Part shown: positions 1 to 64,000 of the stretch, piece by piece
Position numbering within the stretch: the stretch's first letter is position 1
How the letters are laid out: each line of letters begins with the position of its first letter
DNA from: Oscillospiraceae bacterium
Lineage (GTDB): Bacteria; Bacillota; Clostridia; Oscillospirales; Oscillospiraceae
Reading direction: 5' to 3'
Assembly: GCA_017938625.1 (NCBI GenBank)
Contig: JAGBBD010000040.1
Location: 28,350-92,349 of the forward strand
DNA: 64,000 nt
Notes under the pieces: generated by a model
Seen by the model: the letters and a program-made list of their open reading frames with translations, nothing else
Database searches by the model: none
What the model was told of the DNA's origin: nothing
Program-made: the position numbers and the translations under genes

Positions 1-3000
1 GCGCCCCACTGGTCATATTCCTCCACGCTGCTGTCCACCGACACTCTGTTCCGGGTGGTGCTCCAGCCAAGGAAACCGTAGGTCGCCGTGAAGGGCAGCA
101 CCGGCAGAGAGCCGTAGGCTTCGCCCTTGCCGTATTCCTTTGCCACAGTTGCACCGTGATCCACATCCTTGGACGGATCATGGAAGTAACCGTCAGAATA
201 CAGCTCGTCGTAGGTCACCACCAGATCCTCCGGTGTGACCAGCGCAGCAGGCTCGTCACCTGTCACATCCTTTTCCGAGTTGTTCACATCGAAGCTGACA
301 AGATAGGTGTTGGGCTGCCACTTGGCGTACAGGGTCAGTCCCGGCTGGGGAACGGTCTGGGTCACAGCCTTGTAGCCGCCGGCTTCTCCCACATCATAGC
401 GGTAATCCGGGCTTGTTCCGGTGACTGCATCGGGATGCGCTTCTCCCGTCTGCGCATCGTCTGCCGCCGGAGGCTGATGCTCTGTAAACCAATCCACAAA
501 AGTATATCCGCGGCGGTCTGCGTCGGGAATATTGACGATCAGGGAGCCTACCAGCTTGTCGATGGGCTTGGGAACATCATAGAAGTAGTAGGGATCAAAG
601 TCGGGGCTGCCGTTGAAGCGGATCCATGCACGCTCACCGCTCAGACCCACGCAGGTGACAACATAGTTGGTGCAGGCGTTGATCACGCCGATTTCGGGGT
701 AGATCTCCTTGATACCAAGCTGTTCACCGGTGTTTTTCAGAACTTCCGTTTCCAGAATGTGATCCACTTCCGCGGTGCCGGGTCTTGTGCCCTTCCTCAA
801 GGTGATGGTCACGTCCTCCACATTGGTGTGGGTCAGACCGTTGAAGGTAAAGACTGCGGTGACACTGTCATCCACATAGTTGGCGGTGGCAGTGATGCCC
901 TTCTTCAGCGCCTTTGCCATCTCACCGGTAATGGGACGGCTCAGATCAATGGCCTGCTGCCCCATGCCGGCAAAGCTGCCGCCCTCATACTTGACGCGGG
1001 TGGGGATGGTGGTGGTTGTGGTAACATTGGCAAATCTGGTGTAGGTATCGCCAACCTCGGTATAGGTCTTCTCCAGAGAGGAGAAGTCGAAGGTCTCGCC
1101 GTAGTATGCGGAGAACTGCCGGCTTTCGGTGGAGCCGTCCTTGTTCTGGACGCCATCGACTGTGATGGTATAGAGCTGACGCTCCACATCATAGTAGTAC
1201 ACCGTATCGGTGGAGACGGTCAGATCCGTGGTCTGAGAGACGCGATAGCCGGAGCCGCTGTCGCGGAACTTCAGATCGCTCCAGTCAGCCAGCTCCCGGA
1301 TCTCCTCGTCATCGGGCAGATCGAAGGGCTGACCCTTCCGCACACGCTTGGTCCACAGCTCCTCGTAATGATCGTCTTCACCCACCAGAACGGAAACGGT
1401 GTGATATTCCTTCAGATCCGAGCGGGACAGATCTGTCCATGCCACGGGAACGGTGGTGGTCATATCATAACGGCTGAAGGGCATCTTGCCATGCAGGTAG
1501 GTGATGGTGATGTCACATTCCAGATAATTGAAGGAAGAATCGGGAACCTTCACCGAGATCTTGCCCGTATCCTCATCCAGAGTGAAGTAGGGGCTGGACA
1601 TGGTCACGCTGAAGTCGCTGTAGTCCATCACCTGTGCACCGTAGGTGCCGGTTTTCAGATCTACATACGACAGCGCTCTCAGCGTCTGCGGGAGTTCCAT
1701 GGTGATGCCGTTGCGGCTGTCACGGTCTTCGTCCCAGATGAAAACACGTTCCTGATCGCTTTGTGCCTGGTAGAACAGATTATAATAGTATCTGCTCTCG
1801 CCTGCTTCCAGCAGGGGGAACTCCTCGTCCACGAAGTCGTAGCTGTATTCAAACATGCCCAAGGCTTCTGCCTCAAAGCTGAAGATCAGATACAGACCAA
1901 ATTCCAGATCCAGACCGCCGAGCATATCGGAAGTTTGCTTCCACTCCTCCGAGCCTGCCTGCCTTGTTCGTTCGTAGTTGTAAATGAACAGACCATAGAG
2001 CTTGACATAGGGGCCAAGCTCCGCCGCAATGCCCACGCTGGCAAGGGAGCCTGTACCGATACCGGCATAGATCTTGGCTTTGACACCTGCCTTCACACCC
2101 AGCTTACCCATGACATAGAACTGGAACTTGAAGGTCTCATCGATCAGATCCATGGTATCGCTGCCGGCGGTAGGCGTAAAGAGGCCGATCTTAAACCAGA
2201 AGTTGTAGCGCTTGCCCACCTTGTATTCCAGACTGGAGCCGATGGCGATGCTCATATCCGTGCGCACCACGAAGTCTGCTTCCACACCCAGCACCAGACC
2301 GAAGTAGCACACCTCAAAGTTGAAGATCTGCTGTTCCAGCAGCTCCACCCAGTCGGTCTCCTGTCGGAGCATATCGCTGTACTTCTTCATCAGTTCGTCA
2401 AGGGACCGGTAGTACTCCTCGGACAAACCGGTTTCGTCTGCCACATTGATGAACTCTTCCAGGTCGGAAGAAATACCGGTGGTGCTCAAAATGGCATTGC
2501 TGTTGTCTCTGGTGGTCATTTCTGCCGCAAAGGAGAAGGCGGTATAGTTCTTCATGTCCACATGGGCGCCGATGTAGACGCCGATGGGAATGGGAATGCC
2601 CAGAATTTCCTTATAGACCAGCTCACCCTTGACGCCGGGCGCCACCATGGCTTCTTCGGTAAAGGAGGCGGTCAGACCGATCTCGATGACACCGTCATTG
2701 GTTTTTGCGGAAAGCTCCGCGTCCACACCGATGGTGATCTCCACGCCGTCAAACTCGCTGCCGGTGCCGATGTTCACATCCAGATCGATATCATCAATGG
2801 CGAAGCCGCCCTCGCCCAACAGATCGATCTGATTTGCCGGCACAGGTGCGCCGTTCTCATCCGTCAGCCGCTCGCGCAGATAGGGGTCATTGCGGAACTG
2901 CTCGGTACTTGCCACAAAATCGGACAGCACATAGACAGCTTCCTGCGCAAAGCCGCTGTCTTCGATCTGGGCGGACATCTGCGCTGCCATGAGATGCATG

Positions 3001-4994
3001 GTGTTCTCATCCAGCAGATCTGCTGCTGTCAGATCGATATTGGTATAAAGATCCATGCTTTCGATGATATCCTGCCTTGTCACCTTCCGGAAAGTGATGG
3101 TATCACCGCTGAAGCCTTCCACACGTGCAAAATACAGCTCGCTGTCGAGATGGCTGCCGTCTTCCGCCTTGCTGACATAGAGGGTGATAAAGTCTCCCTC
3201 GCTCAGACGGCTTCTTGCGTAGTCCAGCGTGCCGATGTCGACACCGATCATGCTCTCATACATGGAGATATCCAGATCGGTCAGACTGACCGTGCCGGTT
3301 TCACCGCCGGGAAGGGCAGGCACGTTGATCGGGAAGTTGTCGGGAACTTCGTACACATCCTGCCGCGCCTCGTCATCGAGCATGGAGAAGGTGATCCTGC
3401 TGCCGTTGACCTCCACAGCCTGCACATACACGGCAGGATCCAGCACGGAAGCATCGCTTCCGCGCTCCAGAGGATGGGTGCCCTCGTAGATGCAAAGAAC
3501 ATCGCCTGCTTCCACTTGTTCGCTTCCGCTGTAAGGAAAGGTACCTGTTCCCACGGTGTCATCCGTGACGGGCAGCTTGTCCAGTACATCGGAGGTCAGA
3601 ACGTCGTAAGTACCGCCTGCAACAGAATAGGAGATGGCGGCAGTGTCCTTGATATAGACGATCTCATCGCCCATACGGATGTTCTTCACTTCTTCCCGGA
3701 AAATGGAGAAGGAGGCGGTGCGGATGGTTTCTTCCTTGCCGTCAAACATCCAGCCGTCCGCCAGCGTCAATTCATAGGAGCAGCCCTCGTTGAAGCCCTC
3801 GGGGGCATAGATGGTGTAAGCGCCGCCGCCCTTGGGGGAGGCTGCCAGCTCCACAGGATCGGAGCCGTCGTTGCTCTCCAGCGTTGCTGCCAGCTTTGCA
3901 GCCTCAGCGCTGCCGGCAGAGCCGTTGGTTCTGCGGATGACAAACGTCACATCCGCAGGGACATCCATCCGGGTGAAAGTTCGGACAGTCAGATCCTCGA
4001 CGCGATCCATTTCCCGGTACTTGGCATAGACCTTCGTATTTTCGAAGACACAGTTTGACGCAAAGAAGGGCTCTGTAAAGTCTTCATCATAATAATAGCC
4101 CAGCAGAACAGCGCCTTCCTTGGAGGACTTTTCCACCGCGGGAAGCTTGTCCAGAGGCATGCCGAATATGGTGGTGAAGCGGTCGATCAGACGATCGCCG
4201 TCATAGAAAGACACCTGGCGCAAAAGGTTCTGGGACGCGCCGTAGGGCAGGCCTGTCTCGGGATCCAGACGGACGCGGTCGGAGGCTTCACCAAGCTCCT
4301 TGTACCAGGTGCCCACAGCTGCATCCAGACGGTCGCAGATGGTCGCCGCCTGTGCGCGGCTTGCATTGGCATAGGGATCAAAGCTGACACCGTCACCGAC
4401 CAGAACACCTGTCTGCCACAGCTGCCTGACATCGTCTTTCGCCCAATCTGCCACCCGGTCAAAATCCACAGGCTCTTCGGCGGTCATCACATGATCCGGA
4501 ATGTTGTAAGTTACATGGAGGGCGTCAAAATACCGCACCAAAAAGGATGCCAGCTGCTGGCGGTTGATAGACGCATTGGGGGAGAAGTAACCGCTGCCCA
4601 CACCGGTGGTGATGCCGTATTTGGCTGCCCATGCCACGTAGGGGGCATAGTAGGCGTCGGCAGGCACATCGGCAAAGTCGGACTGCCCTGCATAACGGTC
4701 TGCGTCCACACCCGCCAGTCTGCCCAGCACCGTCACGAACATACCGCGTGTCATGGTACCGTTAGGATCAAATGCCGTGTCCGACACACCCTTGAACAGA
4801 TCGTTGACATAGACATACATGACCGAGTCATGATACCAGTCCGACCTGTTCACATCGGCAAAGGGATTTACGGGCTTATTTGCGTTTTTCATCAGCAAAT
4901 ACTCTCCCCACGGGATCTCCGCCAACGCTGTCATGGGGAGCATGGTCAACAGCATGGTAAGTATCAACAAAATACTGAGCAATCTTTTTTTCAT
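1..4994 (-). CDS. SLH-domain surface protein with InlB-type repeat, 3' end missing
   Basis: Secreted cell-surface protein, open from its ATG at 4994 to the left window edge (more than 1660 codons, no stop seen). A signal peptide of about 26 residues (KKR start, hydrophobic run, ALA cleavage site) is followed by three S-layer homology domains at about residues 45-97, 106-160 and 177-228, which by family knowledge anchor proteins to secondary cell-wall polymer. A long central part without a domain I recognise follows. Near the window edge (about residues 1480-1560) is an InlB B-repeat/Listeria-Bacteroides repeat ending in the typical LYAKW. A purine-rich ribosome site lies just upstream (AGAAAAGAAGGACG). 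It is divergent from the MerR gene. A role in adhesion or surface display is inferred; the ligand is unknown. Confidence 0.9.
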   Translation of the reverse strand, partial: MKKRLLSILLILTMLLTMLPMTALAEIPWGEYLLMKNANKPVNPFADVNRSDWYHDSVMYVYVNDLFKGVSDTAFDPNGTMTRGMFVTVLGRLAGVDADRYAGQSDFADVPADAYYAPYVAWAAKYGITTGVGSGYFSPNASINRQQLASFLVRYFDALHVTYNIPDHVMTAEEPVDFDRVADWAKDDVRQLWQTGVLVGDGVSFDPYANASRAQAATICDRLDAAVGTWYKELGEASDRVRLDPETGLPYGASQNLLRQVSFYDGDRLIDRFTTIFGMPLDKLPAVEKSSKEGAVLLGYYYDEDFTEPFFASNCVFENTKVYAKYREMDRVEDLTVRTFTRMDVPADVTFVIRRTNGSAGSAEAAKLAATLESNDGSDPVELAASPKGGGAYTIYAPEGFNEGCSYELTLADGWMFDGKEETIRTASFSIFREEVKNIRMGDEIVYIKDTAAISYSVAGGTYDVLTSDVLDKLPVTDDTVGTGTFPYSGSEQVEAGDVLCIYEGTHPLERGSDASVLDPAVYVQAVEVNGSRITFSMLDDEARQDVYEVPDNFPINVPALPGGETGTVSLTDLDISMYESMIGVDIGTLDYARSRLSEGDFITLYVSKAEDGSHLDSELYFARVEGFSGDTITFRKVTRQDIIESMDLYTNIDLTAADLLDENTMHLMAAQMSAQIEDSGFAQEAVYVLSDFVASTEQFRNDPYLRERLTDENGAPVPANQIDLLGEGGFAIDDIDLDVNIGTGSEFDGVEITIGVDAELSAKTNDGVIEIGLTASFTEEAMVAPGVKGELVYKEILGIPIPIGVYIGAHVDMKNYTAFSFAAEMTTRDNSNAILSTTGISSDLEEFINVADETGLSEEYYRSLDELMKKYSDMLRQETDWVELLEQQIFNFEVCYFGLVLGVEADFVVRTDMSIAIGSSLEYKVGKRYNFWFKIGLFTPTAGSDTMDLIDETFKFQFYVMGKLGVKAGVKAKIYAGIGTGSLASVGIAAELGPYVKLYGLFIYNYERTRQAGSEEWKQTSDMLGGLDLEFGLYLIFSFEAEALGMFEYSYDFVDEEFPLLEAGESRYYYNLFYQAQSDQERVFIWDEDRDSRNGITMELPQTLRALSYVDLKTGTYGAQVMDYSDFSVTMSSPYFTLDEDTGKISVKVPDSSFNYLECDITITYLHGKMPFSRYDMTTTVPVAWTDLSRSDLKEYHTVSVLVGEDDHYEELWTKRVRKGQPFDLPDDEEIRELADWSDLKFRDSGSGYRVSQTTDLTVSTDTVYYYDVERQLYTITVDGVQNKDGSTESRQFSAYYGETFDFSSLEKTYTEVGDTYTRFANVTTTTTIPTRVKYEGGSFAGMGQQAIDLSRPITGEMAKALKKGITATANYVDDSVTAVFTFNGLTHTNVEDVTITLRKGTRPGTAEVDHILETEVLKNTGEQLGIKEIYPEIGVINACTNYVVTCVGLSGERAWIRFNGSPDFDPYYFYDVPKPIDKLVGSLIVNIPDADRRGYTFVDWFTEHQPPAADDAQTGEAHPDAVTGTSPDYRYDVGEAGGYKAVTQTVPQPGLTLYAKWQPNTYLVSFDVNNSEKDVTGDEPAALVTPEDLVVTYDELYSDGYFHDPSKDVDHGATVAKEYGKGEAYGSLPVLPFTATYGFLGWSTTRNRVSVDSSVEEYDQWG

Positions 4995-5062
4995 AGGAAC
5001 GTCCTTCTTTTCTCTATACACTTGCAGGCAAGCTGATATTCTGATACACTATGATTATAAGT

Positions 5063-5078
5063 CGTCCCCATGGGGACG
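5063..5078. promoter_or_regulatory. 16-bp perfect palindrome between divergent SLH and MerR genes
   Basis: CGTCCCCATGGGGACG is a perfect palindrome 26 bp before the MerR start and 68 bp before the divergent SLH gene. MerR-family dimers bind inverted repeats of this kind, so autoregulation is a reasonable inference. The site sits downstream of a possible -10 (TATGAT, 5050-5055), so a role as a simple blocking operator or RNA hairpin is equally possible. Confidence 0.45.
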
Positions 5079-5104
5079 AGTCAAGGACTTTGGGAGGAAC
5101 TGTC

Positions 5105-5884
5105 ATGAAAAAACATGAAGGAGAACTGTTCCAGATCGGAGAAGTCACAAAAATATTGGGAATCACGCGCAAAGCCCTCCTTGTCTATGAGGATATGGGG
5201 CTTTTGACCCCTGCCGTCAAAGACGAGGAGAGCAAATATCGCTACTATTCTGCCGACAATATGACCCAGATTCGTGCCATCCGTTCTCTGCAGTCTTTGG
5301 GGCTGACCCTGAAGGAAGTGGCGGAGTATTATTACGACACGGAAAATATCGATCTGCACCTGCAGCGGCTCATGGATCTGCGGACAGCGCTGGATAAGAA
5401 TATCCAGATGCTGCAGGTGCGCGCAGCCAAGCCGGGTGACCTGACCATCCGCAAAACGGTGCTGCCGCAGCAGGTCTGCTTCTGCCGTCGATACCGGTGC
5501 GAAAGTGTTTTCGATGCTTCGAATAAGCTGCGCGAGACCTACATTGCCGCGGCGCGCACCGGGAAAATGTCCATGCTGGGCAGGATGTTCACCATGCGGA
5601 TGTCCTCAGAGCCGGGCAGGTTGGATCTGATGTGCTGCATCCCCGTGGACAACAGCTTTGCAGGTGAGGAGCGGATGGAGTTTGCCGAAACCCCGGCACT
5701 TTGCATCTACTACCGTGGGCCCTATGAGGGAACATCCACCGCCATCGGAGCGCTGCTGCAGCATATCAAAGAGCACAACATCGAGACCACAGGCCCCTTC
5801 CGCTCCGTCTATCTGGAGGGCCCGCCCAACCGCGGAGAAAACAGCGCAGATTACATCACCCAGATCGCCGTACCGATCAAATGA
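5105..5884 (+). CDS. MerR-family regulator with GyrI-like effector domain
   Basis: Transcription regulator of about 259 residues. The N-terminal winged helix-turn-helix (FQIGEVTKILGITRKALLVYEDMGL region, residues 8-35) is the MerR signature, followed by a dimerisation coiled coil and a C-terminal effector-binding domain of the GyrI/AraC type (from about residue 110), as in BmrR-like multidrug sensors. I chose the ATG at 5105 because GGGAGGAACTGTC precedes it; an in-frame ATG at 5051 would put extra codons through the palindrome at 5063-5078. It is divergent from the SLH protein and no efflux pump is adjacent, so the target and ligand are unknown. Confidence 0.88.
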   Translation: MKKHEGELFQIGEVTKILGITRKALLVYEDMGLLTPAVKDEESKYRYYSADNMTQIRAIRSLQSLGLTLKEVAEYYYDTENIDLHLQRLMDLRTALDKNIQMLQVRAAKPGDLTIRKTVLPQQVCFCRRYRCESVFDASNKLRETYIAAARTGKMSMLGRMFTMRMSSEPGRLDLMCCIPVDNSFAGEERMEFAETPALCIYYRGPYEGTSTAIGALLQHIKEHNIETTGPFRSVYLEGPPNRGENSADYITQIAVPIK

Positions 5885-5923
5885 AAGACCGCTGCAGGCA
5901 GGATAATAATTGTCAATTATAAG

Positions 5924-5958
5924 CAAAGAGACCGCCGACAGCATCGGCGGTCTCTTTG
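5924..5958. terminator. Bidirectional Rho-independent terminator
   Basis: A 15-bp perfect stem (CAAAGAGACCGCCGA and its complement) around a 5-base loop lies between the convergent MerR and DegV genes. T-rich tails on both sides fit use by both genes. Confidence 0.85.
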
Positions 5959-5963
5959 TGTGT

Positions 5964-6800
5964 TTATCCTCTTTCAAAGCCCACCAGCAAGCCGCCGGTC
6001 TCGGCATAGTAGCTGCAAAGCCCTTTGCAGCGGTGGATGCGGACATCTGCCTGCCCCATCTGCGACAGAATCATATCCTTCAGCTTCCGGGCTGCAGCTT
6101 CGTTCCTGCAATGGGCAATGCGCACCTTTCCCTTGGACAGTCCGCTGCTTTTCAGATAGGACAAGATGGCAGCCAGAGATCTTTCTTCGCCTCTGCATTT
6201 GTGCATGGGCTCCAGTGTGCCGCGGTCGCCGGCTTTGCCCACGATGCGGATGCCCAGCACCCCTGCCAGCTTCGCCACCGTTGGGGACACTCTGCCGTTG
6301 GCGGCAAAGTTTTTTAAAGACTGCAGCATAAACACAAGCCCTGTTTCCTGCTTGTAGGCTTCGATGCTTTTGCAGATCTCCTCATATGCCATGCCCTGCT
6401 CAATGTACTGCTCCAGCTTCTCGATGATCAGCATCAGCTCCGGGCCGGCAGACAGAGAATCGATCACGCAGACCCGTCTGCCTTCGTGCTCTGCTTCATA
6501 CATCTGCTTTGCCACGCACGCAGAGTTGTAGCTGCCGGACAAGCCGCTGGTGATGGTCACGCAGTAGACTTCCTCCGCATCGCAGAAGGCATCGAGCCAG
6601 TCGGCAGGGGCAGGACAGGAGGTCTTGCTCCTGCCCTTGCAGGTATCAAACCAGGCAACCATCTCCTCCACATCCAGAGCGGCATCATCGACAAATTCCC
6701 GCGCATCTGTGATCACCTTCATGGGCGCAGCGGCAAATGGGATCTTGTTCAGCGTCAGCACATTGGCAGAGGAGTCTGCCACGATCTTAATTTTTTTCAT
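5964..6800 (-). CDS. DegV family fatty-acid-binding protein
   Basis: About 278 residues, the usual DegV length. It begins KIKIVADSSANV, the conserved DegV N-terminus, and contains TSGLSGSYNSA (about residues 85-95), the ligand-loop signature. DegV/FakB proteins bind a fatty acid and present it to the kinase FakA for phosphorylation; no fakA is in the window. The ATG at 6800 follows AAAGGATCTACACT; an upstream in-frame ATG at 6830 has no ribosome site. The gene stands alone and converges on the MerR gene. Confidence 0.9.
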   Translation of the reverse strand: MKKIKIVADSSANVLTLNKIPFAAAPMKVITDAREFVDDAALDVEEMVAWFDTCKGRSKTSCPAPADWLDAFCDAEEVYCVTITSGLSGSYNSACVAKQMYEAEHEGRRVCVIDSLSAGPELMLIIEKLEQYIEQGMAYEEICKSIEAYKQETGLVFMLQSLKNFAANGRVSPTVAKLAGVLGIRIVGKAGDRGTLEPMHKCRGEERSLAAILSYLKSSGLSKGKVRIAHCRNEAAARKLKDMILSQMGQADVRIHRCKGLCSYYAETGGLLVGFERG

Positions 6801-7157
6801 AGTGTAGATCCTTTCGTTTTGGCTTTTCACATCATACCAAAACCGCAGTCAGAACTCCCACCTACACCTGCGTCCAGGCGCTCTACACGCAGAAGAACCG
6901 AACTCTACTCACAGGAGAATGAACACGATTGATGTTCTTTTCTTAAAAAACGCAAAGAAAACCGAACTTTCACCACAATTTTCACTTGATCGGAGCTGCT
7001 TTTGAGGTGTGGTTTAAAATCGTTTTAAGATCAGAGCTGTTTTATATTACAAGTCATAAAGGCCGACACTTTTTTCTTCCATTTTGCCTGCATATCCGAT
7101 ATAATAGAACTAACCATCCGCCGCAGGAACAGACAGAAAAAGGGCCGAGGCGTGCGC
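6801..7157. other. Gap between divergent DegV and nagB, no gene supported
   Basis: The gap is AT-richer than its surroundings and holds the upstream regions of two divergent genes. A frame at 6986-7321 on the plus strand has no ribosome site, runs through the nagB promoter and leader, and has an improbable composition, so I do not call it a gene. Confidence 0.6.
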
Positions 7158-7160
7158 CTG

Positions 7161-7209
7161 TTTTTGGCAAAAACAGAATATTGACAAATGCCAAAAAGGG
7201 TGGCATAGT
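7161..7209 (+). promoter_or_regulatory. nagB promoter with inverted repeat around the -35
   Basis: TTGACA (7181-7186) and CATAGT (7204-7209) are 17 bp apart. A 9-bp perfect inverted repeat, TTTTTGGCA (7161-7169) and TGCCAAAAA (7189-7197), brackets the -35, which is where a repressor such as a GntR/NagR-type protein would bind. An overlapping hairpin lies at 7158-7176. The regulator is not identified. Confidence 0.6.
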
Positions 7210-7224
7210 GAAAGAAGCGAGCCT

Positions 7225-7299
7225 ATATTGGTCGTGCCGCCCCGGGCAGCGCTTTGGTGGACCGAAGCAGACCGATCCTGCGGACGAGCAAGACCATAT
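7225..7299 (+). ncRNA. Candidate structured 5' leader of nagB
   Basis: The leader starts just after the predicted transcription start. ATATTGGTC (7225-7233) can pair with GACCATAT (7292-7299) with one bulge, closing a multibranch structure. Inside it GCTTTGGT/ACCGAAGC (7251-7268, one G-U pair) and CCG...CGG (7272-7283) form hairpins. The ribosome site TAGGAG lies just after the closing stem. I do not recognise a known riboswitch; glmS ribozyme and T-box signatures are absent. Confidence 0.35.
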
Positions 7300-7327
7300 C
7301 AATCATATTTTAGGAGTGTGACCAAGC

Positions 7328-8113
7328 ATGAAACTGATTATCAAGAACGACTACGCCGCCATGTGTGAATGGGCCGCCCAGCACATTGCCGACGCCATCA
7401 ACAACCACAAGGAAGACCGTCCCTTCATCCTGGGTCTGCCCACCGGTTCTTCTCCTCTGGGTGTCTATAAGCGCCTGATCGAGATGAACAAGGAAGGCAG
7501 CGTGACCTTCAAGAACGTGGTCACTTTCAACATGGACGAATACGTGGGTCTGCCCCGCGAGCATGACCAGAGCTACTGGTACTTCATGCATGACAATTTC
7601 TTCAACCACATCGATATCCCTGCCGTGAACATCAACATCCTCAACGGCATGGCAGAGGATCTGGAAGCCGAGTGCAAGCGCTATGAAGACAAGATCGCTT
7701 CCTACGGCGGCATCGATCTGTTCCTGGGCGGCAGCGGCGTGGACGGCCACATCGCCTTCAATGAGCCTTACACCTCTCTGGTCTCCCGTACCGGCGTCCG
7801 TGCTCTGACGGAAGACACCCTGATCGTCAACTCCCGCTTCTTCGACAACGACCCCAACAAGGTCCCCAAGACCGCTCTGTCCGTGGGTGTGGGTACTGTG
7901 TGCGATTCCAAGCAGGTGCTGCTGCTGATCAACGGCCACAACAAGGCTCGTGCTCTGCGCCACTGCGTGGAAGGCGGCGTGGATCATGCATGGACCATCT
8001 CCGCTCTGCAGCTGCATCCCGATGGCATCGTTGCCTGCGACGAGGCTGCCTGCGGCGAACTGAAGGTCGATACCTACAAGTACTTCAAAGAGATCTACAA
8101 GAACGAAAAGTAA
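7328..8113 (+). CDS. nagB: Glucosamine-6-phosphate deaminase
   Basis: Converts glucosamine 6-phosphate to fructose 6-phosphate and ammonia, the last step of amino-sugar breakdown. The 261-residue length fits the family (about 240-270). The signature [13 protein letters not shown] lies near residue 35, the catalytic-loop aspartate is in FNMDEYVGL (about residue 72), and [14 protein letters not shown] (about residues 135-148) is the NagB active-site motif with its His. TAGGAG precedes the ATG. A strong terminator follows, so it is probably transcribed alone, from a promoter that carries an operator-like repeat. The AraC regulator, nucleotidyltransferase and sugar kinase downstream suggest a local amino-sugar theme. 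Confidence 0.97.
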
Positions 8114-8122
8114 TTTCACAAA

Positions 8123-8159
8123 CAAAAAGCGCGCTGCGGTTCCCGCAGCGCGCTTTTTG
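8123..8159. terminator. Terminator between nagB and AraC gene
   Basis: A 17-bp perfect stem (CAAAAAGCGCGCTGCGG and complement) with a 3-base loop and T-rich tails on both strands serves two convergent genes. Confidence 0.9.
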
Positions 8160-8174
8160 TTTTGAAGACGGCTC

Positions 8175-9296
8175 TCAACGAGCGATGTATTTTGCAAAGG
8201 CTGTGGGCGAACAGCCAAACCATTCACGAAACTGTCTGGAATAGTGCTGGATACTGGCGTAACCCAGATAGTCCGCAATTTCTCCAATGCTCATCTGTTG
8301 GCTCAGAAGCAGCGCTTTGCTCTCCTCCAGACGGATTCGGGTGATGTATTTTGCCGGTGGGATCCCCAGATGTGTTTGGAACAATGCGGTCAGTTGGGAG
8401 GTGCTGACATTGACGGCAGCGGCAAGGGCTGCCACGGTCAGTTTCCGTCGATACTCGCTGTCCACCACCCGGAGCGCTTTGTCCAGCACTTGGTTTCTTG
8501 CGTGTGCCGTGGCAGGGGACGGTTTGTGCGCAGTCTCCGGAACCTGCCGCAGCAGGTGCAGCAAAAGCAGGGAAAACTGTGCCTGCAGAAACTCATCCCG
8601 GTAGCCGGAGGGATCATCATACGCTTCTGCCAAAGCACCGGCTGCCTGCTGTACCGCCATGGAGGCACAGATCGGTCTGCCGATCCAGTCGGTCAGATCG
8701 TGATCCTGCCAAAGAAAGGAGACGGTCAGAAACTGCACATCATGTTCTGCATACTGCATATGCCATTGGTTTCGGTCAAAAATCAGCAGCTCGTTGGGGT
8801 GCAGAGCAACATCCTGTCCGCAGAAAAAATTATGCAGAACGCCTTTTTCCACATAAACAAGCTCCAACGGCTGATGCTGCTCTCCGCGAAAATACAAGCC
8901 TCCGTGACCGACCTGGTGGAACAGGGTAAAGATCTCCGGCATTGTCCGGCTTTCCGTTTCCGTCAGAGCTTCCGGCTGAGCAATGTGAGAAGCTTGAGAC
9001 AGCGCCTGCAGACCGATGACCTCGCTTTGATCTGTCAGGGGGAAAAAGCCAAACTGCACACCTGCAAAAATGATGATCGGGCGATCCAGATAGAACTGCT
9101 TCTGCCTGCCTTGATCCAAAACCAGAAGCACCGTCATGCCGGAACGGTAATCCCAATGGGTATCGTGATCAAAGCAGTATGTTGGGATAGACGCTTGTCT
9201 GAACAAAGAGGTGTTATAAATGATCGATTCACCTTCCGGCATATTCTCGATTCTGCCAAAGGATGAAAAAGACGGGTGCAGCAGAGGTACCAGCAT
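8175..9296 (-). CDS. AraC-family transcription regulator
   Basis: A 373-residue regulator. The N-terminal two thirds resemble a cupin-type sensing domain (LELVYVEKGVLHNFF and ELLIFDRNQWHMQ segments at about residues 145-180). The last 100 residues are two helix-turn-helix motifs ending in the AraC signature (IGEIADYLGYASIQHYSRQF). The start is supported by GGGAGGG upstream. It is divergent from the nucleotidyltransferase/kinase pair and converges on nagB, so control of amino-sugar use is plausible but unproven. Confidence 0.92.
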   Translation of the reverse strand: MLVPLLHPSFSSFGRIENMPEGESIIYNTSLFRQASIPTYCFDHDTHWDYRSGMTVLLVLDQGRQKQFYLDRPIIIFAGVQFGFFPLTDQSEVIGLQALSQASHIAQPEALTETESRTMPEIFTLFHQVGHGGLYFRGEQHQPLELVYVEKGVLHNFFCGQDVALHPNELLIFDRNQWHMQYAEHDVQFLTVSFLWQDHDLTDWIGRPICASMAVQQAAGALAEAYDDPSGYRDEFLQAQFSLLLLHLLRQVPETAHKPSPATAHARNQVLDKALRVVDSEYRRKLTVAALAAAVNVSTSQLTALFQTHLGIPPAKYITRIRLEESKALLLSQQMSIGEIADYLGYASIQHYSRQFREWFGCSPTAFAKYIAR

Positions 9297-9414
9297 CCCA
9301 TATCCCTCCCGTGTAAGCTTTTCTATATTTTATCTATTTCAATTGAAATAAGCAAGATTTATTGTCTATAAGACCATAGAATTTATATATTTATACACAG
9401 ATGCGACAGAACAC

Positions 9415-9444
9415 TTGCACTTTTCTTTTCAGAAAAGATAGAAT
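9415..9444 (+). promoter_or_regulatory. Probable promoter of the nucleotidyltransferase-kinase operon
   Basis: TTGCAC (9415-9420) and TAGAAT (9439-9444) are 18 bp apart and 30 bp before the start codon. A short inverted repeat CTTTTC-AG-GAAAAG-like lies in the spacer. The AraC gene diverges from this region. Confidence 0.5.
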
Positions 9445-9476
9445 GAAGAAAAACACCGAAAAGGATGGATGCACAC

Positions 9477-10385
9477 ATGAAAAAACCTACCTTGGTCATT
9501 ATGGCAGCCGGTATGGGAAGCCGCTTCGGCGGACTGAAGCAGATCGCTCCCGTGGATGCGCAGGGCCATATCATCATCGATTTTTCCCTCTTTGATGCCT
9601 GGCGCGCAGGCTTCCGGGATCTGGTCTTTATCATCAAGCCGGAGCTGGAGGACTCCTTCCGGGAAGTGATCGGCAGCCGCATGGAGAAGTATTTCAACAT
9701 TTCTTATGTCCATCAGACCATGGACAAGCTGCCTGCCGGTTACAGCGTTCCGGAAGGCCGTGAGAAGCCCTGGGGCACCGGTCACGCAGTGCTCTGCTGC
9801 AAGGATGTGGTGGACGGCCCCTTCACCGTGATCAATGCCGATGACTTCTATGGCCCCACCGCCTTTGCTGCGATCTATGAGTATCTTGTCAGCAATGAAG
9901 ACGAAAGCCAATATGCCATGGTCGGTTACCGCGTCCGCAACACCGTCACGGAGAACGGATCGGTCGCCCGCGGTGTCTGTGAGGTGGAAAACGGTCTGCT
10001 GACCGGTGTGACCGAGCGCACCAAGATCTTCAAAAACGGCACAGATGCCAAGTACACCGAAGACGGCGAGACCTTCGTGGAACTGCCCGGTGATACCATC
10101 GTTTCCATGAATTTCTGGGGCTTTACCTCCAAGATGCTGAAGGCGCTGGATGACCGCTTTGCGGCATTTCTGGATGACGCGCTGGTGCGCAATCCGCTGA
10201 AGGGCGAATATTTCCTGCCCTCTGTTGTCAACGACCAGCTGCAGGAAGGCTCTGCCACCGTGCGCGTTCTGCCGTGTGAGGAGACCTGGTACGGCGTTAC
10301 CTATCGTGAAGATCTCGATAGTGTGAAGCATGCCATTGCAAATATGAAGAAGCAGGGCATCTATACAGAAAATCTGTGGAACTGA
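9477..10385 (+). CDS. Sugar-1-phosphate nucleotidyltransferase
   Basis: NTP-transferase of the GalU/RmlA fold, about 302 residues. The N-terminal loop LVIMAAGMGSRFGGLKQ binds the nucleotide, and NADDFYG (about residue 120) is the metal-binding aspartate motif. By family it joins a sugar 1-phosphate to UTP or a similar nucleotide. The start at 9477 fits AAGGATG nine bases upstream; two other ATGs at 9465 and 9469 overlap that ribosome site. It lies 15 bp before a NahK-like kinase, which would supply its substrate, so the two likely activate a free hexosamine to a nucleotide sugar. Confidence 0.88.
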   Translation: MKKPTLVIMAAGMGSRFGGLKQIAPVDAQGHIIIDFSLFDAWRAGFRDLVFIIKPELEDSFREVIGSRMEKYFNISYVHQTMDKLPAGYSVPEGREKPWGTGHAVLCCKDVVDGPFTVINADDFYGPTAFAAIYEYLVSNEDESQYAMVGYRVRNTVTENGSVARGVCEVENGLLTGVTERTKIFKNGTDAKYTEDGETFVELPGDTIVSMNFWGFTSKMLKALDDRFAAFLDDALVRNPLKGEYFLPSVVNDQLQEGSATVRVLPCEETWYGVTYREDLDSVKHAIANMKKQGIYTENLWN

Positions 10386-10400
10386 TTGGGAGGAAGAGCC

Positions 10401-11528
10401 ATGTATATGCCTGAACATGATACGATTTTGTCGGAAGTGATCGCCGCTTACGATTTCCCCGAGACTCTGCTGGGCACTGTCCGTTACGGCAGCGGCCATA
10501 TCAACGATACCTTCTGCCTGGTCTGCCAGCCCAAGGAGGGCAAGGCGATCCGTTTCATCCTGCAGGGTCTGTCCAAGGCGGCATTTCCCCGGCAGGAGGA
10601 GCTGATGGAGAACTTCATCGGCGTTACGTCCCATCTGCGCAAAAAGATCGAGAGCGCCGGCGGTGATCCCATGCGGGAAACGCTCAATCTTGTCCCCACC
10701 CGGGATGGCAAGTCCTACTATACCGATGCCACCGGCAAGGTGTGGCGTCTGACCCACTATGTGGAAAACACCGTTTGCCTGCAGAAGGCAACACCGGAGC
10801 TGTTTGAAGCCTCCGCCCGTGCCTTTGGCCGTTTCCAGCTGCTGCTGCAGGATTATCCTGCCCACACGCTCCATGAGCCTATCGTGAACTTCCATAACAC
10901 CGAAGATCGGTTTGCCAAGTTCCTTGCTGCCGTTGAGGCAGACAAGCTGGGCAGAGCCAAGGACGTGGAGGCGGAGATCCGCTTTGCCATGGAACGCAGG
11001 GACGATTGTTCCGTGGCAGTCAACGCCCTGCGGGAAGGAAAGCTGCCTCTGCGTGTGACCCACAACGATACCAAGCTGAACAATGTTTTGATCGATGAAG
11101 CGACCATGGAAGGCATCTGCATCATCGATCTGGATACCACCATGCCCGGTCTGTCCATCTACGACTTTGGCGATTCCATCCGCTTCGGCGCCAACCACAG
11201 CGCAGAGGATGAAAAGGATCTGAGCAAGGTGAATTTTGACATCGAGCTGTTCAAGCGCTACACCCGCGGCTTCCTGGAGGGTGCGCAGGGCAGTCTGACC
11301 GATGCCGAACTGGAGTATCTGCCCTGGGGCGCAAAGCTGATGACCCTGGAGTGCGGCATCCGCTTCCTGACCGATTATCTCGATGGCGATCATTATTTCC
11401 GCATCCATTATCCGGAGCAGAATCTGGATCGCTGCCGCACCCAGTTCAAACTGGTTTCCGACATGGAAAACAGCTGGGCACAAATGCACGAGATCGTAAA
11501 AGAGATCTCCGGAAAAGAGCAGCTCTGA
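10401..11528 (+). CDS. Aminoglycoside-phosphotransferase-fold kinase, N-acetylhexosamine 1-kinase-like
   Basis: Kinase of the APH/choline-kinase fold, about 375 residues, close to bifidobacterial NahK (about 360). The catalytic motif THNDTKLNNVL (about residues 218-228) and the DFG-like IIDLDTTMPG give the Brenner and metal sites; GSGHINDTF near residue 30 is the nucleotide loop. NahK phosphorylates N-acetylglucosamine or N-acetylgalactosamine at C1 in mucin and milk-sugar use. The assignment rests on fold, length and the adjacent nucleotidyltransferase; the exact sugar is inferred. GGGAGGAAGAGCC precedes the ATG at 10401. Confidence 0.75.
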   Translation: MYMPEHDTILSEVIAAYDFPETLLGTVRYGSGHINDTFCLVCQPKEGKAIRFILQGLSKAAFPRQEELMENFIGVTSHLRKKIESAGGDPMRETLNLVPTRDGKSYYTDATGKVWRLTHYVENTVCLQKATPELFEASARAFGRFQLLLQDYPAHTLHEPIVNFHNTEDRFAKFLAAVEADKLGRAKDVEAEIRFAMERRDDCSVAVNALREGKLPLRVTHNDTKLNNVLIDEATMEGICIIDLDTTMPGLSIYDFGDSIRFGANHSAEDEKDLSKVNFDIELFKRYTRGFLEGAQGSLTDAELEYLPWGAKLMTLECGIRFLTDYLDGDHYFRIHYPEQNLDRCRTQFKLVSDMENSWAQMHEIVKEISGKEQL

Positions 11529-11545
11529 GCCGGTAATATGTGAAA

Positions 11546-11574
11546 AAACATCCCTCCATCATGGAGGGATGTTT
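11546..11574 (+). terminator. Terminator of the kinase operon
   Basis: AAACATCCCTCCAT and its perfect complement around a single base (effectively a 12-bp stem) with a T-rich tail, 18 bp after the stop. Confidence 0.85.
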
Positions 11575-11818
11575 CTGTTTCGGGCATAGCCCGAATATTC
11601 CCGGCTGCGCACAGCACGTTAACGGGTTTTTGTTCTGCAATCCCTCCGCCTCATTTTACTCGGCACCTCCCTTTACACAAGGGAGGCTTTCAAACTTCTC
11701 TGCACCACAAGGCTCCCTTGTGTAAAGGATGCCCCAGGGCAGCTTCTTCTACGCGCTAAGAGCCGCGCTTCGCGCGGTTGCTCGCTTGCATGCGCCTGCG
11801 GGCGCGATCGCAATGACA
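11575..11818. repeat. Repeat cluster after the kinase gene
   Basis: Non-coding mosaic. It includes CTCCCTTTACACAAGGGAG-type hairpins in inverted orientation (11665-11730) and a GC-rich segment (11755-11816: GCTAAGAGCCGCGC ... GCGATCGCAATGACA). The same GC-rich segment recurs at 19318-19385 (reversed), 25818-25882 and 62616-62681. No gene is seen. Confidence 0.75.
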
Positions 11819-11840
11819 GAATATAATTTCATAAAAAAAG

Positions 11841-11870
11841 AACAGGAACAAGCTTTCGCTTGTTCCTGTT
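11841..11870 (-). terminator. Terminator of tRNA-Gly
   Basis: A 13-bp perfect stem AACAGGAACAAGC/GCTTGTTCCTGTT with a 4-base loop. It is followed on the minus strand by seven T's, directly after the tRNA 3' end. Confidence 0.9.
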
Positions 11871-11873
11871 TTC

Positions 11874-11949
11874 TGGAGCGGGTGACGAGGCTCGAACTCG
11901 CTACCTCCACCTTGGCAAGGTGGCGCTCTACCGGATGAGCTACACCCGC
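11874..11949 (-). tRNA. tRNA-Gly (GCC anticodon)
   Basis: On the minus strand the acceptor stem GCGGGTG/CACCCGC, a D-arm, an anticodon stem CACCT/AGGTG with loop TTGCCAA (anticodon GCC), and a T-arm with loop TTCGAGC fold normally. The CCA end is encoded. Length is 76. Confidence 0.95.
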
Positions 11950-11954
11950 ATCTC

Positions 11955-11994
11955 AAATGCTCCACTATTATATCAAATAAGGAGCATTTGTCAA
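11955..11994 (-). promoter_or_regulatory. tRNA-Gly promoter with inverted repeat
   Basis: On the minus strand a consensus TTGACA (11989-11994) and TATAAT (11967-11972) are 16 bp apart. A 9-bp perfect inverted repeat, AAATGCTCC (11955-11963) and GGAGCATTT (11981-11989), brackets the -10, which is unusual for a tRNA gene. Confidence 0.75.
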
Positions 11995-12003
11995 GAGGTA
12001 TTT

Positions 12004-12438
12004 TCAGAATTTTTTACTTTCTGCCACAGCCAGCTGATCGCAGCGGTTATTTTTTTCGTTTTCTGCGTGGCCCTTGACCCAATGCAGGTGCACATCGTGC
12101 TTGGAAAGCAGCGTTAAGATCTGTTCCCACAGATCCACATTGAGGGCAGGCTTTTTGTCGGATTTGATCCAGCCTTTTTTCTTCCAGCCGTAGACCCAGC
12201 CCTGACTGACTGCGTCGATAAAATACTTGCTGTCGGAGTACAGCTCCACACGGCAGGGCTCTTTCAGCGCCTGCAGCGCCATGATGACGGCGGTCAGCTC
12301 CATGCGGTTGTTGGTGGTCTGTGCCTCTCCGCCGGACAGCTCCTTTTCCGTACCTGCGTATTCCAGAATCGCGCCCCAGCCACCGGGGCCGGGATTGCCG
12401 GAACACGCACCGTCTGTATAGATATTGACTGTTTTCAT
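12004..12438 (-). CDS. rnhA: Ribonuclease HI
   Basis: Cleaves RNA in RNA-DNA hybrids. At 144 residues it is close to E. coli RNase HI (155). The catalytic carboxylates are visible: D9 in [13 protein letters not shown]47 in NNRMEL, D69 in YSDSKY and the C-terminal D in NNRCDQLA. It lies 3 bp after the DUF1846 gene stop on the same strand, so the two are probably cotranscribed. Confidence 0.97.
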
Positions 12439-12441
12439 AGC

Positions 12442-13926
12442 TTACTTATGATACAGCTTTCGGCTTTCGTAGGCGGGGTCGTAGGTGACCTGTGCGCCCA
12501 GCTTTTTAAACACGTTTTCATCCACCTGCGAGAGAATCACCGTAGAGTGGATCTGCGCGCCTCTTAATTTTTCCAGCTGCTCCATGGCAAGCTCTGCCGT
12601 GGCGTCGGTCACAGCGCAGATGGACAGGGCGATGAGCATCTCATCCGTGTGCAGTCTGGGGTTGCGGTTGCCCAGATGCTCCACCTTCAGATGGGTGATG
12701 GGCTCCAGCACCGTGGGGGAGATCAGCTTCACCTCATGGTCGATGCCTGCCAGATACTTTAAGGCATTGAGCAGGGCAGCGCAGCTGGCGCCCATGAGCT
12801 CGGAGGTCTTGCCTGTGATGATCTTGCCGTCCGGCAGTTCGATCGCCATGGCGGTCTCGCCGGTGGACACAGCCACCTGACGGGCCGCAGGCACGGTGGC
12901 GCGCATTTCCGGCTCGATGCCAAGGGAGCCCATGAGCATTTCCAGCTTATGCAGCTGGCTGGACGTGCCCTCACCCTTCTTCACAAGGCAGGCCGTCTCA
13001 AAATAACGGCGGATGATCTCCTGTCGGCTGGCGTCGCAGCAGACCTCGTCATCAATGATGGCATTGCCTGCCATGTTGACGCCCATATCCGTGGGGCTCT
13101 TATAGGGACACTCTCCGTAGATCTTGCGGAACATGGCTTCCACTACAGGGTAGATCTCCACGTCACGGTTATAGTTGACCGTGGTCTCGCCGTAGGCGTC
13201 CAGATGGAAGGGGTCGATCATATTCACATCGTCCAGATCCACGGTGGCTGCCTCATAGGCCAGGTTCACCGGATGCTTCAGGGGCAAATTCCACACAGGG
13301 AACGTCTCATACTTGGCGTAGCCGGAGCGGATGCCTCTGCTGTGCTCATGGTACAGCTGGCTCAGACAGGTCGCCATTTTGCCGCTGCCGGGACCGGGCG
13401 CCGTGACCACCACGATGGGGCGGTCGGTATGGATATAATCATTTTTGCCGAAGCCCTCCTCCGAGACGATGAGGGGAATGTTGGAGGGATAGTCGGCAAT
13501 GGGATAGTGGCGGTAGACCTTGACGCCCAGAGCTTCCAGCTTTCTCTGGAAGTGCTCTGCCGTTTTCTGTCCGGTGAACTTGGTCATGACCACGCTGCCT
13601 ACGTACAGACCATACTCCCGGAAGGTGTCGATCAGACGCATGACCTCCATATCATAGGTGATGCCAAGGTCGCCGCGGCGCTTGTTTTTCTCAATGTCAT
13701 CGCTGGAGATGGCGATGACCAGCTCCGCCTGATCCTTCAGCTGCAGGAGCATGCGCATTTTGCTGTCAGGCTGGAAGCCCGGCAGCACACGGGATGCATG
13801 GTAGTCGTCAAACAGCTTGCCGCCGAACTCCATATAGAGCTTGCCGCCGAATTGTTCCACGCGCTGCAGGATCTTCTCCGTCTGCAGGCGCAGGTATTTA
13901 TCATTGTCAAAGCCGAGTTTGTTCAT
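12442..13926 (-). CDS. DUF1846 domain protein
   Basis: A 494-residue protein matching the usual length of the DUF1846 family, which is widespread in Firmicutes and of uncertain function; structures of members show a nucleotide-binding, kinase-like fold. A GPGSGKMATCLSQLYHE segment (about residues 175-191) resembles a P-loop. The ATG at 13926 follows GAGGGCTCATT; the frame stays open upstream only through a repeat. It is cotranscribed with rnhA. Confidence 0.9.
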   Translation of the reverse strand: MNKLGFDNDKYLRLQTEKILQRVEQFGGKLYMEFGGKLFDDYHASRVLPGFQPDSKMRMLLQLKDQAELVIAISSDDIEKNKRRGDLGITYDMEVMRLIDTFREYGLYVGSVVMTKFTGQKTAEHFQRKLEALGVKVYRHYPIADYPSNIPLIVSEEGFGKNDYIHTDRPIVVVTAPGPGSGKMATCLSQLYHEHSRGIRSGYAKYETFPVWNLPLKHPVNLAYEAATVDLDDVNMIDPFHLDAYGETTVNYNRDVEIYPVVEAMFRKIYGECPYKSPTDMGVNMAGNAIIDDEVCCDASRQEIIRRYFETACLVKKGEGTSSQLHKLEMLMGSLGIEPEMRATVPAARQVAVSTGETAMAIELPDGKIITGKTSELMGASCAALLNALKYLAGIDHEVKLISPTVLEPITHLKVEHLGNRNPRLHTDEMLIALSICAVTDATAELAMEQLEKLRGAQIHSTVILSQVDENVFKKLGAQVTYDPAYESRKLYHK

Positions 13927-14029
13927 AATGAGCCCTCTTTGTCCAAATAATATTCCATGATAAATGATACTATTTTTTCGCAAAAATTGCAACAGGGGAA
14001 ATGGGATGAATGCGGAATGATGAATGCTG

Positions 14030-14206
14030 AATTCTGCTCCGCACCCTTGGCTCCCCTTGTCAGGGGAGCTGTCAAAATCTCTGATTTTGACTGAGGGGTA
14101 GTCGTCATTGTTCTCTCCCTCCGGTTTCGCTTCGCTCAACCACCTCCCTCGTCAGAGGGAGGCATGGCTGCGCAGCAAAATTTTAATCCGTCGCGAAGCG
14201 ACACCG
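14030..14206. repeat. Inverted REP pair (empty element) plus GTCGC hairpin
   Basis: A REP unit with hairpins CTCCCC-TTGT-CAGGGGAG and GTCAAAATC...GATTTTGAC and tail TGAGGGGTAGTCG (14049-14105) is followed by a second unit in reverse (14112-14166, ends GAGGGAGGCA). This matches the arrangement around the DUF559 gene at 16464-16946 without a gene inside. The reversed 'ATCCGTCGC' hairpin (14186-14204) is the 20-copy family found throughout the window. Confidence 0.8.
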
Positions 14207-14247
14207 ACATGTTTCATTCTTCATTACAGTTGACAATCGTCATCTGT

Positions 14248-14276
14248 TTGACTTCTCCCAGATTTTGGGGTATAAT
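14248..14276 (+). promoter_or_regulatory. parE promoter
   Basis: TTGACT (14248-14253) and TATAAT (14271-14276) are spaced 17 bp, 31 bp before the start codon. Confidence 0.8.
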
Positions 14277-14307
14277 CATTATGAATAACTATGTGTAGGG
14301 GTGTACC

Positions 14308-16290
14308 ATGGCGAAACAACAATCTTACGGCAACGAGAGTATCTCGTCTTTGAAGGGTGCGGACAGAGTCCGCAAACGTCCCGCCGTTATTTTCGGCTCT
14401 GACGGTCTGGAAGGCTGTGAGCATGCCGTATTTGAAATTTTATCCAACTCCATCGACGAAGCCCGAGAGGGCCACGGCGATACCATCATTGTGACAAGAT
14501 ATCTGGATCACTCCATCGAGGTGGAGGATTTCGGCCGCGGCTGTCCCGTGGACTGGAACGCCGCCGAAGGCCGCTACAACTGGGAGCTGGTCTTCTGCGA
14601 GCTGTATGCCGGCGGCAAGTATGAAAACAACAACGGCGGCGACTATGAATTTTCTCTGGGTCTCAACGGCCTCGGTGCCTGCGCCACCCAGTATTCCTCC
14701 CGCAGCTTTGATGCCATCATCCGCCGCGACGGATTTAAGTATTCTCTGCACTTTGAGCGCGGTGAGATCGTGGGCGAGCTGGTGAAAGAGCCTGCCGACC
14801 GGAAAAAGACCGGCTCCTGCTTCCGCTGGCTGCCGGATCTGGAGGTCTTTACGGACATCAACATCCCCAGAGAATACTTTGTGGAGATCATGAAGCGTCA
14901 GGCTGTGGTCAACGCCGGCGTGACCTTCCGCTTCCGCAATGAGACTGCCCCCGGCAAGTTCGAGACGGAGGAATATCTCTACGAGCAGGGCATTCTGGAC
15001 TATGTGACGGAGCTGACCGACGGGGCAGCCATGACCATGCCCCAGTTCTGGCAGACGGAGCGCAAGGGCAGAGACCGGGAGGACAAGCCGGAATACAAGG
15101 TGAAGATCTCTGCGGCGGTGTGCTTCTCCAATCAGGTCAATGTGATCGAGTATTACCACAACTCCTCCTGGCTGGAGCACGGCGGTGCCCCGGAAAAGGC
15201 GGCAAAGAACGCCTTTGTCTACGCCATCGACAATTATCTCAAGGAGACGGGAAAATACACCAAGACCGAGAGCAAGATCACCTTCCAGGATGTGCAGGAC
15301 TGCCTTGTTCTGGTGACCAACTGCTTCTCCACCCAGACCTCCTATGAAAACCAGACCAAGAAGGCCATTACCAACAAGTTCGTGCAGGAGGCCATGACCC
15401 AGTTCTTCCGGGAGCGCCTGCAGGTATATTTCATTGAGAACAAGGCAGAAGCCGACAAGATCGCCGAGCAGGTGCTTATCAACAAGCGCAGCCGCGAAAC
15501 GGCGGAAAAAACAAGACTCAACATCAAGAAGAAAATTTCCGGCACGGTGGATCTTGCCAACCGTGTGCAGAAATTTGTGGACTGCCGCAGCCGGGATGCC
15601 TCCCAGCGGGAGATCTACATCGTGGAGGGCGACTCCGCATTGGGCAGCGTCAAGCTCTCCCGCGACGCGGAGTTCCAGGGCATCATGCCCATCCGAGGCA
15701 AGATCCTCAACTGTCTGAAGGCAGACTATGACCGCATTTTCAAATCCGAGATCATCACGGATCTGATCCGTGTGCTGGGCTGCGGCGTGGAAGTGCATAA
15801 TAAAAAGAGCAAGGATCTGTCTGCCTTCAGTCTGGAAAGCCTGCGGTGGAACAAGGTCATTATCTGTACAGACGCGGACGTGGACGGCTTCCAGATCAGA
15901 ACGCTGGTGCTGACCATGCTCTATCGTCTGACTCCCACCCTGATCGAGCAGGGCTATGTGTATATTGCAGAATCTCCTCTGTATGAGATCACCACCAAGG
16001 ACAAAACATGGTTTGCCTACTCAGACACAGAAAAGAACGACATCGTCAAAAAGTTAGAGGGGAAAAAGTACACCATCCAGCGCTCCAAGGGTCTTGGTGA
16101 GAACGAGCCGGAAATGATGTGGATGACCACCATGAACCCGGAAACCAGACGGCTCATCAAGGTCATGCCCGAGGACGCGGAAAAGACAGCCGCCGTCTTC
16201 GACCTGCTGCTGGGCGAAAACATTCTGGGCAGAAAAGACCACATTGCCGAAAACGGCTACAAGTATCTGGAACTGGCGGATATTTCGTAA
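14308..16290 (+). CDS. parE: Type IIA topoisomerase subunit B (ParE/GyrB-like, diverged)
   Basis: ATPase subunit of a type II topoisomerase, 660 residues. The GHKL fold shows the Bergerat residues ILSNSIDEA (about 44-52) and GLNGLGACATQY (about 115). The Toprim part has VEGDSA (about residue 440) and CTDADVDG (about residue 518), followed by RSKGLGENEPE. The Toprim loop reads EGDSALGSVKLSRD instead of the usual EGDSAGGSAKQGRD, so this is a diverged branch typical of a second topoisomerase in Clostridia. Whether it acts as topoisomerase IV in decatenation is inferred. It pairs with the subunit A gene at 17007, from which it is separated by a repeat element carrying a DUF559 gene. Confidence 0.9.
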   Translation: MAKQQSYGNESISSLKGADRVRKRPAVIFGSDGLEGCEHAVFEILSNSIDEAREGHGDTIIVTRYLDHSIEVEDFGRGCPVDWNAAEGRYNWELVFCELYAGGKYENNNGGDYEFSLGLNGLGACATQYSSRSFDAIIRRDGFKYSLHFERGEIVGELVKEPADRKKTGSCFRWLPDLEVFTDINIPREYFVEIMKRQAVVNAGVTFRFRNETAPGKFETEEYLYEQGILDYVTELTDGAAMTMPQFWQTERKGRDREDKPEYKVKISAAVCFSNQVNVIEYYHNSSWLEHGGAPEKAAKNAFVYAIDNYLKETGKYTKTESKITFQDVQDCLVLVTNCFSTQTSYENQTKKAITNKFVQEAMTQFFRERLQVYFIENKAEADKIAEQVLINKRSRETAEKTRLNIKKKISGTVDLANRVQKFVDCRSRDASQREIYIVEGDSALGSVKLSRDAEFQGIMPIRGKILNCLKADYDRIFKSEIITDLIRVLGCGVEVHNKKSKDLSAFSLESLRWNKVIICTDADVDGFQIRTLVLTMLYRLTPTLIEQGYVYIAESPLYEITTKDKTWFAYSDTEKNDIVKKLEGKKYTIQRSKGLGENEPEMMWMTTMNPETRRLIKVMPEDAEKTAAVFDLLLGENILGRKDHIAENGYKYLELADIS

Positions 16291-16304
16291 GCACCCATCG
16301 TGCG

Positions 16305-16430
16305 GAACGCACCCTTGCCTCCCGGCTTCCGAGGGAGGTGGTAACCAAAGGGAGAGAAAAATTACGACTACCCCTCAGTCATGGCTTCGCCATGACAGCT
16401 CCCCTGACAAGGGGAGCCATGATGCGGTGC
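16305..16430. repeat. Inverted REP pair (empty element)
   Basis: TGCCTCCCGGCTTCCGAGGGA... (16317-16357, ending GGGAGAGAA) and a reversed unit CCCCTCAGTCATGG...GGGGAGCCA (16371-16419) are separated by about 12 bp. Hairpins are CCTCCCggcttccGAGGGAGG, GTCATGGCttcGCCATGAC and GCTCCCCTgacAAGGGGAGC. It stands directly before the gene-bearing copy. Confidence 0.8.
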
Positions 16431-16463
16431 TCCAATACAAGGAAACCCATGACAATGTAGAGT

Positions 16464-16946
16464 GCACCCTTGCCTCCCTCTGATGAGGGAGGTGGCAAAA
16501 CCGAAGGTTTTGACGGAGGGAGAGAATGAAAGCCTATCATAAAGAAAACATTCCCTTGGCAAAAGAATTGCGAAAAAATATGACGCCATGGGAACGAAAA
16601 CTGTGGTATGAGTTTTTGCGGCAGTATCCCATCCGTTTCCAGCGACAGAAATGCCTTGGTAACTATATCGTGGACTTCTATTGCGCAAGAGCTCGTCTTG
16701 TGGTGGAGCTGGATGGAAGCGGTCATTATACAAAACAGCAGCAGGAAATGGATGCGCAGCGTACACAAGAATTGGAATCTATGGACCTGACTGTTTTGCG
16801 GATCTGCAATTTGGATATTGACCGGAATTTTCGAGGTGTATGCGAATATATCGACCGGATGATCCAGATGCGATCTCTCCCTCAGTCATCATCCTTGCCT
16901 TAGCAAGGCTGATGACAGCTCCCTCATCAGAGGGAGCCATATGTGC
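16464..16946 (+). mobile_element. Gene-bearing REP pair: inverted hairpin repeats enclosing a DUF559 endonuclease
   Basis: Left unit 16464-16525 and right unit 16874-16946 are imperfect inverted repeats of 62-73 bp. Reading inward from each end both have GCAC, a TCCCTCTGATGAGGGAG hairpin, a second variable hairpin, a GAC(T)GAGG/GGAGGG motif and GAGGGAGAGA. The left unit ends one base before the ATG and provides its ribosome site; the stop codon sits in the right unit's inner hairpin loop (CCTTGC-CTTA-GCAAGG). Gene-free pairs of the same design occur at 14049-14166, 16317-16419 and 55190-55308. I infer a mobile unit with miniature relatives; no target-site duplication was identified. Confidence 0.55.
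16526..16903 (+). CDS. DUF559 / Vsr-like endonuclease-fold protein
   Basis: A 125-residue protein with the DUF559 pattern (MTPWERKLWYEFLR, RFQRQKCLGNYIVDFYC, LVVELDGSGHY). The family is related to very-short-patch-repair endonucleases and has a PD-(D/E)xK-like core: D50, E61, D63 and H67 are the likely metal and catalytic residues. The last ten codons (RSLPQSSSLP) are encoded by the right flanking repeat and are unlikely to be part of the fold. GGAGGG from the left repeat precedes the ATG. Composition is less GC-biased than the topoisomerase genes on both sides. A role in moving or spreading the flanking repeats is inference; DNA repair or selfish homing are alternatives. Confidence 0.85.
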   Translation: MKAYHKENIPLAKELRKNMTPWERKLWYEFLRQYPIRFQRQKCLGNYIVDFYCARARLVVELDGSGHYTKQQQEMDAQRTQELESMDLTVLRICNLDIDRNFRGVCEYIDRMIQMRSLPQSSSLP

Positions 16947-16967
16947 GGCTCCGACAGATTGAAACAC

Positions 16968-17006
16968 AAGGAGGAATGTTGACAATTCATTGTCAATTAG
17001 ATTTAT
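16968..17006 (+). promoter_or_regulatory. Unusually distant ribosome binding site with intervening hairpin before parC
   Basis: The only good Shine-Dalgarno (AAGGAGG, 16968-16974) is 32 bases before the parC ATG. Between them TTGACAATTCATTGTCAA (16979-16996) folds into a 7-8 bp hairpin, which would shorten the effective spacing to about 14. The sequence belongs to the TTGACAAT repeat found in many gaps here, so it may be a repeat insertion tolerated or used for control. An ATG at 16976 right after the site is out of frame. Confidence 0.55.
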
Positions 17007-19241
17007 ATGGCGAAGAAGAAAACAGAACCTAAGATCAACAAGAATATCACCAATGTGGAAGGTCTTCGCGCGGAGGTTTTGGAGCAGAATATTACAGACA
17101 CCTTAGAGCTGAACTATATGCCCTATGCCATGTCTGTCATCGTCTCCCGTGCCATTCCGGAGATCGATGGCTTCAAGCCGTCCCACAGAAAGCTGCTGTA
17201 CACCATGTACGACATGGGGCTTCTGACCAAGCCGAGAACCAAGTCTGCCAACATCGTCGGTCAGACCATGCGCCTGAACCCCCACGGTGACGCCGCCATC
17301 TATGAGACCATGGTGCGTCTTGCCCGGGGGCACGAGGCCCTGAACCATCCTTTTGTGGACAGTAAGGGCAACTTCGGCAAGGTCTTCTCCCGCGATATGG
17401 CCTACGCCGCCTCCCGTTACACCGAGGCCAAGCTGGATCCCATCTGCCATGAGCTGTTCCGGGACATTGACTCCGACACGGTGGATTTTGTGGACAACTA
17501 CGACGGCTCCATGAAAGAGCCCACCCTGCTGCCCACCACATTCCCCAATGTGCTGGTATCCAACAACACCGGCATCGCCGTCGGTATGGCATCCAACATC
17601 TGCGGCTTCAACCTGCGTGAGGTGTGCCAGACCGCCATTGCCAGAATCAAGGACCCCTCCTGTGATCTTTTGGAGACTCTGCCGGCTCCCGATTTCCCCA
17701 CAGGCGGCGAGATCCTCTACGATCCTCTGCAGATGGCGGAGATCTACCGCACAGGCCGAGGCTCCTTCCCTGTCCGCGCCAAGTGGCGGTATGTGAAAGA
17801 GGGCAACCTGATCGAGATCTACGAGATCCCCTATACCACCACCACGGAAGCCATCCTCGACAAGGTGGCGGAGCTTATGAAGGCCGGCAAGATCCGCGAG
17901 ATCAATGATATGCGCGATGAGACCGACCTGTCGGGCCTAAAGCTGACCATTGATCTCAAGCGCGGTGTGGATCCCGACAAGCTCATGGCGCGGCTCATGA
18001 AAATGACCCCCCTTATGGATTCCTTCCCCTGCAACTTTAATATTCTCATTGCAGGCATGCCCAAGGTCATGGGCGTGGGCGAGATTCTGGAGGAGTGGAC
18101 GGCATGGCGCGCCGACTGCGTCCGCCGCAGAGTCTACTTCCAGCTGCAGAAAAAGAAGGACAGACTCCATCTGCTCAAGGGCCTTAGAAAAATTTTGCTG
18201 GATATCGACCTTGCCATCAAGATCATCCGCGAGACGGAGCTGGACGCAGAGGTCATCCCCAATCTGATGATCGGCTTTGGCATTGATCAGATTCAGGCAG
18301 AGTTCGTGGCGGAGATCAAGCTGCGCAACATCAACAAGGAATACATCCTCAAGCGTCTGCAGGATACGGATCTTTTGGCACAGGAGATCGACGAGCTGAC
18401 CGAGATCCTGGGCTCCGACCGGAAGATCAAGAATATCATCATCAAGGAACTCAAGGAAGTGGCTGACAGGTTCGGCAACGACCGCAAGACCACCCTGGTC
18501 TATGAAACGCAGGTCCAGCTGGAAGAGCCTCAGGAGGAAGTGCCCGATTATCCGTGCACCATCTTTGTGTCCAAGGGCGGCTACTTCAAGAAGATCACCC
18601 CCCAGAGCCTTCGTATGTCAAACGAGCAGAAATTCAAGGAGGGCGACAGCCTTGCCTTCTCCCGGGAGGTCTCCAACCGGGCGGAGCTGCTGGTATTTAC
18701 AGACAGGTGTCAGGTCTATAAGACACGCTGCGCCGACTTTGAAGACAGCAAGGCATCTGTCCTTGGCGACTTCCTGCCGGGCAAGCTGGCAATGGACGAG
18801 GGCGAGAACGTCCTTGCCGTGTGTCTGCCGGGCGAGTACAAGGGCTATGTGCTCTTTGTGTTTGAAAACGGCAAGGCCGCCAAGGTGGAGCTTGCCGCCT
18901 ATGCCACCAAGTCCAACCGCAGAAAGCTCACCGGCGCTTACAGCGACAAGTCCTCGGTGAAGGCCATCTTCTGCATGGAAGACGAGGTGCAGCTGGCTGT
19001 GTATTCCACAGACGGACGCTGCCTCATCTGCTCCACCGCCCAGCTGCAGGCAAAGACCACACGCAGCACCCAGGGCGTGGGCATCATGAGTCTGAAAAAG
19101 AACAAGACGGTGGACAAGGCGGTGCTGCTGGAGGAAAGCGGCATCCAGAACGTGTCCCGCTACCGTGTCAAGACCCTCCCCGCCGCCGGCGCCCTGCTGA
19201 AGGACGAAGACGTGGAAGAAAAGCAGATGGGATTGTTTTGA
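17007..19241 (+). CDS. parC: Type IIA topoisomerase subunit A (ParC/GyrA-like)
   Basis: DNA-cleaving subunit of a type II topoisomerase, 744 residues. The catalytic tyrosine is Y138 in DMAYAASRYTEAKL. The quinolone-resistance region reads MRLNPHGDAAIYE: alanine (A96) stands where GyrA has S83, and E100 replaces D87. The C-terminal third (from about residue 500) contains beta-pinwheel repeats such as FVSKGGYFKKI and TRSTQGVGIM. It partners with the ParE-like subunit upstream. The ribosome site is unusually far from the start (see 16968-17006). Confidence 0.92.
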   Translation: MAKKKTEPKINKNITNVEGLRAEVLEQNITDTLELNYMPYAMSVIVSRAIPEIDGFKPSHRKLLYTMYDMGLLTKPRTKSANIVGQTMRLNPHGDAAIYETMVRLARGHEALNHPFVDSKGNFGKVFSRDMAYAASRYTEAKLDPICHELFRDIDSDTVDFVDNYDGSMKEPTLLPTTFPNVLVSNNTGIAVGMASNICGFNLREVCQTAIARIKDPSCDLLETLPAPDFPTGGEILYDPLQMAEIYRTGRGSFPVRAKWRYVKEGNLIEIYEIPYTTTTEAILDKVAELMKAGKIREINDMRDETDLSGLKLTIDLKRGVDPDKLMARLMKMTPLMDSFPCNFNILIAGMPKVMGVGEILEEWTAWRADCVRRRVYFQLQKKKDRLHLLKGLRKILLDIDLAIKIIRETELDAEVIPNLMIGFGIDQIQAEFVAEIKLRNINKEYILKRLQDTDLLAQEIDELTEILGSDRKIKNIIIKELKEVADRFGNDRKTTLVYETQVQLEEPQEEVPDYPCTIFVSKGGYFKKITPQSLRMSNEQKFKEGDSLAFSREVSNRAELLVFTDRCQVYKTRCADFEDSKASVLGDFLPGKLAMDEGENVLAVCLPGEYKGYVLFVFENGKAAKVELAAYATKSNRRKLTGAYSDKSSVKAIFCMEDEVQLAVYSTDGRCLICSTAQLQAKTTRSTQGVGIMSLKKNKTVDKAVLLEESGIQNVSRYRVKTLPAAGALLKDEDVEEKQMGLF

Positions 19242-19254
19242 GAAATGAAAAGTT

Positions 19255-19795
19255 GAAAGTGGAAAGTTGTAGTGTCGGCTCCGCCGACGGATTTAAGTGG
19301 CAGTTCTTGCCATGCTTGTCATCGCGATCGCGCCCGCAGGCGCATGCAAGCGAGCAACCGCGCAAAGCGCGGCTCTTAGCGAGTCGCAGGCTTGCTTGCA
19401 AGCCTTGGCAATCTCGTGCCCCCTTTTTCAGGGGGCTGGCAGCCCGTAGGGCTGACTGGGGGTTGGAGCAATGACCACACTTTATCGAATAACGGTAAAG
19501 TGATATTGACGATAGAACCCCCCGACCTGCTGCGCAGGTCACCCCCCTGAGAGAGGGGGGACAAGGGTACTGCGCACCACATAAGCCTTCCCCTTTGAGG
19601 GGAAGGTGCCGAACGAAGTGAGGCGGATGAGGTGTGTGCAGGCAGTCTTCAGATTGCCAAAAGGTGAATTGCCGCAAAGCGGCAAGAGAAGTCCCTCTGG
19701 AGGGCGCTCCCGTTGGTCGCTCGCAATGACAATCTATATACGCACCCAATTCGGCATTCATCATTCATCATTCAGCATCCACACAAAGGAGGTGT
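19255..19795. repeat. Large repeat cluster between parC and the lipoprotein operon
   Basis: About 540 bp with no gene. In order: GAAAGTGGAAAGTTG purine repeats; a TGTCGGC-TCC-GCCGACGG hairpin (19272-19295); the reversed GCGATCGC/GCGCGG segment (19318-19385) set inside a CATTGCGA...GGCAATCT repeat; the 154-bp inverted-repeat element (19413-19566); a TTCCCCTTTGAGGGGAAGG hairpin with GGATGAGGTG tail (19585-19640); a reversed TTGCCGC-AAA-GCGGCAA segment (19650-19700); and CATTC/ATCATTC simple repeats. Confidence 0.8.
19413..19566. mobile_element. MITE-like inverted-repeat element, copy 1
   Basis: About 154 bp. Ends of about 50 bp are imperfect inverted repeats (CTCGTGCCCCCTTTTTCAGG ... and, reversed, CCTTGTCCCCCCTCTCTCAG). 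The centre (about 19468-19510) contains CACTTTATC-GAATAAC-GGTAAAGTG. The same ends and centre recur at 45515-45667 (reversed) and 57396-57545. Confidence 0.6.
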
Positions 19796-19799
19796 GCCT

Positions 19800-20942
19800 G
19801 TGAAACGGCTGATTTCCATCGTTCTTTTGCTGCTGCTGCTCACAGGCTGCAGCCTTGTGCCAAATGAATATTCCTCCTCCAAGCCCCATGAGAGCATGGA
19901 GCAGGTGCAGCTGCCGGAGGCGGTGGTGGTGACGGACGCAAAAAGTCTGAAGGACGCCATCTTGCGCTATGTGAAGGCAGGCAGCACCGAGGGCAGTATC
20001 CGCGCCGCCAACTATGACGGAAACGTAGAAGAGGATCTGGTGCAGGCGGTCTATGATGTGGCGCGGCTGGATCCTGTGGGCGCGTATGCTGTGGACTACA
20101 TCGGACACAACTGTGCCAGGATCGTGGGCTACTACGAGATCCGGCTGAATATCGTCTACCGCAGAACGGCACGGGACATTGCCTCCATCCAGATGGCGTA
20201 TTCTCCCGAGCAGCTGCAGGGACAAGTGGAGCGTGCGCTGATGACCTACGACGACCATCTGGCGCTGCAGGTGAATGAAACGCAGGAATTTGACATTGCT
20301 GCCATTGTGGAGCGCTACTGTCTGGACAATCCTGCCGAAATGGTGGAAACGCCCGGGGTGCAGACTACCATCTATCCGGAAAGCGGCACAGAGCGCATCG
20401 TGGAGGTCAACTTCCTCTACCACAACACACCGGAGGAGCTGACCAAACAGAAACAGGCGGTGGAGGAGAGCGTGTCGGCTGCGGCGGAGTACATCCGCTA
20501 CCGCAGCTCCGACCGGGACAAGACCCTACTGCTCTACACCTATCTGACTGAGCGATTTACCTACAAAAAAACCCCCACCACAGCGCCTGTCTACAGCGCC
20601 CTGTGTGAAGGTACAGCCGATCCTCTTGGCTTGTCGCAAGGTTTCAGCATGATCTGCCGGAAGGCAGGTGTCACCTGCTACACAGTCAAGGGTCTGCTGG
20701 ACGGACAGGAGCACTACTGGAACATCGTCAGCGATGACGGTGACTTCCGCCATGTGGATCTGTACAGCTGCGTCACCGCAGGAAGCGGCATCCGCTTTAT
20801 GACCGACTGGGAAATGGGACGCTATTACTGGAACGGGCAGGACTATCCCGTCTGCGTTGCAGCCGTGGAGGAGCAGCCTGCCGAAGAAGTGACCGAGATC
20901 CCCGAAGAGGAGACCTTGACCGATCAGGAGGAGCCTGTATGA
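19800..20942 (+). CDS. Lipoprotein with degenerate transglutaminase-like domain
   Basis: About 380 residues starting at GTG, preceded by AAAGGAGGTG. KRL, a leucine run and the lipobox LTGC (C17) mark a membrane-anchored lipoprotein. Residues 230-330 resemble the transglutaminase-like protease core: the His (H305 in EHYWN) and Asp (D320 in HVDL) of the triad are present, but the usual Cys is serine (S279 in GLSQGF, where active members have G.CQGY). It may therefore be inactive, or a binding domain. The acidic tail (EEQPAEEVTEIPEEE) resembles linkers in other envelope proteins here. Its TGA overlaps the next gene's ATG, so the two are coupled. Confidence 0.8.
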   Translation: MKRLISIVLLLLLLTGCSLVPNEYSSSKPHESMEQVQLPEAVVVTDAKSLKDAILRYVKAGSTEGSIRAANYDGNVEEDLVQAVYDVARLDPVGAYAVDYIGHNCARIVGYYEIRLNIVYRRTARDIASIQMAYSPEQLQGQVERALMTYDDHLALQVNETQEFDIAAIVERYCLDNPAEMVETPGVQTTIYPESGTERIVEVNFLYHNTPEELTKQKQAVEESVSAAAEYIRYRSSDRDKTLLLYTYLTERFTYKKTPTTAPVYSALCEGTADPLGLSQGFSMICRKAGVTCYTVKGLLDGQEHYWNIVSDDGDFRHVDLYSCVTAGSGIRFMTDWEMGRYYWNGQDYPVCVAAVEEQPAEEVTEIPEEETLTDQEEPV

Positions 20943-22204
20943 AAGCATTGAAGATCATTTTGACTGTGATCCTTTCCATCGCATGCCTTGCCGTGATGGT
21001 GTATTTTGGTGCGTTTGCCCTGCGTGTGGCATTCCCGTCCGAGCCTGTGCAGCCACGGCTTGCCTCGGCAGAGGAGCTGTTCCCTGCGCCGCCTGTGGAA
21101 GAAGAGGTGGTGGAAGAGGAAGAAGTGCCGGAAGAAGTGGTGGAGGAAGCTCCTGCAGAGCTGACCTCTAAGGAAAAGGCAGCCGCCTATCTGCAGACCA
21201 TGACGCTGGAGGAGAAGCTGTGGCAGCTGTTCTTCATCACGCCCGATGATCTGGCAGATGTGGAAACCGCCACTTTGGCAGGCGATACCACGAAAGAAGC
21301 TCTTGCGGCTCGTCCTGTGGGCGGTCTGTGTTACTTTGCAGCCAATCTGGAAAATCGGGAGCAGACCATGGAAATGCTGGCAAATACCAAGAGCTTTGCC
21401 AAAACGCCCCTGTTTCTTGCCACCGATGAAGAGGGCGGCGTCGTCTCCCGCCTTGGCAGCAACGAAAACATGGGGGTAGATCTGCTGGAATCTGCCGCCA
21501 CCTACGGCGCAGGGGATGTGCTGGTTCTGCGGCAGGCAGCGGAAAAGCTGGCAGGTCAGATGACGGAGCTTGGTTTTAATATGAATTTCGCCCCTGTCGC
21601 CGATGTGCTGCTGGATCCCAACAACACGGAGATCGGCAGCCGTGCCTATTCCGATATTGCAGCCGTCTGCGGCATCATGTCTGCCACCATGGCAGAAGCG
21701 CTGCAGCACAGCGGTGTGGTGTCGTGCCTGAAGCACTTCCCCGGTCACGGGTCTGCCCAGACCGATTCCCATGAGGGAAAGTCCGTGTCCTCAAGAACGC
21801 TGGAGCAGCTGCAGGCAGAGGAGTTCCTGTCCTTCCGTTCCGGCATAGAAAAGGGCGTGCATTTCGTCATGATGTCCCATCTGACCAATGAAAACCTGTC
21901 TGCCCTGCCTTCTTCTTTGTCCCCGGAGACTGTGAGCCTGCTGCGAAATGAGCTGGGCTTTGAAGGGGTCATCATTACAGACTCTCTCAAAATGGGCGCC
22001 ATCGTCCATGAATATACGGCAGCCGATGCGGCAGTCAAAGCCATCATGGCAGGCTGCGATATGCTCCTCATGCCCAACAGCGTCGAGGTGGCTTACGACG
22101 GCTTGGTCAACGCCATTTTGGAGGAGTCTTTAACGGAAGCACGCATTGACGAAAGCGTTTTGCGAATCCTCACCGTCAAGTACGAAATGGGGATCATGGA
22201 ATAA
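20939..22204 (+). CDS. Glycoside hydrolase family 3, beta-N-acetylhexosaminidase-like, membrane anchored
   Basis: A 421-residue protein with an N-terminal membrane anchor (residues 4-26), an acidic Glu/Val/Pro linker (50-75) and a GH3 catalytic domain from about residue 78. The NagZ-type motif KHFPGHG (265-271) with DSH (H278, acid/base) and nucleophile D348 in GVIITDSLKMG fits bacterial beta-N-acetylglucosaminidases of GH3, which remove N-acetylglucosamine from peptidoglycan or glycans outside the membrane. The ATGA overlap with the lipoprotein indicates one operon and probably a joint cell-wall role. Its terminator is split by the cassette that follows. Confidence 0.92.
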   Translation: MKALKIILTVILSIACLAVMVYFGAFALRVAFPSEPVQPRLASAEELFPAPPVEEEVVEEEEVPEEVVEEAPAELTSKEKAAAYLQTMTLEEKLWQLFFITPDDLADVETATLAGDTTKEALAARPVGGLCYFAANLENREQTMEMLANTKSFAKTPLFLATDEEGGVVSRLGSNENMGVDLLESAATYGAGDVLVLRQAAEKLAGQMTELGFNMNFAPVADVLLDPNNTEIGSRAYSDIAAVCGIMSATMAEALQHSGVVSCLKHFPGHGSAQTDSHEGKSVSSRTLEQLQAEEFLSFRSGIEKGVHFVMMSHLTNENLSALPSSLSPETVSLLRNELGFEGVIITDSLKMGAIVHEYTAADAAVKAIMAGCDMLLMPNSVEVAYDGLVNAILEESLTEARIDESVLRILTVKYEMGIME

Positions 22205-22287
22205 AAAAAGAAGCACCCGCTGGGGTAGTTTCCAATAAGACAATATGAGAACGTTACTGGTATTGGGAGACTGACTTCAAGACGCGA

Positions 22288-22340
22288 CAATAAAAATAGT
22301 GATACTTGGTTAGGAAAATCAAGTATCACTATTTTTATTG
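22288..22340. terminator. Long AT-rich hairpin at the 3' end of cassette 1
   Basis: A 21-bp perfect stem (begins CAATAAAAATAGTGATAC) with an 11-base loop lies 50 bp after the stop of the minus-strand lipoprotein gene. Its T-rich arms allow termination on either strand. Confidence 0.7.
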
Positions 22341-22389
22341 GTTAACGAAAACCATCAGCTGTGTGAAGCTGTTGGTTTCTTATCATATT

Positions 22390-24024
22390 TCATTGAATAG
22401 TAACAACAGTACCAGTTGTATCTCCAATAAAGTCAAGAAACTCTTTTTCATCTGAAGCATAGCCTATCCTCCAGCCACGCTCCCAATTAAAATTACACAA
22501 GATTCCATCATCATACTGAGCATACACATTACCCGAAAAAACAATGGGTTGATTTACCTTTCCTGTATCGTTCCAGAGGTTATCTGTCAGACAAAGGAGA
22601 TTTGCTCTTGAACCGTAGAAAATGTTGTCAGTAATATAGATACCGTCATTATTTGAAGCACCCATAGTATTCTCCACAGCCGAAAAGAACATAGAATGTT
22701 CACTGTCAATTTGAAGAATATGATTTTCGACCCAGCCTTCACCGCTAAATATAACAATGTTATCGGAAAAAGTTAGGTTGGAGATATAACCTTCCGCATC
22801 TTTGTAATCCATCTTTGAAAGGTCAGCGATATGAAGTGCTGAGCCACAATACTCAATCAAATTTCCCGTATGAGTCATATTTTCAAATTTACACAGCCCT
22901 GGCTCATCTACATGAATTGAACAGATAAGTGTCATAGGTCCACAGTGATGAATATAACAATCACGAACAGAATTTTCACTACCAGACACTTGAAGTGCAC
23001 CACCGGCACAATATGGGAACAGAACATTTATTGCTCCAGAATCGGATGGTTGATAGTTGCTGATAAGTCCTCCACACCAACTTACCTCACAATTGACAAC
23101 TTGTTGTCCACTGTTCCCGTCATAGCCGCTAAGTTCTGTCGCTATGCAGGTGAAATAACGAATATCGAGATCGATAAGTGTTGCATTGGTATGTAAAGTC
23201 AGTCCGGTCTGTGCTTGTGGTATAGCAATTTCATCAAATACTTCTGCAGGATTTCCTTTATCACAGCGAAGATACAATGTACCTCTTGCGGTAGAGTTCT
23301 GTAAATCCATGCTTTCCGCACTGTCCAAATCCAACATACAGCAGAAACTCAGATCCTTTCCGAGTTCAGCCATTATATCAAAAGAGTCGCCGTTTGCGTT
23401 ACAATAATTATTAAGGGAAGTGCTCCAGTGGGGCATGATTTCCTCGGCGTAAGATTCGCCGCTGTTAAATACGATGACATTGGAATCCTGAAGCTTATTG
23501 ACGGAAGCCCAGATTTTTACGCCGTTTTCATCATAATACAATGTCCAGAAATCAGGATTGTTGGCTTCCGGAATATCGCCACGAATGGCAGGCCGTGCAC
23601 CTTCTCCATAAGCGCCCAATGTTACACCTTCTACTATGTTATATGCATCCGATGTAAGTCCTTCAATTTCATCGGGAGAAATATACCATATTCCTCCTCG
23701 CTCTAAAAGTACGGTATCACCCGGCTTTAACAAATCACGAGTAAGAGGCCAATGTGTTTCAAAAGCCCGGTCTAAAGTCGCCCATGCTGTTTCTGGTGAC
23801 AACCCATCATTATTATCATTACCGGAGTTGGAGATGTAGTAAACCATTCCAGTAGGCTCAATGTCTGTAGTGTTTTGATAAAATGCATCTCTGCGAGTAT
23901 CTGCTGCGGCGATAATATCATTGTTAGCATTATCGGGGGCATCCTGTGATGCGCTACAACCAGCCAACAAACTCAGTGTCATCAAAATTGATAATAGAAA
24001 ACTTGCAGTTCTTCTATGCTTCAT
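22390..24024 (-). CDS. Lipoprotein with right-handed beta-helix domain (cassette 1 cargo)
   Basis: A 544-residue secreted lipoprotein. KHRRTASFLLSILMTLSLLAGC gives a signal peptide and lipobox (C23). YYISNSGNDNNDGLSPETAWATL (about residues 62-85) is the start typical of parallel beta-helix proteins related to pectate lyases and alginate epimerases. Short right-handed-helix coils follow (NLIEYCGSALHIADL, ISNLTFSDNIVIFSG). No catalytic residues can be assigned, so polysaccharide binding or cleavage is only a possibility. It is a paralogue of 60668-62233, sharing the ISNSGNDNNDG/VSADGDDSNDG start, the LGAYGEGARP/YSAYGEGAKP segment, LYLRCD(K/E)GNP and the TGTVV/TGVVL end. Codon use is AT-rich and unlike the neighbours, which suggests transfer. 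Confidence 0.8.
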   Translation of the reverse strand: MKHRRTASFLLSILMTLSLLAGCSASQDAPDNANNDIIAAADTRRDAFYQNTTDIEPTGMVYYISNSGNDNNDGLSPETAWATLDRAFETHWPLTRDLLKPGDTVLLERGGIWYISPDEIEGLTSDAYNIVEGVTLGAYGEGARPAIRGDIPEANNPDFWTLYYDENGVKIWASVNKLQDSNVIVFNSGESYAEEIMPHWSTSLNNYCNANGDSFDIMAELGKDLSFCCMLDLDSAESMDLQNSTARGTLYLRCDKGNPAEVFDEIAIPQAQTGLTLHTNATLIDLDIRYFTCIATELSGYDGNSGQQVVNCEVSWCGGLISNYQPSDSGAINVLFPYCAGGALQVSGSENSVRDCYIHHCGPMTLICSIHVDEPGLCKFENMTHTGNLIEYCGSALHIADLSKMDYKDAEGYISNLTFSDNIVIFSGEGWVENHILQIDSEHSMFFSAVENTMGASNNDGIYITDNIFYGSRANLLCLTDNLWNDTGKVNQPIVFSGNVYAQYDDGILCNFNWERGWRIGYASDEKEFLDFIGDTTGTVVTIQ

Positions 24025-24083
24025 AATTATTCCTCATTTTCAACGAAAGGATAAGTCGAATATATGTAAGTGCAGAATCCGCA

Positions 24084-24106
24084 TATAATTATTCAAAATA
24101 ATTATA
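24084..24106 (-). promoter_or_regulatory. Possible promoter/operator of cassette 1 gene
   Basis: TATAATTATT-CAA-AATAATTATA is a 10-bp perfect inverted repeat, 60 bp before the start. On the minus strand it contains a TATAAT (24101-24106). No clear -35 is seen. Confidence 0.35.
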
Positions 24107-24245
24107 GCACCTATATACGATAAATTCTATGATTTTTTGGTAAAGCAGAAACGCGGGAATACTTAGAGCAAGAATCTACCATGGGGCCAAATTTCGCCCC
24201 GACGGAATCTTGTGGGGGAGTACCTTCCCCAAACCCTGATATTAT

Positions 24246-24293
24246 AAAAAACGGAAAGCAACATGACTGAAATCATGCTGTTTCCCGTTTTTT
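24246..24293 (-). terminator. Insulating terminator at the 5' end of cassette 1
   Basis: AAAAAACGG...CCGTTTTTT with a long imperfect stem, followed by T's on the minus strand. It lies between the alanyl-tRNA editing gene and the cassette gene, both on the minus strand, so it would block read-through into the cassette. Confidence 0.65.
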
Positions 24294-24339
24294 GCTGTAC
24301 TATCTTATTGGAAACGACCTTGGGGTGCTTCTTTTTTAC

Positions 24340-24400
24340 TCCAATGAAAAATGAAAAGTGAAAAATTGTGGTGTCGCTTCGCAACGGATTTGGAAAGCAG
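24340..24400. repeat. Short repeat after the GH3 terminator remnant
   Basis: AATGAAAAATGAAAAGTG simple repeat followed by a GTGTCGCTTCGCAACGGATTT hairpin-type unit (24371-24391), a decayed copy of the TGTCGG...CCGACGG family. Confidence 0.65.
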
Positions 24401-24429
24401 GGCCTGCAACGATATCCGCACTTCCTGCA

Positions 24430-25566
24430 TCATTTGAAGAAAGCTTCGATCTGCTCTTTTGCTGCGCTGACGCTGCCTTGGCAGAAGTTGGGCTTGCCGC
24501 CGCCTCTGCCCTGCAGAGCGTTGTTCATGTCCTTCACAAAGCCGCGCACATCCTCGTGGGAGGCGATGGCATAGAAAAATCCTGTTTCGTTTTTGGAGAA
24601 CACAGCCGCTCTGCCGCCGCAGGTCTTGAACACCGCATCGGTCAGACGGCGAACGCCGTCCGGGGAAAGCCCCTCTTCAAAGAGCAAAACATCTCCTGTG
24701 TCTGCCAGCCGGTCGGCTTTTTGGGCAAACACGGATTCTTCCAGCCTTGCAGCCCGGAACTTGACCTCTGCCAGCTCCCTGCACAGCCGCTCTGCTGCCG
24801 CTGCCGTTTCCGTCTGCTTGGCAGACAGCAGCCCGGACACCGCCTTGTTCTGCACGAAGCAGTCGCTCAGATACCGGAAGGCAGCTTCGCCTGCCAGGAT
24901 CTCCAGCCGCACACCCTCATGGAACTTCTGGCACGAGAGGATCTTCACCATGCCGATCTCGCCGGTCATCTTCACGTGGACACCGCAGCAGGCACACAGA
25001 TCTGCCCCGGGGAACTCCACGATGCGCACCTGTCCCGTCAGTTCCTTTTTGCTGCGGTAGGGAAGCTTTGCCAGCTCCTCCTGCTTGGGCAGCAGCACCT
25101 GCACAGGATGGTTTTCCAGAATGTAGCGGTTGGTCTGCTCTTCCAGCTCGTCCAGCTGCTCGGCGGTGAGAATCCCGTTAAAATCAATGGTCACACAGGC
25201 TGCGCCCATGTGGAAACCCACATTGTCGTAGCCTGTCATCTGATGGACAAAGCCGGACAGAATGTGCTCACCGGAGTGCTGCTGCATCAGATGCAGCCGT
25301 CTGCGGCGATCCACGATGCCCTCCACAAGATCACCTGCTTCCACAGGTGCTTGGCACAGATGGACGATCTCGCCGTCCTGCTCTTGGGTGTCCAGAACCG
25401 GCACGCCGCCAAGGGTGCCCTGATCGCCGGGCTGCCCGCCGCCCTCGGGATAAAATGCGGTCTTGTCCAGCACCACGGCATAGCCCTGCTTACAGGGGGT
25501 GCAGGAGCGGACACGGGCAGTAAACTGCATCAGATGCGAATCGATATAATAAAGCTTTTCCGTCAT
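24430..25566 (-). CDS. Alanyl-tRNA editing protein, AlaX long form with DHHA1 domain
   Basis: Hydrolyses mischarged Ser- or Gly-tRNA-Ala in trans. About 378 residues. The editing domain has the zinc ligands HSGEH (about 98-102) and CACCGVH (about 193-199), plus the glycine-rich FYPEGGGQPGDQG of AlaRS editing domains. The C-terminal part (from about 250) is a DHHA1-type module ending GRGGGKPNFCQG. The ATG at 25566 follows GGAGGTTTTT; the frame runs further upstream only through repeats. Single gene, no operon partner visible. Confidence 0.93.
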   Translation of the reverse strand: MTEKLYYIDSHLMQFTARVRSCTPCKQGYAVVLDKTAFYPEGGGQPGDQGTLGGVPVLDTQEQDGEIVHLCQAPVEAGDLVEGIVDRRRRLHLMQQHSGEHILSGFVHQMTGYDNVGFHMGAACVTIDFNGILTAEQLDELEEQTNRYILENHPVQVLLPKQEELAKLPYRSKKELTGQVRIVEFPGADLCACCGVHVKMTGEIGMVKILSCQKFHEGVRLEILAGEAAFRYLSDCFVQNKAVSGLLSAKQTETAAAAERLCRELAEVKFRAARLEESVFAQKADRLADTGDVLLFEEGLSPDGVRRLTDAVFKTCGGRAAVFSKNETGFFYAIASHEDVRGFVKDMNNALQGRGGGKPNFCQGSVSAAKEQIEAFFK

Positions 25567-25579
25567 AAAAACCTCCGAT

Positions 25580-25975
25580 TCAATTGACAATGGACAATTG
25601 ACAGTTGACAATGAATGAAAAGTGGAAAGTGGAAAGTTGAAAGTGGAGAGTTGTGGAGTCGGCTGTGCCGACGGATTTAAATGGCAGTTCTTGCCATGCT
25701 TGTCATTGCGAGCGACCAACGGGAGCGTGGCAATCTCATGGCAGTGTCGCAATCTGACGCAGGTACATACTATGCTGACAGATTTTTAGATTGCCACGGT
25801 CATTTCATTCCCTGCGACTCGCTAAGAGCCGCGCTTTGCGCGGTTGCTCGCTTGCATGCGCCTGCGGGCGCGATCGCAATGACAGATATCATCGGCAGTG
25901 CGTGGCTGTCGTAGGGGCGATCTGCGATCGCCCGCCGGTGCAGGCCGATACGATACACCCATTGTACCACTATAA
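25580..25975. repeat. Repeat cluster before mgtE
   Basis: TTGACAATGGACAATTGACAG tandem units, AAAGTGGAAAGT repeats, a TCGGCTGTGCCGACGG hairpin (25657-25680), CATTGCGAGCG...GGCAATCTCATGGCAG units (25704-25745 and 25785-25885) with the GCGATCGC segment (25818-25882) embedded, and TAGGGGCGATCTGCGATCGCCC (25913-25932). No gene. Confidence 0.8.
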
Positions 25976-25982
25976 TAAAGTG

Positions 25983-26012
25983 TTGACAAACGATTTTTAT
26001 GGGAACTATAAT
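25983..26012 (+). promoter_or_regulatory. mgtE promoter (consensus)
   Basis: TTGACA (25983-25988) and TATAAT (26007-26012), 18 bp apart, both perfect. The start site is predicted near 26018-26020, exactly where the structured leader begins. Confidence 0.88.
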
Positions 26013-26017
26013 GAATA

Positions 26018-26079
26018 GGTAACCGCTGAACAATCGTCTGCGGTTGCCGATTGGTTCATCGGCTACCTGAGAACAGACG
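26018..26079 (+). ncRNA. Candidate regulatory leader RNA of mgtE
   Basis: The first transcribed bases GGTAACCGC (26018-26026) pair with GCGGTTGCC (26040-26048). CCGAT/ATCGG (26047-26062) forms an overlapping second hairpin, and CGTCTG (26035-26040) is complementary to CAGACG (26074-26079), just before the ribosome site (26083-26090). These stems exclude each other, as in a switch. It is far shorter than the M-box magnesium riboswitch and does not match it. Confidence 0.45.
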
Positions 26080-26098
26080 AAAAAGGAGGGTACTTTCT

Positions 26099-27475
26099 AT
26101 GACCGATCCCAATACCTTTGCCGAAAAGACCCTCCTGAGTCTTTTGGAGAAAAAGAAATATCAGTCCGTCCGTGACATTCTCTCCACCATGAACCCCGTA
26201 GACATTGCCGCCATTTTGGATGAACTGGACGAGCATTGGCTGCCGCTTGTGTTCCGCCTGCTTCCCAAGGAGCTGGCTGCAGAGGCATTCGTGGAGATGG
26301 AGCCGGAGCAGCAGGAGCTGCTGATCCGTGGCTTCTCCGATACGGAGCTGAAAGAAGTGCTGGACGAGATGTTCGTCGATGACGCGGTGGATGTCATTGA
26401 GGAAATGCCTGCCAATGTGGTGCGCCGTATTCTTTCGCAGGCAGACCCGGTCATGCGCCGCCAGATCAACGAGATCCTGCGCTACCCGGAAGATTCTGCC
26501 GGCTCTCTGATGACCACGGAGTATGTATCCCTGCGTCCCAACATGACGGTGGAAGAAGCCATTTTGCGCATCCGCCGTACCGGTGTGGACAAAGAGACCA
26601 TCTATACCTGCTATGTTACCAAGGATCGCCAGCTGCTTGGCATGGTGTCGGTGAAGGATCTGCTCCTTGCCGATGACGATGAAAAGCTCATCAGTCAGAT
26701 TATGGAGGAAAACGTCATTTCCGTTTCCACCCATGACGACCAGGAGCAGGTCGTGCAGATGTTCAGCAAGTATAATTTCCTTGCCCTGCCTGTCACCGAT
26801 GCCGAAGGCAGAATGGTCGGCATCGTCACCGTCGATGACGCCATGGACGTCATGGAAGACGAGGCAACCGAGGATATCCAGATGATGGCAGGTATCGCGC
26901 CCACGGATAAGCCCTACGCCAGAGCCGGCGTCATGGAGCTGGTCAAGAGCCGAATCCCGTGGCTGCTGCTGATGATGCTCTCGTCCACCTTTACGGGGCT
27001 GATCCTCAATGGGTTTGAAAATGCCCTTGCTGTGTGCGCCGCCCTGACGGCGTTCATCCCCATGCTCATGGGTACCGGCGGTAACTCCGGCTCCCAGTCC
27101 TCCGTCGCGGTCATCCGAAGCCTGTCGCTTGGAGAGGTGGAGTTCTCCGACCTGCCCGGAGTTGTCTGGAAGGAGATTCGCATCTCCGTTTTGTGCGGCA
27201 TCATCCTTGCTGTGTGCAATTTTGTGAAAATGCTTTTGGTAGACCGCCTGCTCTTCGGCAATGAGGGCATCACCATCATGGTGGCTGCCGTGGTCTGCGT
27301 GACGCTGGTGTTCGTGGTCATGGTGGCAAAGACCGTGGGCTGCATCCTGCCTATCCTTGCCAAAAAGGTGGGACTGGATCCTGCCGTCATGGCAGCGCCC
27401 TTCATCACCACCATCGTGGACGCACTTTCGCTGCTGATCTACTTTGCCGTGGCATGTGCCATCTTGCCCATATAA
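26099..27475 (+). CDS. mgtE: Magnesium transporter MgtE
   Basis: Magnesium channel of about 458 residues, the normal length. It has an N-terminal superhelical domain (to about 135), two CBS domains (about 140-260) that sense cytosolic magnesium, a plug helix, and five C-terminal membrane segments with the pore signature MGTGGNSGSQSS (about 329-340). The start at 26099 follows AAGGAGGG. It is a single gene with its own consensus promoter, a structured leader and a strong terminator, so expression control by magnesium through the leader is plausible. Confidence 0.97.
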   Translation: MTDPNTFAEKTLLSLLEKKKYQSVRDILSTMNPVDIAAILDELDEHWLPLVFRLLPKELAAEAFVEMEPEQQELLIRGFSDTELKEVLDEMFVDDAVDVIEEMPANVVRRILSQADPVMRRQINEILRYPEDSAGSLMTTEYVSLRPNMTVEEAILRIRRTGVDKETIYTCYVTKDRQLLGMVSVKDLLLADDDEKLISQIMEENVISVSTHDDQEQVVQMFSKYNFLALPVTDAEGRMVGIVTVDDAMDVMEDEATEDIQMMAGIAPTDKPYARAGVMELVKSRIPWLLLMMLSSTFTGLILNGFENALAVCAALTAFIPMLMGTGGNSGSQSSVAVIRSLSLGEVEFSDLPGVVWKEIRISVLCGIILAVCNFVKMLLVDRLLFGNEGITIMVAAVVCVTLVFVVMVAKTVGCILPILAKKVGLDPAVMAAPFITTIVDALSLLIYFAVACAILPI

Positions 27476-27511
27476 AAAAGCAGCACCCCTCCCGGGGGTG
27501 CTGCTTTTTTT
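27474..27511 (+). terminator. mgtE terminator
   Basis: AAAAAAGCAGCACCCC and complement with a short loop and seven T's, directly overlapping the stop codon. Confidence 0.9.
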
Positions 27512-27514
27512 AGG

Positions 27515-28150
27515 TAATAGGTAATCGTGAAGAGTGAATAGGTGTTGTGTCGGCAAAGCCGACGGATTTGAAATTTACTTCGCACCTGTTAAGCCTTCCC
27601 CTTTGAGGGGAAGGTGCCCCCGTAGGGGGCGGATGAGGTGTGTGCAGGCAGTTGTGATGATGCGCGCACTACCCCTCAGTCATGGCTTTGCCATGCCAGC
27701 TCCTGTTGCGGTGCCCGGCGCTCGCTGCGCTTTGCTTGCGATCTGCCGTCCGGGTTGACACTAACATTTGCGCCGCACTTTGTTTGCGCAAACGTAAGTG
27801 TCTGCCCAATCGCTTCGGTCGCTGCATCCGCCACCGGCGGCGCTCCCTTGCGCTCCGCTGCCACTCCTTTTTGCTCGCTTATTCTGCCACTGGCAGCGCT
27901 CGCAAACGTCCCCCCTGACAAGGGAGCCAAGGGTGCTTTGCAGCCGTAGGGCGGGCCGTGGCGGCAGTGCGTAAAATAACTGTCATTGCGAGGGAATGAA
28001 ATGACCGTGGCAATCTAAAAAGTGCCATGAGATTGCCACAGTCGCTCCGCTCCTTCGCAATGACAAACATAACAAGAACTGCCATTTAAATCTGTCGGCG
28101 CAGCCGACACCACAATTCATCATTCGGCATTCCGCATTCAGCATTCACCA
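27515..28150. repeat. Large nested repeat cluster after mgtE
   Basis: About 635 bp, no gene. Contents: TGTCGGCAAAGCCGACGG hairpin (27547-27570); TTCCCCTTTGAGGGGAAGG with GGATGAGGTGTGTGCAGG tail (27594-27652); a reversed REP unit starting CCCCTCAGTCATGG (27670) whose outer hairpin is interrupted by about 190 bp of GCGCTCGCTGCGC-rich sequence and resumes at CCCCCTGACAAGGGAGCCA (about 27911); CATTGCGAGGGA...GGCAATCT units (27983-28065, both orientations); reversed GTCGGCGCAGCCGAC hairpin (28093-28108); ATTCATC simple repeats. Confidence 0.8.
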
Positions 28151-28151
28151 T

Positions 28152-28180
28152 AAAAAAAGCACCCGGTGGGTGCTTTTTTA
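28152..28180 (-). terminator. Terminator of the smsC-to-zinc-ribbon operon
   Basis: AAAAAAAGCACCC-GGT-GGGTGCTTTTTTA lies just past the stop of the zinc-ribbon gene. Confidence 0.85.
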
Positions 28181-28188
28181 TTTTGAAG

Positions 28189-28974
28189 TTACCCAATGCA
28201 GTCCGGGCAGGGTTTGAAGCCCTGTGCCTGGGCGAGCTTGGGGGAGTAAGTCCAGAAGTTGGAGCGGGTGAAGTGGGGGCAGTCATATGTATGGTAGCGT
28301 TTGGAATTGTCGTTGACCACAAAGACCACGTACTTATCCAGGAACTCCGCCTTTTCCTTATAGCCGGAGGCGGCTTCCACAGCCTCCACCATCAGATCAT
28401 GCTCTTCTTTCAGAGCATCGTATTCTTCCTGCAGGGTGGTAAGCTCCTGTTCCAGCTGCGCCATGTCGTACTCGCCTTGATTTTGACTGGAACGGCTCTC
28501 GGCAAGCTGGGCGGTGAGGGTCTTGATCTCCTGCTCCTTGTCCTTCAGCTGCTGCTCGGTCTGTTCCAGCTGCGCCTGTGTGTCGGAAAGCGCCTGCTCT
28601 GTCTGGGCAATATGCAGCTGCTGACGTTCCAGCTCGTCCTGCCCTGTGCGCAGACGGTTGCGTTCCACCTGCAGTTTGCCCTGCTGGAAGAGCAAAATGC
28701 CCAGCACCAGTACCAAAAGCACGCTGACACAAATGAGCCAGACCTTGGTTTTGGATGGCTTCTGCGGCTGCTTGGAGGCAGGTTTTTTGGCTGCTGCCGT
28801 CTGCTTTGCGGCAATGGTCTTCTGCACAGGTTTGTTTACAGTCCCGGTGGGGATGCGTCTGGTTTCCTGCACCGTGGTACCGTTCAGCTCCGCAATGAGG
28901 GGATCCTTGCTGCACACCGCGCAGAACAGCTCCCCGTCGGGGATGGCTTTTCCGCATTTGATGCACTGAGTCAT
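28189..28974 (-). CDS. Zinc-ribbon, membrane-anchored coiled-coil protein
   Basis: 261 residues, function unknown. Order: zinc ribbon CIKCGKA...CAVC (4-21), a basic Ala/Lys/Pro linker, one membrane helix (about 78-97), a coiled coil rich in Q and E (about 100-200), and a C-terminal second cysteine motif YHTYDCPHF...GFKPCPDC, a pattern that resembles Ada-type or competence-protein zinc sites. The topology suggests a cytosolic zinc ribbon and an external coiled coil. AAGGAGCG precedes the ATG. It is last in a six-gene minus-strand run. Confidence 0.8.
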   Translation of the reverse strand: MTQCIKCGKAIPDGELFCAVCSKDPLIAELNGTTVQETRRIPTGTVNKPVQKTIAAKQTAAAKKPASKQPQKPSKTKVWLICVSVLLVLVLGILLFQQGKLQVERNRLRTGQDELERQQLHIAQTEQALSDTQAQLEQTEQQLKDKEQEIKTLTAQLAESRSSQNQGEYDMAQLEQELTTLQEEYDALKEEHDLMVEAVEAASGYKEKAEFLDKYVVFVVNDNSKRYHTYDCPHFTRSNFWTYSPKLAQAQGFKPCPDCIG

Positions 28975-28989
28975 AGATACCGCTCCTTT

Positions 28990-29664
28990 CTACAGAGGCT
29001 TCTGCTTGATCTTGGCAAAGGCTCTGGGGTATTGTTTCGGCGTGTAGCGCACCTTTTTGATCACCACGATCCGGTGCACCGCGTCCAAAACAGGATATTC
29101 ATAGATGGTTTCCACCTCGCCGCCCAAGGCGTGGATGGCTTTTTTGGCTTCCTCGGCTTCCTCCTGCGCCATAGCGCCCTTGAGGGCAAGGAAGTAACCG
29201 CCCAGCTTCACATAGGGAAGGCACAGCTCACACAGCACATTGAGCCGCGCCACGGCACGGGATGTGCAGATGTCATACGTCTCCCGGCAGGAAGTCACAT
29301 ACTCCTCTGCCCGGGCAGCCACCACCTGCGCATCCACCTGCAGGGCAGGCAAAACTTCGCTGAGCCAGTTCATGCGCTTTTGCAGACTGTCCAGCAGCGT
29401 CACCTTGGCAGATGGCTCACAGATAGCGACAGGCACACCGGGAAAGCCTGCACCGCAGCCCACATCGATGATGGACTTATCCTTGCAGTCTGCTGCCTGC
29501 AAAACGGCAAGGCTGTCGAGAAAATGCAGATGGGCCACCTTCTCCGGCTCTGTGATGGCGGTCAGGTTCATGACCTTGTTTTTTTCAATGAGCAGTTCTC
29601 CAAAATCCGCAAGGGTCTTTGCCTTGTCGGGAGAAATGCCGGCTGACGTTAAGATGTTATACAT
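28990..29664 (-). CDS. rsmG: 16S rRNA (guanine-527-N7)-methyltransferase
   Basis: Methylates G527 of 16S rRNA using S-adenosylmethionine. 224 residues. The SAM site IDVGCGAGFPGVPVAI (about 66-81) and TSRAVARL (about 134-141) are the RsmG signatures. Its ATG lies inside the end of the cupin gene (8-bp overlap), so translation is probably coupled. In many bacteria rsmG sits with mnmG/mnmE near the origin; here it does not. Loss of RsmG is known to give low-level streptomycin resistance. Confidence 0.95.
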   Translation of the reverse strand: MYNILTSAGISPDKAKTLADFGELLIEKNKVMNLTAITEPEKVAHLHFLDSLAVLQAADCKDKSIIDVGCGAGFPGVPVAICEPSAKVTLLDSLQKRMNWLSEVLPALQVDAQVVAARAEEYVTSCRETYDICTSRAVARLNVLCELCLPYVKLGGYFLALKGAMAQEEAEEAKKAIHALGGEVETIYEYPVLDAVHRIVVIKKVRYTPKQYPRAFAKIKQKPL

Positions 29665-30007
29665 TCTTCACGATGATGGCAAGGAATGACGCGTCCTTGT
29701 CCGTATGGTTGTAGATGCCGTGGGTGTGACCGTCGGCGCAGAACTGAGCGTCACCTGCGCGCAGGACAGATTCCACACCGTCATCGATGATGGTGGCTTC
29801 GCCTTCGAGCATATAGTAGACCTCGGCGTTTTCCGTGTGGGCGTGCTGACCCACACCGTCACCGGGACGCATGGTAACTCTGGTCAGATTGCAGAAGCGT
29901 CCGCCCAGCTGCTCCATGGTAAAGGGCTTGTCAAAACGGATCTTGCCGGGGCCGCCCATGGCGTTTTCTTCGTAAGTAGGTGCAATGTCCTTTAACAGCT
30001 TGATCAT
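29657..30007 (-). CDS. Small cupin protein
   Basis: A 116-residue single-domain cupin. The first motif GQHAHTENAEVYYMLEGE (about 53-70, with two His and Glu as metal ligands) and the second GDAQFCADGHTHGIYN (about 83-98) form the barrel. Enzymatic role unknown. AGGAGG precedes the start. It overlaps rsmG downstream. Confidence 0.9.
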   Translation of the reverse strand: MIKLLKDIAPTYEENAMGGPGKIRFDKPFTMEQLGGRFCNLTRVTMRPGDGVGQHAHTENAEVYYMLEGEATIIDDGVESVLRAGDAQFCADGHTHGIYNHTDKDASFLAIIVKNV

Positions 30008-30041
30008 AAGAAACCTCCTGATTCAATTGACAATTGTCAAT

Positions 30042-30524
30042 TTATTTATGGTATTTGCTTCCGTTCTGGATGGCTTCGGCGCGGTAGAGCTGCTCCAGCA
30101 CCATGACCCGTGCCAGATGGTGGGGGAAGGTCATTTTGCTCATGGACAGCTTCAGATCCGCCATGGCTTTGATGGCAGGATCCATGCCGAAGGAAGAGCC
30201 GATGAGAAAACAGGCGGCGGACTTGCCGGAGGTTTTCACCGTCTGCATGGTCTGCGCCAGCTCCTCGGAGCTTTGCAGCTTGCCCTCCGGGGTCAGCACG
30301 CAGAACCATGCGCCCTTGGGGATGGCTTTTTTGATGTCCTCTGCTTCCCTGGCAAGGCCCATGGCGATCTGTGCCGGGGACGGATCTTCCGGCAGTCGGT
30401 ACTCCGGCAGCTCCAGAAGCTTGAACCTGCAGTACCCACCAAGCCTTTTGGCGTATTCCTCTGCCGCGGAAATATAAAATTTTTCCTTGCATTTTCCCAT
30501 GCAGATCAGGGTGATGTTGAACAC
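30042..30524 (-). CDS. rlmH: 23S rRNA (pseudouridine-1915-N3)-methyltransferase
   Basis: SPOUT-class methyltransferase for position 1915 in helix 69. From a GTG at 30524 it has 160 residues, matching the family (about 159), and begins VFNITLICMGKCKEKFY. The C-terminal knot region carries CFLIGSSFGMD and LSMSKMTFPHHLARVMVLEQLYRA, the RlmH signature. The open frame continues upstream to 30653 but that stretch is hairpin-rich non-coding sequence. GAGGCG is 11 bases before the GTG. Confidence 0.95.
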   Translation of the reverse strand: MFNITLICMGKCKEKFYISAAEEYAKRLGGYCRFKLLELPEYRLPEDPSPAQIAMGLAREAEDIKKAIPKGAWFCVLTPEGKLQSSEELAQTMQTVKTSGKSAACFLIGSSFGMDPAIKAMADLKLSMSKMTFPHHLARVMVLEQLYRAEAIQNGSKYHK

Positions 30525-30693
30525 AGAAACATTCGCCTCGCAGAGTTCCGCATCCGCAGATGCGGAAAAAAGTGAAATCAAAATTTTCAGCGACATGTGC
30601 GGTGAAAATTTTACAATGATCGTGCAAGTGTGTCCGCAGGACGCGCGCAGCACGATGCAAGCTCCTGCACAAAAAATATTGAAAATATTTTTT
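30525..30693 (-). terminator. Hairpin-rich gap between smsB and rlmH
   Basis: AAAAAATATT-GAA-AATATTTTTT (30671-30693) directly follows smsB and could act as a weak terminator. Further hairpins are AAAATTTTCA...TGAAAATTTT (about 30582-30615) and TCCGCAT...ATGCGGA (30547-30566). Partial uncoupling of rlmH from smsCB is possible. Confidence 0.5.
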
Positions 30694-30695
30694 GC

Positions 30696-31619
30696 TTATC
30701 TTAAGAACCCTTCCAAAATCTTCTCTTCTGCTTCCTCGGCGCTCAGGCCCAGAGTCATGAGCTTCAAAATCTGCTCACCGGCGATCTTGCCGATGGCTGC
30801 TTCGTGGACCAGACCTGCGTCCACGTGGTTACAGGTGATCTCGGGAATGGCGCGGACCTTGGCGCTGCCCATGATGATGGCATCGCAAGCCACATGACCG
30901 AAGCAGGGGCAGTTGCCCTCCACTCTGGGGTAGAAGATCTGCACGCTTTCGTCCTGCGCCACGGAGCGGCTGACCACTCTGGTCTTGCTGCCTGCACCGT
31001 TTAAGAACACATCCATTTCGCTTTCGGCGTACTGTTTGCCGTGGGTCAGGAGCTTTTCCTGCACCACAAGCTCTGCGTTTTCCCCAAGGACAGCCTTGGT
31101 GTAGCGCTTGGTGTCGTCCACACCCTTGATCTGGACAGTTTCCAGCGTCACGGATGCGCCTTCTTCCAGATACAGCACGGTCTGGGGATTGAGGATGCGC
31201 TTGCCGCTGCCCTCGCCCTCGCCGTAGTGCTTTTCCACATAGGTGACCTTGGCATTCTTGCCCACATGGAAGGTGTGGATGCCGTCATGGGAGCTGTCGC
31301 AGTCGCCGCAGTTGTGGATGCCGCAGCCTGCCACGATCTTGACCTCGGCGCCTTCGCCGATGAAAAAGTCGTTGTAGACCACATCGTGGCGATCCGTCTC
31401 GGTCACCACCACCGGGATGTGGACATTTTCCTTCCTGGTGAAGGGCTTGATATGGATATCGATTCCGTCCTTGTCGGTCTTGGATTCGATGGTGATATTC
31501 TCGGTATTGCGGCGGAATGCCTTCTTGCCGTCGGAACGGATGTTCACCGCGCCCTGTTCGGGCACACCTGCCAGCTCCGCCACTTCCTGCAAGATACGCT
31601 TCTGGATCTCATTCAGCAT
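30696..31619 (-). CDS. smsB: SufB/SufD-type scaffold of a minimal Fe-S system
   Basis: A 307-residue SufBD-family beta-helix protein. ITIESKTDKDGIDIHI near residue 45 leads into the core; CGIHNCGDCDSSHDGIHTF (about 98-116) is cysteine-rich, and the C-terminal part has CNHVDAGLVHEAAIGKI, the SufBD signature. It is shorter than SufB (about 470). It overlaps the sufC-like gene by 7 bp and no sufS, sufU or sufD is present. This matches the two-gene SMS (SUF-like minimal system) described for anaerobes, which builds Fe-S clusters on a SmsC/SmsB complex. Confidence 0.88.
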   Translation of the reverse strand: MLNEIQKRILQEVAELAGVPEQGAVNIRSDGKKAFRRNTENITIESKTDKDGIDIHIKPFTRKENVHIPVVVTETDRHDVVYNDFFIGEGAEVKIVAGCGIHNCGDCDSSHDGIHTFHVGKNAKVTYVEKHYGEGEGSGKRILNPQTVLYLEEGASVTLETVQIKGVDDTKRYTKAVLGENAELVVQEKLLTHGKQYAESEMDVFLNGAGSKTRVVSRSVAQDESVQIFYPRVEGNCPCFGHVACDAIIMGSAKVRAIPEITCNHVDAGLVHEAAIGKIAGEQILKLMTLGLSAEEAEEKILEGFLR

Positions 31620-32347
31620 GTCTTCTTCACCTCCAGCATATTGCAGCCGGCCACCACCTGCGCCATGATCTTCTCGTACATATCGCCGGCAGGGCCCTTG
31701 TGCTGGATCTGACCGGATGCGATGAGCACGATCTCGTCAGCCAGCTTGATGATGCGCTCCTGATGGGAGATGATGATAATGGTCTTTTCCTGCCGGTCGT
31801 GGAGCTCCTGGAAGGTCTCGGTCAGTCTGGCGAAGCTCCACAGGTCAATGCCTGCCTCCGGCTCGTCAAAAATCATGACCTCGGAATCCTTTGCAAGCAC
31901 CGTGGCGATCTCAATGCGCTTGACCTCGCCGCCGGACAGGGAGGTATCCACGTCTCTGTCCACATAGTCGCGGGCGCACAGACCTACCTTGGTCAGATAG
32001 CTGCACGCTTCCGCGTGGGAGAGCTTTTTGCCTGCGGCGATCTGCAGCAGGTCGCGGACTTTCATGCCCTTGAACCGGGGCGGCTGCTGAAAGCCGTAGG
32101 AAATGCCCTTTTTGGCGCGCTGCGCGATATCAAGGTCTGTGATATCCTCCCCGTTCAGCAGGATCTTTCCCTGCTGGGGGGTGGCAAGGCCCATAATGGT
32201 CTTGGCAAGGGTGGTCTTGCCGCCGCCGTTGGGGCCGGTGATGACGATGAATTTTTTATCTTCCACAGTCAGGCTGACGTCCTTGAGGATGTCCATGGGG
32301 CCGTTTTCGCCATCGACTGTCAGAGTCAGATTTTTCAGTTCAAGCAT
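31613..32347 (-). CDS. smsC: SufC-type ATPase of the minimal Fe-S system
   Basis: ABC ATPase of 244 residues: Walker A GPNGGGKTTLAK (about 40-51), Q-loop FQQPPRFKG, signature LSGGEVKRIEIA, Walker B VMIFDEPEAGID and H-loop ISHQERI. The Q-loop and Walker B sequences are SufC-like rather than transporter-like. GAGGTGCAGTT precedes the ATG. It is first in the operon with smsB. Confidence 0.93.
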   Translation of the reverse strand: MLELKNLTLTVDGENGPMDILKDVSLTVEDKKFIVITGPNGGGKTTLAKTIMGLATPQQGKILLNGEDITDLDIAQRAKKGISYGFQQPPRFKGMKVRDLLQIAAGKKLSHAEACSYLTKVGLCARDYVDRDVDTSLSGGEVKRIEIATVLAKDSEVMIFDEPEAGIDLWSFARLTETFQELHDRQEKTIIIISHQERIIKLADEIVLIASGQIQHKGPAGDMYEKIMAQVVAGCNMLEVKKTC

Positions 32348-32424
32348 AACTGCACCTCGTTTCGGTGGTAGTTCTTATTTTATACCATATTTATACGTTT
32401 TTTTCAATGGCTGCAAGAAAGGGG

Positions 32425-32717
32425 GGATAAGTCAATGGACAATTGACAATGAATGTGTCGGATGCGCCGACGGATTTAAAATAACGGGCAGCGGCGATGG
32501 TGCGTACAGGCACCTCATCCGCCTCACTTCGTTCGGCACCTTCCCCTAGGAGGGGAAGGCTTTTTTACTGCTGTGCACTTTTAAGGCTTCCCCTTGAGGG
32601 GAAGCTGGCAGCCGTTAGGCTGACTGATGAGGTGTGTGCAGGCAGCTTCAGATTGCCACGGTCGCTGCGCTCCCTCGCAATGACAATCTATATACGCACC
32701 CAATTCTGCATTCTGCA
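32425..32717. repeat. Repeat cluster upstream of smsC / downstream of GNAT gene
   Basis: TTGACAATGAATGTGTCGGATGCGCC... unit (32440-32480), reversed TTCCCC-TAGG-AGGGGAA unit with CACCTCATCCGCC tail (32508-32565), forward CTTCCCCTTGAGGGGAAGC with GACTGATGAGGTGTGTGCAGG (32585-32642), CATTGCGAGG repeat. No gene. Confidence 0.75.
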
Positions 32718-33362
32718 TTATTCCAGGGTGAAGCCGAGGTAGGCACTCTGCAAGGGCACTTCGTTTGAAAGCCACTTGATCATGCCGCAGGGGACGCTGC
32801 CCAGATCCTCCGGCAGACACTCTGCCGTAAAATGTTCCGAGGCGGCGCAGATGCCGGAGGCGGTTTTGTAAAACTTCAGACCGTAGATCCTTTGGGCATA
32901 GGAAAGATCTTCATAGACCATGTGGGGAACAGACTGCAGAAGCGCCTCACGCAGGTGCAGATACTGCGCCATGGAGATCTCCTCACCGCCGCAGAAGGCA
33001 GTCTTATGCCGGGTAAAGGCAGTTTTGTAGCCCATGGTCTCATAGAACCCAAACAGGCTCTCCTGTGCCGGGACAAGCACAAGGCAGTCGGCGTCCAGCG
33101 CCCTTTCGGCAAATGCCATAAGCTGCCTGCAGATGCCCTGTCCCCGGTAGTTTGGGTCTGTGCCGATGGCATAGAGATAGTATGCTTTGTGCGCTCTGTC
33201 TGCCAGAAGGGTCTGAGGCAGAGCATGGAGCATGGAGACGATCCTGCCCTCAAGCTCCGCCACAAAGCACAGTCCCGGCGGCAGAATGGGTGTTTCGCCA
33301 AACACGGTCTGCCAAAGGCTGATGATCTGAGGGATATCCTGTTGTTGTGAAAGTCTGTACAT
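32718..33362 (-). CDS. GNAT family acetyltransferase
   Basis: A 214-residue acetyltransferase of the GNAT fold: YLYAIGTDPNYRGQGICRQLM (about 70-90) contains motif A for acetyl-CoA binding, and ESLFGFYETMGYK is motif B. Substrate unknown. The start at 33362 (MYRLSQQQDIPQI) is chosen by similarity to GNAT N-termini. No Shine-Dalgarno is visible because a TTGACAATTGTCAACTGTCAA repeat lies right upstream. It follows the DUF2156 gene on the same strand; in related Firmicutes these two activities are often adjacent or fused. Confidence 0.85.
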   Translation of the reverse strand: MYRLSQQQDIPQIISLWQTVFGETPILPPGLCFVAELEGRIVSMLHALPQTLLADRAHKAYYLYAIGTDPNYRGQGICRQLMAFAERALDADCLVLVPAQESLFGFYETMGYKTAFTRHKTAFCGGEEISMAQYLHLREALLQSVPHMVYEDLSYAQRIYGLKFYKTASGICAASEHFTAECLPEDLGSVPCGMIKWLSNEVPLQSAYLGFTLE

Positions 33363-33374
33363 AGGCAGTATGAT

Positions 33375-33600
33375 AATTGACAGTTGACAATTGACAATGG
33401 ATGTGTCGCTCCGCGACGGATCTTTGAATGCTGAGTGCTGAATGACAGATACAAATCGGCAGTGCGTAAAATAACTGTCATTGCGAAGGAGCGTTAGCGA
33501 CTGTGGCAATCTATTGGCAGGTTTTTTAGATTGCCACGGCTTCTCTGAAGCCTCGCAATGACAGATATGATCGGCAGTGCGTGGCTTTTCGTAGGGCGGG
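33375..33600. repeat. Repeat cluster between DUF2156 and GNAT genes
   Basis: TTGACAGTTGACAATTGACAATGG tandem, GTGTCGCTCCGCGACGG hairpin (33402-33420), and CATTGCGAAGGAGCGTTAGCG...GGCAATCTATTGGCAG with its reversed partner ATTGCCACGGCTTC...GCAATGACAG (33479-33564). No gene. Confidence 0.75.
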
Positions 33601-33603
33601 CAG

Positions 33604-34488
33604 TTATGGTTCGAGCTCCTTGGCGATGAACTTTTCAAGCAAAATCGGGTGATAGCTCTCCTTGGCTTTGCGCAGGTTTTCAAGGCCCATATCGTCCTCC
33701 CGGTTGAGGTAACGGATCTGAGGATGGGCAGCGCGGATATGACGGGCAAATTCCCGATTGACCAGCGGATAAGCGCCCTGAATGTCGGCAAAGGATTTTT
33801 CAAAGTTCACATCGAAGGTGTCCCGACTGATCCGGTTACCCACGGAGAAGCCCACAGGGCCGTCTTCTCCAAACAGGATGATCCCCTCAAAGCCAAGCTC
33901 GTCAAAGTGGGAAAACGCCTTTTCCAGCGCCCGACTGTCGGCATCGGAGTCGGGGTGGGTCTTGTACCAGGCATCTGCCAGCTCCAGACAGATGTGGCGG
34001 TTTTCCGCCGTCACCACCTGTGTGTGCCAGTTGGGATTGGCTTCCACAAAACGGTTGATGTGGTTGCGCTTGGCCTGATACTTTTTTCCTGCAAGCTCAC
34101 ACAGGGTATCGATCTCATACAGATAGTCAAAGGCGTTTCGCGTTTCCTCATAGGTGAAGCGGTCGGGGAACAGTTCCTGCAGCTGCGCCATGGTGTCACG
34201 GGTCAGACTGCGCAGAACAAAAGGCTTTCCTGCCTCGTGGCTGTCCTGCCACAGACGCTCGATGATGGGTTTTTTGTCGCCGCAGCCGGCAGGATAGATG
34301 TACTGGTGCATCCCCTTAAAGGTCAGACGCTGGCACAGATGGTTTTGGTATTGGGTCACCTCGCCGTAGAAATACGACCACAGGTAGAGATTGGCGAAGG
34401 TGTACTCCGCGCCCCGATAGCCGGAGCACTCATACAGCGCCTGGATCCATTCCCGGTCGGCAAGTTCCGGTTTTTTAAAGTTGAGCAT
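33604..34488 (-). CDS. DUF2156 protein (phosphatidylglycerol lysyltransferase C-terminal-like)
   Basis: 294 residues with the double-GNAT fold of the MprF soluble domain. Segments KRNHINRFVEANPNW (about 140-154), LEKAFSHFDELGFEGI and YLNREDDMGLENLRKAKESYHP (about 262-283) are the family markers. It lacks the membrane flippase part of MprF, so it may transfer an aminoacyl or acyl group from a soluble donor; the acceptor is unknown. GAGGTG precedes the start. Confidence 0.9.
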   Translation of the reverse strand: MLNFKKPELADREWIQALYECSGYRGAEYTFANLYLWSYFYGEVTQYQNHLCQRLTFKGMHQYIYPAGCGDKKPIIERLWQDSHEAGKPFVLRSLTRDTMAQLQELFPDRFTYEETRNAFDYLYEIDTLCELAGKKYQAKRNHINRFVEANPNWHTQVVTAENRHICLELADAWYKTHPDSDADSRALEKAFSHFDELGFEGIILFGEDGPVGFSVGNRISRDTFDVNFEKSFADIQGAYPLVNREFARHIRAAHPQIRYLNREDDMGLENLRKAKESYHPILLEKFIAKELEP

Positions 34489-34601
34489 GATAACACCTCT
34501 TAACGAACAGTTCTTTATACTATTTTACCATGACCGTCAATACTTGTATTTTTCGCTGTTTGATGGTAGAATATCCACATACTGTTCAGGAGGATATTCC
34601 T

Positions 34602-36560
34602 ATGTGCCAGAAATGCAACGAAAAATTCTATATTACAACTCCCATTTACTATCCTTCCGATAAGCTTCATATCGGTCACACTTACTGCACCGTCGCCACC
34701 GATACCATGGCGCGGTACAAGCGTATGCGCGGCTATGACGTCATGTTCCTGACGGGCACGGACGAGCATGGTCAGAAGATCGAGACCAAGGCGCAGGAAG
34801 CCGGTGTTACGCCTCAGCAGTTTGTGGATAACATCGTGCAGGGTGAGCGCGGCGTGCTGGATCTGTGGAAGCTGATGAACATCTCCAACGACCGTTTCAT
34901 CCGCACCACCGATGATTACCATGTGGCAGCCATTCAGAAGATCTTCAAGAAGATGTATGAAAACGGCGATATCTACAAGGGCAGCTACAAGGGCAAATAC
35001 TGCACGCCCTGTGAAAGCTTCTGGACGGAGAGCCAGCTGAAGGACGGCAAGTGCCCCGACTGCGGCAGAGATGTGGTGGACGCTGAGGAAGAAGCTTATT
35101 TCTTCAAGCTCTCCAAGTATGCCCAGCCTGTCCGTGACCTGCTGACCCAGACCGACTTCCTGGAGCCCAAGAGCCGTGTCAACGAGATGGTCAACAACTT
35201 CATCGATCCCGGTCTTGAGGATCTTTGCGTGTCCCGCACCTCCTTCACCTGGGGCGTGCCTGTGGACTTTGATCCCGGTCATGTGGTCTATGTGTGGGTG
35301 GACGCCCTGTTCAACTACACCACCGCCCTTGGCTTTATGAACGACAAGTATGACGATTACAAGGACTTCTGGCCTGCCGACGTCCACTTTGTGGGCAAGG
35401 AGATCGTCCGCTTCCATTCCATCATCTGGCCTGCCATGCTCATGAGCATGGGTATGCCCCTGCCCAAGAAGGTCTACGGCCACGGCTGGCTGCTGCTGGA
35501 CGGCGGCAAGATGTCCAAGTCCAAGGGCAATGTGGTGGATCCCTACCTGCTGGCAGAGCGCTACGGCGTGGACGCCCTGCGCTTCTTCCTCATGCGCTCC
35601 TTCCCCTTCGGCTCCGACGGCAACTTCTCCAATGAGCTGCTGATCTCCACCATCAACACAGACCTTGCCAACGACCTTGGCAATCTGGTCTCCCGCACGG
35701 TGGCAATGGTGCAGAAGTACTTTGGCGGCACCCTGCCCAAAGAGCAGGAAGCAGACGCCCTGGATGAAGAGCTGATCGCCATGGCGTCCTCCCTGCGCGA
35801 CAGATATGAGAAGGAGATGGAAGCCTACCAGTTCCAGAACGCGCTGGCTGAGGTCTTTAAGGTCATCTCCCGCGCCAACAAGTATATTGATGAAAACGCA
35901 CCCTGGGTGCTGGCAAAGGACGAAGGCAAGAAGGCAAGACTGGCAAGAGTCATGTATAATCTGCTGGAGACTGTGCGCATCTGCGCCGCTCTGCTTGAGC
36001 CTGTTATGCCCGAGACCACAGAAAAGATCATGGGCAGAATCGGTGCCAAGGAATACGGCTGGGACAGCCTTGCCACCTTCGGTGTGCTGGCTGCCGACAC
36101 CACCGTTACCGCAGGTGATGCTCTGTTCCCCCGTATCGACCTTGCCAAGGAGTTGGCAGAGCTGGATGCCATCCGCGAAGCTGCCATTGCTGCCCAGAAG
36201 GCACAGGAGGAAGATCCCCTGCCCGAGCCTCTGCCTCCCGTGGACTTCGACACCTTCTGCAAGGTGGAGATGACCGTGGTGAAGGTCAAGAGCTGCGAAA
36301 AGGTGAAAAAATCCGATAAGCTGCTGAAATTCCAGCTGGATGACGGCACCGGCACAGATCGCCAGATCCTCTCCGGCATTGCCAAGTTCTATGAGCCGGA
36401 ACAGCTTATCGGCAAGACGCTGGTGGCTGTGACCAACCTGCCTCCCAGAAAGATGATGGGCCAGGAAAGCTGCGGCATGCTCCTGTCTGCCGAGCGCGGC
36501 GAAAAGCTCAGCCTCCTCATGCTGGACGACGCCATCCCCGCCGGCGCAAGACTGGTATAA
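34602..36560 (+). CDS. metG: Methionyl-tRNA synthetase
   Basis: Charges tRNA-Met. About 652 residues with a C-terminal tRNA-binding domain. The HIGH motif is HIGH (about 22-25, in KLHIGHTYC), the zinc knuckle is CTPCESF...CPDCGRD, and the KMSKS loop is GGKMSKSKGNV. After the anticodon-binding helices, residues from about 545 form the EMAP/Tyr-C-type OB fold (VKSCEKVKKSDKLLKFQLDDG). CAGGAGGATATTCCT precedes the ATG at 34602. Single gene with its own terminator. Confidence 0.97.
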   Translation: MCQKCNEKFYITTPIYYPSDKLHIGHTYCTVATDTMARYKRMRGYDVMFLTGTDEHGQKIETKAQEAGVTPQQFVDNIVQGERGVLDLWKLMNISNDRFIRTTDDYHVAAIQKIFKKMYENGDIYKGSYKGKYCTPCESFWTESQLKDGKCPDCGRDVVDAEEEAYFFKLSKYAQPVRDLLTQTDFLEPKSRVNEMVNNFIDPGLEDLCVSRTSFTWGVPVDFDPGHVVYVWVDALFNYTTALGFMNDKYDDYKDFWPADVHFVGKEIVRFHSIIWPAMLMSMGMPLPKKVYGHGWLLLDGGKMSKSKGNVVDPYLLAERYGVDALRFFLMRSFPFGSDGNFSNELLISTINTDLANDLGNLVSRTVAMVQKYFGGTLPKEQEADALDEELIAMASSLRDRYEKEMEAYQFQNALAEVFKVISRANKYIDENAPWVLAKDEGKKARLARVMYNLLETVRICAALLEPVMPETTEKIMGRIGAKEYGWDSLATFGVLAADTTVTAGDALFPRIDLAKELAELDAIREAAIAAQKAQEEDPLPEPLPPVDFDTFCKVEMTVVKVKSCEKVKKSDKLLKFQLDDGTGTDRQILSGIAKFYEPEQLIGKTLVAVTNLPPRKMMGQESCGMLLSAERGEKLSLLMLDDAIPAGARLV

Positions 36561-36595
36561 AAAAAGAAGCACCCCTCCGGGGGTGCTTCTTTTTT
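36559..36595 (+). terminator. metG terminator
   Basis: AAAAAAAGAAGCACCCC-TCC-GGGGGTGCTTCTTTTTT overlaps the stop codon. It is nearly identical to the terminator of the GH3 gene before cassette 1 split it. Confidence 0.9.
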
Positions 36596-36596
36596 G

Positions 36597-36782
36597 AATT
36601 GACAATTGACAATTGAAAATTGACAATGAATGTGTCGCTCTGCGACGGATTTAAAATATCGGGCGGCGGATCGCCGCCCCTACGATGTGGTCGGCAGTGC
36701 GTAAACGCTTGTCATTGCGAGGCTTGCTTGCAAGCCTCGCAATGACAAGCCATATACGCACCCAATTCCGCATTCCGCATTG
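36597..36782. repeat. Repeat cluster after metG
   Basis: TTGACAATTGACAATTG tandem, GTGTCGCTCTGCGACGG hairpin (36632-36652), GGGCGGCGGATCGCCGCCC (36660-36678), and a long palindrome made of TGTCATTGCGAGGCTTGC (36710-36727) and its complement (36732-36749). No gene. Confidence 0.75.
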
Positions 36783-36784
36783 CC

Positions 36785-37459
36785 CTATCCGTTGCTCAGA
36801 TCGCCGTTGCCCCAGACGGGGACGGGGTCACCGAGGAAGGTGGGCAGGGGCTTCAGAACGCAGTACAATGCGTCCTTGTTTCTTGCCAGAATTTCCCGCA
36901 GATCCCGGACGGTCTGACCCAAATATGCCACATCCTCCGCCGCCACGCCGCAGGCATCCAGTCCCAGCTGACGGGCGGTATAGACGGCGCGGTAGAGGTG
37001 ATACTGCTGGGATACGATGATGATCTTTTTGGCAAGGAACACATCCCTTGCCCGGTACATACTCTCGTAGGTGGAGAAGCCTGCGTGATCCATGAACACA
37101 TCTTCCGAGGCGATACCCCGGTCTGTGGCATAGCGTTTCATGGCGCCCACCTCGTCATATTCCACCGTGCCGTGGTCGCCGCTCATGAGAAGCTTGGGAG
37201 CACAGCCCTGCTCATACAGGGTAAGGCCCATATCCAGACGGTCACGGAGCATCAAGGACGGCTCGCCCGAAGGGCGCACGCCGCAGCCCAAGATCAGAAT
37301 ACAGTCTGCTTCCGGCGCGTCCTGCGGCTGCAGGATATAGGGCGCGGCAGCGCGCTTGACATGGGCATTGACTGCTAAAACGGCCGCTGCAGCCAACAGG
37401 CACACAGCGGCAATGACACACAATATGACAATAAATCCTTTTTTCTTTATAAAACCCAT
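36785..37459 (-). CDS. SanA/YdcF-like DUF218 protein, membrane anchored
   Basis: 224 residues with an N-terminal membrane helix (about 8-28) and an external DUF218 domain: DCILILGCGVRPSGEPS (about 52-68), LLMSGDHGTVEYDEVGAMKRYA (about 90-111) and IVSQQYHLYRAVYTARQLGL. The family (SanA, ElyC, YdcF) is linked to envelope integrity; the biochemical role is unsettled. Its ATG lies inside the end of the upstream gene (13-bp overlap). Confidence 0.88.
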   Translation of the reverse strand: MGFIKKKGFIVILCVIAAVCLLAAAAVLAVNAHVKRAAAPYILQPQDAPEADCILILGCGVRPSGEPSLMLRDRLDMGLTLYEQGCAPKLLMSGDHGTVEYDEVGAMKRYATDRGIASEDVFMDHAGFSTYESMYRARDVFLAKKIIIVSQQYHLYRAVYTARQLGLDACGVAAEDVAYLGQTVRDLREILARNKDALYCVLKPLPTFLGDPVPVWGNGDLSNG

Positions 37460-37815
37460 AATTTTTTATGCATCCGTTTCAGACATACGGCGAACCAGAT
37501 CAGCACAGCAAAGGGCACAACGATCAGCACAGCCAGCCGCAGGAAGATGGAAAGTCCTTCTGTCAAGGTCGTGTAGGCATCGATCACACCCAAAAGTCCG
37601 AAGAACGCGATCAATGCGCCGAACACCAGCAGTCTCGGCAGGATATAAGCTTTATAGGCCTCTGCGTCCACGCAGCCTGCCATGGTCTCGTCTCTGGGCA
37701 CCAGCATACAGTTATCGGAGATCTGCCCTTTGCGGCAGGTAAACCACAGATACAGGCTGTAGATCCCGTAGCACATGATGATCAAAGAGAAAAAGCCGTC
37801 CAGATTGCCCATCAT
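37447..37815 (-). CDS. Small membrane protein, three membrane segments
   Basis: 122 residues of unknown function. Hydrophobic segments at about 8-25, 62-82 and 90-110; the loop RKGQISDNCMLVPRDE is polar. It overlaps its neighbours by 4 and 13 bp, so it is part of a tight operon with the DUF218 gene. I do not recognise the family. Confidence 0.75.
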   Translation of the reverse strand: MMGNLDGFFSLIIMCYGIYSLYLWFTCRKGQISDNCMLVPRDETMAGCVDAEAYKAYILPRLLVFGALIAFFGLLGVIDAYTTLTEGLSIFLRLAVLIVVPFAVLIWFAVCLKRMHKKLWVL

Positions 37816-38027
37816 TTGTCATTCTCCTTTTTTTGCCCCATAAGCAGCAGCCAGCAAGCCACCGCCACAAGGAGCACACCCAAAATACTGACGCAGCCGG
37901 AAAACCACAGCCCGGCAGCGAACTGGCTCACGGCGCTGTAGATCAGCACGCCTGCCAGAAACACCAGTGCCACGGTCATGACCACGGACAGCACGGAGGC
38001 ATTTTGGAAGATCTTCGGTTTTTTCAT
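37812..38027 (-). CDS. Small membrane protein, two membrane segments
   Basis: 71 residues with hydrophobic helices at about 14-33 and 40-63 and charged ends. AAAGGAGG lies 11 bases before the ATG. It overlaps the next gene by 4 bp (ATGA) and opens the three-gene run. No family recognised. Confidence 0.75.
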   Translation of the reverse strand: MKKPKIFQNASVLSVVMTVALVFLAGVLIYSAVSQFAAGLWFSGCVSILGVLLVAVACWLLLMGQKKENDK

Positions 38028-38097
38028 AAGCAGTATGCCTCCTTTTTCCTCATTTTACAACAATGCTCCCGGGAAGTAAACCGCAGGGGCAGAAAGT

Positions 38098-38919
38098 TCA
38101 AGAATTCTTAACACTCCGCAGGACGATGGTGGGAAGATGGGGTCTGTTCCACACGCGGACACCAGCAAGGCCGCGGGAGACGGCTTGGGTGGTGCGTCCT
38201 GTGACGTAAAGTCCCTCGCAGTCCCGGGGCAGCAGGGTGCGGTCTGTTCCGATCAGTCCGCCAAGAACAGGCAGCCGAACCACACCGCCGTGACCGTGTC
38301 CGGAGAGCACAAGGTCAGGCGCGGACGGAAGCACCGCTTCCGGTTCATCGTTTCTGTGATACAGCAGCACCACATAGGGATCTTCCGGGATCTGTGCCCG
38401 GATATCCTCCATCAGCTGGGCAGGCGTGGTCTGATCGGCATAGCCGTTGGGGTCTTCCGCACCTGCAATGATGATGCTCTGTCCATCCTTGCTCAGGGCA
38501 TACCAGTCGCCCCGCAGAACGGTGACACCACAGCTTTCAATGGTCTTGAGCATACCCTCCGTGTCCTTGCAGCTCCATTCGTGGTTGCCAGTCACATAGA
38601 CTGCAGGGGCAATGTCCGAAAGACCTTTGAGCATGGGCGGCAGGATTTCAAGGTCGCTCCAGCGGTCTGCGATATCGCCGCTGATGGCGATGAGATCGGG
38701 CTTGGACAGGGTCACGGCTTCCAGAAGCCGGGCGCTGTCTTCGCCAAACTTCGCCCCATGGATATCCGTCAGCAGGGTGATGCGGAAGCCGTCAAAGGCA
38801 TCCGGCAAACGGGCAGACGGAACCTGCCAGTCCTCCAGATGGAACTGGGCATTGCACCAGACCTGGATCAGCACGGCGGCAAGCGCCATGGCAGTTACTT
38901 TTTTGCGAATCTTCTTCAT
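38098..38919 (-). CDS. Metallophosphoesterase, YkuE-like
   Basis: 273 residues with a signal-like N-terminus and a calcineurin-fold domain: DIHGAKFG (about 52-59), ISGDIADRW (about 79-87), VTGNHEW (about 110-116) and SGHGHGG (about 216-222) supply the two-metal site. The SGHGHGG reading (usually GHTHGGQ) is a small deviation from the family. Substrate unknown. It starts 8 bp after the LCP gene, so the two are likely cotranscribed. Confidence 0.9.
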   Translation of the reverse strand: MKKIRKKVTAMALAAVLIQVWCNAQFHLEDWQVPSARLPDAFDGFRITLLTDIHGAKFGEDSARLLEAVTLSKPDLIAISGDIADRWSDLEILPPMLKGLSDIAPAVYVTGNHEWSCKDTEGMLKTIESCGVTVLRGDWYALSKDGQSIIIAGAEDPNGYADQTTPAQLMEDIRAQIPEDPYVVLLYHRNDEPEAVLPSAPDLVLSGHGHGGVVRLPVLGGLIGTDRTLLPRDCEGLYVTGRTTQAVSRGLAGVRVWNRPHLPTIVLRSVKNS

Positions 38920-38927
38920 GTGATACC

Positions 38928-40223
38928 TTATGCTTCCGGCACGGGAATATGCAGATCTTCTGCTTCCACAGCGCGGACGTAGGGATTGCAGGTACCGTTG
39001 ACGGTCTGCACCACAGCCTCTGCGTCCAGAAGATAGCTGCCCTCCTCGGCAGTACCGGGGAGCACGGTCATGGCGGTGTGGGCGGCGTCCACAAACAGGG
39101 CGCCTCTTGCCAGCCACAGCAGCTCACGCTGGGAAAGATCCGTCACGGAATTGGCGCACAGAATGTCCAGAAGCCCCGGTGCTTTCAGAGCCATGCTTAC
39201 ATTGCCGCACCGATCGATGATATCTGCAAGGAACTGCCGCTGGATGTCTGCGCGGGAAAGATCCAGCGCTTCGCTTTCATCACGCACACGCAGACTGCGC
39301 AGCGCCTGCTCGCCGTCGTCACCGAGGGCGTGGACAAACTCCACCACCGCGTCGGGGTACAGCACAAGGCAGCCGTCCGGCACAAAGCCCACACAGTCGC
39401 GGACAGCGGCAGAAAGCGCCGCGATGCCGTCTTCACCGCCGCCGGCTCTGGCGTAGACAGAGCCAAGGCTCACAAGACCTTCTTCATAATAGACCTGTGT
39501 ATCTCTGGGCAGGCTCACAAGGCTCAGCTCGCCCTTTTGCGTGTCCATGAGCATAAGCATGAGCATATCCGTGCGGGCAAGGGTATCGTCTGTGCCTGCC
39601 AGCAAAATGGCAGCGGCACCGTCTGTGTGCAGATTCTCGCTCTGTGCCATGGGACGGGTGGGCAGCACCATGGCTGTGACCGCAGCGGCAGTCAGAGCCA
39701 GGACCAGCATGATGATGCAGATCACAAGACAGGCTTTGCTCTTTTTGACCTTGGGCAGCGTGATTTCCGGCTCAGCCACTTCATCCGGCACATCCTCAAA
39801 CAGGCGCTTCTTTTTGGGCTTTTCCTCCGGGAATTCGGGAGGGGGCTCTTCGCCCTTCTCATCCTGTTCCCGCAGCCACTGCTCGTAAGCCTCCTGCTGG
39901 TTCTGCTGCAGCTTCGCCACATGCTTGGGTACTTTCTGCCGATCCGTCCAGCGCTGCTGCTGGAAATCCTGCTCCGGCTTGGGTTCTTCCAAGGGCTCTT
40001 CCGCAGGTACATCCTCTGCTTCGGCAGGCACTTCCTCCACTTCCTCCGCAGGTGCTTCGGTCACCTCTTCCGCAGGCGCTTCGGCAAACAGCTCCTCGGG
40101 CAGCTGCAGCTCCTCTTCCACCTGCTCCGGGGTCGGCTCCGGCTTCTCGTCGATCAACTGGTGAATGTCGCTGATCAGATCATCCACCGCTTCAAATCCA
40201 TCATGGACGGGAATGTTATCCAT
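38928..40223 (-). CDS. LytR-CpsA-Psr family protein with long acidic cytosolic part
   Basis: About 431 residues. Residues 1-170 are a Glu/Pro/Ala-rich cytosolic region, followed by one membrane helix (about 173-197) and an external LCP domain (AILLAGTDDTLARTDMLMLM and LSLVSLPRDTQVYY). LCP enzymes attach teichoic acids or glycans to peptidoglycan. The usual arginine cluster around the lipid pocket is only partly visible, so activity is likely but not certain. GGAGGG precedes the ATG at 40223. Divergent from the DUF362 gene. Confidence 0.85.
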   Translation of the reverse strand: MDNIPVHDGFEAVDDLISDIHQLIDEKPEPTPEQVEEELQLPEELFAEAPAEEVTEAPAEEVEEVPAEAEDVPAEEPLEEPKPEQDFQQQRWTDRQKVPKHVAKLQQNQQEAYEQWLREQDEKGEEPPPEFPEEKPKKKRLFEDVPDEVAEPEITLPKVKKSKACLVICIIMLVLALTAAAVTAMVLPTRPMAQSENLHTDGAAAILLAGTDDTLARTDMLMLMLMDTQKGELSLVSLPRDTQVYYEEGLVSLGSVYARAGGGEDGIAALSAAVRDCVGFVPDGCLVLYPDAVVEFVHALGDDGEQALRSLRVRDESEALDLSRADIQRQFLADIIDRCGNVSMALKAPGLLDILCANSVTDLSQRELLWLARGALFVDAAHTAMTVLPGTAEEGSYLLDAEAVVQTVNGTCNPYVRAVEAEDLHIPVPEA

Positions 40224-40355
40224 CAAATATCCCTCCGTGAGAAAATTTAGTTCACATAATATCATTTTACTCCGAAATGTGTCGATTGTAAAGTCCAATT
40301 TGTCACACATGGCTTTGCGTGTTATAATAGAAAAAATGCCAACGGGAGGACTGTT

Positions 40356-41462
40356 ATGATCGCGTTTGCTCCATGCCAAAATTATACGGAAGAAGCCTGC
40401 CGCAGCGCCTTGGAGGCGGTGCTGGAGCTTGACTGGGTCAAGCCCGGTATGCGCGTGGGCATCAAAGCCAATCTTGTCCACGGGGCAGCGCCGGAGAAGG
40501 CTGCCACCACACACCCCATGCTTTTGCGTGTGCTGACGGAAGCTTTGCAGGCACGGGGCGCAAGTGTGGTCATCGGAGATTCTCCCGGCGGACTTTACAA
40601 CGAAGCTGCCCTGAACCATGTTTACCGCCTGTGCGCGCTGGAACAGACAGGCGCGGAGCTGAACAGAGATTTCTCCCTGCGGCAGGTGCAGTTCCCGGAG
40701 GGCAGAGTGCTCAGAAGCTTCACCTGCACCGGCTGGCTGGACAAATGCGATGCCGTCATCAACTTTTCCAAGCTCAAAGCCCATGGTATGATGGCAATGA
40801 CAGGTGCGGTGAAAAACTTCTTCGGCGCCATCCCCGGCACCATGAAGCCGGAGTACCACTACCGCTTCCCCGATCCTCTGGATTTTGCCCATATGCTGGT
40901 GGATCTGCAGGAATACTATAAGCCAAGGCTGCACCTTGTGGACGCGGTGGATTGCATGGAGGGCAACGGCCCCACGGCAGGCACGCCGCGGCACATGGGC
41001 CTTGTTCTGGCAGGGCGCGATCCTTATGAGCTGGATCATGTCTGTGCCCGTCTTATGGGTCTGGAGCCTTCCAAGGTGCTGACCCAGGCGGCAGCTCTGG
41101 AGCGGGGATTGGTGGAGGATGTGCCCCTTCCCGAAGCGCTGGAAGCTTACAGACTGGGCGATTTCAAAGTGCCGCCCACCAAGAGCAATATTTTTAAAAG
41201 CGTTCTGCCCGGCAAGGCGGGAGATCTGATCGGCAGCGCCATCGGTGTGCTCATTGCGCCAAGACCCACCCTGCAGGCAGGCTGCGTGGGCTGCGGCAAG
41301 TGCGAAAGCATGTGCCCTGCCAAAGCCATCGTGATGAAAAACAAAAAGCCTCATATTCGCCGCCGTGTGTGCATCGGCTGCTTCTGCTGCCAGGAGTTCT
41401 GCCCCAAGGGCGCTCTGGAAGCCAAGCGCCCTGCCCTTGCCCGGCTGCTGGAGAAACTGTGA
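40356..41462 (+). CDS. DUF362 protein with two 4Fe-4S clusters
   Basis: 368 residues: DUF362 domain (KANLVHGAAPEKAATTHP, about 38-55; INFSKLKAHGMMAMTGAVKNFFGAIPG, about 137-163) and a C-terminal ferredoxin part with CVGCGKCESMCP and CIGCFCCQEFCP. Such proteins are probably electron carriers or reductase parts in anaerobes; the partner is unknown. Its TGA shares bases with the ATG of the next gene. Confidence 0.9.
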   Translation: MIAFAPCQNYTEEACRSALEAVLELDWVKPGMRVGIKANLVHGAAPEKAATTHPMLLRVLTEALQARGASVVIGDSPGGLYNEAALNHVYRLCALEQTGAELNRDFSLRQVQFPEGRVLRSFTCTGWLDKCDAVINFSKLKAHGMMAMTGAVKNFFGAIPGTMKPEYHYRFPDPLDFAHMLVDLQEYYKPRLHLVDAVDCMEGNGPTAGTPRHMGLVLAGRDPYELDHVCARLMGLEPSKVLTQAAALERGLVEDVPLPEALEAYRLGDFKVPPTKSNIFKSVLPGKAGDLIGSAIGVLIAPRPTLQAGCVGCGKCESMCPAKAIVMKNKKPHIRRRVCIGCFCCQEFCPKGALEAKRPALARLLEKL

Positions 41463-42166
41463 TGAAACGACTGCATGAACTGGACGCGCTGCGCGGCGTC
41501 ATGATCTGGTGCGTGGTTGCCATCCATCTGATCTTTGATCTTGAATACTTTCTGGGCATCGATGTGATTCAAAACCCTGTGCTGCAATACTGCGTGGATC
41601 GGTTTGGATTTTTGTTCGTCATCCTGTCCGGTGTCAGCGTTACCTTCGGCAGCCATAATCTGCGCCGCGGCGCACAGGTCTTCGGCTGCGGTATGCTCAT
41701 CACCGCCGTGACGGCAGGGATGTACTTCCTCGGCATGGCAGACCGGTTTTTGATCATCTATTTTGGCGTCCTGCACCTGCTGGGGGTTTGTATGCTCCTG
41801 TGGTCGGTGTTCAAGCATCTGCCCACATGGGCGCTGGCTGTTTTGGCTGCTGTGTTCGTGGCGCTGGGCGTGTATCTTCGCACTGTGCGGGCAGATTTCT
41901 TCTGGCTGCTGCCCTTTGGGGTCACTTTCCCCGGGTTCACCTCCGGTGACTACTTTCCGCTCTTTCCCCATCTTGGGTGGTTTTTGCTCGGCGCGTTCCT
42001 TGGCAGGGTGGTCTACAGGCAAAAGCGCCCCCTGCTGCCTGAGCGACTGTGGGAGAATCCTGTGGGGAGATTCTTCTGCCTGTGCGGCAGACGTTCCATC
42101 TGGATCTACCTCGTTCACCAGCCTGTGCTGTATGGGATCGTGATGCTGCTGCAGAACGCGAAATAA
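41462..42166 (+). CDS. DUF1624 / heparan-alpha-glucosaminide N-acetyltransferase-like membrane protein
   Basis: 234 residues with about seven membrane segments. RLHELDALRGVMIWCVVAIHLIFDL (3-27) is the typical start of DUF1624/acyltransferase-3-like proteins, with His in a membrane helix as likely acyl carrier. Related proteins move acetyl groups from cytosolic acetyl-CoA to an external sugar. The substrate is unknown. Overlaps DUF362 by one base. Confidence 0.85.
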   Translation: MKRLHELDALRGVMIWCVVAIHLIFDLEYFLGIDVIQNPVLQYCVDRFGFLFVILSGVSVTFGSHNLRRGAQVFGCGMLITAVTAGMYFLGMADRFLIIYFGVLHLLGVCMLLWSVFKHLPTWALAVLAAVFVALGVYLRTVRADFFWLLPFGVTFPGFTSGDYFPLFPHLGWFLLGAFLGRVVYRQKRPLLPERLWENPVGRFFCLCGRRSIWIYLVHQPVLYGIVMLLQNAK

Positions 42167-42222
42167 CGGGCGGCGATCCGCCGCCCGTTATTTCAAATCC
42201 GTCGGCTTTGCCGACACATCCA
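42165..42222. repeat. Short hairpin repeats
   Basis: GGGCGGCGATCCGCCGCCC (42168-42187) and the reversed ATCCGTCGGCTTTGCCGAC unit (42197-42216). Confidence 0.7.
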
Positions 42223-42234
42223 TTGTTCATACAA

Positions 42235-42281
42235 AAGAAACGCATCTCTTAAGCGGAGTCCGCTTAAGAGGTGCGTTTCTT
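42235..42281. terminator. Bidirectional terminator overlapping the exporter gene end
   Basis: A stem of about 22 bp, AAGAAACGCATC...GAGGTGCGTTTCTT with a 2-3 base loop. The right arm contains the last codons and stop (42264-42266) of the minus-strand exporter gene. Confidence 0.8.
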
Positions 42282-43139
42282 AAATTCAATCTCATTGAGC
42301 AGGGTGAAGCCTAAGATCATAATGCCGCCGACGATCTGCCATGTACCCATGGGCTCTTTGAGTACCAATGCGGACAGAAGCACCGCTACCAAGGGGTCAA
42401 TGTAGCTTAAAATAGCAACCTTCTGACTGGACAGATCCTTCATGGCGGAAAAATACAGACAATAGGCGATGCCCGTGTGGACAAGACCCACGATGAGCAT
42501 GAACACCAGTCCCTTTGTGCCGATAAAGCCCTGTGTTGGGCCGGTCAGAAGCACATAGGGCACCAGCACCACGATGGCTGCCATGAACTGCAGGAGCGTT
42601 CTGTGGATGCCGGATACATTCTTGATGTATTTGTTCAGCAGTACCACCGAGGCATACAGCACCGCAGCACCAAGACCGAAGCCAATGCCCACCAGATGGC
42701 TGCTTCCGCCGGACAGATCACCGATGCCCGTAATAAGCACGATACCCACCGTTGCCATCAAAGAGCAGATCCATTGCTTGGCACCGAGCTTTTCCCGGAA
42801 CAAAACAGGGGATGCCACAGTTACCAGCACAGGGGCGAAGTAGTAGCTGAGCGTCGCCACAGACACGGTGGTGTATTCATATGCTTCAAACAGCAAGATC
42901 CAGTTGAAGCCCATGGCGGCGCCGGACAGGAGCAGCAAGGGCAGCTCCTTTTTGATGGCGGAAAACCGGATGGGCTTTTTGGTGCACAGCAGCACCACTA
43001 TGATCAGGGCAGCCGCCAGCACAGCGCGGTACAGAGCGATCTCGCCGGAGGTCAGGGGGATCTGCCGCTTGAACAGTCCGATGGTGCCGAAGACTGCCAT
43101 GGCGGCGATCATACCGAGTTTGGAAGAGTGTTCTTTCAT
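42264..43139 (-). CDS. EamA/DMT family transporter
   Basis: 291 residues with ten predicted membrane helices in two EamA repeats (N-half LGMIAAMAVFGTIGLFKRQIP; C-half SYIDPLVAVLLSALVLKEPMG). The family exports amino acids, metabolites or drugs; the substrate is unknown. AAGGAG precedes the ATG. It follows the DUF6320 gene by 24 bp on the same strand. Its last codons lie in the terminator hairpin. Confidence 0.92.
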   Translation of the reverse strand: MKEHSSKLGMIAAMAVFGTIGLFKRQIPLTSGEIALYRAVLAAALIIVVLLCTKKPIRFSAIKKELPLLLLSGAAMGFNWILLFEAYEYTTVSVATLSYYFAPVLVTVASPVLFREKLGAKQWICSLMATVGIVLITGIGDLSGGSSHLVGIGFGLGAAVLYASVVLLNKYIKNVSGIHRTLLQFMAAIVVLVPYVLLTGPTQGFIGTKGLVFMLIVGLVHTGIAYCLYFSAMKDLSSQKVAILSYIDPLVAVLLSALVLKEPMGTWQIVGGIMILGFTLLNEIEFKKRTS

Positions 43140-43163
43140 AGTTTGGACTCCTTCAGCGGTTGT

Positions 43164-43853
43164 TTAAAGGAAGAGCTTGCGCTCCATGGTCTGTCTGGCA
43201 GGGCGGCAGATGCCGAGGAAAATGAGGAATCCGCCCAGCAGCGCCAGCACCGCGAGGGGATAGATGCTCCAGCCCGTAAAGCGGACGGAATCAAAGGTGA
43301 TGCTCATGAGAAATTCCATCAGCAGCATGCTGCCTCCGAGGGCAAGGAACGCACCGCCCACGATATACAGCGCCCCGGCTCTTACATAGCGAAGCAGAGT
43401 CACCACAGCGGTGACGATCAGACCGAACACGCCGATGACCGGGAAGGCAAAGGACAAGAACCAGCCGCCCTTGGTCACAAGGTCGATATAGAGCACATAC
43501 AGCCCCACAAGGGTAAAGGCGCAGGGAACAAAGACCACAGGGTTGGGTCTTGTAAACCATCCGGGCAGCGCAAGGCAGAAGTAGGAAACGGCCAGCGCGC
43601 CCATGACGTACCCTGACCAGCCCACCGCACTGTCCACCTGCAGATCACACAGCAGGCAAATGATGGCAGGCAGCAGGAACATGACGATGAGGGCATACTG
43701 GGCGGTGTGAGGGCTCAGCTGCCGGGCAGGTTTTTTCTTTTTGGGATACAGCCGCTCCACCTGCTCCGGGCAGGCAACGGGCACGACAGTACGGCACAGG
43801 GGACAGACCTTTTCCGAGTCTGCCAGCTTCACACCGCAATGGATACAGTACAT
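43164..43853 (-). CDS. DUF6320 zinc-ribbon membrane protein
   Basis: 229 residues: zinc ribbon CIHCGVK...CPLC (3-20) and about six membrane segments. In related Firmicutes this family lies next to an alcohol-acetyltransferase-like gene, as here (44076-45356), which suggests joint function in making a lipid or ester. The function is undetermined. AAAGGATC precedes the start. Confidence 0.85.
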   Translation of the reverse strand: MYCIHCGVKLADSEKVCPLCRTVVPVACPEQVERLYPKKKKPARQLSPHTAQYALIVMFLLPAIICLLCDLQVDSAVGWSGYVMGALAVSYFCLALPGWFTRPNPVVFVPCAFTLVGLYVLYIDLVTKGGWFLSFAFPVIGVFGLIVTAVVTLLRYVRAGALYIVGGAFLALGGSMLLMEFLMSITFDSVRFTGWSIYPLAVLALLGGFLIFLGICRPARQTMERKLFL

Positions 43854-43864
43854 AGAAGATCCTT

Positions 43865-44072
43865 TCTAATTGACAATGGACAATTGACAATTGACAATGA
43901 ATGTGTCGGCAAAGCCGACGGATTTTAAATTTGCTTCGCACCCAAAGGCTCCCTTGTGTAAAGGGAGCTGTCAGCGAAGCTGACTGAGGGATTGTGTGCA
44001 GGCAGTGACGTTACTTTCTGCACCCGGGACGTCGAGGGCGCCATCCCCTACACGCACCCAATTCAGCATTGC
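43865..44072. repeat. Repeat cluster inside the acetyltransferase-DUF6320 operon
   Basis: TTGACAATGGACAATTGACAATTG tandem, TGTCGGCAAAGCCGACGG hairpin (43903-43922), and a REP unit GGCTCCCTTGTGTAAAGGGAGC...GTCAGCGAAGCTGACTGAGGG (43949-43992). No gene. Confidence 0.8.
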
Positions 44073-44075
44073 GCC

Positions 44076-45356
44076 CTATCCTCCGTTGCTCTGCACCGTG
44101 GCGGTGATTCCCTGCTCTTGCAGGGCGCGGAAGAAGGAAAGCTCCAACTCGCTTTCTTCAATGTTTCGGATAAAGTTGATATTGACTGTGTCCCCGTAGG
44201 AGATCACGCCGCAGTTGTGCGGTGCGTGTGCCTGTGGCGAAAGGATAAAATCCACACGATCGACAAACTGCGCCATTTCCTCCGGCAGCTGCACCATGCC
44301 AAGGTTGGACAAGGTCAGGCAGGACTTGCGCTCGCCCACCGTGTCGAACACAGCTCTCATGACGAAATTCTTGATAAACAGGGGCAGAAGCTTCACGGCA
44401 AGACTCTTTTCATCCCCCACATTGGTGGCGATGACACGGCTCAGCTGCTTGGCATTGACCTGTGCGCCCATGAAATGGTGCACCGTTTTGCAGATCTCCG
44501 CAAAGCTGTACTGCCCAAGTCTTGGGTCAAGCTCCGGCGTCACATACAGGGCAAAGTTCCGCAGGGTCTTGCTGGGGAACAGCTTTCGCAGATTGACCGG
44601 CACCAGCACCTTGATGGGCTTTCGCCTCATGATTTTGGGCACGGCTTTTTCCTGCATCTGCAAAAGCGCCTGCATCATGGCGGCGGTGAGAAATTCCGTC
44701 ACGCTGACACCGTACTCGTGGGCTTTGTCCAAAAGTGCCTTTGCCTGCACCTGCAGACAGGTCAGAGCAAGCTCCTCCCGTGGCGTTCCCGACAGATGCC
44801 ATGCCGTGCGCTCCGAGCGTCCGGCGGAGACTGCACCTGCGTATTTTAAAAAGCTGTCCTCCAGCTCTTCTTCCCCGGCAGGCGCATGGCGATCCAGAAT
44901 ACCGTGAGAACAGGGAATCGTGATGCCGTATTTCTGCTGCAGATATTCTGCTGTCAGAGTTTTTAAAAACACCAGCGCTCCGTTGCCGTCTGTGAGAGAA
45001 TGGAAAAACTCCACAGCGATGCGCTTGTGGTAGACGATGACGCGGAAGGCGCAGCCTCTTGTCTCCTCTGCACCCATGGGTGTCAGAGGGTAGCTGCATT
45101 CGGGCAGGATCTTGGGCGCGTGCTCCAGCTCCTGCAGATAGTACCAGAAAAGCCCACGGCGCAGCCGCGTCGCCATGGAGGGAAACCGCCGTACCGTCAC
45201 TTCCAGCGCAGACTGCAGCACAGATGCATCCACCTCTTCCGTCAAGGTCACGGACAGGCGGAAGACGTTGCTCCAGCTTCTTCGGCGGGCAGCCGGGTAG
45301 ATCTTGGCGGCGTTGTCCAGCCGCATCCACCGCAGGGTGCGTTTGTGTTTGCTCAT
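44076..45356 (-). CDS. Alcohol-acetyltransferase / condensation-domain-like acyltransferase
   Basis: About 426 residues with the CoA-dependent acyltransferase fold. The HxxxDG motif is EFFHSLTDGNGAL (about 115-127). DVVFILSPQ-like and C-terminal NFIRNIEESELELSFF segments fit the AATase/PapA group. It should transfer an acyl group from CoA to an alcohol or lipid; the acceptor is unknown. The start at 45356 follows AAGGAGAGTCCC. First gene of a run with DUF6320 and the DMT exporter. Confidence 0.85.
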   Translation of the reverse strand: MSKHKRTLRWMRLDNAAKIYPAARRRSWSNVFRLSVTLTEEVDASVLQSALEVTVRRFPSMATRLRRGLFWYYLQELEHAPKILPECSYPLTPMGAEETRGCAFRVIVYHKRIAVEFFHSLTDGNGALVFLKTLTAEYLQQKYGITIPCSHGILDRHAPAGEEELEDSFLKYAGAVSAGRSERTAWHLSGTPREELALTCLQVQAKALLDKAHEYGVSVTEFLTAAMMQALLQMQEKAVPKIMRRKPIKVLVPVNLRKLFPSKTLRNFALYVTPELDPRLGQYSFAEICKTVHHFMGAQVNAKQLSRVIATNVGDEKSLAVKLLPLFIKNFVMRAVFDTVGERKSCLTLSNLGMVQLPEEMAQFVDRVDFILSPQAHAPHNCGVISYGDTVNINFIRNIEESELELSFFRALQEQGITATVQSNGG

Positions 45357-45424
45357 GGGACTCTCCTTGGTCAAACCGATTTTTCCCTATGATACCACAT
45401 GGAAAAGGATTTGGAAACAAAAAA

Positions 45425-46005
45425 TTCGCTGAGACCGGAGCTGTCGGCTTCGCCGACGGATTTGATTGGATGGTGAATGCAGAATGATGCGTGCTGAATT
45501 GGCTGCGCAGCAACCCTTGTCCCCCCTCCACAGGGGGGTGGCTGAACGCCAGTGAAGCCGGGGGGTTGCCTCGTCAATATCTCTTTACCGCCATTCGATA
45601 AAGTGTGGTCATCGCTCCAACCCCCAGCCTCGTTTCACTCGGCAGCCCCCTGGAGAGGGGGCACGAGAAGGGTGCGCACCATCGCAGCTGCCTGCACGCG
45701 GGCGATCACAGATCGCCCCTACGAACGCCCCACGCACTGCCGATTGATATCTGTCATTGCGAGGGAGGATCAAAGATCCGACCGCGGCAATCTAAAGACC
45801 GCCATGAGATTGCCACGCTCCCGTTGGTCGCTCGCAATGACAAGCATGGCAAGAACTGCCATTTAAATCCGTCGGCGCAGCCGACTCCACAACTTTCCAC
45901 TTTCCACTTTCCACTTTTCATTTTTTATCCTGCCTGCACGCGACGGGCAAGAGTCACGCCCGAGCCGCAGGCGGCGACAAAGTGCCCTTGGGGTAACCGC
46001 CCGCT
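45425..46005. repeat. Large repeat cluster before the flavin reductase operon
   Basis: About 580 bp, no gene: CTGTCGGCTTCGCCGACGG hairpin (45441-45460), the reversed 153-bp element (45515-45667), GGGCGATCACAGATCGCCCC (45701-45720), CATTGCGAGGG...GGCAATCT pair (45757-45845), reversed GTCGGCGCAGCCGAC hairpin (45870-45885), AACTTTCCACTTTCCAC simple repeats. Confidence 0.8.
45515..45667. mobile_element. MITE-like inverted-repeat element, copy 2 (reversed)
   Basis: Reversed relative to copy 1. It has the same CCTTGTCCCCCCTCCACAG and GGGGGCACGAG ends and the same centre (CTTTACCGCCATTCGATAAAG, given here in the reverse sense). Compensating changes in the inner hairpins differ from copies 1 and 3. 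Confidence 0.6.
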
Positions 46006-46011
46006 TACTTG

Positions 46012-46048
46012 TTGACATTCCAACATGATAACGATATAATTTTATCGT
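46012..46048 (+). promoter_or_regulatory. Promoter and operator-like repeat of the reductase-AcnX operon
   Basis: Perfect TTGACA (46012-46017) and TATAAT (46035-46040), 17 bp apart. ACGATA-TAATTT-TATCGT (46031-46048) overlaps the -10 and could be a repressor site. No regulator gene is adjacent. Confidence 0.8.
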
Positions 46049-46071
46049 AATATTCGGAAAGGATGATTCTT

Positions 46072-48129
46072 GTGGATAAACAATATGAAGCCTTATTTAC
46101 CCCGTGGAAAATTCGGGATGTAGAGATCAAAAACCGCATCGTGCTGTGCCCCATGGGCGGCACGTCCCTGTTTGGCTGGATGGAGTTTACCGGCTGCCAT
46201 TTTGACAAGGAAGCTGCCAACTTCTTTTTGGAGCGGGCAAAGAACAACGTTGGCCTGATCATTCCCGGCATTGCCCCTGTGCGCGATACCATTCTGGGCA
46301 AGTGGCTGTGGAAGAATGAAAAGATGTTCAGTGAGCTGAAGGTCTTCATGGATGAGATCCACAAGACCGGCGCCAAGCTCTTCATCCAGCTGACAGCCGG
46401 CATGGGCAGAAGCTGGGCGATCACCGATCACATCGCGCCCCTTCACAAAAACAAGCTGACCCGCGCCATCGTCAAGCCCATCATCGACACCTCCTACAAT
46501 CTGGCAAGTCCCAGTGAGTGCCCCTCCCGTTGGGATGAGGAGATCACCTGCCCTGCCATGACCAAGCAGGAGATCGAGGAGATCATTGAGGCCTTCGCCA
46601 AGACCGCCAAACTGTGCATGGACGCAGGTGTTGACGGCGTGGAAGTCCATGCTGTCCACGAGGGCTATCTGCTGGACCAGTTCACCATGGAATTTTTTAA
46701 CCACCGTACCGATGAATACGGCGGCAGCTTTGAAAACCGCTACCGCTTCCCTGTACAGATCGTCAAGGCCATCAAGGCCGCCTGCGGCGAAGATTTCCCT
46801 GTGTCTTTGCGCTACTCCGTAGAGAGCAAGCTCAAGGGCTTCCAGAAGGGTGCCATGCCCGGCGAAGACTACAAGGAACTGGGCAGAGATATGGCAGAGA
46901 GCGAAAAGGCCGCCAAGTATCTGCAGGACGCCGGCTACGATATGCTCAATGCCGACAACGGCACCTACGACAGCTGGTACTGGGCACATCCGCCTATGTA
47001 TATGCCCCAGAACTGCAATCTGGACGATGTTGCCCACATCAAGCAGTTTGTGGATATCCCTGTGGTCTGTGCAGGCAGAATGGAACCGGAGACCGGCGCC
47101 AAGGCAGTCGCTGAGGGACGCATCGATGCCATGGGTGTGGCGCGTCAGTTCCTGGCAGATCCCCAGTGGATCACAAAGCTTCTGGAGGAGCGTCTGGAGG
47201 ACATCCGTCCGTGTATCTGCTGCCATGCCGGCTGCTTCAACTTCTGCAAGCACAAGGGCCATGCCAACGATCAGGGCCTGTCCGACACCAGAGGTCTGGC
47301 CCGCTGCGCCATCAATCCTCCCACCATGCAGTCGAAGAAATACACCATCAAGCCTGCGGCGAAGAAAAAGACCATCGCGGTCATCGGCGGCGGCATCGGC
47401 GGTATGGAAGCTGCCCTTGTGTGCGCCAAGCGCGGTCACAAGGTGACGCTGTATGAAAAGTCCACGGAGCTGGGCGGTGTGTTCATCGCGGCAGCCGCGC
47501 CGTCCTTTAAGGAAAAGGATCGTGATCTCATTGCATGGTATCGCCGTGAGATCGGCAGATCCGGTGTAGAGGTGAAGCTGGACACGGAAGTGACCGATGT
47601 GGCTTCTCTTGATGCAGACGAGGTCATCGTGGCAACCGGTGCTGTGGCAAACCGCATCCCCGTGCCCGGCATCGACCGTGGTATCCAGGCGGTGGACTTC
47701 CTGCTGGGCAAGGAGCCTGTGGGCGAAAATGTGGTCATCGTGGGCGGCGGTCTGACCGGCTGCGAGATCGCGTATGAGCTGTACCTGCAGGGCAAAAAGC
47801 CTGTCATCGTGGAAATGAAGGAAGATCTGATCGCTGTCACCGGTGTGTGCCTTGCAAACTCCAGTTACCTGCGCGATTTCTTCGAGACCAACAAGGTGCC
47901 CACCTATCTGGAAACGGCGTTGGTCAGCGTGGAGGAAGACGGCGTTGTGGTGCGGAAGGACGGCAAGGAATTTAAGATCGCAGCCGATTCCGTCATCCTC
48001 TCCACCGGCTACCGTCCTGCCCCTGTGGCAGCCAAGGGCAAGCACATCCATCTCATCGGTGACTGCAAGCAGGTGGGCAACCTGCGCTCCGTCATCTGGG
48101 GTGCATGGGATGTGTGCATGAAGCTGTAA
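46072..48129 (+). CDS. NADH:flavin oxidoreductase / enoate-reductase-like enzyme
   Basis: About 685 residues in the layout of 2,4-dienoyl-CoA reductase, enoate reductase and BaiCD/BaiH: an Old Yellow Enzyme barrel with FMN (1-370; HAVHEGYLLDQF and DEYGGSFENRYRF), a 4Fe-4S cysteine cluster (RPCICCHAGC ... ARCAINP, about 385-425, with a longer spacer than usual) and a C-terminal FAD/NAD part (IAVIGGGIGGMEAAL, about 447; VVIVGGGLTGCEIA, about 565). It reduces an activated C=C bond. The start is GTG at 46072, since AAAGGA sits 9 bases upstream; ATG at 46063 overlaps that site. It lies upstream of aconitase X genes, which can produce an unsaturated acid, so sequential dehydration and reduction is a reasonable inference. 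Confidence 0.88.
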   Translation: MDKQYEALFTPWKIRDVEIKNRIVLCPMGGTSLFGWMEFTGCHFDKEAANFFLERAKNNVGLIIPGIAPVRDTILGKWLWKNEKMFSELKVFMDEIHKTGAKLFIQLTAGMGRSWAITDHIAPLHKNKLTRAIVKPIIDTSYNLASPSECPSRWDEEITCPAMTKQEIEEIIEAFAKTAKLCMDAGVDGVEVHAVHEGYLLDQFTMEFFNHRTDEYGGSFENRYRFPVQIVKAIKAACGEDFPVSLRYSVESKLKGFQKGAMPGEDYKELGRDMAESEKAAKYLQDAGYDMLNADNGTYDSWYWAHPPMYMPQNCNLDDVAHIKQFVDIPVVCAGRMEPETGAKAVAEGRIDAMGVARQFLADPQWITKLLEERLEDIRPCICCHAGCFNFCKHKGHANDQGLSDTRGLARCAINPPTMQSKKYTIKPAAKKKTIAVIGGGIGGMEAALVCAKRGHKVTLYEKSTELGGVFIAAAAPSFKEKDRDLIAWYRREIGRSGVEVKLDTEVTDVASLDADEVIVATGAVANRIPVPGIDRGIQAVDFLLGKEPVGENVVIVGGGLTGCEIAYELYLQGKKPVIVEMKEDLIAVTGVCLANSSYLRDFFETNKVPTYLETALVSVEEDGVVVRKDGKEFKIAADSVILSTGYRPAPVAAKGKHIHLIGDCKQVGNLRSVIWGAWDVCMKL

Positions 48130-48240
48130 GGCAATTGACAATGGACAATTGACAATTGACAATGAATGTGTCGGCAAAGCCGACGGATTTAGATTTTGGC
48201 TGTGCACCCCAATTCATCATTCAACATTCCGCATTATTTT
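48130..48240. repeat. Repeat between reductase and AcnX genes
   Basis: TTGACAATGGACAATTGACAATTG tandem, TGTCGGCAAAGCCGACGG hairpin (48168-48187), AATTCATCATTCAACATTCC simple repeat. It lies inside the likely operon. Confidence 0.75.
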
Positions 48241-48255
48241 TAAAGGAGCGATATC

Positions 48256-49536
48256 ATGTATCTTACCCCCGAACAGCAGGAGATTCTGTCCGGCAGCAAG
48301 GGCGAGACCATGGCGAAAGTCATGAAGACCCTTGTGATGTACGGCGAAGTCTTCGGCGCGGATAAAATGGTCCCCGTGACCTCCAAACACAATCACCTTG
48401 TGACCTCCTTCGGTCTCAAGGCACTGACCCCGGTTTACGGGCTGATGGAGCAGCTGATCGAAGCAGGCGCTGTCTCTCAGCAGACCTTCTCCGTGGACCC
48501 CAGACCTCTGGACAAAAATGTTCCTGCCAACTTCCTGCAGAATTTTGTGTTCAACAAATTCATGTACACCAAGCAGGATTTTTATGAAGAGCAGCTGAAA
48601 AAGCTGGGCCTTATGGAGGAGGACGCCTTCTCCTGTGCCTGCTACCTTGACCAGATGGGCAACAAGCCTCAGAAGGGCGAGATCCTCAGCTGGGCAGAAT
48701 CCTCTGCCGTGGTCTATGCCAACTCCGTGCTGGGCGCCCGGTGCAACCGCAACTCCGGCATTATGGACATTATGGGCTCCATCGCCGGCTTCGTGCCCCA
48801 CTTTGGCCTTCTGACCGACGAGGGCAGAAAGGCAAGCTGGGTGGTGGAAGTCAAGACCACCAAAAAGCCGGAGGCACAGCTCCTTGGCTCTGCCATCGGC
48901 ATGAAGGTCATGGAGGACGTTCCCTATGTGACAGGCATGGACAAGTGGCTGGGCACAGAGCTGGACGATGCCGCCTGCGCCTATCTCAAGGACTTCGGCG
49001 CTGCCACCGCCTCCAACGGCGCGGTGGGTCTGTACCATATTGAAAATCTGACTCCCGAAGCTGTGGAGCTGGGCAAGAGCCTTGTGAAGGAAGATGCCAA
49101 GGTCTATGTCATTGACGATGCGGAGCTGGAGCGTGTGCAGCGGGAATATCCCGTCATCTGGAAAAACCCCGATGCAAAGCCCAAGCTGTGCTTCGTGGGC
49201 TGCCCCCATATGAGCCTGCAGCAGCTGAAGGACTGGACAGACCGTGTGGAACAGGGGCTGAAGGAAAGTGGCAGAAAGAAAGTGGCGATCCCCACCGTGT
49301 TCACCACCGCTCCTGCCGTCAGAAAGGAATTTGAAAAGACAGGGGATGCAGAGCGTCTTGCCAAGACCGGCGTGATTCTCTCCTGCATCTGCCCTCTCAT
49401 GTACATGAATAACCCTCTGTGCGGCCCCATGCCTGTGATCACCTCCTCCAATAAGCTGCGCACCTACACCACGGCGCGGTACTATAAGGAAGACGAGATC
49501 CTGACCTATATCACCAAAGGAGGGCTGGACGGATGA
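48256..49536 (+). CDS. Aconitase X catalytic (large) subunit
   Basis: 426 residues of the AcnX/DUF521 family. MYLTPEQQEILSGSKGETMAKVMKTLVMYGEVFGADKMVPV is the conserved start. SARCN-like NSVLGARCNRNSG (about 156-168), FVGCPHMSLQQL (about 314-325) and SCICPLMYMNNPL supply Fe-S or metal-binding cysteines. Known AcnX proteins are dehydratases (cis-3-hydroxy-L-proline dehydratase in bacteria, mevalonate 5-phosphate dehydratase in archaea). The substrate here is unknown. AAAGGAGCGATATC precedes the start. Overlaps the small subunit by 4 bp. Confidence 0.92.
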   Translation: MYLTPEQQEILSGSKGETMAKVMKTLVMYGEVFGADKMVPVTSKHNHLVTSFGLKALTPVYGLMEQLIEAGAVSQQTFSVDPRPLDKNVPANFLQNFVFNKFMYTKQDFYEEQLKKLGLMEEDAFSCACYLDQMGNKPQKGEILSWAESSAVVYANSVLGARCNRNSGIMDIMGSIAGFVPHFGLLTDEGRKASWVVEVKTTKKPEAQLLGSAIGMKVMEDVPYVTGMDKWLGTELDDAACAYLKDFGAATASNGAVGLYHIENLTPEAVELGKSLVKEDAKVYVIDDAELERVQREYPVIWKNPDAKPKLCFVGCPHMSLQQLKDWTDRVEQGLKESGRKKVAIPTVFTTAPAVRKEFEKTGDAERLAKTGVILSCICPLMYMNNPLCGPMPVITSSNKLRTYTTARYYKEDEILTYITKGGLDG

Positions 49537-49976
49537 AGCAGTTTAAAGGACGTGTGGTCGCTCCCGGCACGGTGAAAGCGGAAGCGCTGGTCTCCCATGG
49601 GGGACTCAATACCCTGGCATCCTTCCAGAAGGCGCTGCAGTTCGGTGACAAGACTGCCACCTGCGGCGACCAGAACAACAAGGATCTGTACGGCAAGCAG
49701 ATGGCAGGAAAGGCGCTGTGCCTGCCTCAGACCATCGGCTCTACCACGGGCGGTCTGGTGCTGTACTGTGCCTGCTCCATGAACAGACAGCCTGCCTGCC
49801 TGCTGTTCTCCAACCCCATCGACTCTCTGGCAGCCGCCGGTTCTATTCTGGCATCGGTCTGGCTGGAAGATGTCAGCATGCCGGTTGTGGATAACCTTGG
49901 CGAGGAATTTTTGTCCTATGTCCAAGACGGCATGACCATCACCGTCCAAGAAGACGGCACGGTGGAAGTGGAATAA
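49533..49976 (+). CDS. Aconitase X small subunit (swivel, DUF126)
   Basis: 147 residues of the DUF126 swivelling domain: FKGRVVAPGTVKAEALVS at the N-terminus and CLPQTIGSTTGGLVLY (about 65-80), where the serine lies at the active-site interface. In many AcnX enzymes the two subunits are fused; here they are separate and coupled by ATGA overlap. Confidence 0.92.
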   Translation: MKQFKGRVVAPGTVKAEALVSHGGLNTLASFQKALQFGDKTATCGDQNNKDLYGKQMAGKALCLPQTIGSTTGGLVLYCACSMNRQPACLLFSNPIDSLAAAGSILASVWLEDVSMPVVDNLGEEFLSYVQDGMTITVQEDGTVEVE

Positions 49977-49977
49977 G

Positions 49978-50021
49978 AAAAGCACCTCCGAAAGCGTAGT
50001 CTTCCGGGGGTGCTTTTCTTA
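49978..50021 (+). terminator. Terminator of the reductase-AcnX operon
   Basis: AGAAAAGCACC(T)CCG...CGGGGGTGCTTTTCTT just after the small-subunit stop. Confidence 0.85.
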
Positions 50022-50116
50022 GGTAATAGGTAATGGTGAAAAGTGAATAGGAGTGGTGTCGGCAGAGCCGACGGATTTGAAATGACGGGCGGCGTTTCGC
50101 CGCCCGGTGCAGGCAG
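50022..50116. repeat. Short repeats
   Basis: TAGGTAATAGGTAATGG simple repeat, TGTCGGCAGAGCCGACGG hairpin (50057-50076) and CGGGCGGCGTTTCGCCGCCCG (50087-50106). Confidence 0.7.
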
Positions 50117-50120
50117 AAAA

Positions 50121-50147
50121 AGAGCGGCAGTCTAAGACTGCCGCTCC
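50121..50147 (-). terminator. Terminator of the two-component operon
   Basis: AGCGGCAGTC-TAA-GACTGCCGCT hairpin with an A/T-rich tail on the minus strand. Confidence 0.75.
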
Positions 50148-50151
50148 TGTG

Positions 50152-51894
50152 TTATTCTGCTTTTGGAAGGGTGATGGTCACATCTGTGCCTTCGCCGTAG
50201 ACGCTTTCGATGCGGATATCGCCCTGATGCTGGGTCAGAATTTCCTTGGCGATGGAAAGACCAAGACCTGTGCCGCCGGATTCTCTGGAGCGGGCTTTGT
50301 CCACGCGGTAGAAGCGCTCGAACAGGCGGGGCAGATCCTTTTCCGGGATGCCGATGCCATTGTCGGAGATGCGCAGATACACGTGCTTTCTGCCCTCCCA
50401 TGCCACGATGGAGATCTTGCCGCCGTCGGCGGTGTACTTGATGGCATTGGATACCAGGTTCATGATGACCTGCTCCAATCGCTCCCGGTCGCCGTCCACA
50501 TGGGGCAGATCCTCGGGACATTCCAGGGTCAGAGTATGGCCGTGATTTTGCGCGTCCAGCGCCACAGCCTTATAGACGTTTTCAATGGCTTCCTTGAAGG
50601 CGAAGCGGGAGATGTTCATCTCCATCTTGCCATAGTCGAACTTGGTCAAGGTCAGAAGATCCTTGACGATTCTGGTCATGCGGTCTGCTTCCGACACGAT
50701 GACCCCAAGGAAGTTTTCACGCAGCTCCTTGGGCAGGTCGTCTCCTGCCGACAATATGGTTTCTGCGTAGGATTTTACGTTGGTCAGCGGTGTGCGCAGC
50801 TCGTGGGACACATTTGCCACGAATTCCCGTCTTGTCTGCTCGCTCTTGCGCTGCTCGGTGACATCGTGGATGACCACCATGGCGCCGCCTACGGACTGAT
50901 CCGAGGAGAAGGGTGCCATAAACAGCTCCAACTCCCGCTCCCCGACCCGCTTTTGGCACTCCAGATACTCGGAGCGCTTCAAGGTCAGCAGCTTGGAAAA
51001 TTCCGTGTCCTGCCCGAAGACCTCTTCGAAGGTGGCGGTCACATCCAGATTTTTTGACAGCATCCTTGTGGCAGCCGGATTGCAATGGATCACCGTGCCG
51101 GCAGGATTGAACGCCACCACGCCGTCGGTCATATGCAGGAAGAGGGTGGAGAGCTTGGTGCGCTCGTTTTCCACCTGAGAGATGGTGTTCTGCAGCACCT
51201 GGGACATATGGTTGAAGTTTCTCGTCAGCGTGCCGATCTCGTCGCGGCTGGTGACCTCCAGCTTCTGGGAGAACTCACCGGCTGCCACCTGTCTGGTGCC
51301 GGTGGTCAGAGCGGTGATGGGGGTGATGAGAATCTGAGAGAGCAAAAATGCCAGAATGACGCAGATCACAAGACCCAGAATCAGCGACTGAACGATGATG
51401 GAGAACAGCTCGCCTGTCAGATTGTTGACAGCCAGCTTGTTGTCGAGCACATAGACGATGTAATCTGTTTCGCCGCCCTCAATGGGCACGGCAAGATCCA
51501 TGATCTCGGCGGAGATCGCGCTGTCCAGACCCACCTCGCCGTTCATGGCTTTGAGCACATTGGAGGTCAGCCCCACAGTCATCTCCTGATTGGAACTGGC
51601 GAGGACGCTGCCTTGGGAGTCCAGCACATAGACGTTTCTCTGGCTCAGATCGATACCAAGATCGGACTGTGCCATGAGCAGCTCCTTCATGCGCTCGGGA
51701 GAGCCTGTTTCGGAAGCTGCCAGCTCCTGCAGCTGGGAGATAAAGCTCTGAGAGAAGGTCTGCTCCATCTGCACATAGAAATCATCGATATAGTAGTTAC
51801 CCACGCCGTTGATCAAAAACGCACCGACCACAGTCATCAGTGCCAGGATCAAAAGCACCAGTATCATGACCATTTTCGTTCTTAATGACCGCAT
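50152..51894 (-). CDS. Sensor histidine kinase, WalK/PhoR type
   Basis: 580 residues. Two membrane helices (about 8-28 and 170-192) flank an external sensor domain, then HAMP (about 195-245), PAS (about 255-350, MTDGVVAFNPAGTVIHCNPAA), HisKA with the phospho-acceptor in VSHELRTPL (about 370), and HATPase_c (NLVSNAIKYT, DNGIGIPEKDL, GGTGLGLSIAK). Domain order matches WalK, the essential cell-wall kinase of Firmicutes, but PhoR has the same order. The regulator gene is upstream, separated by about 290 bp of repeats. Confidence 0.9.
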   Translation of the reverse strand: MRSLRTKMVMILVLLILALMTVVGAFLINGVGNYYIDDFYVQMEQTFSQSFISQLQELAASETGSPERMKELLMAQSDLGIDLSQRNVYVLDSQGSVLASSNQEMTVGLTSNVLKAMNGEVGLDSAISAEIMDLAVPIEGGETDYIVYVLDNKLAVNNLTGELFSIIVQSLILGLVICVILAFLLSQILITPITALTTGTRQVAAGEFSQKLEVTSRDEIGTLTRNFNHMSQVLQNTISQVENERTKLSTLFLHMTDGVVAFNPAGTVIHCNPAATRMLSKNLDVTATFEEVFGQDTEFSKLLTLKRSEYLECQKRVGERELELFMAPFSSDQSVGGAMVVIHDVTEQRKSEQTRREFVANVSHELRTPLTNVKSYAETILSAGDDLPKELRENFLGVIVSEADRMTRIVKDLLTLTKFDYGKMEMNISRFAFKEAIENVYKAVALDAQNHGHTLTLECPEDLPHVDGDRERLEQVIMNLVSNAIKYTADGGKISIVAWEGRKHVYLRISDNGIGIPEKDLPRLFERFYRVDKARSRESGGTGLGLSIAKEILTQHQGDIRIESVYGEGTDVTITLPKAE

Positions 51895-51929
51895 GACCTT
51901 CCTCCTTTCGATGGATGGTTGTTTGTCTG

Positions 51930-52185
51930 CATGATCGCAGCAGCCTCGGCTCCCTGTGGAGGGTGCACCGCACTTTTGGCTCCCCTTGTCAGGGGTGCCC
52001 CAGGGCAGCCTCTCTTGCCGCGTTGCGGCAATTCACCTTCAGCTGTCACGGCAAAGCCGTGACTGAGGGGTAGTGTACGCACCACCGATGCTGCCTGCAC
52101 GCGGGCGATCACAGATCGCCCCTACGACAGATACGCACTGCCGCCCGCCATTTAAAATCCGTCGGCGGAGCCGACACCGAAATTG
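51930..52185. repeat. Repeat cluster inside the two-component operon
   Basis: A REP unit GGCTCCCCTTGTCAGGGG (51978-51995) is interrupted by about 43 bp (TGCCCCAGGGCAGCC ... TTGCCGCGTTGCGGCAA) and continues with GCTGTCACGGCAAAGCCGTGACTGAGGGG (52042-52070). GGGCGATCACAGATCGCCCC (52103-52122) and a reversed GTCGGCGGAGCCGAC hairpin (52161-52175) follow. No gene. Confidence 0.8.
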
Positions 52186-52887
52186 TCAATTGTCAATTTC
52201 GCAGAAATATCCTGCGCCGCGTTTGGTGCGGATGTAACGGGGCTCGCCGGGGTCGTCTTCGATTTTTTCGCGCAGACGGCGCACGGTCACGTCCACGGTG
52301 CGCATATCGCCGAAGTAGTCATAGTTCCACACCTTGGTCATCAGCTCTTCCCGGGAGAAGACCTTGCCCGGATTGGTGAGCAGACAGGTCAGAAGGTCAA
52401 ATTCCTTCTGGGTCACATCCACCATGGTGCCGTTTTTCCGCACGGTCACAGCCTGCAGATCTACGAAAAGGCTGCCCAGCTGCAGCAGATGCTCTCCTGC
52501 GCCCCGGGTGCCTGCATCCAGAGAACGGCGGCGGATATTGGCTTTCACTCTTGCCAGAAGCTCCCGCATGGAGAAGGGCTTGGTGATATAATCATCGGCA
52601 CCTGCTTCCAGACCGAAGACCTTGTCGCTCTCTTCCTCACGGGCGGTGAGCATGATCACCGGCACGGCAGAGCCGGCTGCACGAAGAGCGGTGCACACAT
52701 CAAAGCCGTTCATCTTCGGCAGCATCACATCCAGCAGCACCAGATCGGGATCCTTGGTCTTTGCCAGCTCCAGACCAGTTTCGCCGTCCAGCGCCTCCAT
52801 GGTCTCATAGCCCTCACGCATCAGGTTAAACTTGAGGATCTCCACGATGGCGCGTTCGTCTTCCACGATCAAAACGGTATTACCCAT
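52186..52887 (-). CDS. OmpR-family response regulator, WalR/PhoP type
   Basis: 233 residues: receiver domain with phosphorylation site D53 (DLVLLDVMLP) and K102-like ITKPF, and a winged-helix domain (QKEFDLLTCLL, VDVTVRRLREKIEDDP, IRTKRGAGYFC). AAGGAGAAACAA precedes the start. It is 10 bp after the YARHG gene and upstream of its kinase. Similarity is highest by eye to WalR/PhoP; which of the two cannot be decided without a search. Confidence 0.93.
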   Translation of the reverse strand: MGNTVLIVEDERAIVEILKFNLMREGYETMEALDGETGLELAKTKDPDLVLLDVMLPKMNGFDVCTALRAAGSAVPVIMLTAREEESDKVFGLEAGADDYITKPFSMRELLARVKANIRRRSLDAGTRGAGEHLLQLGSLFVDLQAVTVRKNGTMVDVTQKEFDLLTCLLTNPGKVFSREELMTKVWNYDYFGDMRTVDVTVRRLREKIEDDPGEPRYIRTKRGAGYFCEIDN

Positions 52888-52897
52888 TTGTTTCTCC

Positions 52898-53737
52898 TTA
52901 TCCTTCCGCTGCCTTCAGGAACTGAATGTTGGCAAGCTCTGTTTTGTTGAACACGTTTTCATCAAAATCGGCAGGGGCGATGGTGCCCTCATACCAGCTG
53001 CAGCTGTTAAACCATGCCTGCAGGTCGGGGTTGTTGAATCTTCTGCCGTGACGGGCAAAGATCTCGTTTCTGGCGATCTGCAGCTCGGCGGTGCTCAAGC
53101 CTTCAATGTCCGCATCGGTCAGCAGACGCTCGGAGCTGTCGGGGAAAAACCACTCGGTCTGACTGACAGAGGGCTTCTGCTGCTCTTCTTCCGCAGGGGC
53201 TTCTTCCTCGGAGGGCGTTTCCTCTTCTGCAGGAGTCTCTTCTTCTGCAGGGTCTTCCTCTTCCGTGGGGGTTTCCTCAACAGGCTCTTCTTCTGCGGGC
53301 GTTTCCTCGGTGGTCTCTTCTTCCGCAGGCTTGGTAGTCTCTTCCTCGCGGCTGATGGGATCTTCCACGATCACCTCGGGCAGCTCGCCCATCTGGGTCT
53401 CGGAGCCGGTCTGCACCACGTTCTCCTGCATGACGGCATCCTTTTCCGTCACCTCGGAAATGGTACCCACCAAGAACATGACCGCTGCTGTCAGCACCAG
53501 TACGGCGCCGAGGGTCAGCAGCACCATGGCGGCGATCTCCGCAGGGGTCTTTTTTCTTTTATAGAACTGCACGCCGCTGCCCAGCTTGGGCAGCTTCTTG
53601 CCGCAGCCGGAGCAAGTCCGGGAGCCGGGTCTGGACTCCGCCTGACAGGCAGGGCAGACCATGGGCTGTAGGGCGCCGCAGGCAGAACAGAAGCGGGAAT
53701 TTTCCGCCAATTCATTACCACAACGTTTACAGGTCAT
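52898..53737 (-). CDS. Zinc-ribbon membrane protein with YARHG domain
   Basis: 279 residues. Two zinc ribbons (CKRCGNE...CSACG, about 3-21; CPACQAE...CSGCG, about 28-46), a membrane helix (about 68-90), a long Glu/Pro/Thr linker (about 125-200) and a C-terminal YARHG domain (IARNEIFARHGRRFNNPDLQAWFNSCSWY, about 221-249). YARHG is thought to bind cell-wall material outside the membrane. The gene precedes the two-component system by 10 bp, so it may sense or report the wall state to it. Confidence 0.88.
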   Translation of the reverse strand: MTCKRCGNELAENSRFCSACGALQPMVCPACQAESRPGSRTCSGCGKKLPKLGSGVQFYKRKKTPAEIAAMVLLTLGAVLVLTAAVMFLVGTISEVTEKDAVMQENVVQTGSETQMGELPEVIVEDPISREEETTKPAEEETTEETPAEEEPVEETPTEEEDPAEEETPAEEETPSEEEAPAEEEQQKPSVSQTEWFFPDSSERLLTDADIEGLSTAELQIARNEIFARHGRRFNNPDLQAWFNSCSWYEGTIAPADFDENVFNKTELANIQFLKAAEG

Positions 53738-53774
53738 GGGAACACATCCTTTCGTAACCTTTATTATACCACAA

Positions 53775-55109
53775 TCACCCCAAATGCCGCAATGCCTTTG
53801 GGAAGTGATTCTTCAAAACACCGCCGGAGCCTTTTGCCCAGCCAAGGCTCAAGCCGTCCACGCACACCAACGTCCAGCCGTTTTGCTCTCCCGGCAGCGT
53901 CTCGCCGCGCAAATAGCGGTAGATTTCCGTGCTGTCTTCCGGGTAGCTGACGGTGTTCTTTGCAGTTTTCAGCCACAGCGCCCATGCGTGGGCAGGCTCA
54001 AATCTGCCTTTTTTCAGTTCACCCAGCTCCAGACCGGCGCGCAGGACTTTCAGTCCGTCCAGCCGGGGCATGAGATGGGGCACGAGCAGCAGAGTCTGAC
54101 CGAAGCTCATCAGCCGCCCCTCGGGATATTCGACGAGATTCTCCCTGCAGAAGTTCTCCAGCTCCTTGGGGACAGGAAGACCTTTTTCCCGGAAAGCAGG
54201 CTCCGGTTCTTCTTCTCCCGCCAAGGTCAGCACAGCGGCATAGTGGCCCTCACCGTGGAGCTTGTGAGGCCACAGACGGAAGGTGTCCTTCAACGCCTCA
54301 TTGCCGTCTGCCCATTGAGGCACACCGGGTGCAAACCACGGCGCGTCTGCAGCTTGGACGGAAAACTCTTTGTGCTCTTTCAAAAATGCGGCAATGACGC
54401 CTTCGTTTTCTGCCGGGGCAAAGGTGCAGGTGGAGTAGACCAGTCTGCCGCCGGGACGGAGCATTTTTGCCGCCGAGCGCAGGATCTCCAGCTGACGGTC
54501 GGCACACATGGCAACGGTCTGCTCGCTCCAGTCGGTGACAGCGGCTTCCTCCTTGCGGAACATCCCCTCACCGGAGCAGGGCGCATCCACCAGCACACGG
54601 TCAAAGAAGCCTGCAAACCGCTCTGCCAGCTTCTGCGGATGCTCATTGAGCACCAGTGCGTTGGCGATGCCAAGACGCTCGATGTTTCTCGACAGGATCT
54701 TTGACCGCTTGGGGTTATACTCGTTGCACACCAGCAGTCCCTCTCCCTGCAGCGCTGCTGCCAGCTGTGTGGATTTGCCGCCGGGTGCGGCACACAGATC
54801 CAGCACCCGCATCCCGGGATGCACATCCAAAAGCCCTGCCGGTGCCATGGCGCTGGCTTCCTGCAGATAGTAAAGCCCCGCCTCGTGATAGGCGGAAAGT
54901 CCCGGTCGGGTGGCAATATCATAATAGTAGCCGTGCTTCTCCCACGGAACGGGCGTCAGACCAAACCGGGAAAGCTCCGGCGGCTGCGCCGTTTTCAGAG
55001 GGTTGAGCCGCAGACCCACATTGCGCGGTCTGTCATAGGATGCGGCAAAATCGGCAAATTCATCGCCCAGAAGGCGCTTCATTCTGTTTTCAAATTCCTG
55101 TGGAAACAT
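53775..55109 (-). CDS. 16S rRNA m5C methyltransferase, RsmF/NSUN type
   Basis: About 444 residues. SAM-dependent domain with CAAPGGKSTQLA (about 111-122) and catalytic cysteines in DAPCSGEGMF (about 177-186) and STCTFAPAENE (about 230-240). The C-terminal RsmF-type domains (from about 285) follow. It should make 5-methylcytosine in 16S rRNA. ATG at 55109 follows AAAGGAGCC; upstream sequence in frame is repeat. Confidence 0.92.
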   Translation of the reverse strand: MFPQEFENRMKRLLGDEFADFAASYDRPRNVGLRLNPLKTAQPPELSRFGLTPVPWEKHGYYYDIATRPGLSAYHEAGLYYLQEASAMAPAGLLDVHPGMRVLDLCAAPGGKSTQLAAALQGEGLLVCNEYNPKRSKILSRNIERLGIANALVLNEHPQKLAERFAGFFDRVLVDAPCSGEGMFRKEEAAVTDWSEQTVAMCADRQLEILRSAAKMLRPGGRLVYSTCTFAPAENEGVIAAFLKEHKEFSVQAADAPWFAPGVPQWADGNEALKDTFRLWPHKLHGEGHYAAVLTLAGEEEPEPAFREKGLPVPKELENFCRENLVEYPEGRLMSFGQTLLLVPHLMPRLDGLKVLRAGLELGELKKGRFEPAHAWALWLKTAKNTVSYPEDSTEIYRYLRGETLPGEQNGWTLVCVDGLSLGWAKGSGGVLKNHFPKALRHLG

Positions 55110-55119
55110 AAAGGCTCCT

Positions 55120-55350
55120 TTTAATTGACAATTGACAATGAATGTGTCGGCTCTGCCGACGGATTTGAAATTTGCTGCGCACCAAAGGCTCCCCTTGTCA
55201 GGGGAGCTGTCAAAATCTTTGATTTTGACTGAGGGGTAGTCGTGATCGTTCTCTCCCTCCGGTTTCGCTTCGCTCAACCACCTCCCTCAGAAGCCGGGAG
55301 GCATGGGTGCATCCGTAGCCGACGGCGCCCTTGACGTCCCGCGTGCAGGC
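55120..55350. repeat. Inverted REP pair (empty element) and hairpin before rsmF
   Basis: TTGACAATTGACAATG, TGTCGGCTCTGCCGACGG hairpin (55147-55164), then a forward REP unit (GGCTCCCCTTGTCAGGGGAG, GTCAAAATC...GATTTTGAC, TGAGGGGTAGTCG; 55190-55243) and a reversed unit (TTCTCTCCCTCCGG ... CCGGGAGGCA; 55250-55304). It matches the empty element at 14049-14166 almost base for base over its first half. Confidence 0.8.
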
Positions 55351-55415
55351 AGCTGAGATTTTTACAATATATCATTATAACACACATTTCGGCAAATCGC
55401 CACCGTGCCATTTTC

Positions 55416-55444
55416 TTGACAACCTCTCTTGGTCACGATATAAT
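55416..55444 (+). promoter_or_regulatory. Consensus promoter of the 600-residue zinc-ribbon protein
   Basis: TTGACA (55416-55421) and TATAAT (55439-55444), 17 bp apart, 36 bp before the start. Confidence 0.88.
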
Positions 55445-55480
55445 AAAATATAAACTTTTACATAGATTGGAAGTGGCGCT

Positions 55481-57283
55481 ATGCACTGTTATCATTGCGG
55501 TTCCCAGATTCCCGATGGGCTGAAATTCTGCGTGGACTGCGGCGCGGAGCTGGATGAGCCTGTCTCCGAGGTTCGCCCTCTGGTGGAAAAGAAGCTGCCC
55601 GAGGCTCCCGAGGTGGAGCAGCTGACCGACGCATCCTCCGGCAGCGGTCTGTTTGTGGAAGAATTGGCACAGGAAACGGCAGAGGAGCTCCCTGCCGAGG
55701 AAGCTGCCGAAGAAGCTGAAGAGGCAGCCGAAGAAGCGGAAGAAACGGAAGAACTTGAGGAAGAAGCGGCAGATCCTGCTCTGGATCCCACCTCCGATCA
55801 GTTTGATCCGAGAAAGTTTGCCGAGCAGGGCATGGAGGAATTCGCGCCTGCCGCACCGGCAGATGACGAGGAAGAGCCGGAGGAAGAGAAACCTTCCAAG
55901 GCAAAGAAGGCTCCCAAAAAGAACAAGAAAAAAGGCAAGGGCGGCATTGTGGCGCTGATTCTGGTTTTGGCGGCGCTGCTGCTGGGCGGTGCGGCAGGTC
56001 TGCTGTACTGGCTGACCGAGCCTGTGGATCAGGCGCAGCTGCGCGGTGACTTTGCCGGTTACATGAGCTACGCGGAGGATACCGCCGTGGAAGCCTTCAA
56101 TGTGACCGACCGTGAGACCAGCCGTCTGAACAGAAGCGATGCCATCTGGTGCACCGTCACCGCTGCCGATGATGCCGTGCGCACCCAGCGCACCTATGTC
56201 ATGCAGTATGCTCTGACCCGTGAGGGCTGGAAGCTGCGCAGCGTGGAAGACATCAGCACCGAAACATGGACGGCGCAGCCTCTGGTGGGCGCTTCTCTGG
56301 AAGAGATCTATGCCGCGCTGACCGGGCAGGTCGTGACGGTGGATTCCGATTTCCTCTATCCTCTGGAAGCGGAAGATGCCCAGACTGCCGAGATCATGAG
56401 CCAGTCCCCCGATCTGAATGCCAAGACCGACACGGTGGAGGCTGTCATTTCCGTCACCGACGATCTGGTAGGCTGGACTGCCGATGTGGATCTGACTTTG
56501 ACCTTCACCGACCATTGGAAGCTGGATACCTTCTCCTATGACAATGTGCAGATGGAGTTCAAGCCCGGCATGGAGTTCAAGCTGGAAGAAGAGGACTTTG
56601 CCGAAGATATGGCACAGTTCCCCATTGTGCTGGGTGAGCAGGAGAGCGAAGACACCGTGGAGACGACCACCGTGGTGGATGGCGAAGAGGTGCAGGAAGC
56701 TCCCGATATGACCGTGCAGACTGTCAAGGTGCTTGCCGAGCAGGTGCAGGATCTGACTGTGACGGAAAAGCGCTTCTCTCTGGCAGAGGATACCCAGAAT
56801 GTCACCTGTGAGTTTGTGCTGGATAAGCCTGCCGCCAAGCTGCAGGTCACAGCCGTTCTGAGCTATGTCTTTGAAGACGGTTGGAAGCTGGATGCAGCCG
56901 AGTATGAGGCTGTGGTGGAAGAGATCAAGCTGGAAGGCGACTGGGCGGGCACATATACCGCTGTGGAAGGTCAGAAGCCCAATGTGAAGCTGACCGTGAA
57001 GACCGATGAGGAAGGCAAGACCACCAACACCTTTGCCTTCAGCGCTCCCGAGGGCGTGTGGTATCCCACCGGCAGCTACTATGTGGCATCTGCTACCGAC
57101 GCAGAAACGCTGAACGTGAAGTTTGATCCCACCGAGTGGACGCCCATGGGCAACCCGGGCAACATCACCATGGTGGGCATTGACGGCACGCTGATGATCG
57201 AGGAAGGCACCATCACCGATGGTGAGACCTTCTCCATCACCCTGCAGGTGCCTGTGGAAGTGACGGAAGAGACACAAGAATAA
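55481..57283 (+). CDS. Large zinc-ribbon membrane protein with acidic linker
   Basis: 600 residues, function unknown. N-terminal zinc ribbon CYHCGSQ...CVDCG (3-20), a very acidic Glu/Ala stretch (about 55-145) ending in a Lys-rich patch, a membrane helix (about 160-182), and an external part with two similar beta-rich segments (about 215-350 and 385-490, each with WKL(R/D) near its end). A last domain (about 490-600, EGDWAGTYTAVEGQKPNVKLTVK) resembles the small beta-barrel seen in lipocalin-like surface proteins. The same ribbon, linker, helix and external domain layout as the protein at 52898-53737. Confidence 0.8.
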   Translation: MHCYHCGSQIPDGLKFCVDCGAELDEPVSEVRPLVEKKLPEAPEVEQLTDASSGSGLFVEELAQETAEELPAEEAAEEAEEAAEEAEETEELEEEAADPALDPTSDQFDPRKFAEQGMEEFAPAAPADDEEEPEEEKPSKAKKAPKKNKKKGKGGIVALILVLAALLLGGAAGLLYWLTEPVDQAQLRGDFAGYMSYAEDTAVEAFNVTDRETSRLNRSDAIWCTVTAADDAVRTQRTYVMQYALTREGWKLRSVEDISTETWTAQPLVGASLEEIYAALTGQVVTVDSDFLYPLEAEDAQTAEIMSQSPDLNAKTDTVEAVISVTDDLVGWTADVDLTLTFTDHWKLDTFSYDNVQMEFKPGMEFKLEEEDFAEDMAQFPIVLGEQESEDTVETTTVVDGEEVQEAPDMTVQTVKVLAEQVQDLTVTEKRFSLAEDTQNVTCEFVLDKPAAKLQVTAVLSYVFEDGWKLDAAEYEAVVEEIKLEGDWAGTYTAVEGQKPNVKLTVKTDEEGKTTNTFAFSAPEGVWYPTGSYYVASATDAETLNVKFDPTEWTPMGNPGNITMVGIDGTLMIEEGTITDGETFSITLQVPVEVTEETQE

Positions 57284-57287
57284 CAAC

Positions 57288-57315
57288 AAGAGAGCACCCG
57301 ACCGGGTGCTCTCTT
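57288..57315 (+). terminator. Terminator after the zinc-ribbon protein
   Basis: AAGAGAGCACCCG-AC-CGGGTGCTCTCTT directly after the stop codon. Confidence 0.85.
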
Positions 57316-57329
57316 GCGTTATTCTAATG

Positions 57330-57740
57330 AAGAATGAAAAATGAAAAATTGTGGGTCACTTTGCGACGGATTGAAAAATATGCTGCGCACCCTTCCTCGT
57401 GCCCCTTTTTCAGGGGGCTGGCAGCCCGTAGGGCTGACTGGGGGTTGTGAGATAAAATCACTTTATCAAACAACGGAAAAGTGTGGTCAACATTCAACCC
57501 CCCGGCTCGCTACGCGATCCACCCCCCTACAGAGGGGGGACGAGGAGTGCATCCTGTAGGGCAGGCAGTGCGTAGCTGTCGTAGGGGCGGCAATCTGCCG
57601 CCCGTCAATTGTCATCGCTGCCTGCACACGATCCCTCAGTCAGCTTCGCTGACAAGGGGAGCCAAGGTTCGCAGCAAAATTTCCAATCTGTCGGCTTTGC
57701 CGACACATCACTTATTCACTATTCACTATTACTTATTACC
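57330..57740. repeat. Repeat cluster before lplA terminator
   Basis: About 410 bp, no gene: AATGAAGAATGAAAAATG, decayed GGGTCACTTTGCGACGG (57353-57370), the 150-bp element (57396-57545), TAGGGGCGGCAATCTGCCGCCC (57581-57602), a reversed REP unit CCCTCAGTCAGCTTCGCTGACAAGGGGAGCC (57631-57662) and the reversed GTCGGCTTTGCCGAC hairpin (57690-57704). Confidence 0.8.
57396..57545. mobile_element. MITE-like inverted-repeat element, copy 3
   Basis: Same orientation as copy 1: CTCGTGCCCCTTTTTCAGGG left end, GGCAGCCCGTAGGGCTGACTG inner part identical to copy 1, centre ATCACTTTATCAAACAACGG, right end CCCCCCTACAGAGGGGGGAC. Present at 150 bp. Confidence 0.6.
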
Positions 57741-57742
57741 TG

Positions 57743-57774
57743 AACAAGAAAAGACGAAGGGGTCTTTTCTTGTT
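57743..57774 (-). terminator. lplA terminator
   Basis: ACAAGAAAAGAC-GAAGG-GTCTTTTCTTGT hairpin just past the lplA stop. Confidence 0.8.
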
Positions 57775-57775
57775 A

Positions 57776-58726
57776 TCACAATCCCTGTTTGAGCAAAAAA
57801 TCTGCCACGTCATTTTGCTGCATATCTGTGCCCTGTAGGGCATCGTGCAGCGCCCGGGAGCTGCAGCGGCAGCCGGTGAGCCGTGCCCGGATGCGCTGAG
57901 GCAGGTCTGCGTCCATGGCATCGGAAAAAACCTCCGCCCGTTCCACCGTACCGTCACGCAGGGTCAAAAGCAGCTGCACGCCGCCCCAAGGGAAGCGCTC
58001 GGACAGCTCCAGATCAAAGGCAGGGGTCTTGCCAAGCCGCCATTGCCATGACGACTGCTTTTCGAAATAGGGCACTACCTGCCCAAGCTGCTGTACCGTG
58101 ACAGTCAGATCCGTCACCTCGCCGTAGGCTTCCTCAAAGCTGCGGCGGATAGCAAGAAGCATGGCATCTTTTGAGATGTTCAGATTGTCCACTCGGGCAC
58201 GGACAGAATCCACGCCCTTGGCGCGCAGCTTTTTGGGATCGGGGTGCAGATAGTTCTGCAGCCGTCCCAGATCCGACTGCAGCAGCAGCGTGCCGTGGTG
58301 CTGACGCAGGTCGCCTCTGGCGCAGAAGGCATTGCCGGAAAACTTTTTCCCGTCTGCCAGAAGATCGTTGCGCCCGGAGAACTCGCAATCGATACCGAAG
58401 CTGCGCACAGCGCGCAAAATGACCTCCAGCTGACGGGTCACATCGTAGGTATCCTTGCCCGTGATAAAGGAAAAATTCAGATTGCCCTCGTCGTGATACA
58501 CAGCGCCGCCGCCGGAAATGCGCCGCACCAGCTGCACATCATCGCGCTCCATGGCGGCAAGGTCGCACTCCTTCCATGGGTTCTGATTTTTGCCGATGAT
58601 CACGGCAGAGCGGTTTACATAAAAATATAACAGCACATCCTCCGGCTGCATGGTATCAAGGAACCATTCGTCCATGGCCAGATTCTGCCATCCGTCTACA
58701 GACGGGGACACATACCAGTAATTCAT
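57776..58726 (-). CDS. lplA: Lipoate-protein ligase A
   Basis: Attaches lipoate to E2 or GcvH proteins. About 316 residues. RRISGGGAVYHDEGNLNFSF (about 60-79) is the family signature and KKFSGNAFC (about 118-126, catalytic Lys) follows. The C-terminal accessory domain is present, so the enzyme is probably full length and self-activating. Start at 58726 fits AAAAGG nine bases upstream; ATG at 58732 is too close to it. Divergent from RNase Y. No lipoyl-dependent enzyme gene is in the window. Confidence 0.94.
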   Translation of the reverse strand: MNYWYVSPSVDGWQNLAMDEWFLDTMQPEDVLLYFYVNRSAVIIGKNQNPWKECDLAAMERDDVQLVRRISGGGAVYHDEGNLNFSFITGKDTYDVTRQLEVILRAVRSFGIDCEFSGRNDLLADGKKFSGNAFCARGDLRQHHGTLLLQSDLGRLQNYLHPDPKKLRAKGVDSVRARVDNLNISKDAMLLAIRRSFEEAYGEVTDLTVTVQQLGQVVPYFEKQSSWQWRLGKTPAFDLELSERFPWGGVQLLLTLRDGTVERAEVFSDAMDADLPQRIRARLTGCRCSSRALHDALQGTDMQQNDVADFLLKQGL

Positions 58727-58788
58727 GTTCATCACCTTTTGGTATTTTATCACATTTGGCCGTGTTTGAAAAGCAGTTTACTTTTTCC

Positions 58789-58817
58789 TTGACACTGACT
58801 GTTTAAAACGGTACAAT
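58789..58817 (+). promoter_or_regulatory. RNase Y promoter
   Basis: TTGACA (58789-58794) and TACAAT (58812-58817), 17 bp apart, leaving a leader of about 95 bases before the start codon. Confidence 0.8.
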
Positions 58818-58920
58818 ATACGCTGAGAGTAGTGTGGTCTAACTATACTTTAGGGGAGTACAGTCGGGCCTTTTCTTTCAAAGCAACCCAAATTTCAACA
58901 AGGAGGTGGGTCCGTAGATT

Positions 58921-60477
58921 ATGATGCCGATCATGTACGCAATCGCCGCCATCGCCGGCGCATTTGTGGTAAGTGGTATTATTTTCTTCCTGATCGGTAT
59001 GGCATACCGCAAGAAGGTCTCTGAAAAAGAGATCGGCTCCGCGGAAGAGGAAGCCAAGCGCATCCTCAATGAGGCCATCAAGAGCGCGGAAAGCAAAAAG
59101 CGTGAAATGCTGCTGGAAGCCAAGGAAGAGATTCATAAATCGCGTGCCGAAAACGAGAAAGAACTGAAGGAACGCCGCAGCGACCTGCAGAAGCAGGAGC
59201 GCCGTTTCCAGCAGAGAGAAGAAGCCTTTGACAAAAAGGTGGATGCTCACGAGAAGAAAGAAGAAGAACTGGCAAAGAAACTGGCAAATGTGGCTGCCGC
59301 ACAGGAAGAAGTCAACACCATCAAGCGCAGCCAGCTTGAAATGCTGGAGAAGATCTCCGGTCTGAGCAAGGAAGATGCCAAGAGCCAGCTGCTGCAGAGC
59401 GTGGAGACGGAAGTGCGCCACGAAACTGCCATGAAGATCAAAGAGATCGAAAGCCAGATGAAGGAGCAGTCCGATCAGCTGGCAAGAGAGATCATCTCCA
59501 CCGCCATCCAGCGCTGTGCCGCAGACCATGCGGCGGAAGCCACCGTTTCCGTGGTACCCCTGCCGAATGACGAGATGAAGGGCCGCATCATCGGTCGTGA
59601 AGGTCGCAACATTCGCACCCTGGAAACCATCACCGGTGTGGATCTGATCATCGACGATACCCCCGAAGCCATCACCGTTTCCAGCTTTGATCCTGTCCGC
59701 CGTGAGGTGGCAAGACTGGCGCTGGAGAAGCTCATTGCCGACGGCCGTATCCATCCCACCCGTATCGAGGACATGGTGGAAAAGGCTCGCCGCGAAGTGG
59801 ATCATACCATCAAGATGGAGGGCGAACGTGCCACCTTCGAGACCGGTATCCACGGTCTGCATCCCGAGCTGGTCAAGCTCCTGGGCAGACAGAAGTACCG
59901 TACCTCTTACGGTCAGAACGTGCTCAACCACTCCATGGAAGTTGCCCATATCGCAGGTCTTCTCGCCAGCGAGCTTGGTGTGGACGTGACCTTGGCAAAG
60001 CGCGCAGGTCTGCTCCACGACCTTGGTAAGTCCGTGGACCACGAAATGGAAGGCAGCCACGTCCAGCTGGGCGTGGAGCTGGCACGGAAGTATAAGGAGT
60101 CCCCTGCCGTTATCCATGCCATCGAAGCCCACCATGGCGATGTGGAAGCCCAGACTGTCATCGCCTGCCTGGTTCAGGCTGCCGATGCCATCTCCGCCGC
60201 CCGTCCCGGCGCCCGCCGTGAAAATGTGGAAAGCTATATCCGCCGTCTGGAGAAGCTGGAAGAGCTCACCGGCACCTATCCCGGTGTTGAAAAGTCCTTC
60301 GCCATTCAGGCAGGCAGAGAAGTCCGTATCATGGTCAAGCCCGAGGAGGTCACGGAAGACAACATGGTATTGCTTGCAAGAGAGCTTGCCAAGAAGATCG
60401 AAGCCGAGCTGGAATACCCCGGTCAGATCAAGGTCAATGTCATCCGCGAGACCAAAGCTGTGGAATACGCAAAATAA
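58921..60477 (+). CDS. rny: Ribonuclease Y
   Basis: Membrane-anchored endoribonuclease that starts mRNA decay in Firmicutes. 518 residues: N-terminal membrane helix (about 4-24), a long coiled coil (about 35-190), KH domain with [28 protein letters not shown] (about 223-250), and HD domain with [10 protein letters not shown] (about 363). AAGGAGG lies 14 bases before the ATG, farther than normal; a stop (TAG, 58915-58917) just upstream in frame rules out a longer protein. Confidence 0.97.
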
Positions 60478-60484
60478 AAGACAC

Positions 60485-60512
60485 AAAAGCCCTGTCGTTC
60501 CCGACAGGGCTT
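60485..60512 (+). terminator. RNase Y terminator, split by cassette 2
   Basis: AAAAGCCCTGTCG-TTC-CCGACAGGGCTT keeps its stem but its T-tract is cut after two T's. TTCCCGACAGGGCTT (60498-60512) is repeated at 62420-62434, where the missing T run follows. Confidence 0.85.
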
Positions 60513-62419
60513 CATAAAACAGTTACTCCTCCCTATGAGAAATCTCAGAGGGAGGAGTATTTTGCATTAGTGCGGTTCAAAAGCGCATATAACGCACTAC
60601 ACCGAAAGGTGTATAGAAGTGCGCCCTTATATTTATTCGACATATTGGAATTTACTTAAATGTTTTCTTATTGTAAAACAACGCCAGTTTTGTCTCCAAG
60701 TTCTTCATGTACAAAAGTTTCCATTTCACTGTGTTTTTTTGTCATGAACATACTGAAATTTCCATTGTCGAAACACCAATATGCAAATGGTTTATTCTGG
60801 TTTTGCATATAAGTATTTCCGCTGTATACAGGATAGTATTCCTGCGGCATACCGCTGATAATGAGAGCACCATCTGAGCAGTACAAAACATTGTCTTTAA
60901 TCACAAGATTTTCGTTGGCGCACGGCAGAGGCATATCACTGCCCGAGAAAACCAGAGCACCGATAATGCCACTTGCCTTTTTTCTTTGAGGGTCTCCTGC
61001 GGTGGTGGAATACATCACATAGTTGTCCTCAATCAGAATGTCCTTAAATCTGTGCAGTTTGTTGACCTCTTCTTCCCAGTTGATCAGAGTAATACCTGCG
61101 GTGTACTCTAGCAAGTTGCCGCGAATTGTATTATTGCCCTGAGTTTCCTCAACATCTGCAAGTTCTCCATTAGCTGCAAAAGCCATCTCGCCTGCTGCAA
61201 TCCCACCATTGAATACATGATGCACGTAGTTGTTCTCTACAAGCATATTGAGAGTATGGCTGATGCCGTCGCCGGAATAGATTGTTTCTGCGTCATAGAA
61301 GGTATGTGTCATTGCACCCATATATCCAACTTCGCAGTTCTGTACAAGTCTGCCCCCGTTAGCTTCAATTGCATGACCGCCATACATCACCGATATATTA
61401 TCAAGCACGGACATATATCCAAAGTTCAGTGTCACCACACTGCCGTTGTACGGGTCACAGCAAAATTCAATGGATTGATATACTTCACCCGGATTACCTT
61501 CATCACATCGCAGGTAGAGTTTTCCTCCTCTGTCAGCATATTCATAAACATATATCGGATGCTGTGAATTGAGGTCAGAATAATCAATATCATTAAAATA
61601 CTGAAGGTCACCCATATCTTTTGCAGGGTCAAAAGTCGGTTTTTGCATCAGGGTGCTGTAATCATCGACACCCACAACAAACTTTACATATCTGTCCCCT
61701 GTCCACCATACAGGTGCTTTGTCTGCAAGGTCCATACTGCCATCCAGAACGATATCACCGCAGTCCATAATATCCTTATAGAAAACCCAGATATTATCTG
61801 TGCCGTCCATCAGTCTCCATTTTAAAGGGTCTGCACCGTTTTCCGGAGAACCGTAAATACCGGGTTTAGCGCCCTCACCATAGGCAGAGTATGTAACACC
61901 ATTCTGTGCAATGAGGGCTTCTCCGCGCCAGATGTCTCCGCGGCGGAAGAACACACCGTCACCGGGGTTCAGAGGCGTACCGTTCACCTTATCCAGTGAT
62001 GCCCAGGGGGTATCCTCACTTCTGCCATCGTTACTGTCATCACCATCTGCAGATACATAATAGCAGTCACCGGTAACAGCAATTTCTGTTGGGCTGTTCA
62101 GAATTGATTCCCGTCGGGCATCTGCGTTTGCCAACAGTTCCTGTTCTGCCGCAGATATCGGGCATTCCGAACTGCTGCATCCGCAGAGCAATCCCAGTAT
62201 CAGAATAAGTGGCAAAAATATATATTTTTTCATACACCAACCTCTTTTCTTTACATCAGTTAACGCCTTTTATTATTAAATATTGTTTTATCCATCTGTT
62301 CGACAAATTCAAATATTTCTAATTGTTTTGCCCATTTTATCACATCATTGTGAGCTATACAAGAACAGTCCCGGCAGGTAATCCTACCGGGACTGAAACT
62401 GTTTTATGGCCACTCGCCA
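60513..62419. mobile_element. AT-rich single-gene cassette 2 inserted in the RNase Y terminator
   Basis: A perfect 12-bp inverted repeat CATAAAACAGTT (60513-60524) / AACTGTTTTATG (62397-62408) bounds the insert, and a 15-bp direct repeat TTCCCGACAGGGCTT (60498-60512, 62420-62434) flanks it. The right side has 11 extra bases between the two repeats. Composition is AT-rich. One lipoprotein gene, with hairpins near each end (ACTCCTCCCT...AGGGAGGAGT, 60525-60558; AGTCCCGG...CCGGGACT, 62367-62394). No transposase. Same logic as cassette 1. Confidence 0.65.
60668..62233 (-). CDS. Lipoprotein with right-handed beta-helix domain (cassette 2 cargo)
   Basis: A 521-residue lipoprotein: signal and lipobox LILGLLCGC (C19), then YYVSADGDDSNDGRSEDTPWASLDKVN (about 58-84), the typical entry of parallel beta-helix proteins. 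Helix coils follow (NCEVGYMGAMTHTF, NNTIRGNLLEYTAGITLI, DILIEDNYVMYST). Several Asp and His lie in the coils but no lyase or hydrolase site can be assigned. Paralogue of 22390-24024 with shared N-terminal, central and C-terminal landmarks, roughly similar length, same AT-rich codon use and the same orientation, convergent with the host gene. Confidence 0.8.
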   Translation of the reverse strand: MKKYIFLPLILILGLLCGCSSSECPISAAEQELLANADARRESILNSPTEIAVTGDCYYVSADGDDSNDGRSEDTPWASLDKVNGTPLNPGDGVFFRRGDIWRGEALIAQNGVTYSAYGEGAKPGIYGSPENGADPLKWRLMDGTDNIWVFYKDIMDCGDIVLDGSMDLADKAPVWWTGDRYVKFVVGVDDYSTLMQKPTFDPAKDMGDLQYFNDIDYSDLNSQHPIYVYEYADRGGKLYLRCDEGNPGEVYQSIEFCCDPYNGSVVTLNFGYMSVLDNISVMYGGHAIEANGGRLVQNCEVGYMGAMTHTFYDAETIYSGDGISHTLNMLVENNYVHHVFNGGIAAGEMAFAANGELADVEETQGNNTIRGNLLEYTAGITLINWEEEVNKLHRFKDILIEDNYVMYSTTAGDPQRKKASGIIGALVFSGSDMPLPCANENLVIKDNVLYCSDGALIISGMPQEYYPVYSGNTYMQNQNKPFAYWCFDNGNFSMFMTKKHSEMETFVHEELGDKTGVVLQ

Positions 62420-62439
62420 TTCCCGACAGGGCTTTTTTT

Positions 62440-62765
62440 ATTGGCAATTGTCGCTTCGCGACGGATTTAAAATAACAGGAGGCGGATCGCCGCCCCTTCG
62501 TTGTGATCGGCAGTGCGTACCTCGCTTGTCATTGCGAGGGAGGATTTGAAAAATCCGACCGTGGCAATCTCATGGCAGTTTTTTAGATTGCCACGGCTTC
62601 TTCGAAGCCTGCGACTCGCTAAGAGCCGCGCTATGCGCGGTTGCTCGCTTGCTTGCGCCTGCGGGCGCGATCGCAATGACAAGTATATGGTCGGCAGTGC
62701 GTAGCTGTTCGTAGGGACACCCGTCCTCGGGTGTCCGCGTGCAGGCAGTTCATATCTTGCATATC
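62440..62765. repeat. Repeat cluster after cassette 2
   Basis: TTGTCGCTTCGCGACGG hairpin (62447-62463), CATTGCGAGGGAGGATTTGAAAAATCC...GGCAATCTCATGGCAG (62530-62578) with its reversed partner holding the GCGATCGC segment (62584-62681), GTAGGGACACCCGTCCTCGGGTGTCC (62712-62737). No gene. Confidence 0.78.
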
Positions 62766-62773
62766 ATAGCAGC

Positions 62774-62808
62774 AAAACAGGGGGCGCGTTGCTGCGTCCC
62801 CCTGTTTT
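62774..62808 (-). terminator. Terminator of the thioesterase gene
   Basis: AAAACAGGGGGCGC...GCGTCCCCCTGTTTT hairpin abutting the stop codon, followed on the minus strand by the T-containing arm. Confidence 0.75.
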
Positions 62809-63276
62809 TTATCTTTGCTTCTGCTTGCGCAGCTGTCTGCGGTGTTCGGCTTGCTCCCAGGCAAGCTGCTCGTCCTGCGTCTGCAGCGTCAGACGAGGGA
62901 CTCTCACCGGCTTGTCATGCCCATCCAGCGCCACCATGATGAAATGGGCATGGTTGATGTGATCGCGCTGACCGGAGAGGTTCTCCACATAGGTATCCAC
63001 GCAGACCTCCATGGAGGAGGTGCCGACCCATGTGATCTTGCCGCGGATGACGATCATATCGTTCTGATACGCGCCGTGGAGGAAGGTCAGATCATCCACC
63101 GACGCAGTGGTCACATTGCAGCCGGAGTGCCGCTTTGCGACTGTACCTGCCACCTCGTCGATCCACTGCATCAAAATGCCGCCGAACAGACGGTTTGCGC
63201 CGTTTAAATGCATGGGTCGTACCAGATGGACGGTCTCTGTCCGGGACTGGGCAACGGTTTTCGCTTCGTTTGTCAT
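62809..63276 (-). CDS. Acyl-CoA thioesterase, hotdog fold (YciA/YkhA type)
   Basis: Hydrolyses acyl-CoA. 155 residues with HLNGANRLFGGILMQWIDEVAGTVAKRHSG (about 23-52), the conserved entry with catalytic Asp, and VTTASVDDLTFLHGAYQNDMI. The basic C-terminal tail (RRQLRKQKQR) is typical. AGGAGGAACACATC precedes the ATG. Single gene. Confidence 0.92.
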   Translation of the reverse strand: MTNEAKTVAQSRTETVHLVRPMHLNGANRLFGGILMQWIDEVAGTVAKRHSGCNVTTASVDDLTFLHGAYQNDMIVIRGKITWVGTSSMEVCVDTYVENLSGQRDHINHAHFIMVALDGHDKPVRVPRLTLQTQDEQLAWEQAEHRRQLRKQKQR

Positions 63277-63376
63277 GATGTGTTCCTCCTGTGAGGTGTT
63301 TTGTTCAATATAGCATGTCCTTAAAGGCTTTGCAAGGGAACAAGGCGGAAAAACGAAAGGACGAGCTCACCCGTCC

Positions 63377-63580
63377 TTAGTCATCGGTTATAACGAAAAG
63401 ATCGTTAGGTGTGCAGTTGAGAAGCAGGCACATCGTTTCAATGTTTTCGTAGCGGATAGATTTTGTCTGGTTGTTGACCATATTGCTGAAGTTCTGGTAA
63501 CTCATGCCCAACTGCTTATAGAGCCAGTACTTGGTTTTCCCTTGCTCTTCTAAAAGTCGCAAAACATCTAATTTGATCAT
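63377..63580 (-). CDS. Small Cro/CI-type HTH regulator
   Basis: About 67 residues, one XRE-family helix-turn-helix: YWLYKQLGMSYQNFSNMVNNQTKSIRYENIETMCLLLNCTPNDLF. Start at 63580 follows GGGAGAATATCTT. Such proteins are common on phages, integrative elements and toxin-antitoxin loci. A 36-bp palindrome lies 60 bp upstream and is a likely operator. Confidence 0.88.
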   Translation of the reverse strand: MIKLDVLRLLEEQGKTKYWLYKQLGMSYQNFSNMVNNQTKSIRYENIETMCLLLNCTPNDLFVITDD

Positions 63581-63639
63581 AAGATATTCTCCCATACCAT
63601 ACTTTTTTATGAGATGATATCTTAGTATTTCTCTTTACA

Positions 63640-63675
63640 TATAGACTATTACATTATATAATGTAATAGTCTATA
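63640..63675. promoter_or_regulatory. 36-bp perfect palindrome with mirrored -10 boxes
   Basis: Each half is TATAGACTATTACATTAT (63640-63657) and its complement. The centre holds TATAAT on both strands (63657-63662 plus; 63653-63658 minus). Bidirectional promoter/operator for the XRE regulator, or a cruciform site, is inferred. Confidence 0.7.
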
Positions 63676-63679
63676 ATTG

Positions 63680-63937
63680 TGGAAGAGGGAGAAACATATG
63701 AGATAGAATGATGCATTTGCTTCGCAAGATGTGATGTTTGCATATGCAGCGAAGCTGCACACCATTTCTCCAAGAAACATCATTGGCACAACGGCCGATC
63801 GCTAACGCAATCGGCGTGACCCACCGGAGATCCGCTGCATTTTTGCTTCGCAAAAATTATAGTAGCGACCAGTGTTTGCACTGGTCGCAGCAACAGTCCA
63901 CCGGACTGTTGCGATTGAAGTTCGAATCTCCGGCGGC
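63680..63937. other. Hairpin-rich non-coding stretch before the tRNA
   Basis: No gene. Hairpins: TTTGCTTCGCAAG, TGCAGCGAAGCTGCA, GCCGAT...ATCGGC (about 63793-63815), GCGACCAGTG/CACTGGTCGC (63865-63888) and GCAACAGTCC/GGACTGTTGC (63890-63912). TCGAATCTCCGGCG (63922-63935) repeats, in reverse, the T-arm and acceptor region of the tRNA at 63973-64000, so this may be an attachment-site remnant. Confidence 0.5.
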
Positions 63938-63973
63938 AAAAAGAGAGACAGCCGAAAGGCTGTCTCTCTTTTT
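63938..63973. terminator. Terminator next to the tRNA
   Basis: AAAAAGAGAGACAGCC-GAAA-GGCTGTCTCTCTTTTT, a 16-bp perfect stem with a GAAA tetraloop. It serves the minus-strand tRNA and whatever runs rightward. Confidence 0.9.
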
Positions 63974-64000
63974 GGTGACACGCCGGAGATTCGACCTCCG
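63973..64000 (-). tRNA. tRNA 3' end, truncated by the window edge
   Basis: On the minus strand: T-arm CGGAG-GTCGAAT-CTCCG, acceptor strand GCGTGTC, discriminator A and encoded CCA. The anticodon lies outside the window, so the identity cannot be given. T-loop position 54 is G where T is normal, which could mean a decayed copy. Confidence 0.65.

Follow-up and report, generated by a model that had tools for sequence, protein, structure and literature searches.

A gene for a DUF559 (Vsr-like) endonuclease in an Oscillospiraceae bacterium is built into a pair of inverted double-hairpin repeats, forming a compact unit that recurs at many sites in related genomes. This unit, of about 450 bp and consisting of a type B end, the endonuclease gene and an inverted type A end, is probably a selfish element resembling the REP/RAYT systems. 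Its mobile, selfish nature is well supported, and we infer that the DUF559 protein most likely catalyzes its movement. The window in which the unit was found is a stretch of 64,000 nucleotides (contig C31) from a 2.25 Mb draft genome (G000) that is 71% complete.

Architecture of the DUF559 unit

The left end of the unit (type B, 16464..16525, plus strand) is a 62-nt stretch with two hairpins, comprising the outer hairpin CCTCCCTCTGATGAGGGAGG, the inner hairpin and then GACGGAGGGAGAGA; it carries the Shine-Dalgarno sequence GGAGGG and terminates directly before the ATG of the DUF559 gene (16526..16903, plus strand; 125 amino acids; PF04480, E-value 3.8e-29). The right end (type A, inverted, 16874..16946, minus strand) is a 73-nt stretch covering the last nine codons and the stop of the gene and then its outer hairpin. 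The type B end reads GGGAGGTGGC..GACGGAGGG and the type A end, read inwards, GGGAGCTGTCA..TGACTGAGGG. The outer inverted arms (16464-16497 and 16913-16946) match over 34 nt at 82% and the inner arms (16511-16525 and 16874-16888) over 15 nt at 93%, in the same order from outside to inside at both ends. These data bear out a preliminary description of this sequence, which had placed the gene within an inverted REP-like pair with its hairpins in the same order and had seen the left repeat supply the ribosome site directly before the ATG. It was also right that the right repeat encodes the C-terminus and stop, with nine codons in place of the ten it had counted; the TAG, which it had placed in a hairpin loop, begins in the right inner hairpin's loop but has its G in the stem.

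Folding with single-stranded DNA energies gave values of -17.6 for the left end (z -5.5) and -23.7 for the right end (z -6.4), and none of 200 shuffled sequences was as good in either case. The two ends are similar, not identical, and the inner hairpin differs between them; DUF559 units bear terminal inverted repeats of the kind found on classical insertion sequences, again similar and not identical. The unit is flanked by genes that we term parE (14308..16290, plus strand) and parC (17007..19241, plus strand), names given on recognition of the sequence and similarity, to gyrB-like genes in the case of parE, rather than on a family search. There are four DUF559 genes in the genome of the window, three of which (L001, L002 and L004) share this arrangement, while the fourth (L003) has only a different repeat, on its right.

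The anatomy is held constant among the units collected from related genomes. Their edges are sharp (GCCTCCC..GGGAGCC), and the length between hairpin edges is 436-463 bp in 44 of 46 distinct units, the exceptions being 416 and 560 bp. At many loci, in both main clades, the gene begins at a fixed place relative to the left end and its C-terminus runs into the right end. Where an end carries one of the two main loop types, it lies to the left of the gene in 56 of 59 cases for type B and to its right in 62 of 66 for type A. The inner hairpins are diverse, with 32 sequences among the 59 B ends (mean stem 6.2, against 2.9 when shuffled) and 24 among the 66 A ends (5.2 against 2.4), counts that include loci met twice; the shape of the hairpin is retained while its sequence changes.

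The nuclease and its conservation

The window protein matches Pfam DUF559 (PF04480) with 101.2 bits against a curated cut-off of 20.6; Pfam also returned a sub-threshold match to MTES_1575 and none to Y1_Tnp. Aligning the window protein with 29 relatives gave a 30-row profile that matches PDB entry 3hrl, 'Endonuclease-Like Protein', with an E-value of 2e-19, and weakly (E 0.015) entry 3r3p, 'Mobile intron protein', which we take to be the catalytic domain of the EDxHD homing endonuclease I-Bth0305I. Residues E23, D50, E61 and D63 are among those invariant in the 30-row alignment. Median dN/dS was 0.047 for 85 pairs and 0.078 for 62 pairs and never reached 1, as calculated without the last 12 codons and without pairs whose synonymous change was saturated or very low; the protein is under strong purifying selection.

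Facing hairpins and flank similarity in the family

Enclosure was examined in 120 genomes of the family with the two exact outer hairpins as probes. Among the 199 of 203 sites that were listed, every facing exact pair of one loop type with a separation of 423-445 bp had a DUF559 gene inside (10/10), the 14 facing exact pairs 94-140 bp apart were empty, and no other gene was enclosed by a facing pair of one loop type up to 3000 bp; pairs of mixed loop type, such as L207, were left out of the count. At these listed sites the flanks therefore do not occur equally often around unrelated genes.

Flank similarity gave a second measure: the upstream flank was scored for local similarity to the reverse-complemented downstream flank, with 250 nt on each side (220 and 265 nt in the named set). 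Scores of at least 26 were reached by 41, and of at least 30 by 39, of the 62 scorable DUF559 loci of the genus and family, and 21 of the 62 fell below 26; four of the 66 loci had too short a flank to be scored. Among control genes of the window the corresponding figures were 5/46 and 3/46, the best-scoring control being parE, which lies between an empty pair and the next repeats. Named relatives (the best 80) reached 26 at 62 and 30 at 58 of 76 scorable loci, whereas random placements within the named loci did so at 1/147 and 0/147. Five loci were met twice across these sets, since some named loci and loci of the family genomes are identical. The inverted score exceeded the direct one at 28 of the 41 family loci and 45 of the 62 named loci that reached 26; because the hairpins are nearly palindromic, the score tests orientation only in part, and orientation is better shown by the polarity of the type A and B ends together with the enclosure count.

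Loop type follows the nuclease clade

Loop types were mapped on a FastTree phylogeny of 176 DUF559 domains. Units with TTGTGTAA (TTGT) at both ends (22 loci) fall in a clade of 26 tips that is free of TCTGAYGA, and those with TCTGAYGA at both ends (28 rows, 25 distinct loci) occupy another part of the tree, so that loop type changes once on the tree, whereas 500 shuffles gave a mean of 16.6 changes and a minimum of 11. Any agreement between repeat and protein phylogeny is judged from these two loop types, which map to separate parts of the protein tree. Genomes G000, G002 and G008 hold both types, each unit with its own; one locus (L125) is mixed, with TTGTGTAA in its left outer loop and the TCTGA type elsewhere. 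Since a gene and its ends are physically linked, the match between clade and loop could reflect co-descent instead of recognition.

Further copies of each hairpin are also associated with the matching nuclease. At least four further TTGT hairpins were present in 5/7 genomes with a TTGT-clade gene and 4/113 without (p 1e-5), and at least four further TCTGA hairpins in 3/6 genomes with the matching clade and 1/114 without (p 3e-4). The TCTGAYGA hairpin occurs in 24 of 101 Bifidobacterium genomes, namely 12/17 with a strong DUF559 match and 12/84 without (p 7e-6); with a threshold of five copies the figures are 6/17 and 7/84 (p 0.008). As the genomes are related and many are drafts (71-88% complete in the genus), these absences and p values are guides. 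B. felsineum has 34 exact copies, against 0 for the reversed-pattern control. Counting against the reading that the nuclease spreads the repeats, some genomes have many hairpins and no DUF559: five Bifidobacterium genomes (G398, G417, G444, G449 and G459) contain 11 to 29 copies but lack both a strong DUF559 match and a Y1 transposase, and G006 has 12 TTGT copies and no DUF559 hit.

Genomic sites and variation between congeners

The eight draft genomes of the genus (71-88% complete) hold 4, 1, 10, 0, 2, 1, 0 and 1 DUF559 genes, the single hits in G001 and G007 being a distant protein and a fragment. In the family the gene is patchy, present in 37 of 120 genomes, and decayed copies occur (for example L015, L027, L058 and L066). 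At the parE-parC site DUF559 is absent from all five assessable congeners, which are different species rather than strains; in G002 a contig end interrupts the site, and from G007 no upstream part was obtained. Two of the five DUF559-free sites hold, by eye, an empty pair (L069 and L071). The presence/absence polymorphism anticipated for the unit is thus seen between species.

Units adjoin many unrelated genes and their left flanks mostly differ, although some units share a host element. Many TTGT units (L150-L169) have different left flanks and a similar right flank, made up of a hairpin and a terminator, which hints at a preferred target. No consistent target duplication was apparent by eye among the 46 distinct units, and no excision product was seen. 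One unit (L057, the same as L133) is bracketed by an imperfect direct repeat of about 20 bp, possibly a target duplication.

The host element is a conserved non-coding sequence, with a AAGGGCGCACTTCTATACACC hairpin followed by a terminator containing AACTGTTTTACG, of which the window holds a copy without a unit at 60470..60640 (minus strand; end points approximate, by eye; further copies L080-L091). Its pattern matches one to three places per genome in seven of ten genomes. Copies contain a TCTGA unit in G002, TTGT units in G005, G059 and G108, a gene-less unit in G004 (L082) and nothing in G000, and in G008 (L201) an empty pair stands before what is apparently the same tail. Unit-bearing copies lie mostly beside different genes, with shared neighbours in the pairs L064/L084 and L080/L105. 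A larger composite element around this sequence, which we also considered, would have to accommodate these mostly different neighbours. The Rfam search found no match of the element's own: it returned only a tRNA in the window, and the hits above threshold for ten element loci were a tmRNA and a TPP riboswitch, which correspond to neither the repeat nor the host element.

Eight of the 58 DUF559 genes of the family lie about 0.5 kb or less from genes similar to gyrA, gyrB, parE or parC, as located by tblastn with two window proteins (L002, L003, L005, L022, L033, L045, L046 and L051); the number seems above what would be expected from the few such gaps in each genome.

Empty pairs and unpaired hairpins

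Gene-free inverted pairs occur at three places in the window, as the preliminary description had stated. One, of order B...A, lies between parE and the unit (16317..16419, plus strand; outer hairpins at 16319(+) and 16396(-)); two, of order A...B, lie upstream of parE (14049..14166; outer hairpins at 14051(+) and 14141(-)) and at 55189..55308 (outer hairpins at 55189(+) and 55279(-)). They are less uniform than that description implied, their loops being partly other than those of the gene's unit. Folding of two of their ends gave a stable structure at 14049-14098 (z -6.5) but not at 16317-16363 (z -0.5). Two TTGTGTAA-type hairpins, one of type B at 11664..11685 (minus strand) and one of type A at 43949..43970 (plus strand), have no facing partner of the searched pattern.

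The empty pairs had been taken for miniature derivatives of the unit, a claim that is not supported for those inspected. By eye, the spacers of the window's three pairs and of others are not gene remnants, which gives no support to a deletion origin for them; the one clear deletion derivative is L082 in G004, a unit minus its gene. The pairs appear better termed non-autonomous relatives. Bacterial MITEs and intergenic palindromic elements, such as the rhizobial mosaic elements, are likewise short, gene-free, inverted and dispersed; unlike these, the present pairs have a counterpart that carries a dedicated gene between ends of the same kind. In G008 a family of gene-free pairs (L192-L200) has a fairly uniform length, with hairpins 110-132 bp apart, and several members have similar AT-rich spacers and look recently spread.

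Relationship to RAYT and other nuclease systems

According to a published study of RAYT genes (PMC2817692), such a gene is flanked by two inverted hairpin repeats, the repeats also form gene-free copies and doublets, the sites are intergenic and the repeat type follows the protein clade. The DUF559 system shares these features: its gene has an inverted hairpin repeat on either side, of a kind scattered through the genome, gene-free copies and doublets are many, sites are intergenic and repeat type tracks protein clade. It is unlike REP/RAYT in its enzyme, which is a DUF559 protein of the PD-(D/E)XK, Vsr-like kind with no Y1 HUH transposase; in the ends of the unit, which lack a GT(A/G)G head (GCCTCCC..GGGAGCC); and in having two hairpins per end, with the left end used as ribosome site and the right as C-terminal codons. 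We do not count the unit as a member of REP/RAYT, since a search for a Y1 enzyme and for a GT(A/G)G head found neither.

The two systems are also separate in the genomes. Of 24 Y1_Tnp loci fetched, many of which were weak matches, 20 could be scored, and none of the 20 had these hairpins within 400 nt. GTAGGGG repeats accompany 10 of 17 Oscillospiraceae Y1_Tnp loci against 3 of 58 DUF559 loci, 33 of which carry the hairpins. At least one Y1_Tnp match was found in 14 of 17 Oscillospiraceae genomes tested, that of the window included; there was no hit in 11 of the 12 hairpin-bearing Bifidobacterium genomes tested (of 24 found), nor in G091 and G108, both of which have DUF559 units. RAYT is therefore a system separate from the DUF559 hairpin units, and the self-contained unit proposed in the preliminary description, with DUF559 in REP-like ends, at many sites, variable between congeners and distinct from RAYT/REP, is upheld. 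In the gap between gyrB and gyrA, G006 has a RAYT-like gene with GTAG repeats (L077) and G002 has a DUF559 unit (L079/L005).

A 2014 review gives EDxHD as a homing family with I-Bth0305I as its named enzyme (PMC3943268). The DUF559 unit resembles these Vsr-like homing endonucleases in its nuclease domain, by the weak profile match, and in its mobile context; it differs in lying outside any intron or intein, in hairpin repeats at many sites, and in encoding a small protein of about 125 amino acids, almost all of which is taken up by the domain. Vsr and the Caulobacter protein VsrA belong to the same nuclease superfamily as the window protein, and VsrA has a DUF559 domain and is proposed as a mismatch-repair endonuclease (PMC12907096); Vsr and VsrA differ from the window protein in being proposed repair enzymes, the Caulobacter case being compared by description. 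No link between DUF559 and repeats was found in the titles and abstract openings of the open-licence PMC papers listed, consistent with the earlier statement that no described REP system using DUF559 is known.

Proposed mechanism of spread and alternative explanations

In the reading that we favour, the nuclease would recognize the double-hairpin ends, probably in the form of cruciforms or folded single strands, and would cut or nick there; the unit would then be copied into new, mostly intergenic sites, and gene-free pairs of ends, REPIN- or MITE-like, would be moved by the nuclease in trans. The suggestion that an endonuclease spreads the repeats is partly supported: the clade link and enclosure speak for it, while the spreading itself is deduced, with neither consistent target duplications nor an excision product seen among the loci.

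The main rival holds that the pairs are MITEs moved by other means and that a free-standing DUF559 homing endonuclease cuts empty pairs, into which repair then copies its gene; we judge this unlikely. The weak similarity to 3r3p, the I-Bth0305I domain, fits such a history, and the non-coding element with its DUF559 units, its unoccupied copy in G000 and the empty pair by its apparent tail in G008 (L201) is suggestive of it. A homing gene should be confined mostly to a single site or allele, however, and the units stand beside many unrelated genes, with left flanks that differ even where the right ones agree. The fixing of the gene start to the left end and the overlap of the C-terminus with the right end at many loci also argue against insertion into ready-made pairs, and no other mover of the pairs was identified. 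Such a mover might be another transposase, for instance RAYT, shifting pairs and units in trans with DUF559 as a passenger. The Y1_Tnp matches in 14 of 17 Oscillospiraceae genomes and the RAYT-like gene of G006 in a gap where G002 has DUF559 would suit this, but we regard it as very improbable: Y1_Tnp genes sit with other repeats, the hairpins were found at none of their 20 scorable loci, Y1_Tnp went unseen in nearly all hairpin-bearing Bifidobacterium genomes tested and in G091 and G108, and a passenger should not be the sole gene enclosed among the listed sites.

It is also improbable that the nuclease is carried for its benefit to the host, as a Vsr-type enzyme that repairs mismatches or hairpins and either tolerates the repeats or keeps them in check. 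The strong purifying selection, the E. coli and Neisseria DUF559 genes without such flanks and the repair role proposed for VsrA (PMC12907096) are what one would expect of a useful gene; the patchy presence in 37 of 120 genomes, the range from 0 to 10 copies between congeners and the decayed copies fit a selfish element better. Least probable by far is a coincidence or insertion hot spot, in which intergenic gaps gather repeats and small genes independently. Eight of 58 family genes do lie beside gyrase- or topoisomerase IV-like genes, and GTAG repeats with a RAYT-like gene occur in such gaps too, yet the fixed anatomy speaks strongly against coincidence: ten of ten exact enclosures among the listed sites, narrow spacing, constant polarity and an overlap with the reading frame, with 0/147 random placements reaching a score of 30.

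We know of no mover for many bacterial palindromic repeats. If DUF559 is the mover here, it would be a second, enzymatically unrelated solution to the problem solved by REP/RAYT, would give a widespread family of unknown function a likely role, and would do so in a tiny unit of about 450 bp, the activity of which could be approached with one protein and one oligonucleotide.

DUF559 units beyond the Oscillospiraceae

The link between DUF559 and the hairpins holds and is wider than had been claimed. In Bifidobacterium flanks of 300 nt were scored, and each genome contributed a single strong DUF559 locus (17 of 29 strong places); 15 of these 17 loci scored 51 to 211, and 13 weak matches scored 14 to 27. 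A phylum sample of 28 mostly distant loci gave 14 to 21 in 27 cases, the sole exception being its one close relative (L212). Among plasmid and phage records, of which 23 of 32 were used and nine left out because they came from organisms or genera already sampled, 14 of 23 loci scored 30 or more; these came from Deinococcus, Pseudanabaena, Sphingomonas, Novosphingobium, Sinorhizobium meliloti, Qipengyuania, Sphingobium and two phage contigs, one of which (L353) is not hairpin-repeat-like. No pair (scores 15 to 29) was found at the loci from E. coli, Neisseria, Azospirillum, Photobacterium, Shinella and one Sinorhizobium, and three cyanobacterial loci of this set also lie in that range. Viral contigs, of which 14 of 19 were tested, reached 30 at 10 of 13 scorable loci, at least two being near duplicates; four loci from a further viral-contig scan with L290 as query were left out of the counts. 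Some DUF559 genes lie on plasmid or phage records, with no clear vehicle found among them.

Inverted hairpin pairs flank DUF559 also in Actinomycetota, Pseudomonadota, Deinococcota and Cyanobacteriota. We hold it evenly balanced whether DUF559 defines a class of selfish elements with hairpin ends that extends throughout the bacteria, a Vsr-fold nuclease acting alone to spread its own gene and many orphan palindromic repeats across these four phyla and Bacillota, independently of RAYT and of all DDE/HUH transposases.

The S. meliloti DUF559 locus with its flanks (L344, CP090106) has 441 matching places in 139 records of the plasmid collection, the weaker matches listed being short repeat pieces. 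A strain-level empty site was sought there: the best four records also cover the gene, and the other records listed match only short pieces or one end. At four loci DUF559 lies inside a conserved operon, between two transhydrogenase genes (L345), between sufB and sufC (L351), between a YqeY-domain gene and dnaG (L334) and between paaD and paaZ (L350), and in Pseudanabaena galeata (L346) the DUF559 match and its inverted repeats lie within one long annotated coding sequence.
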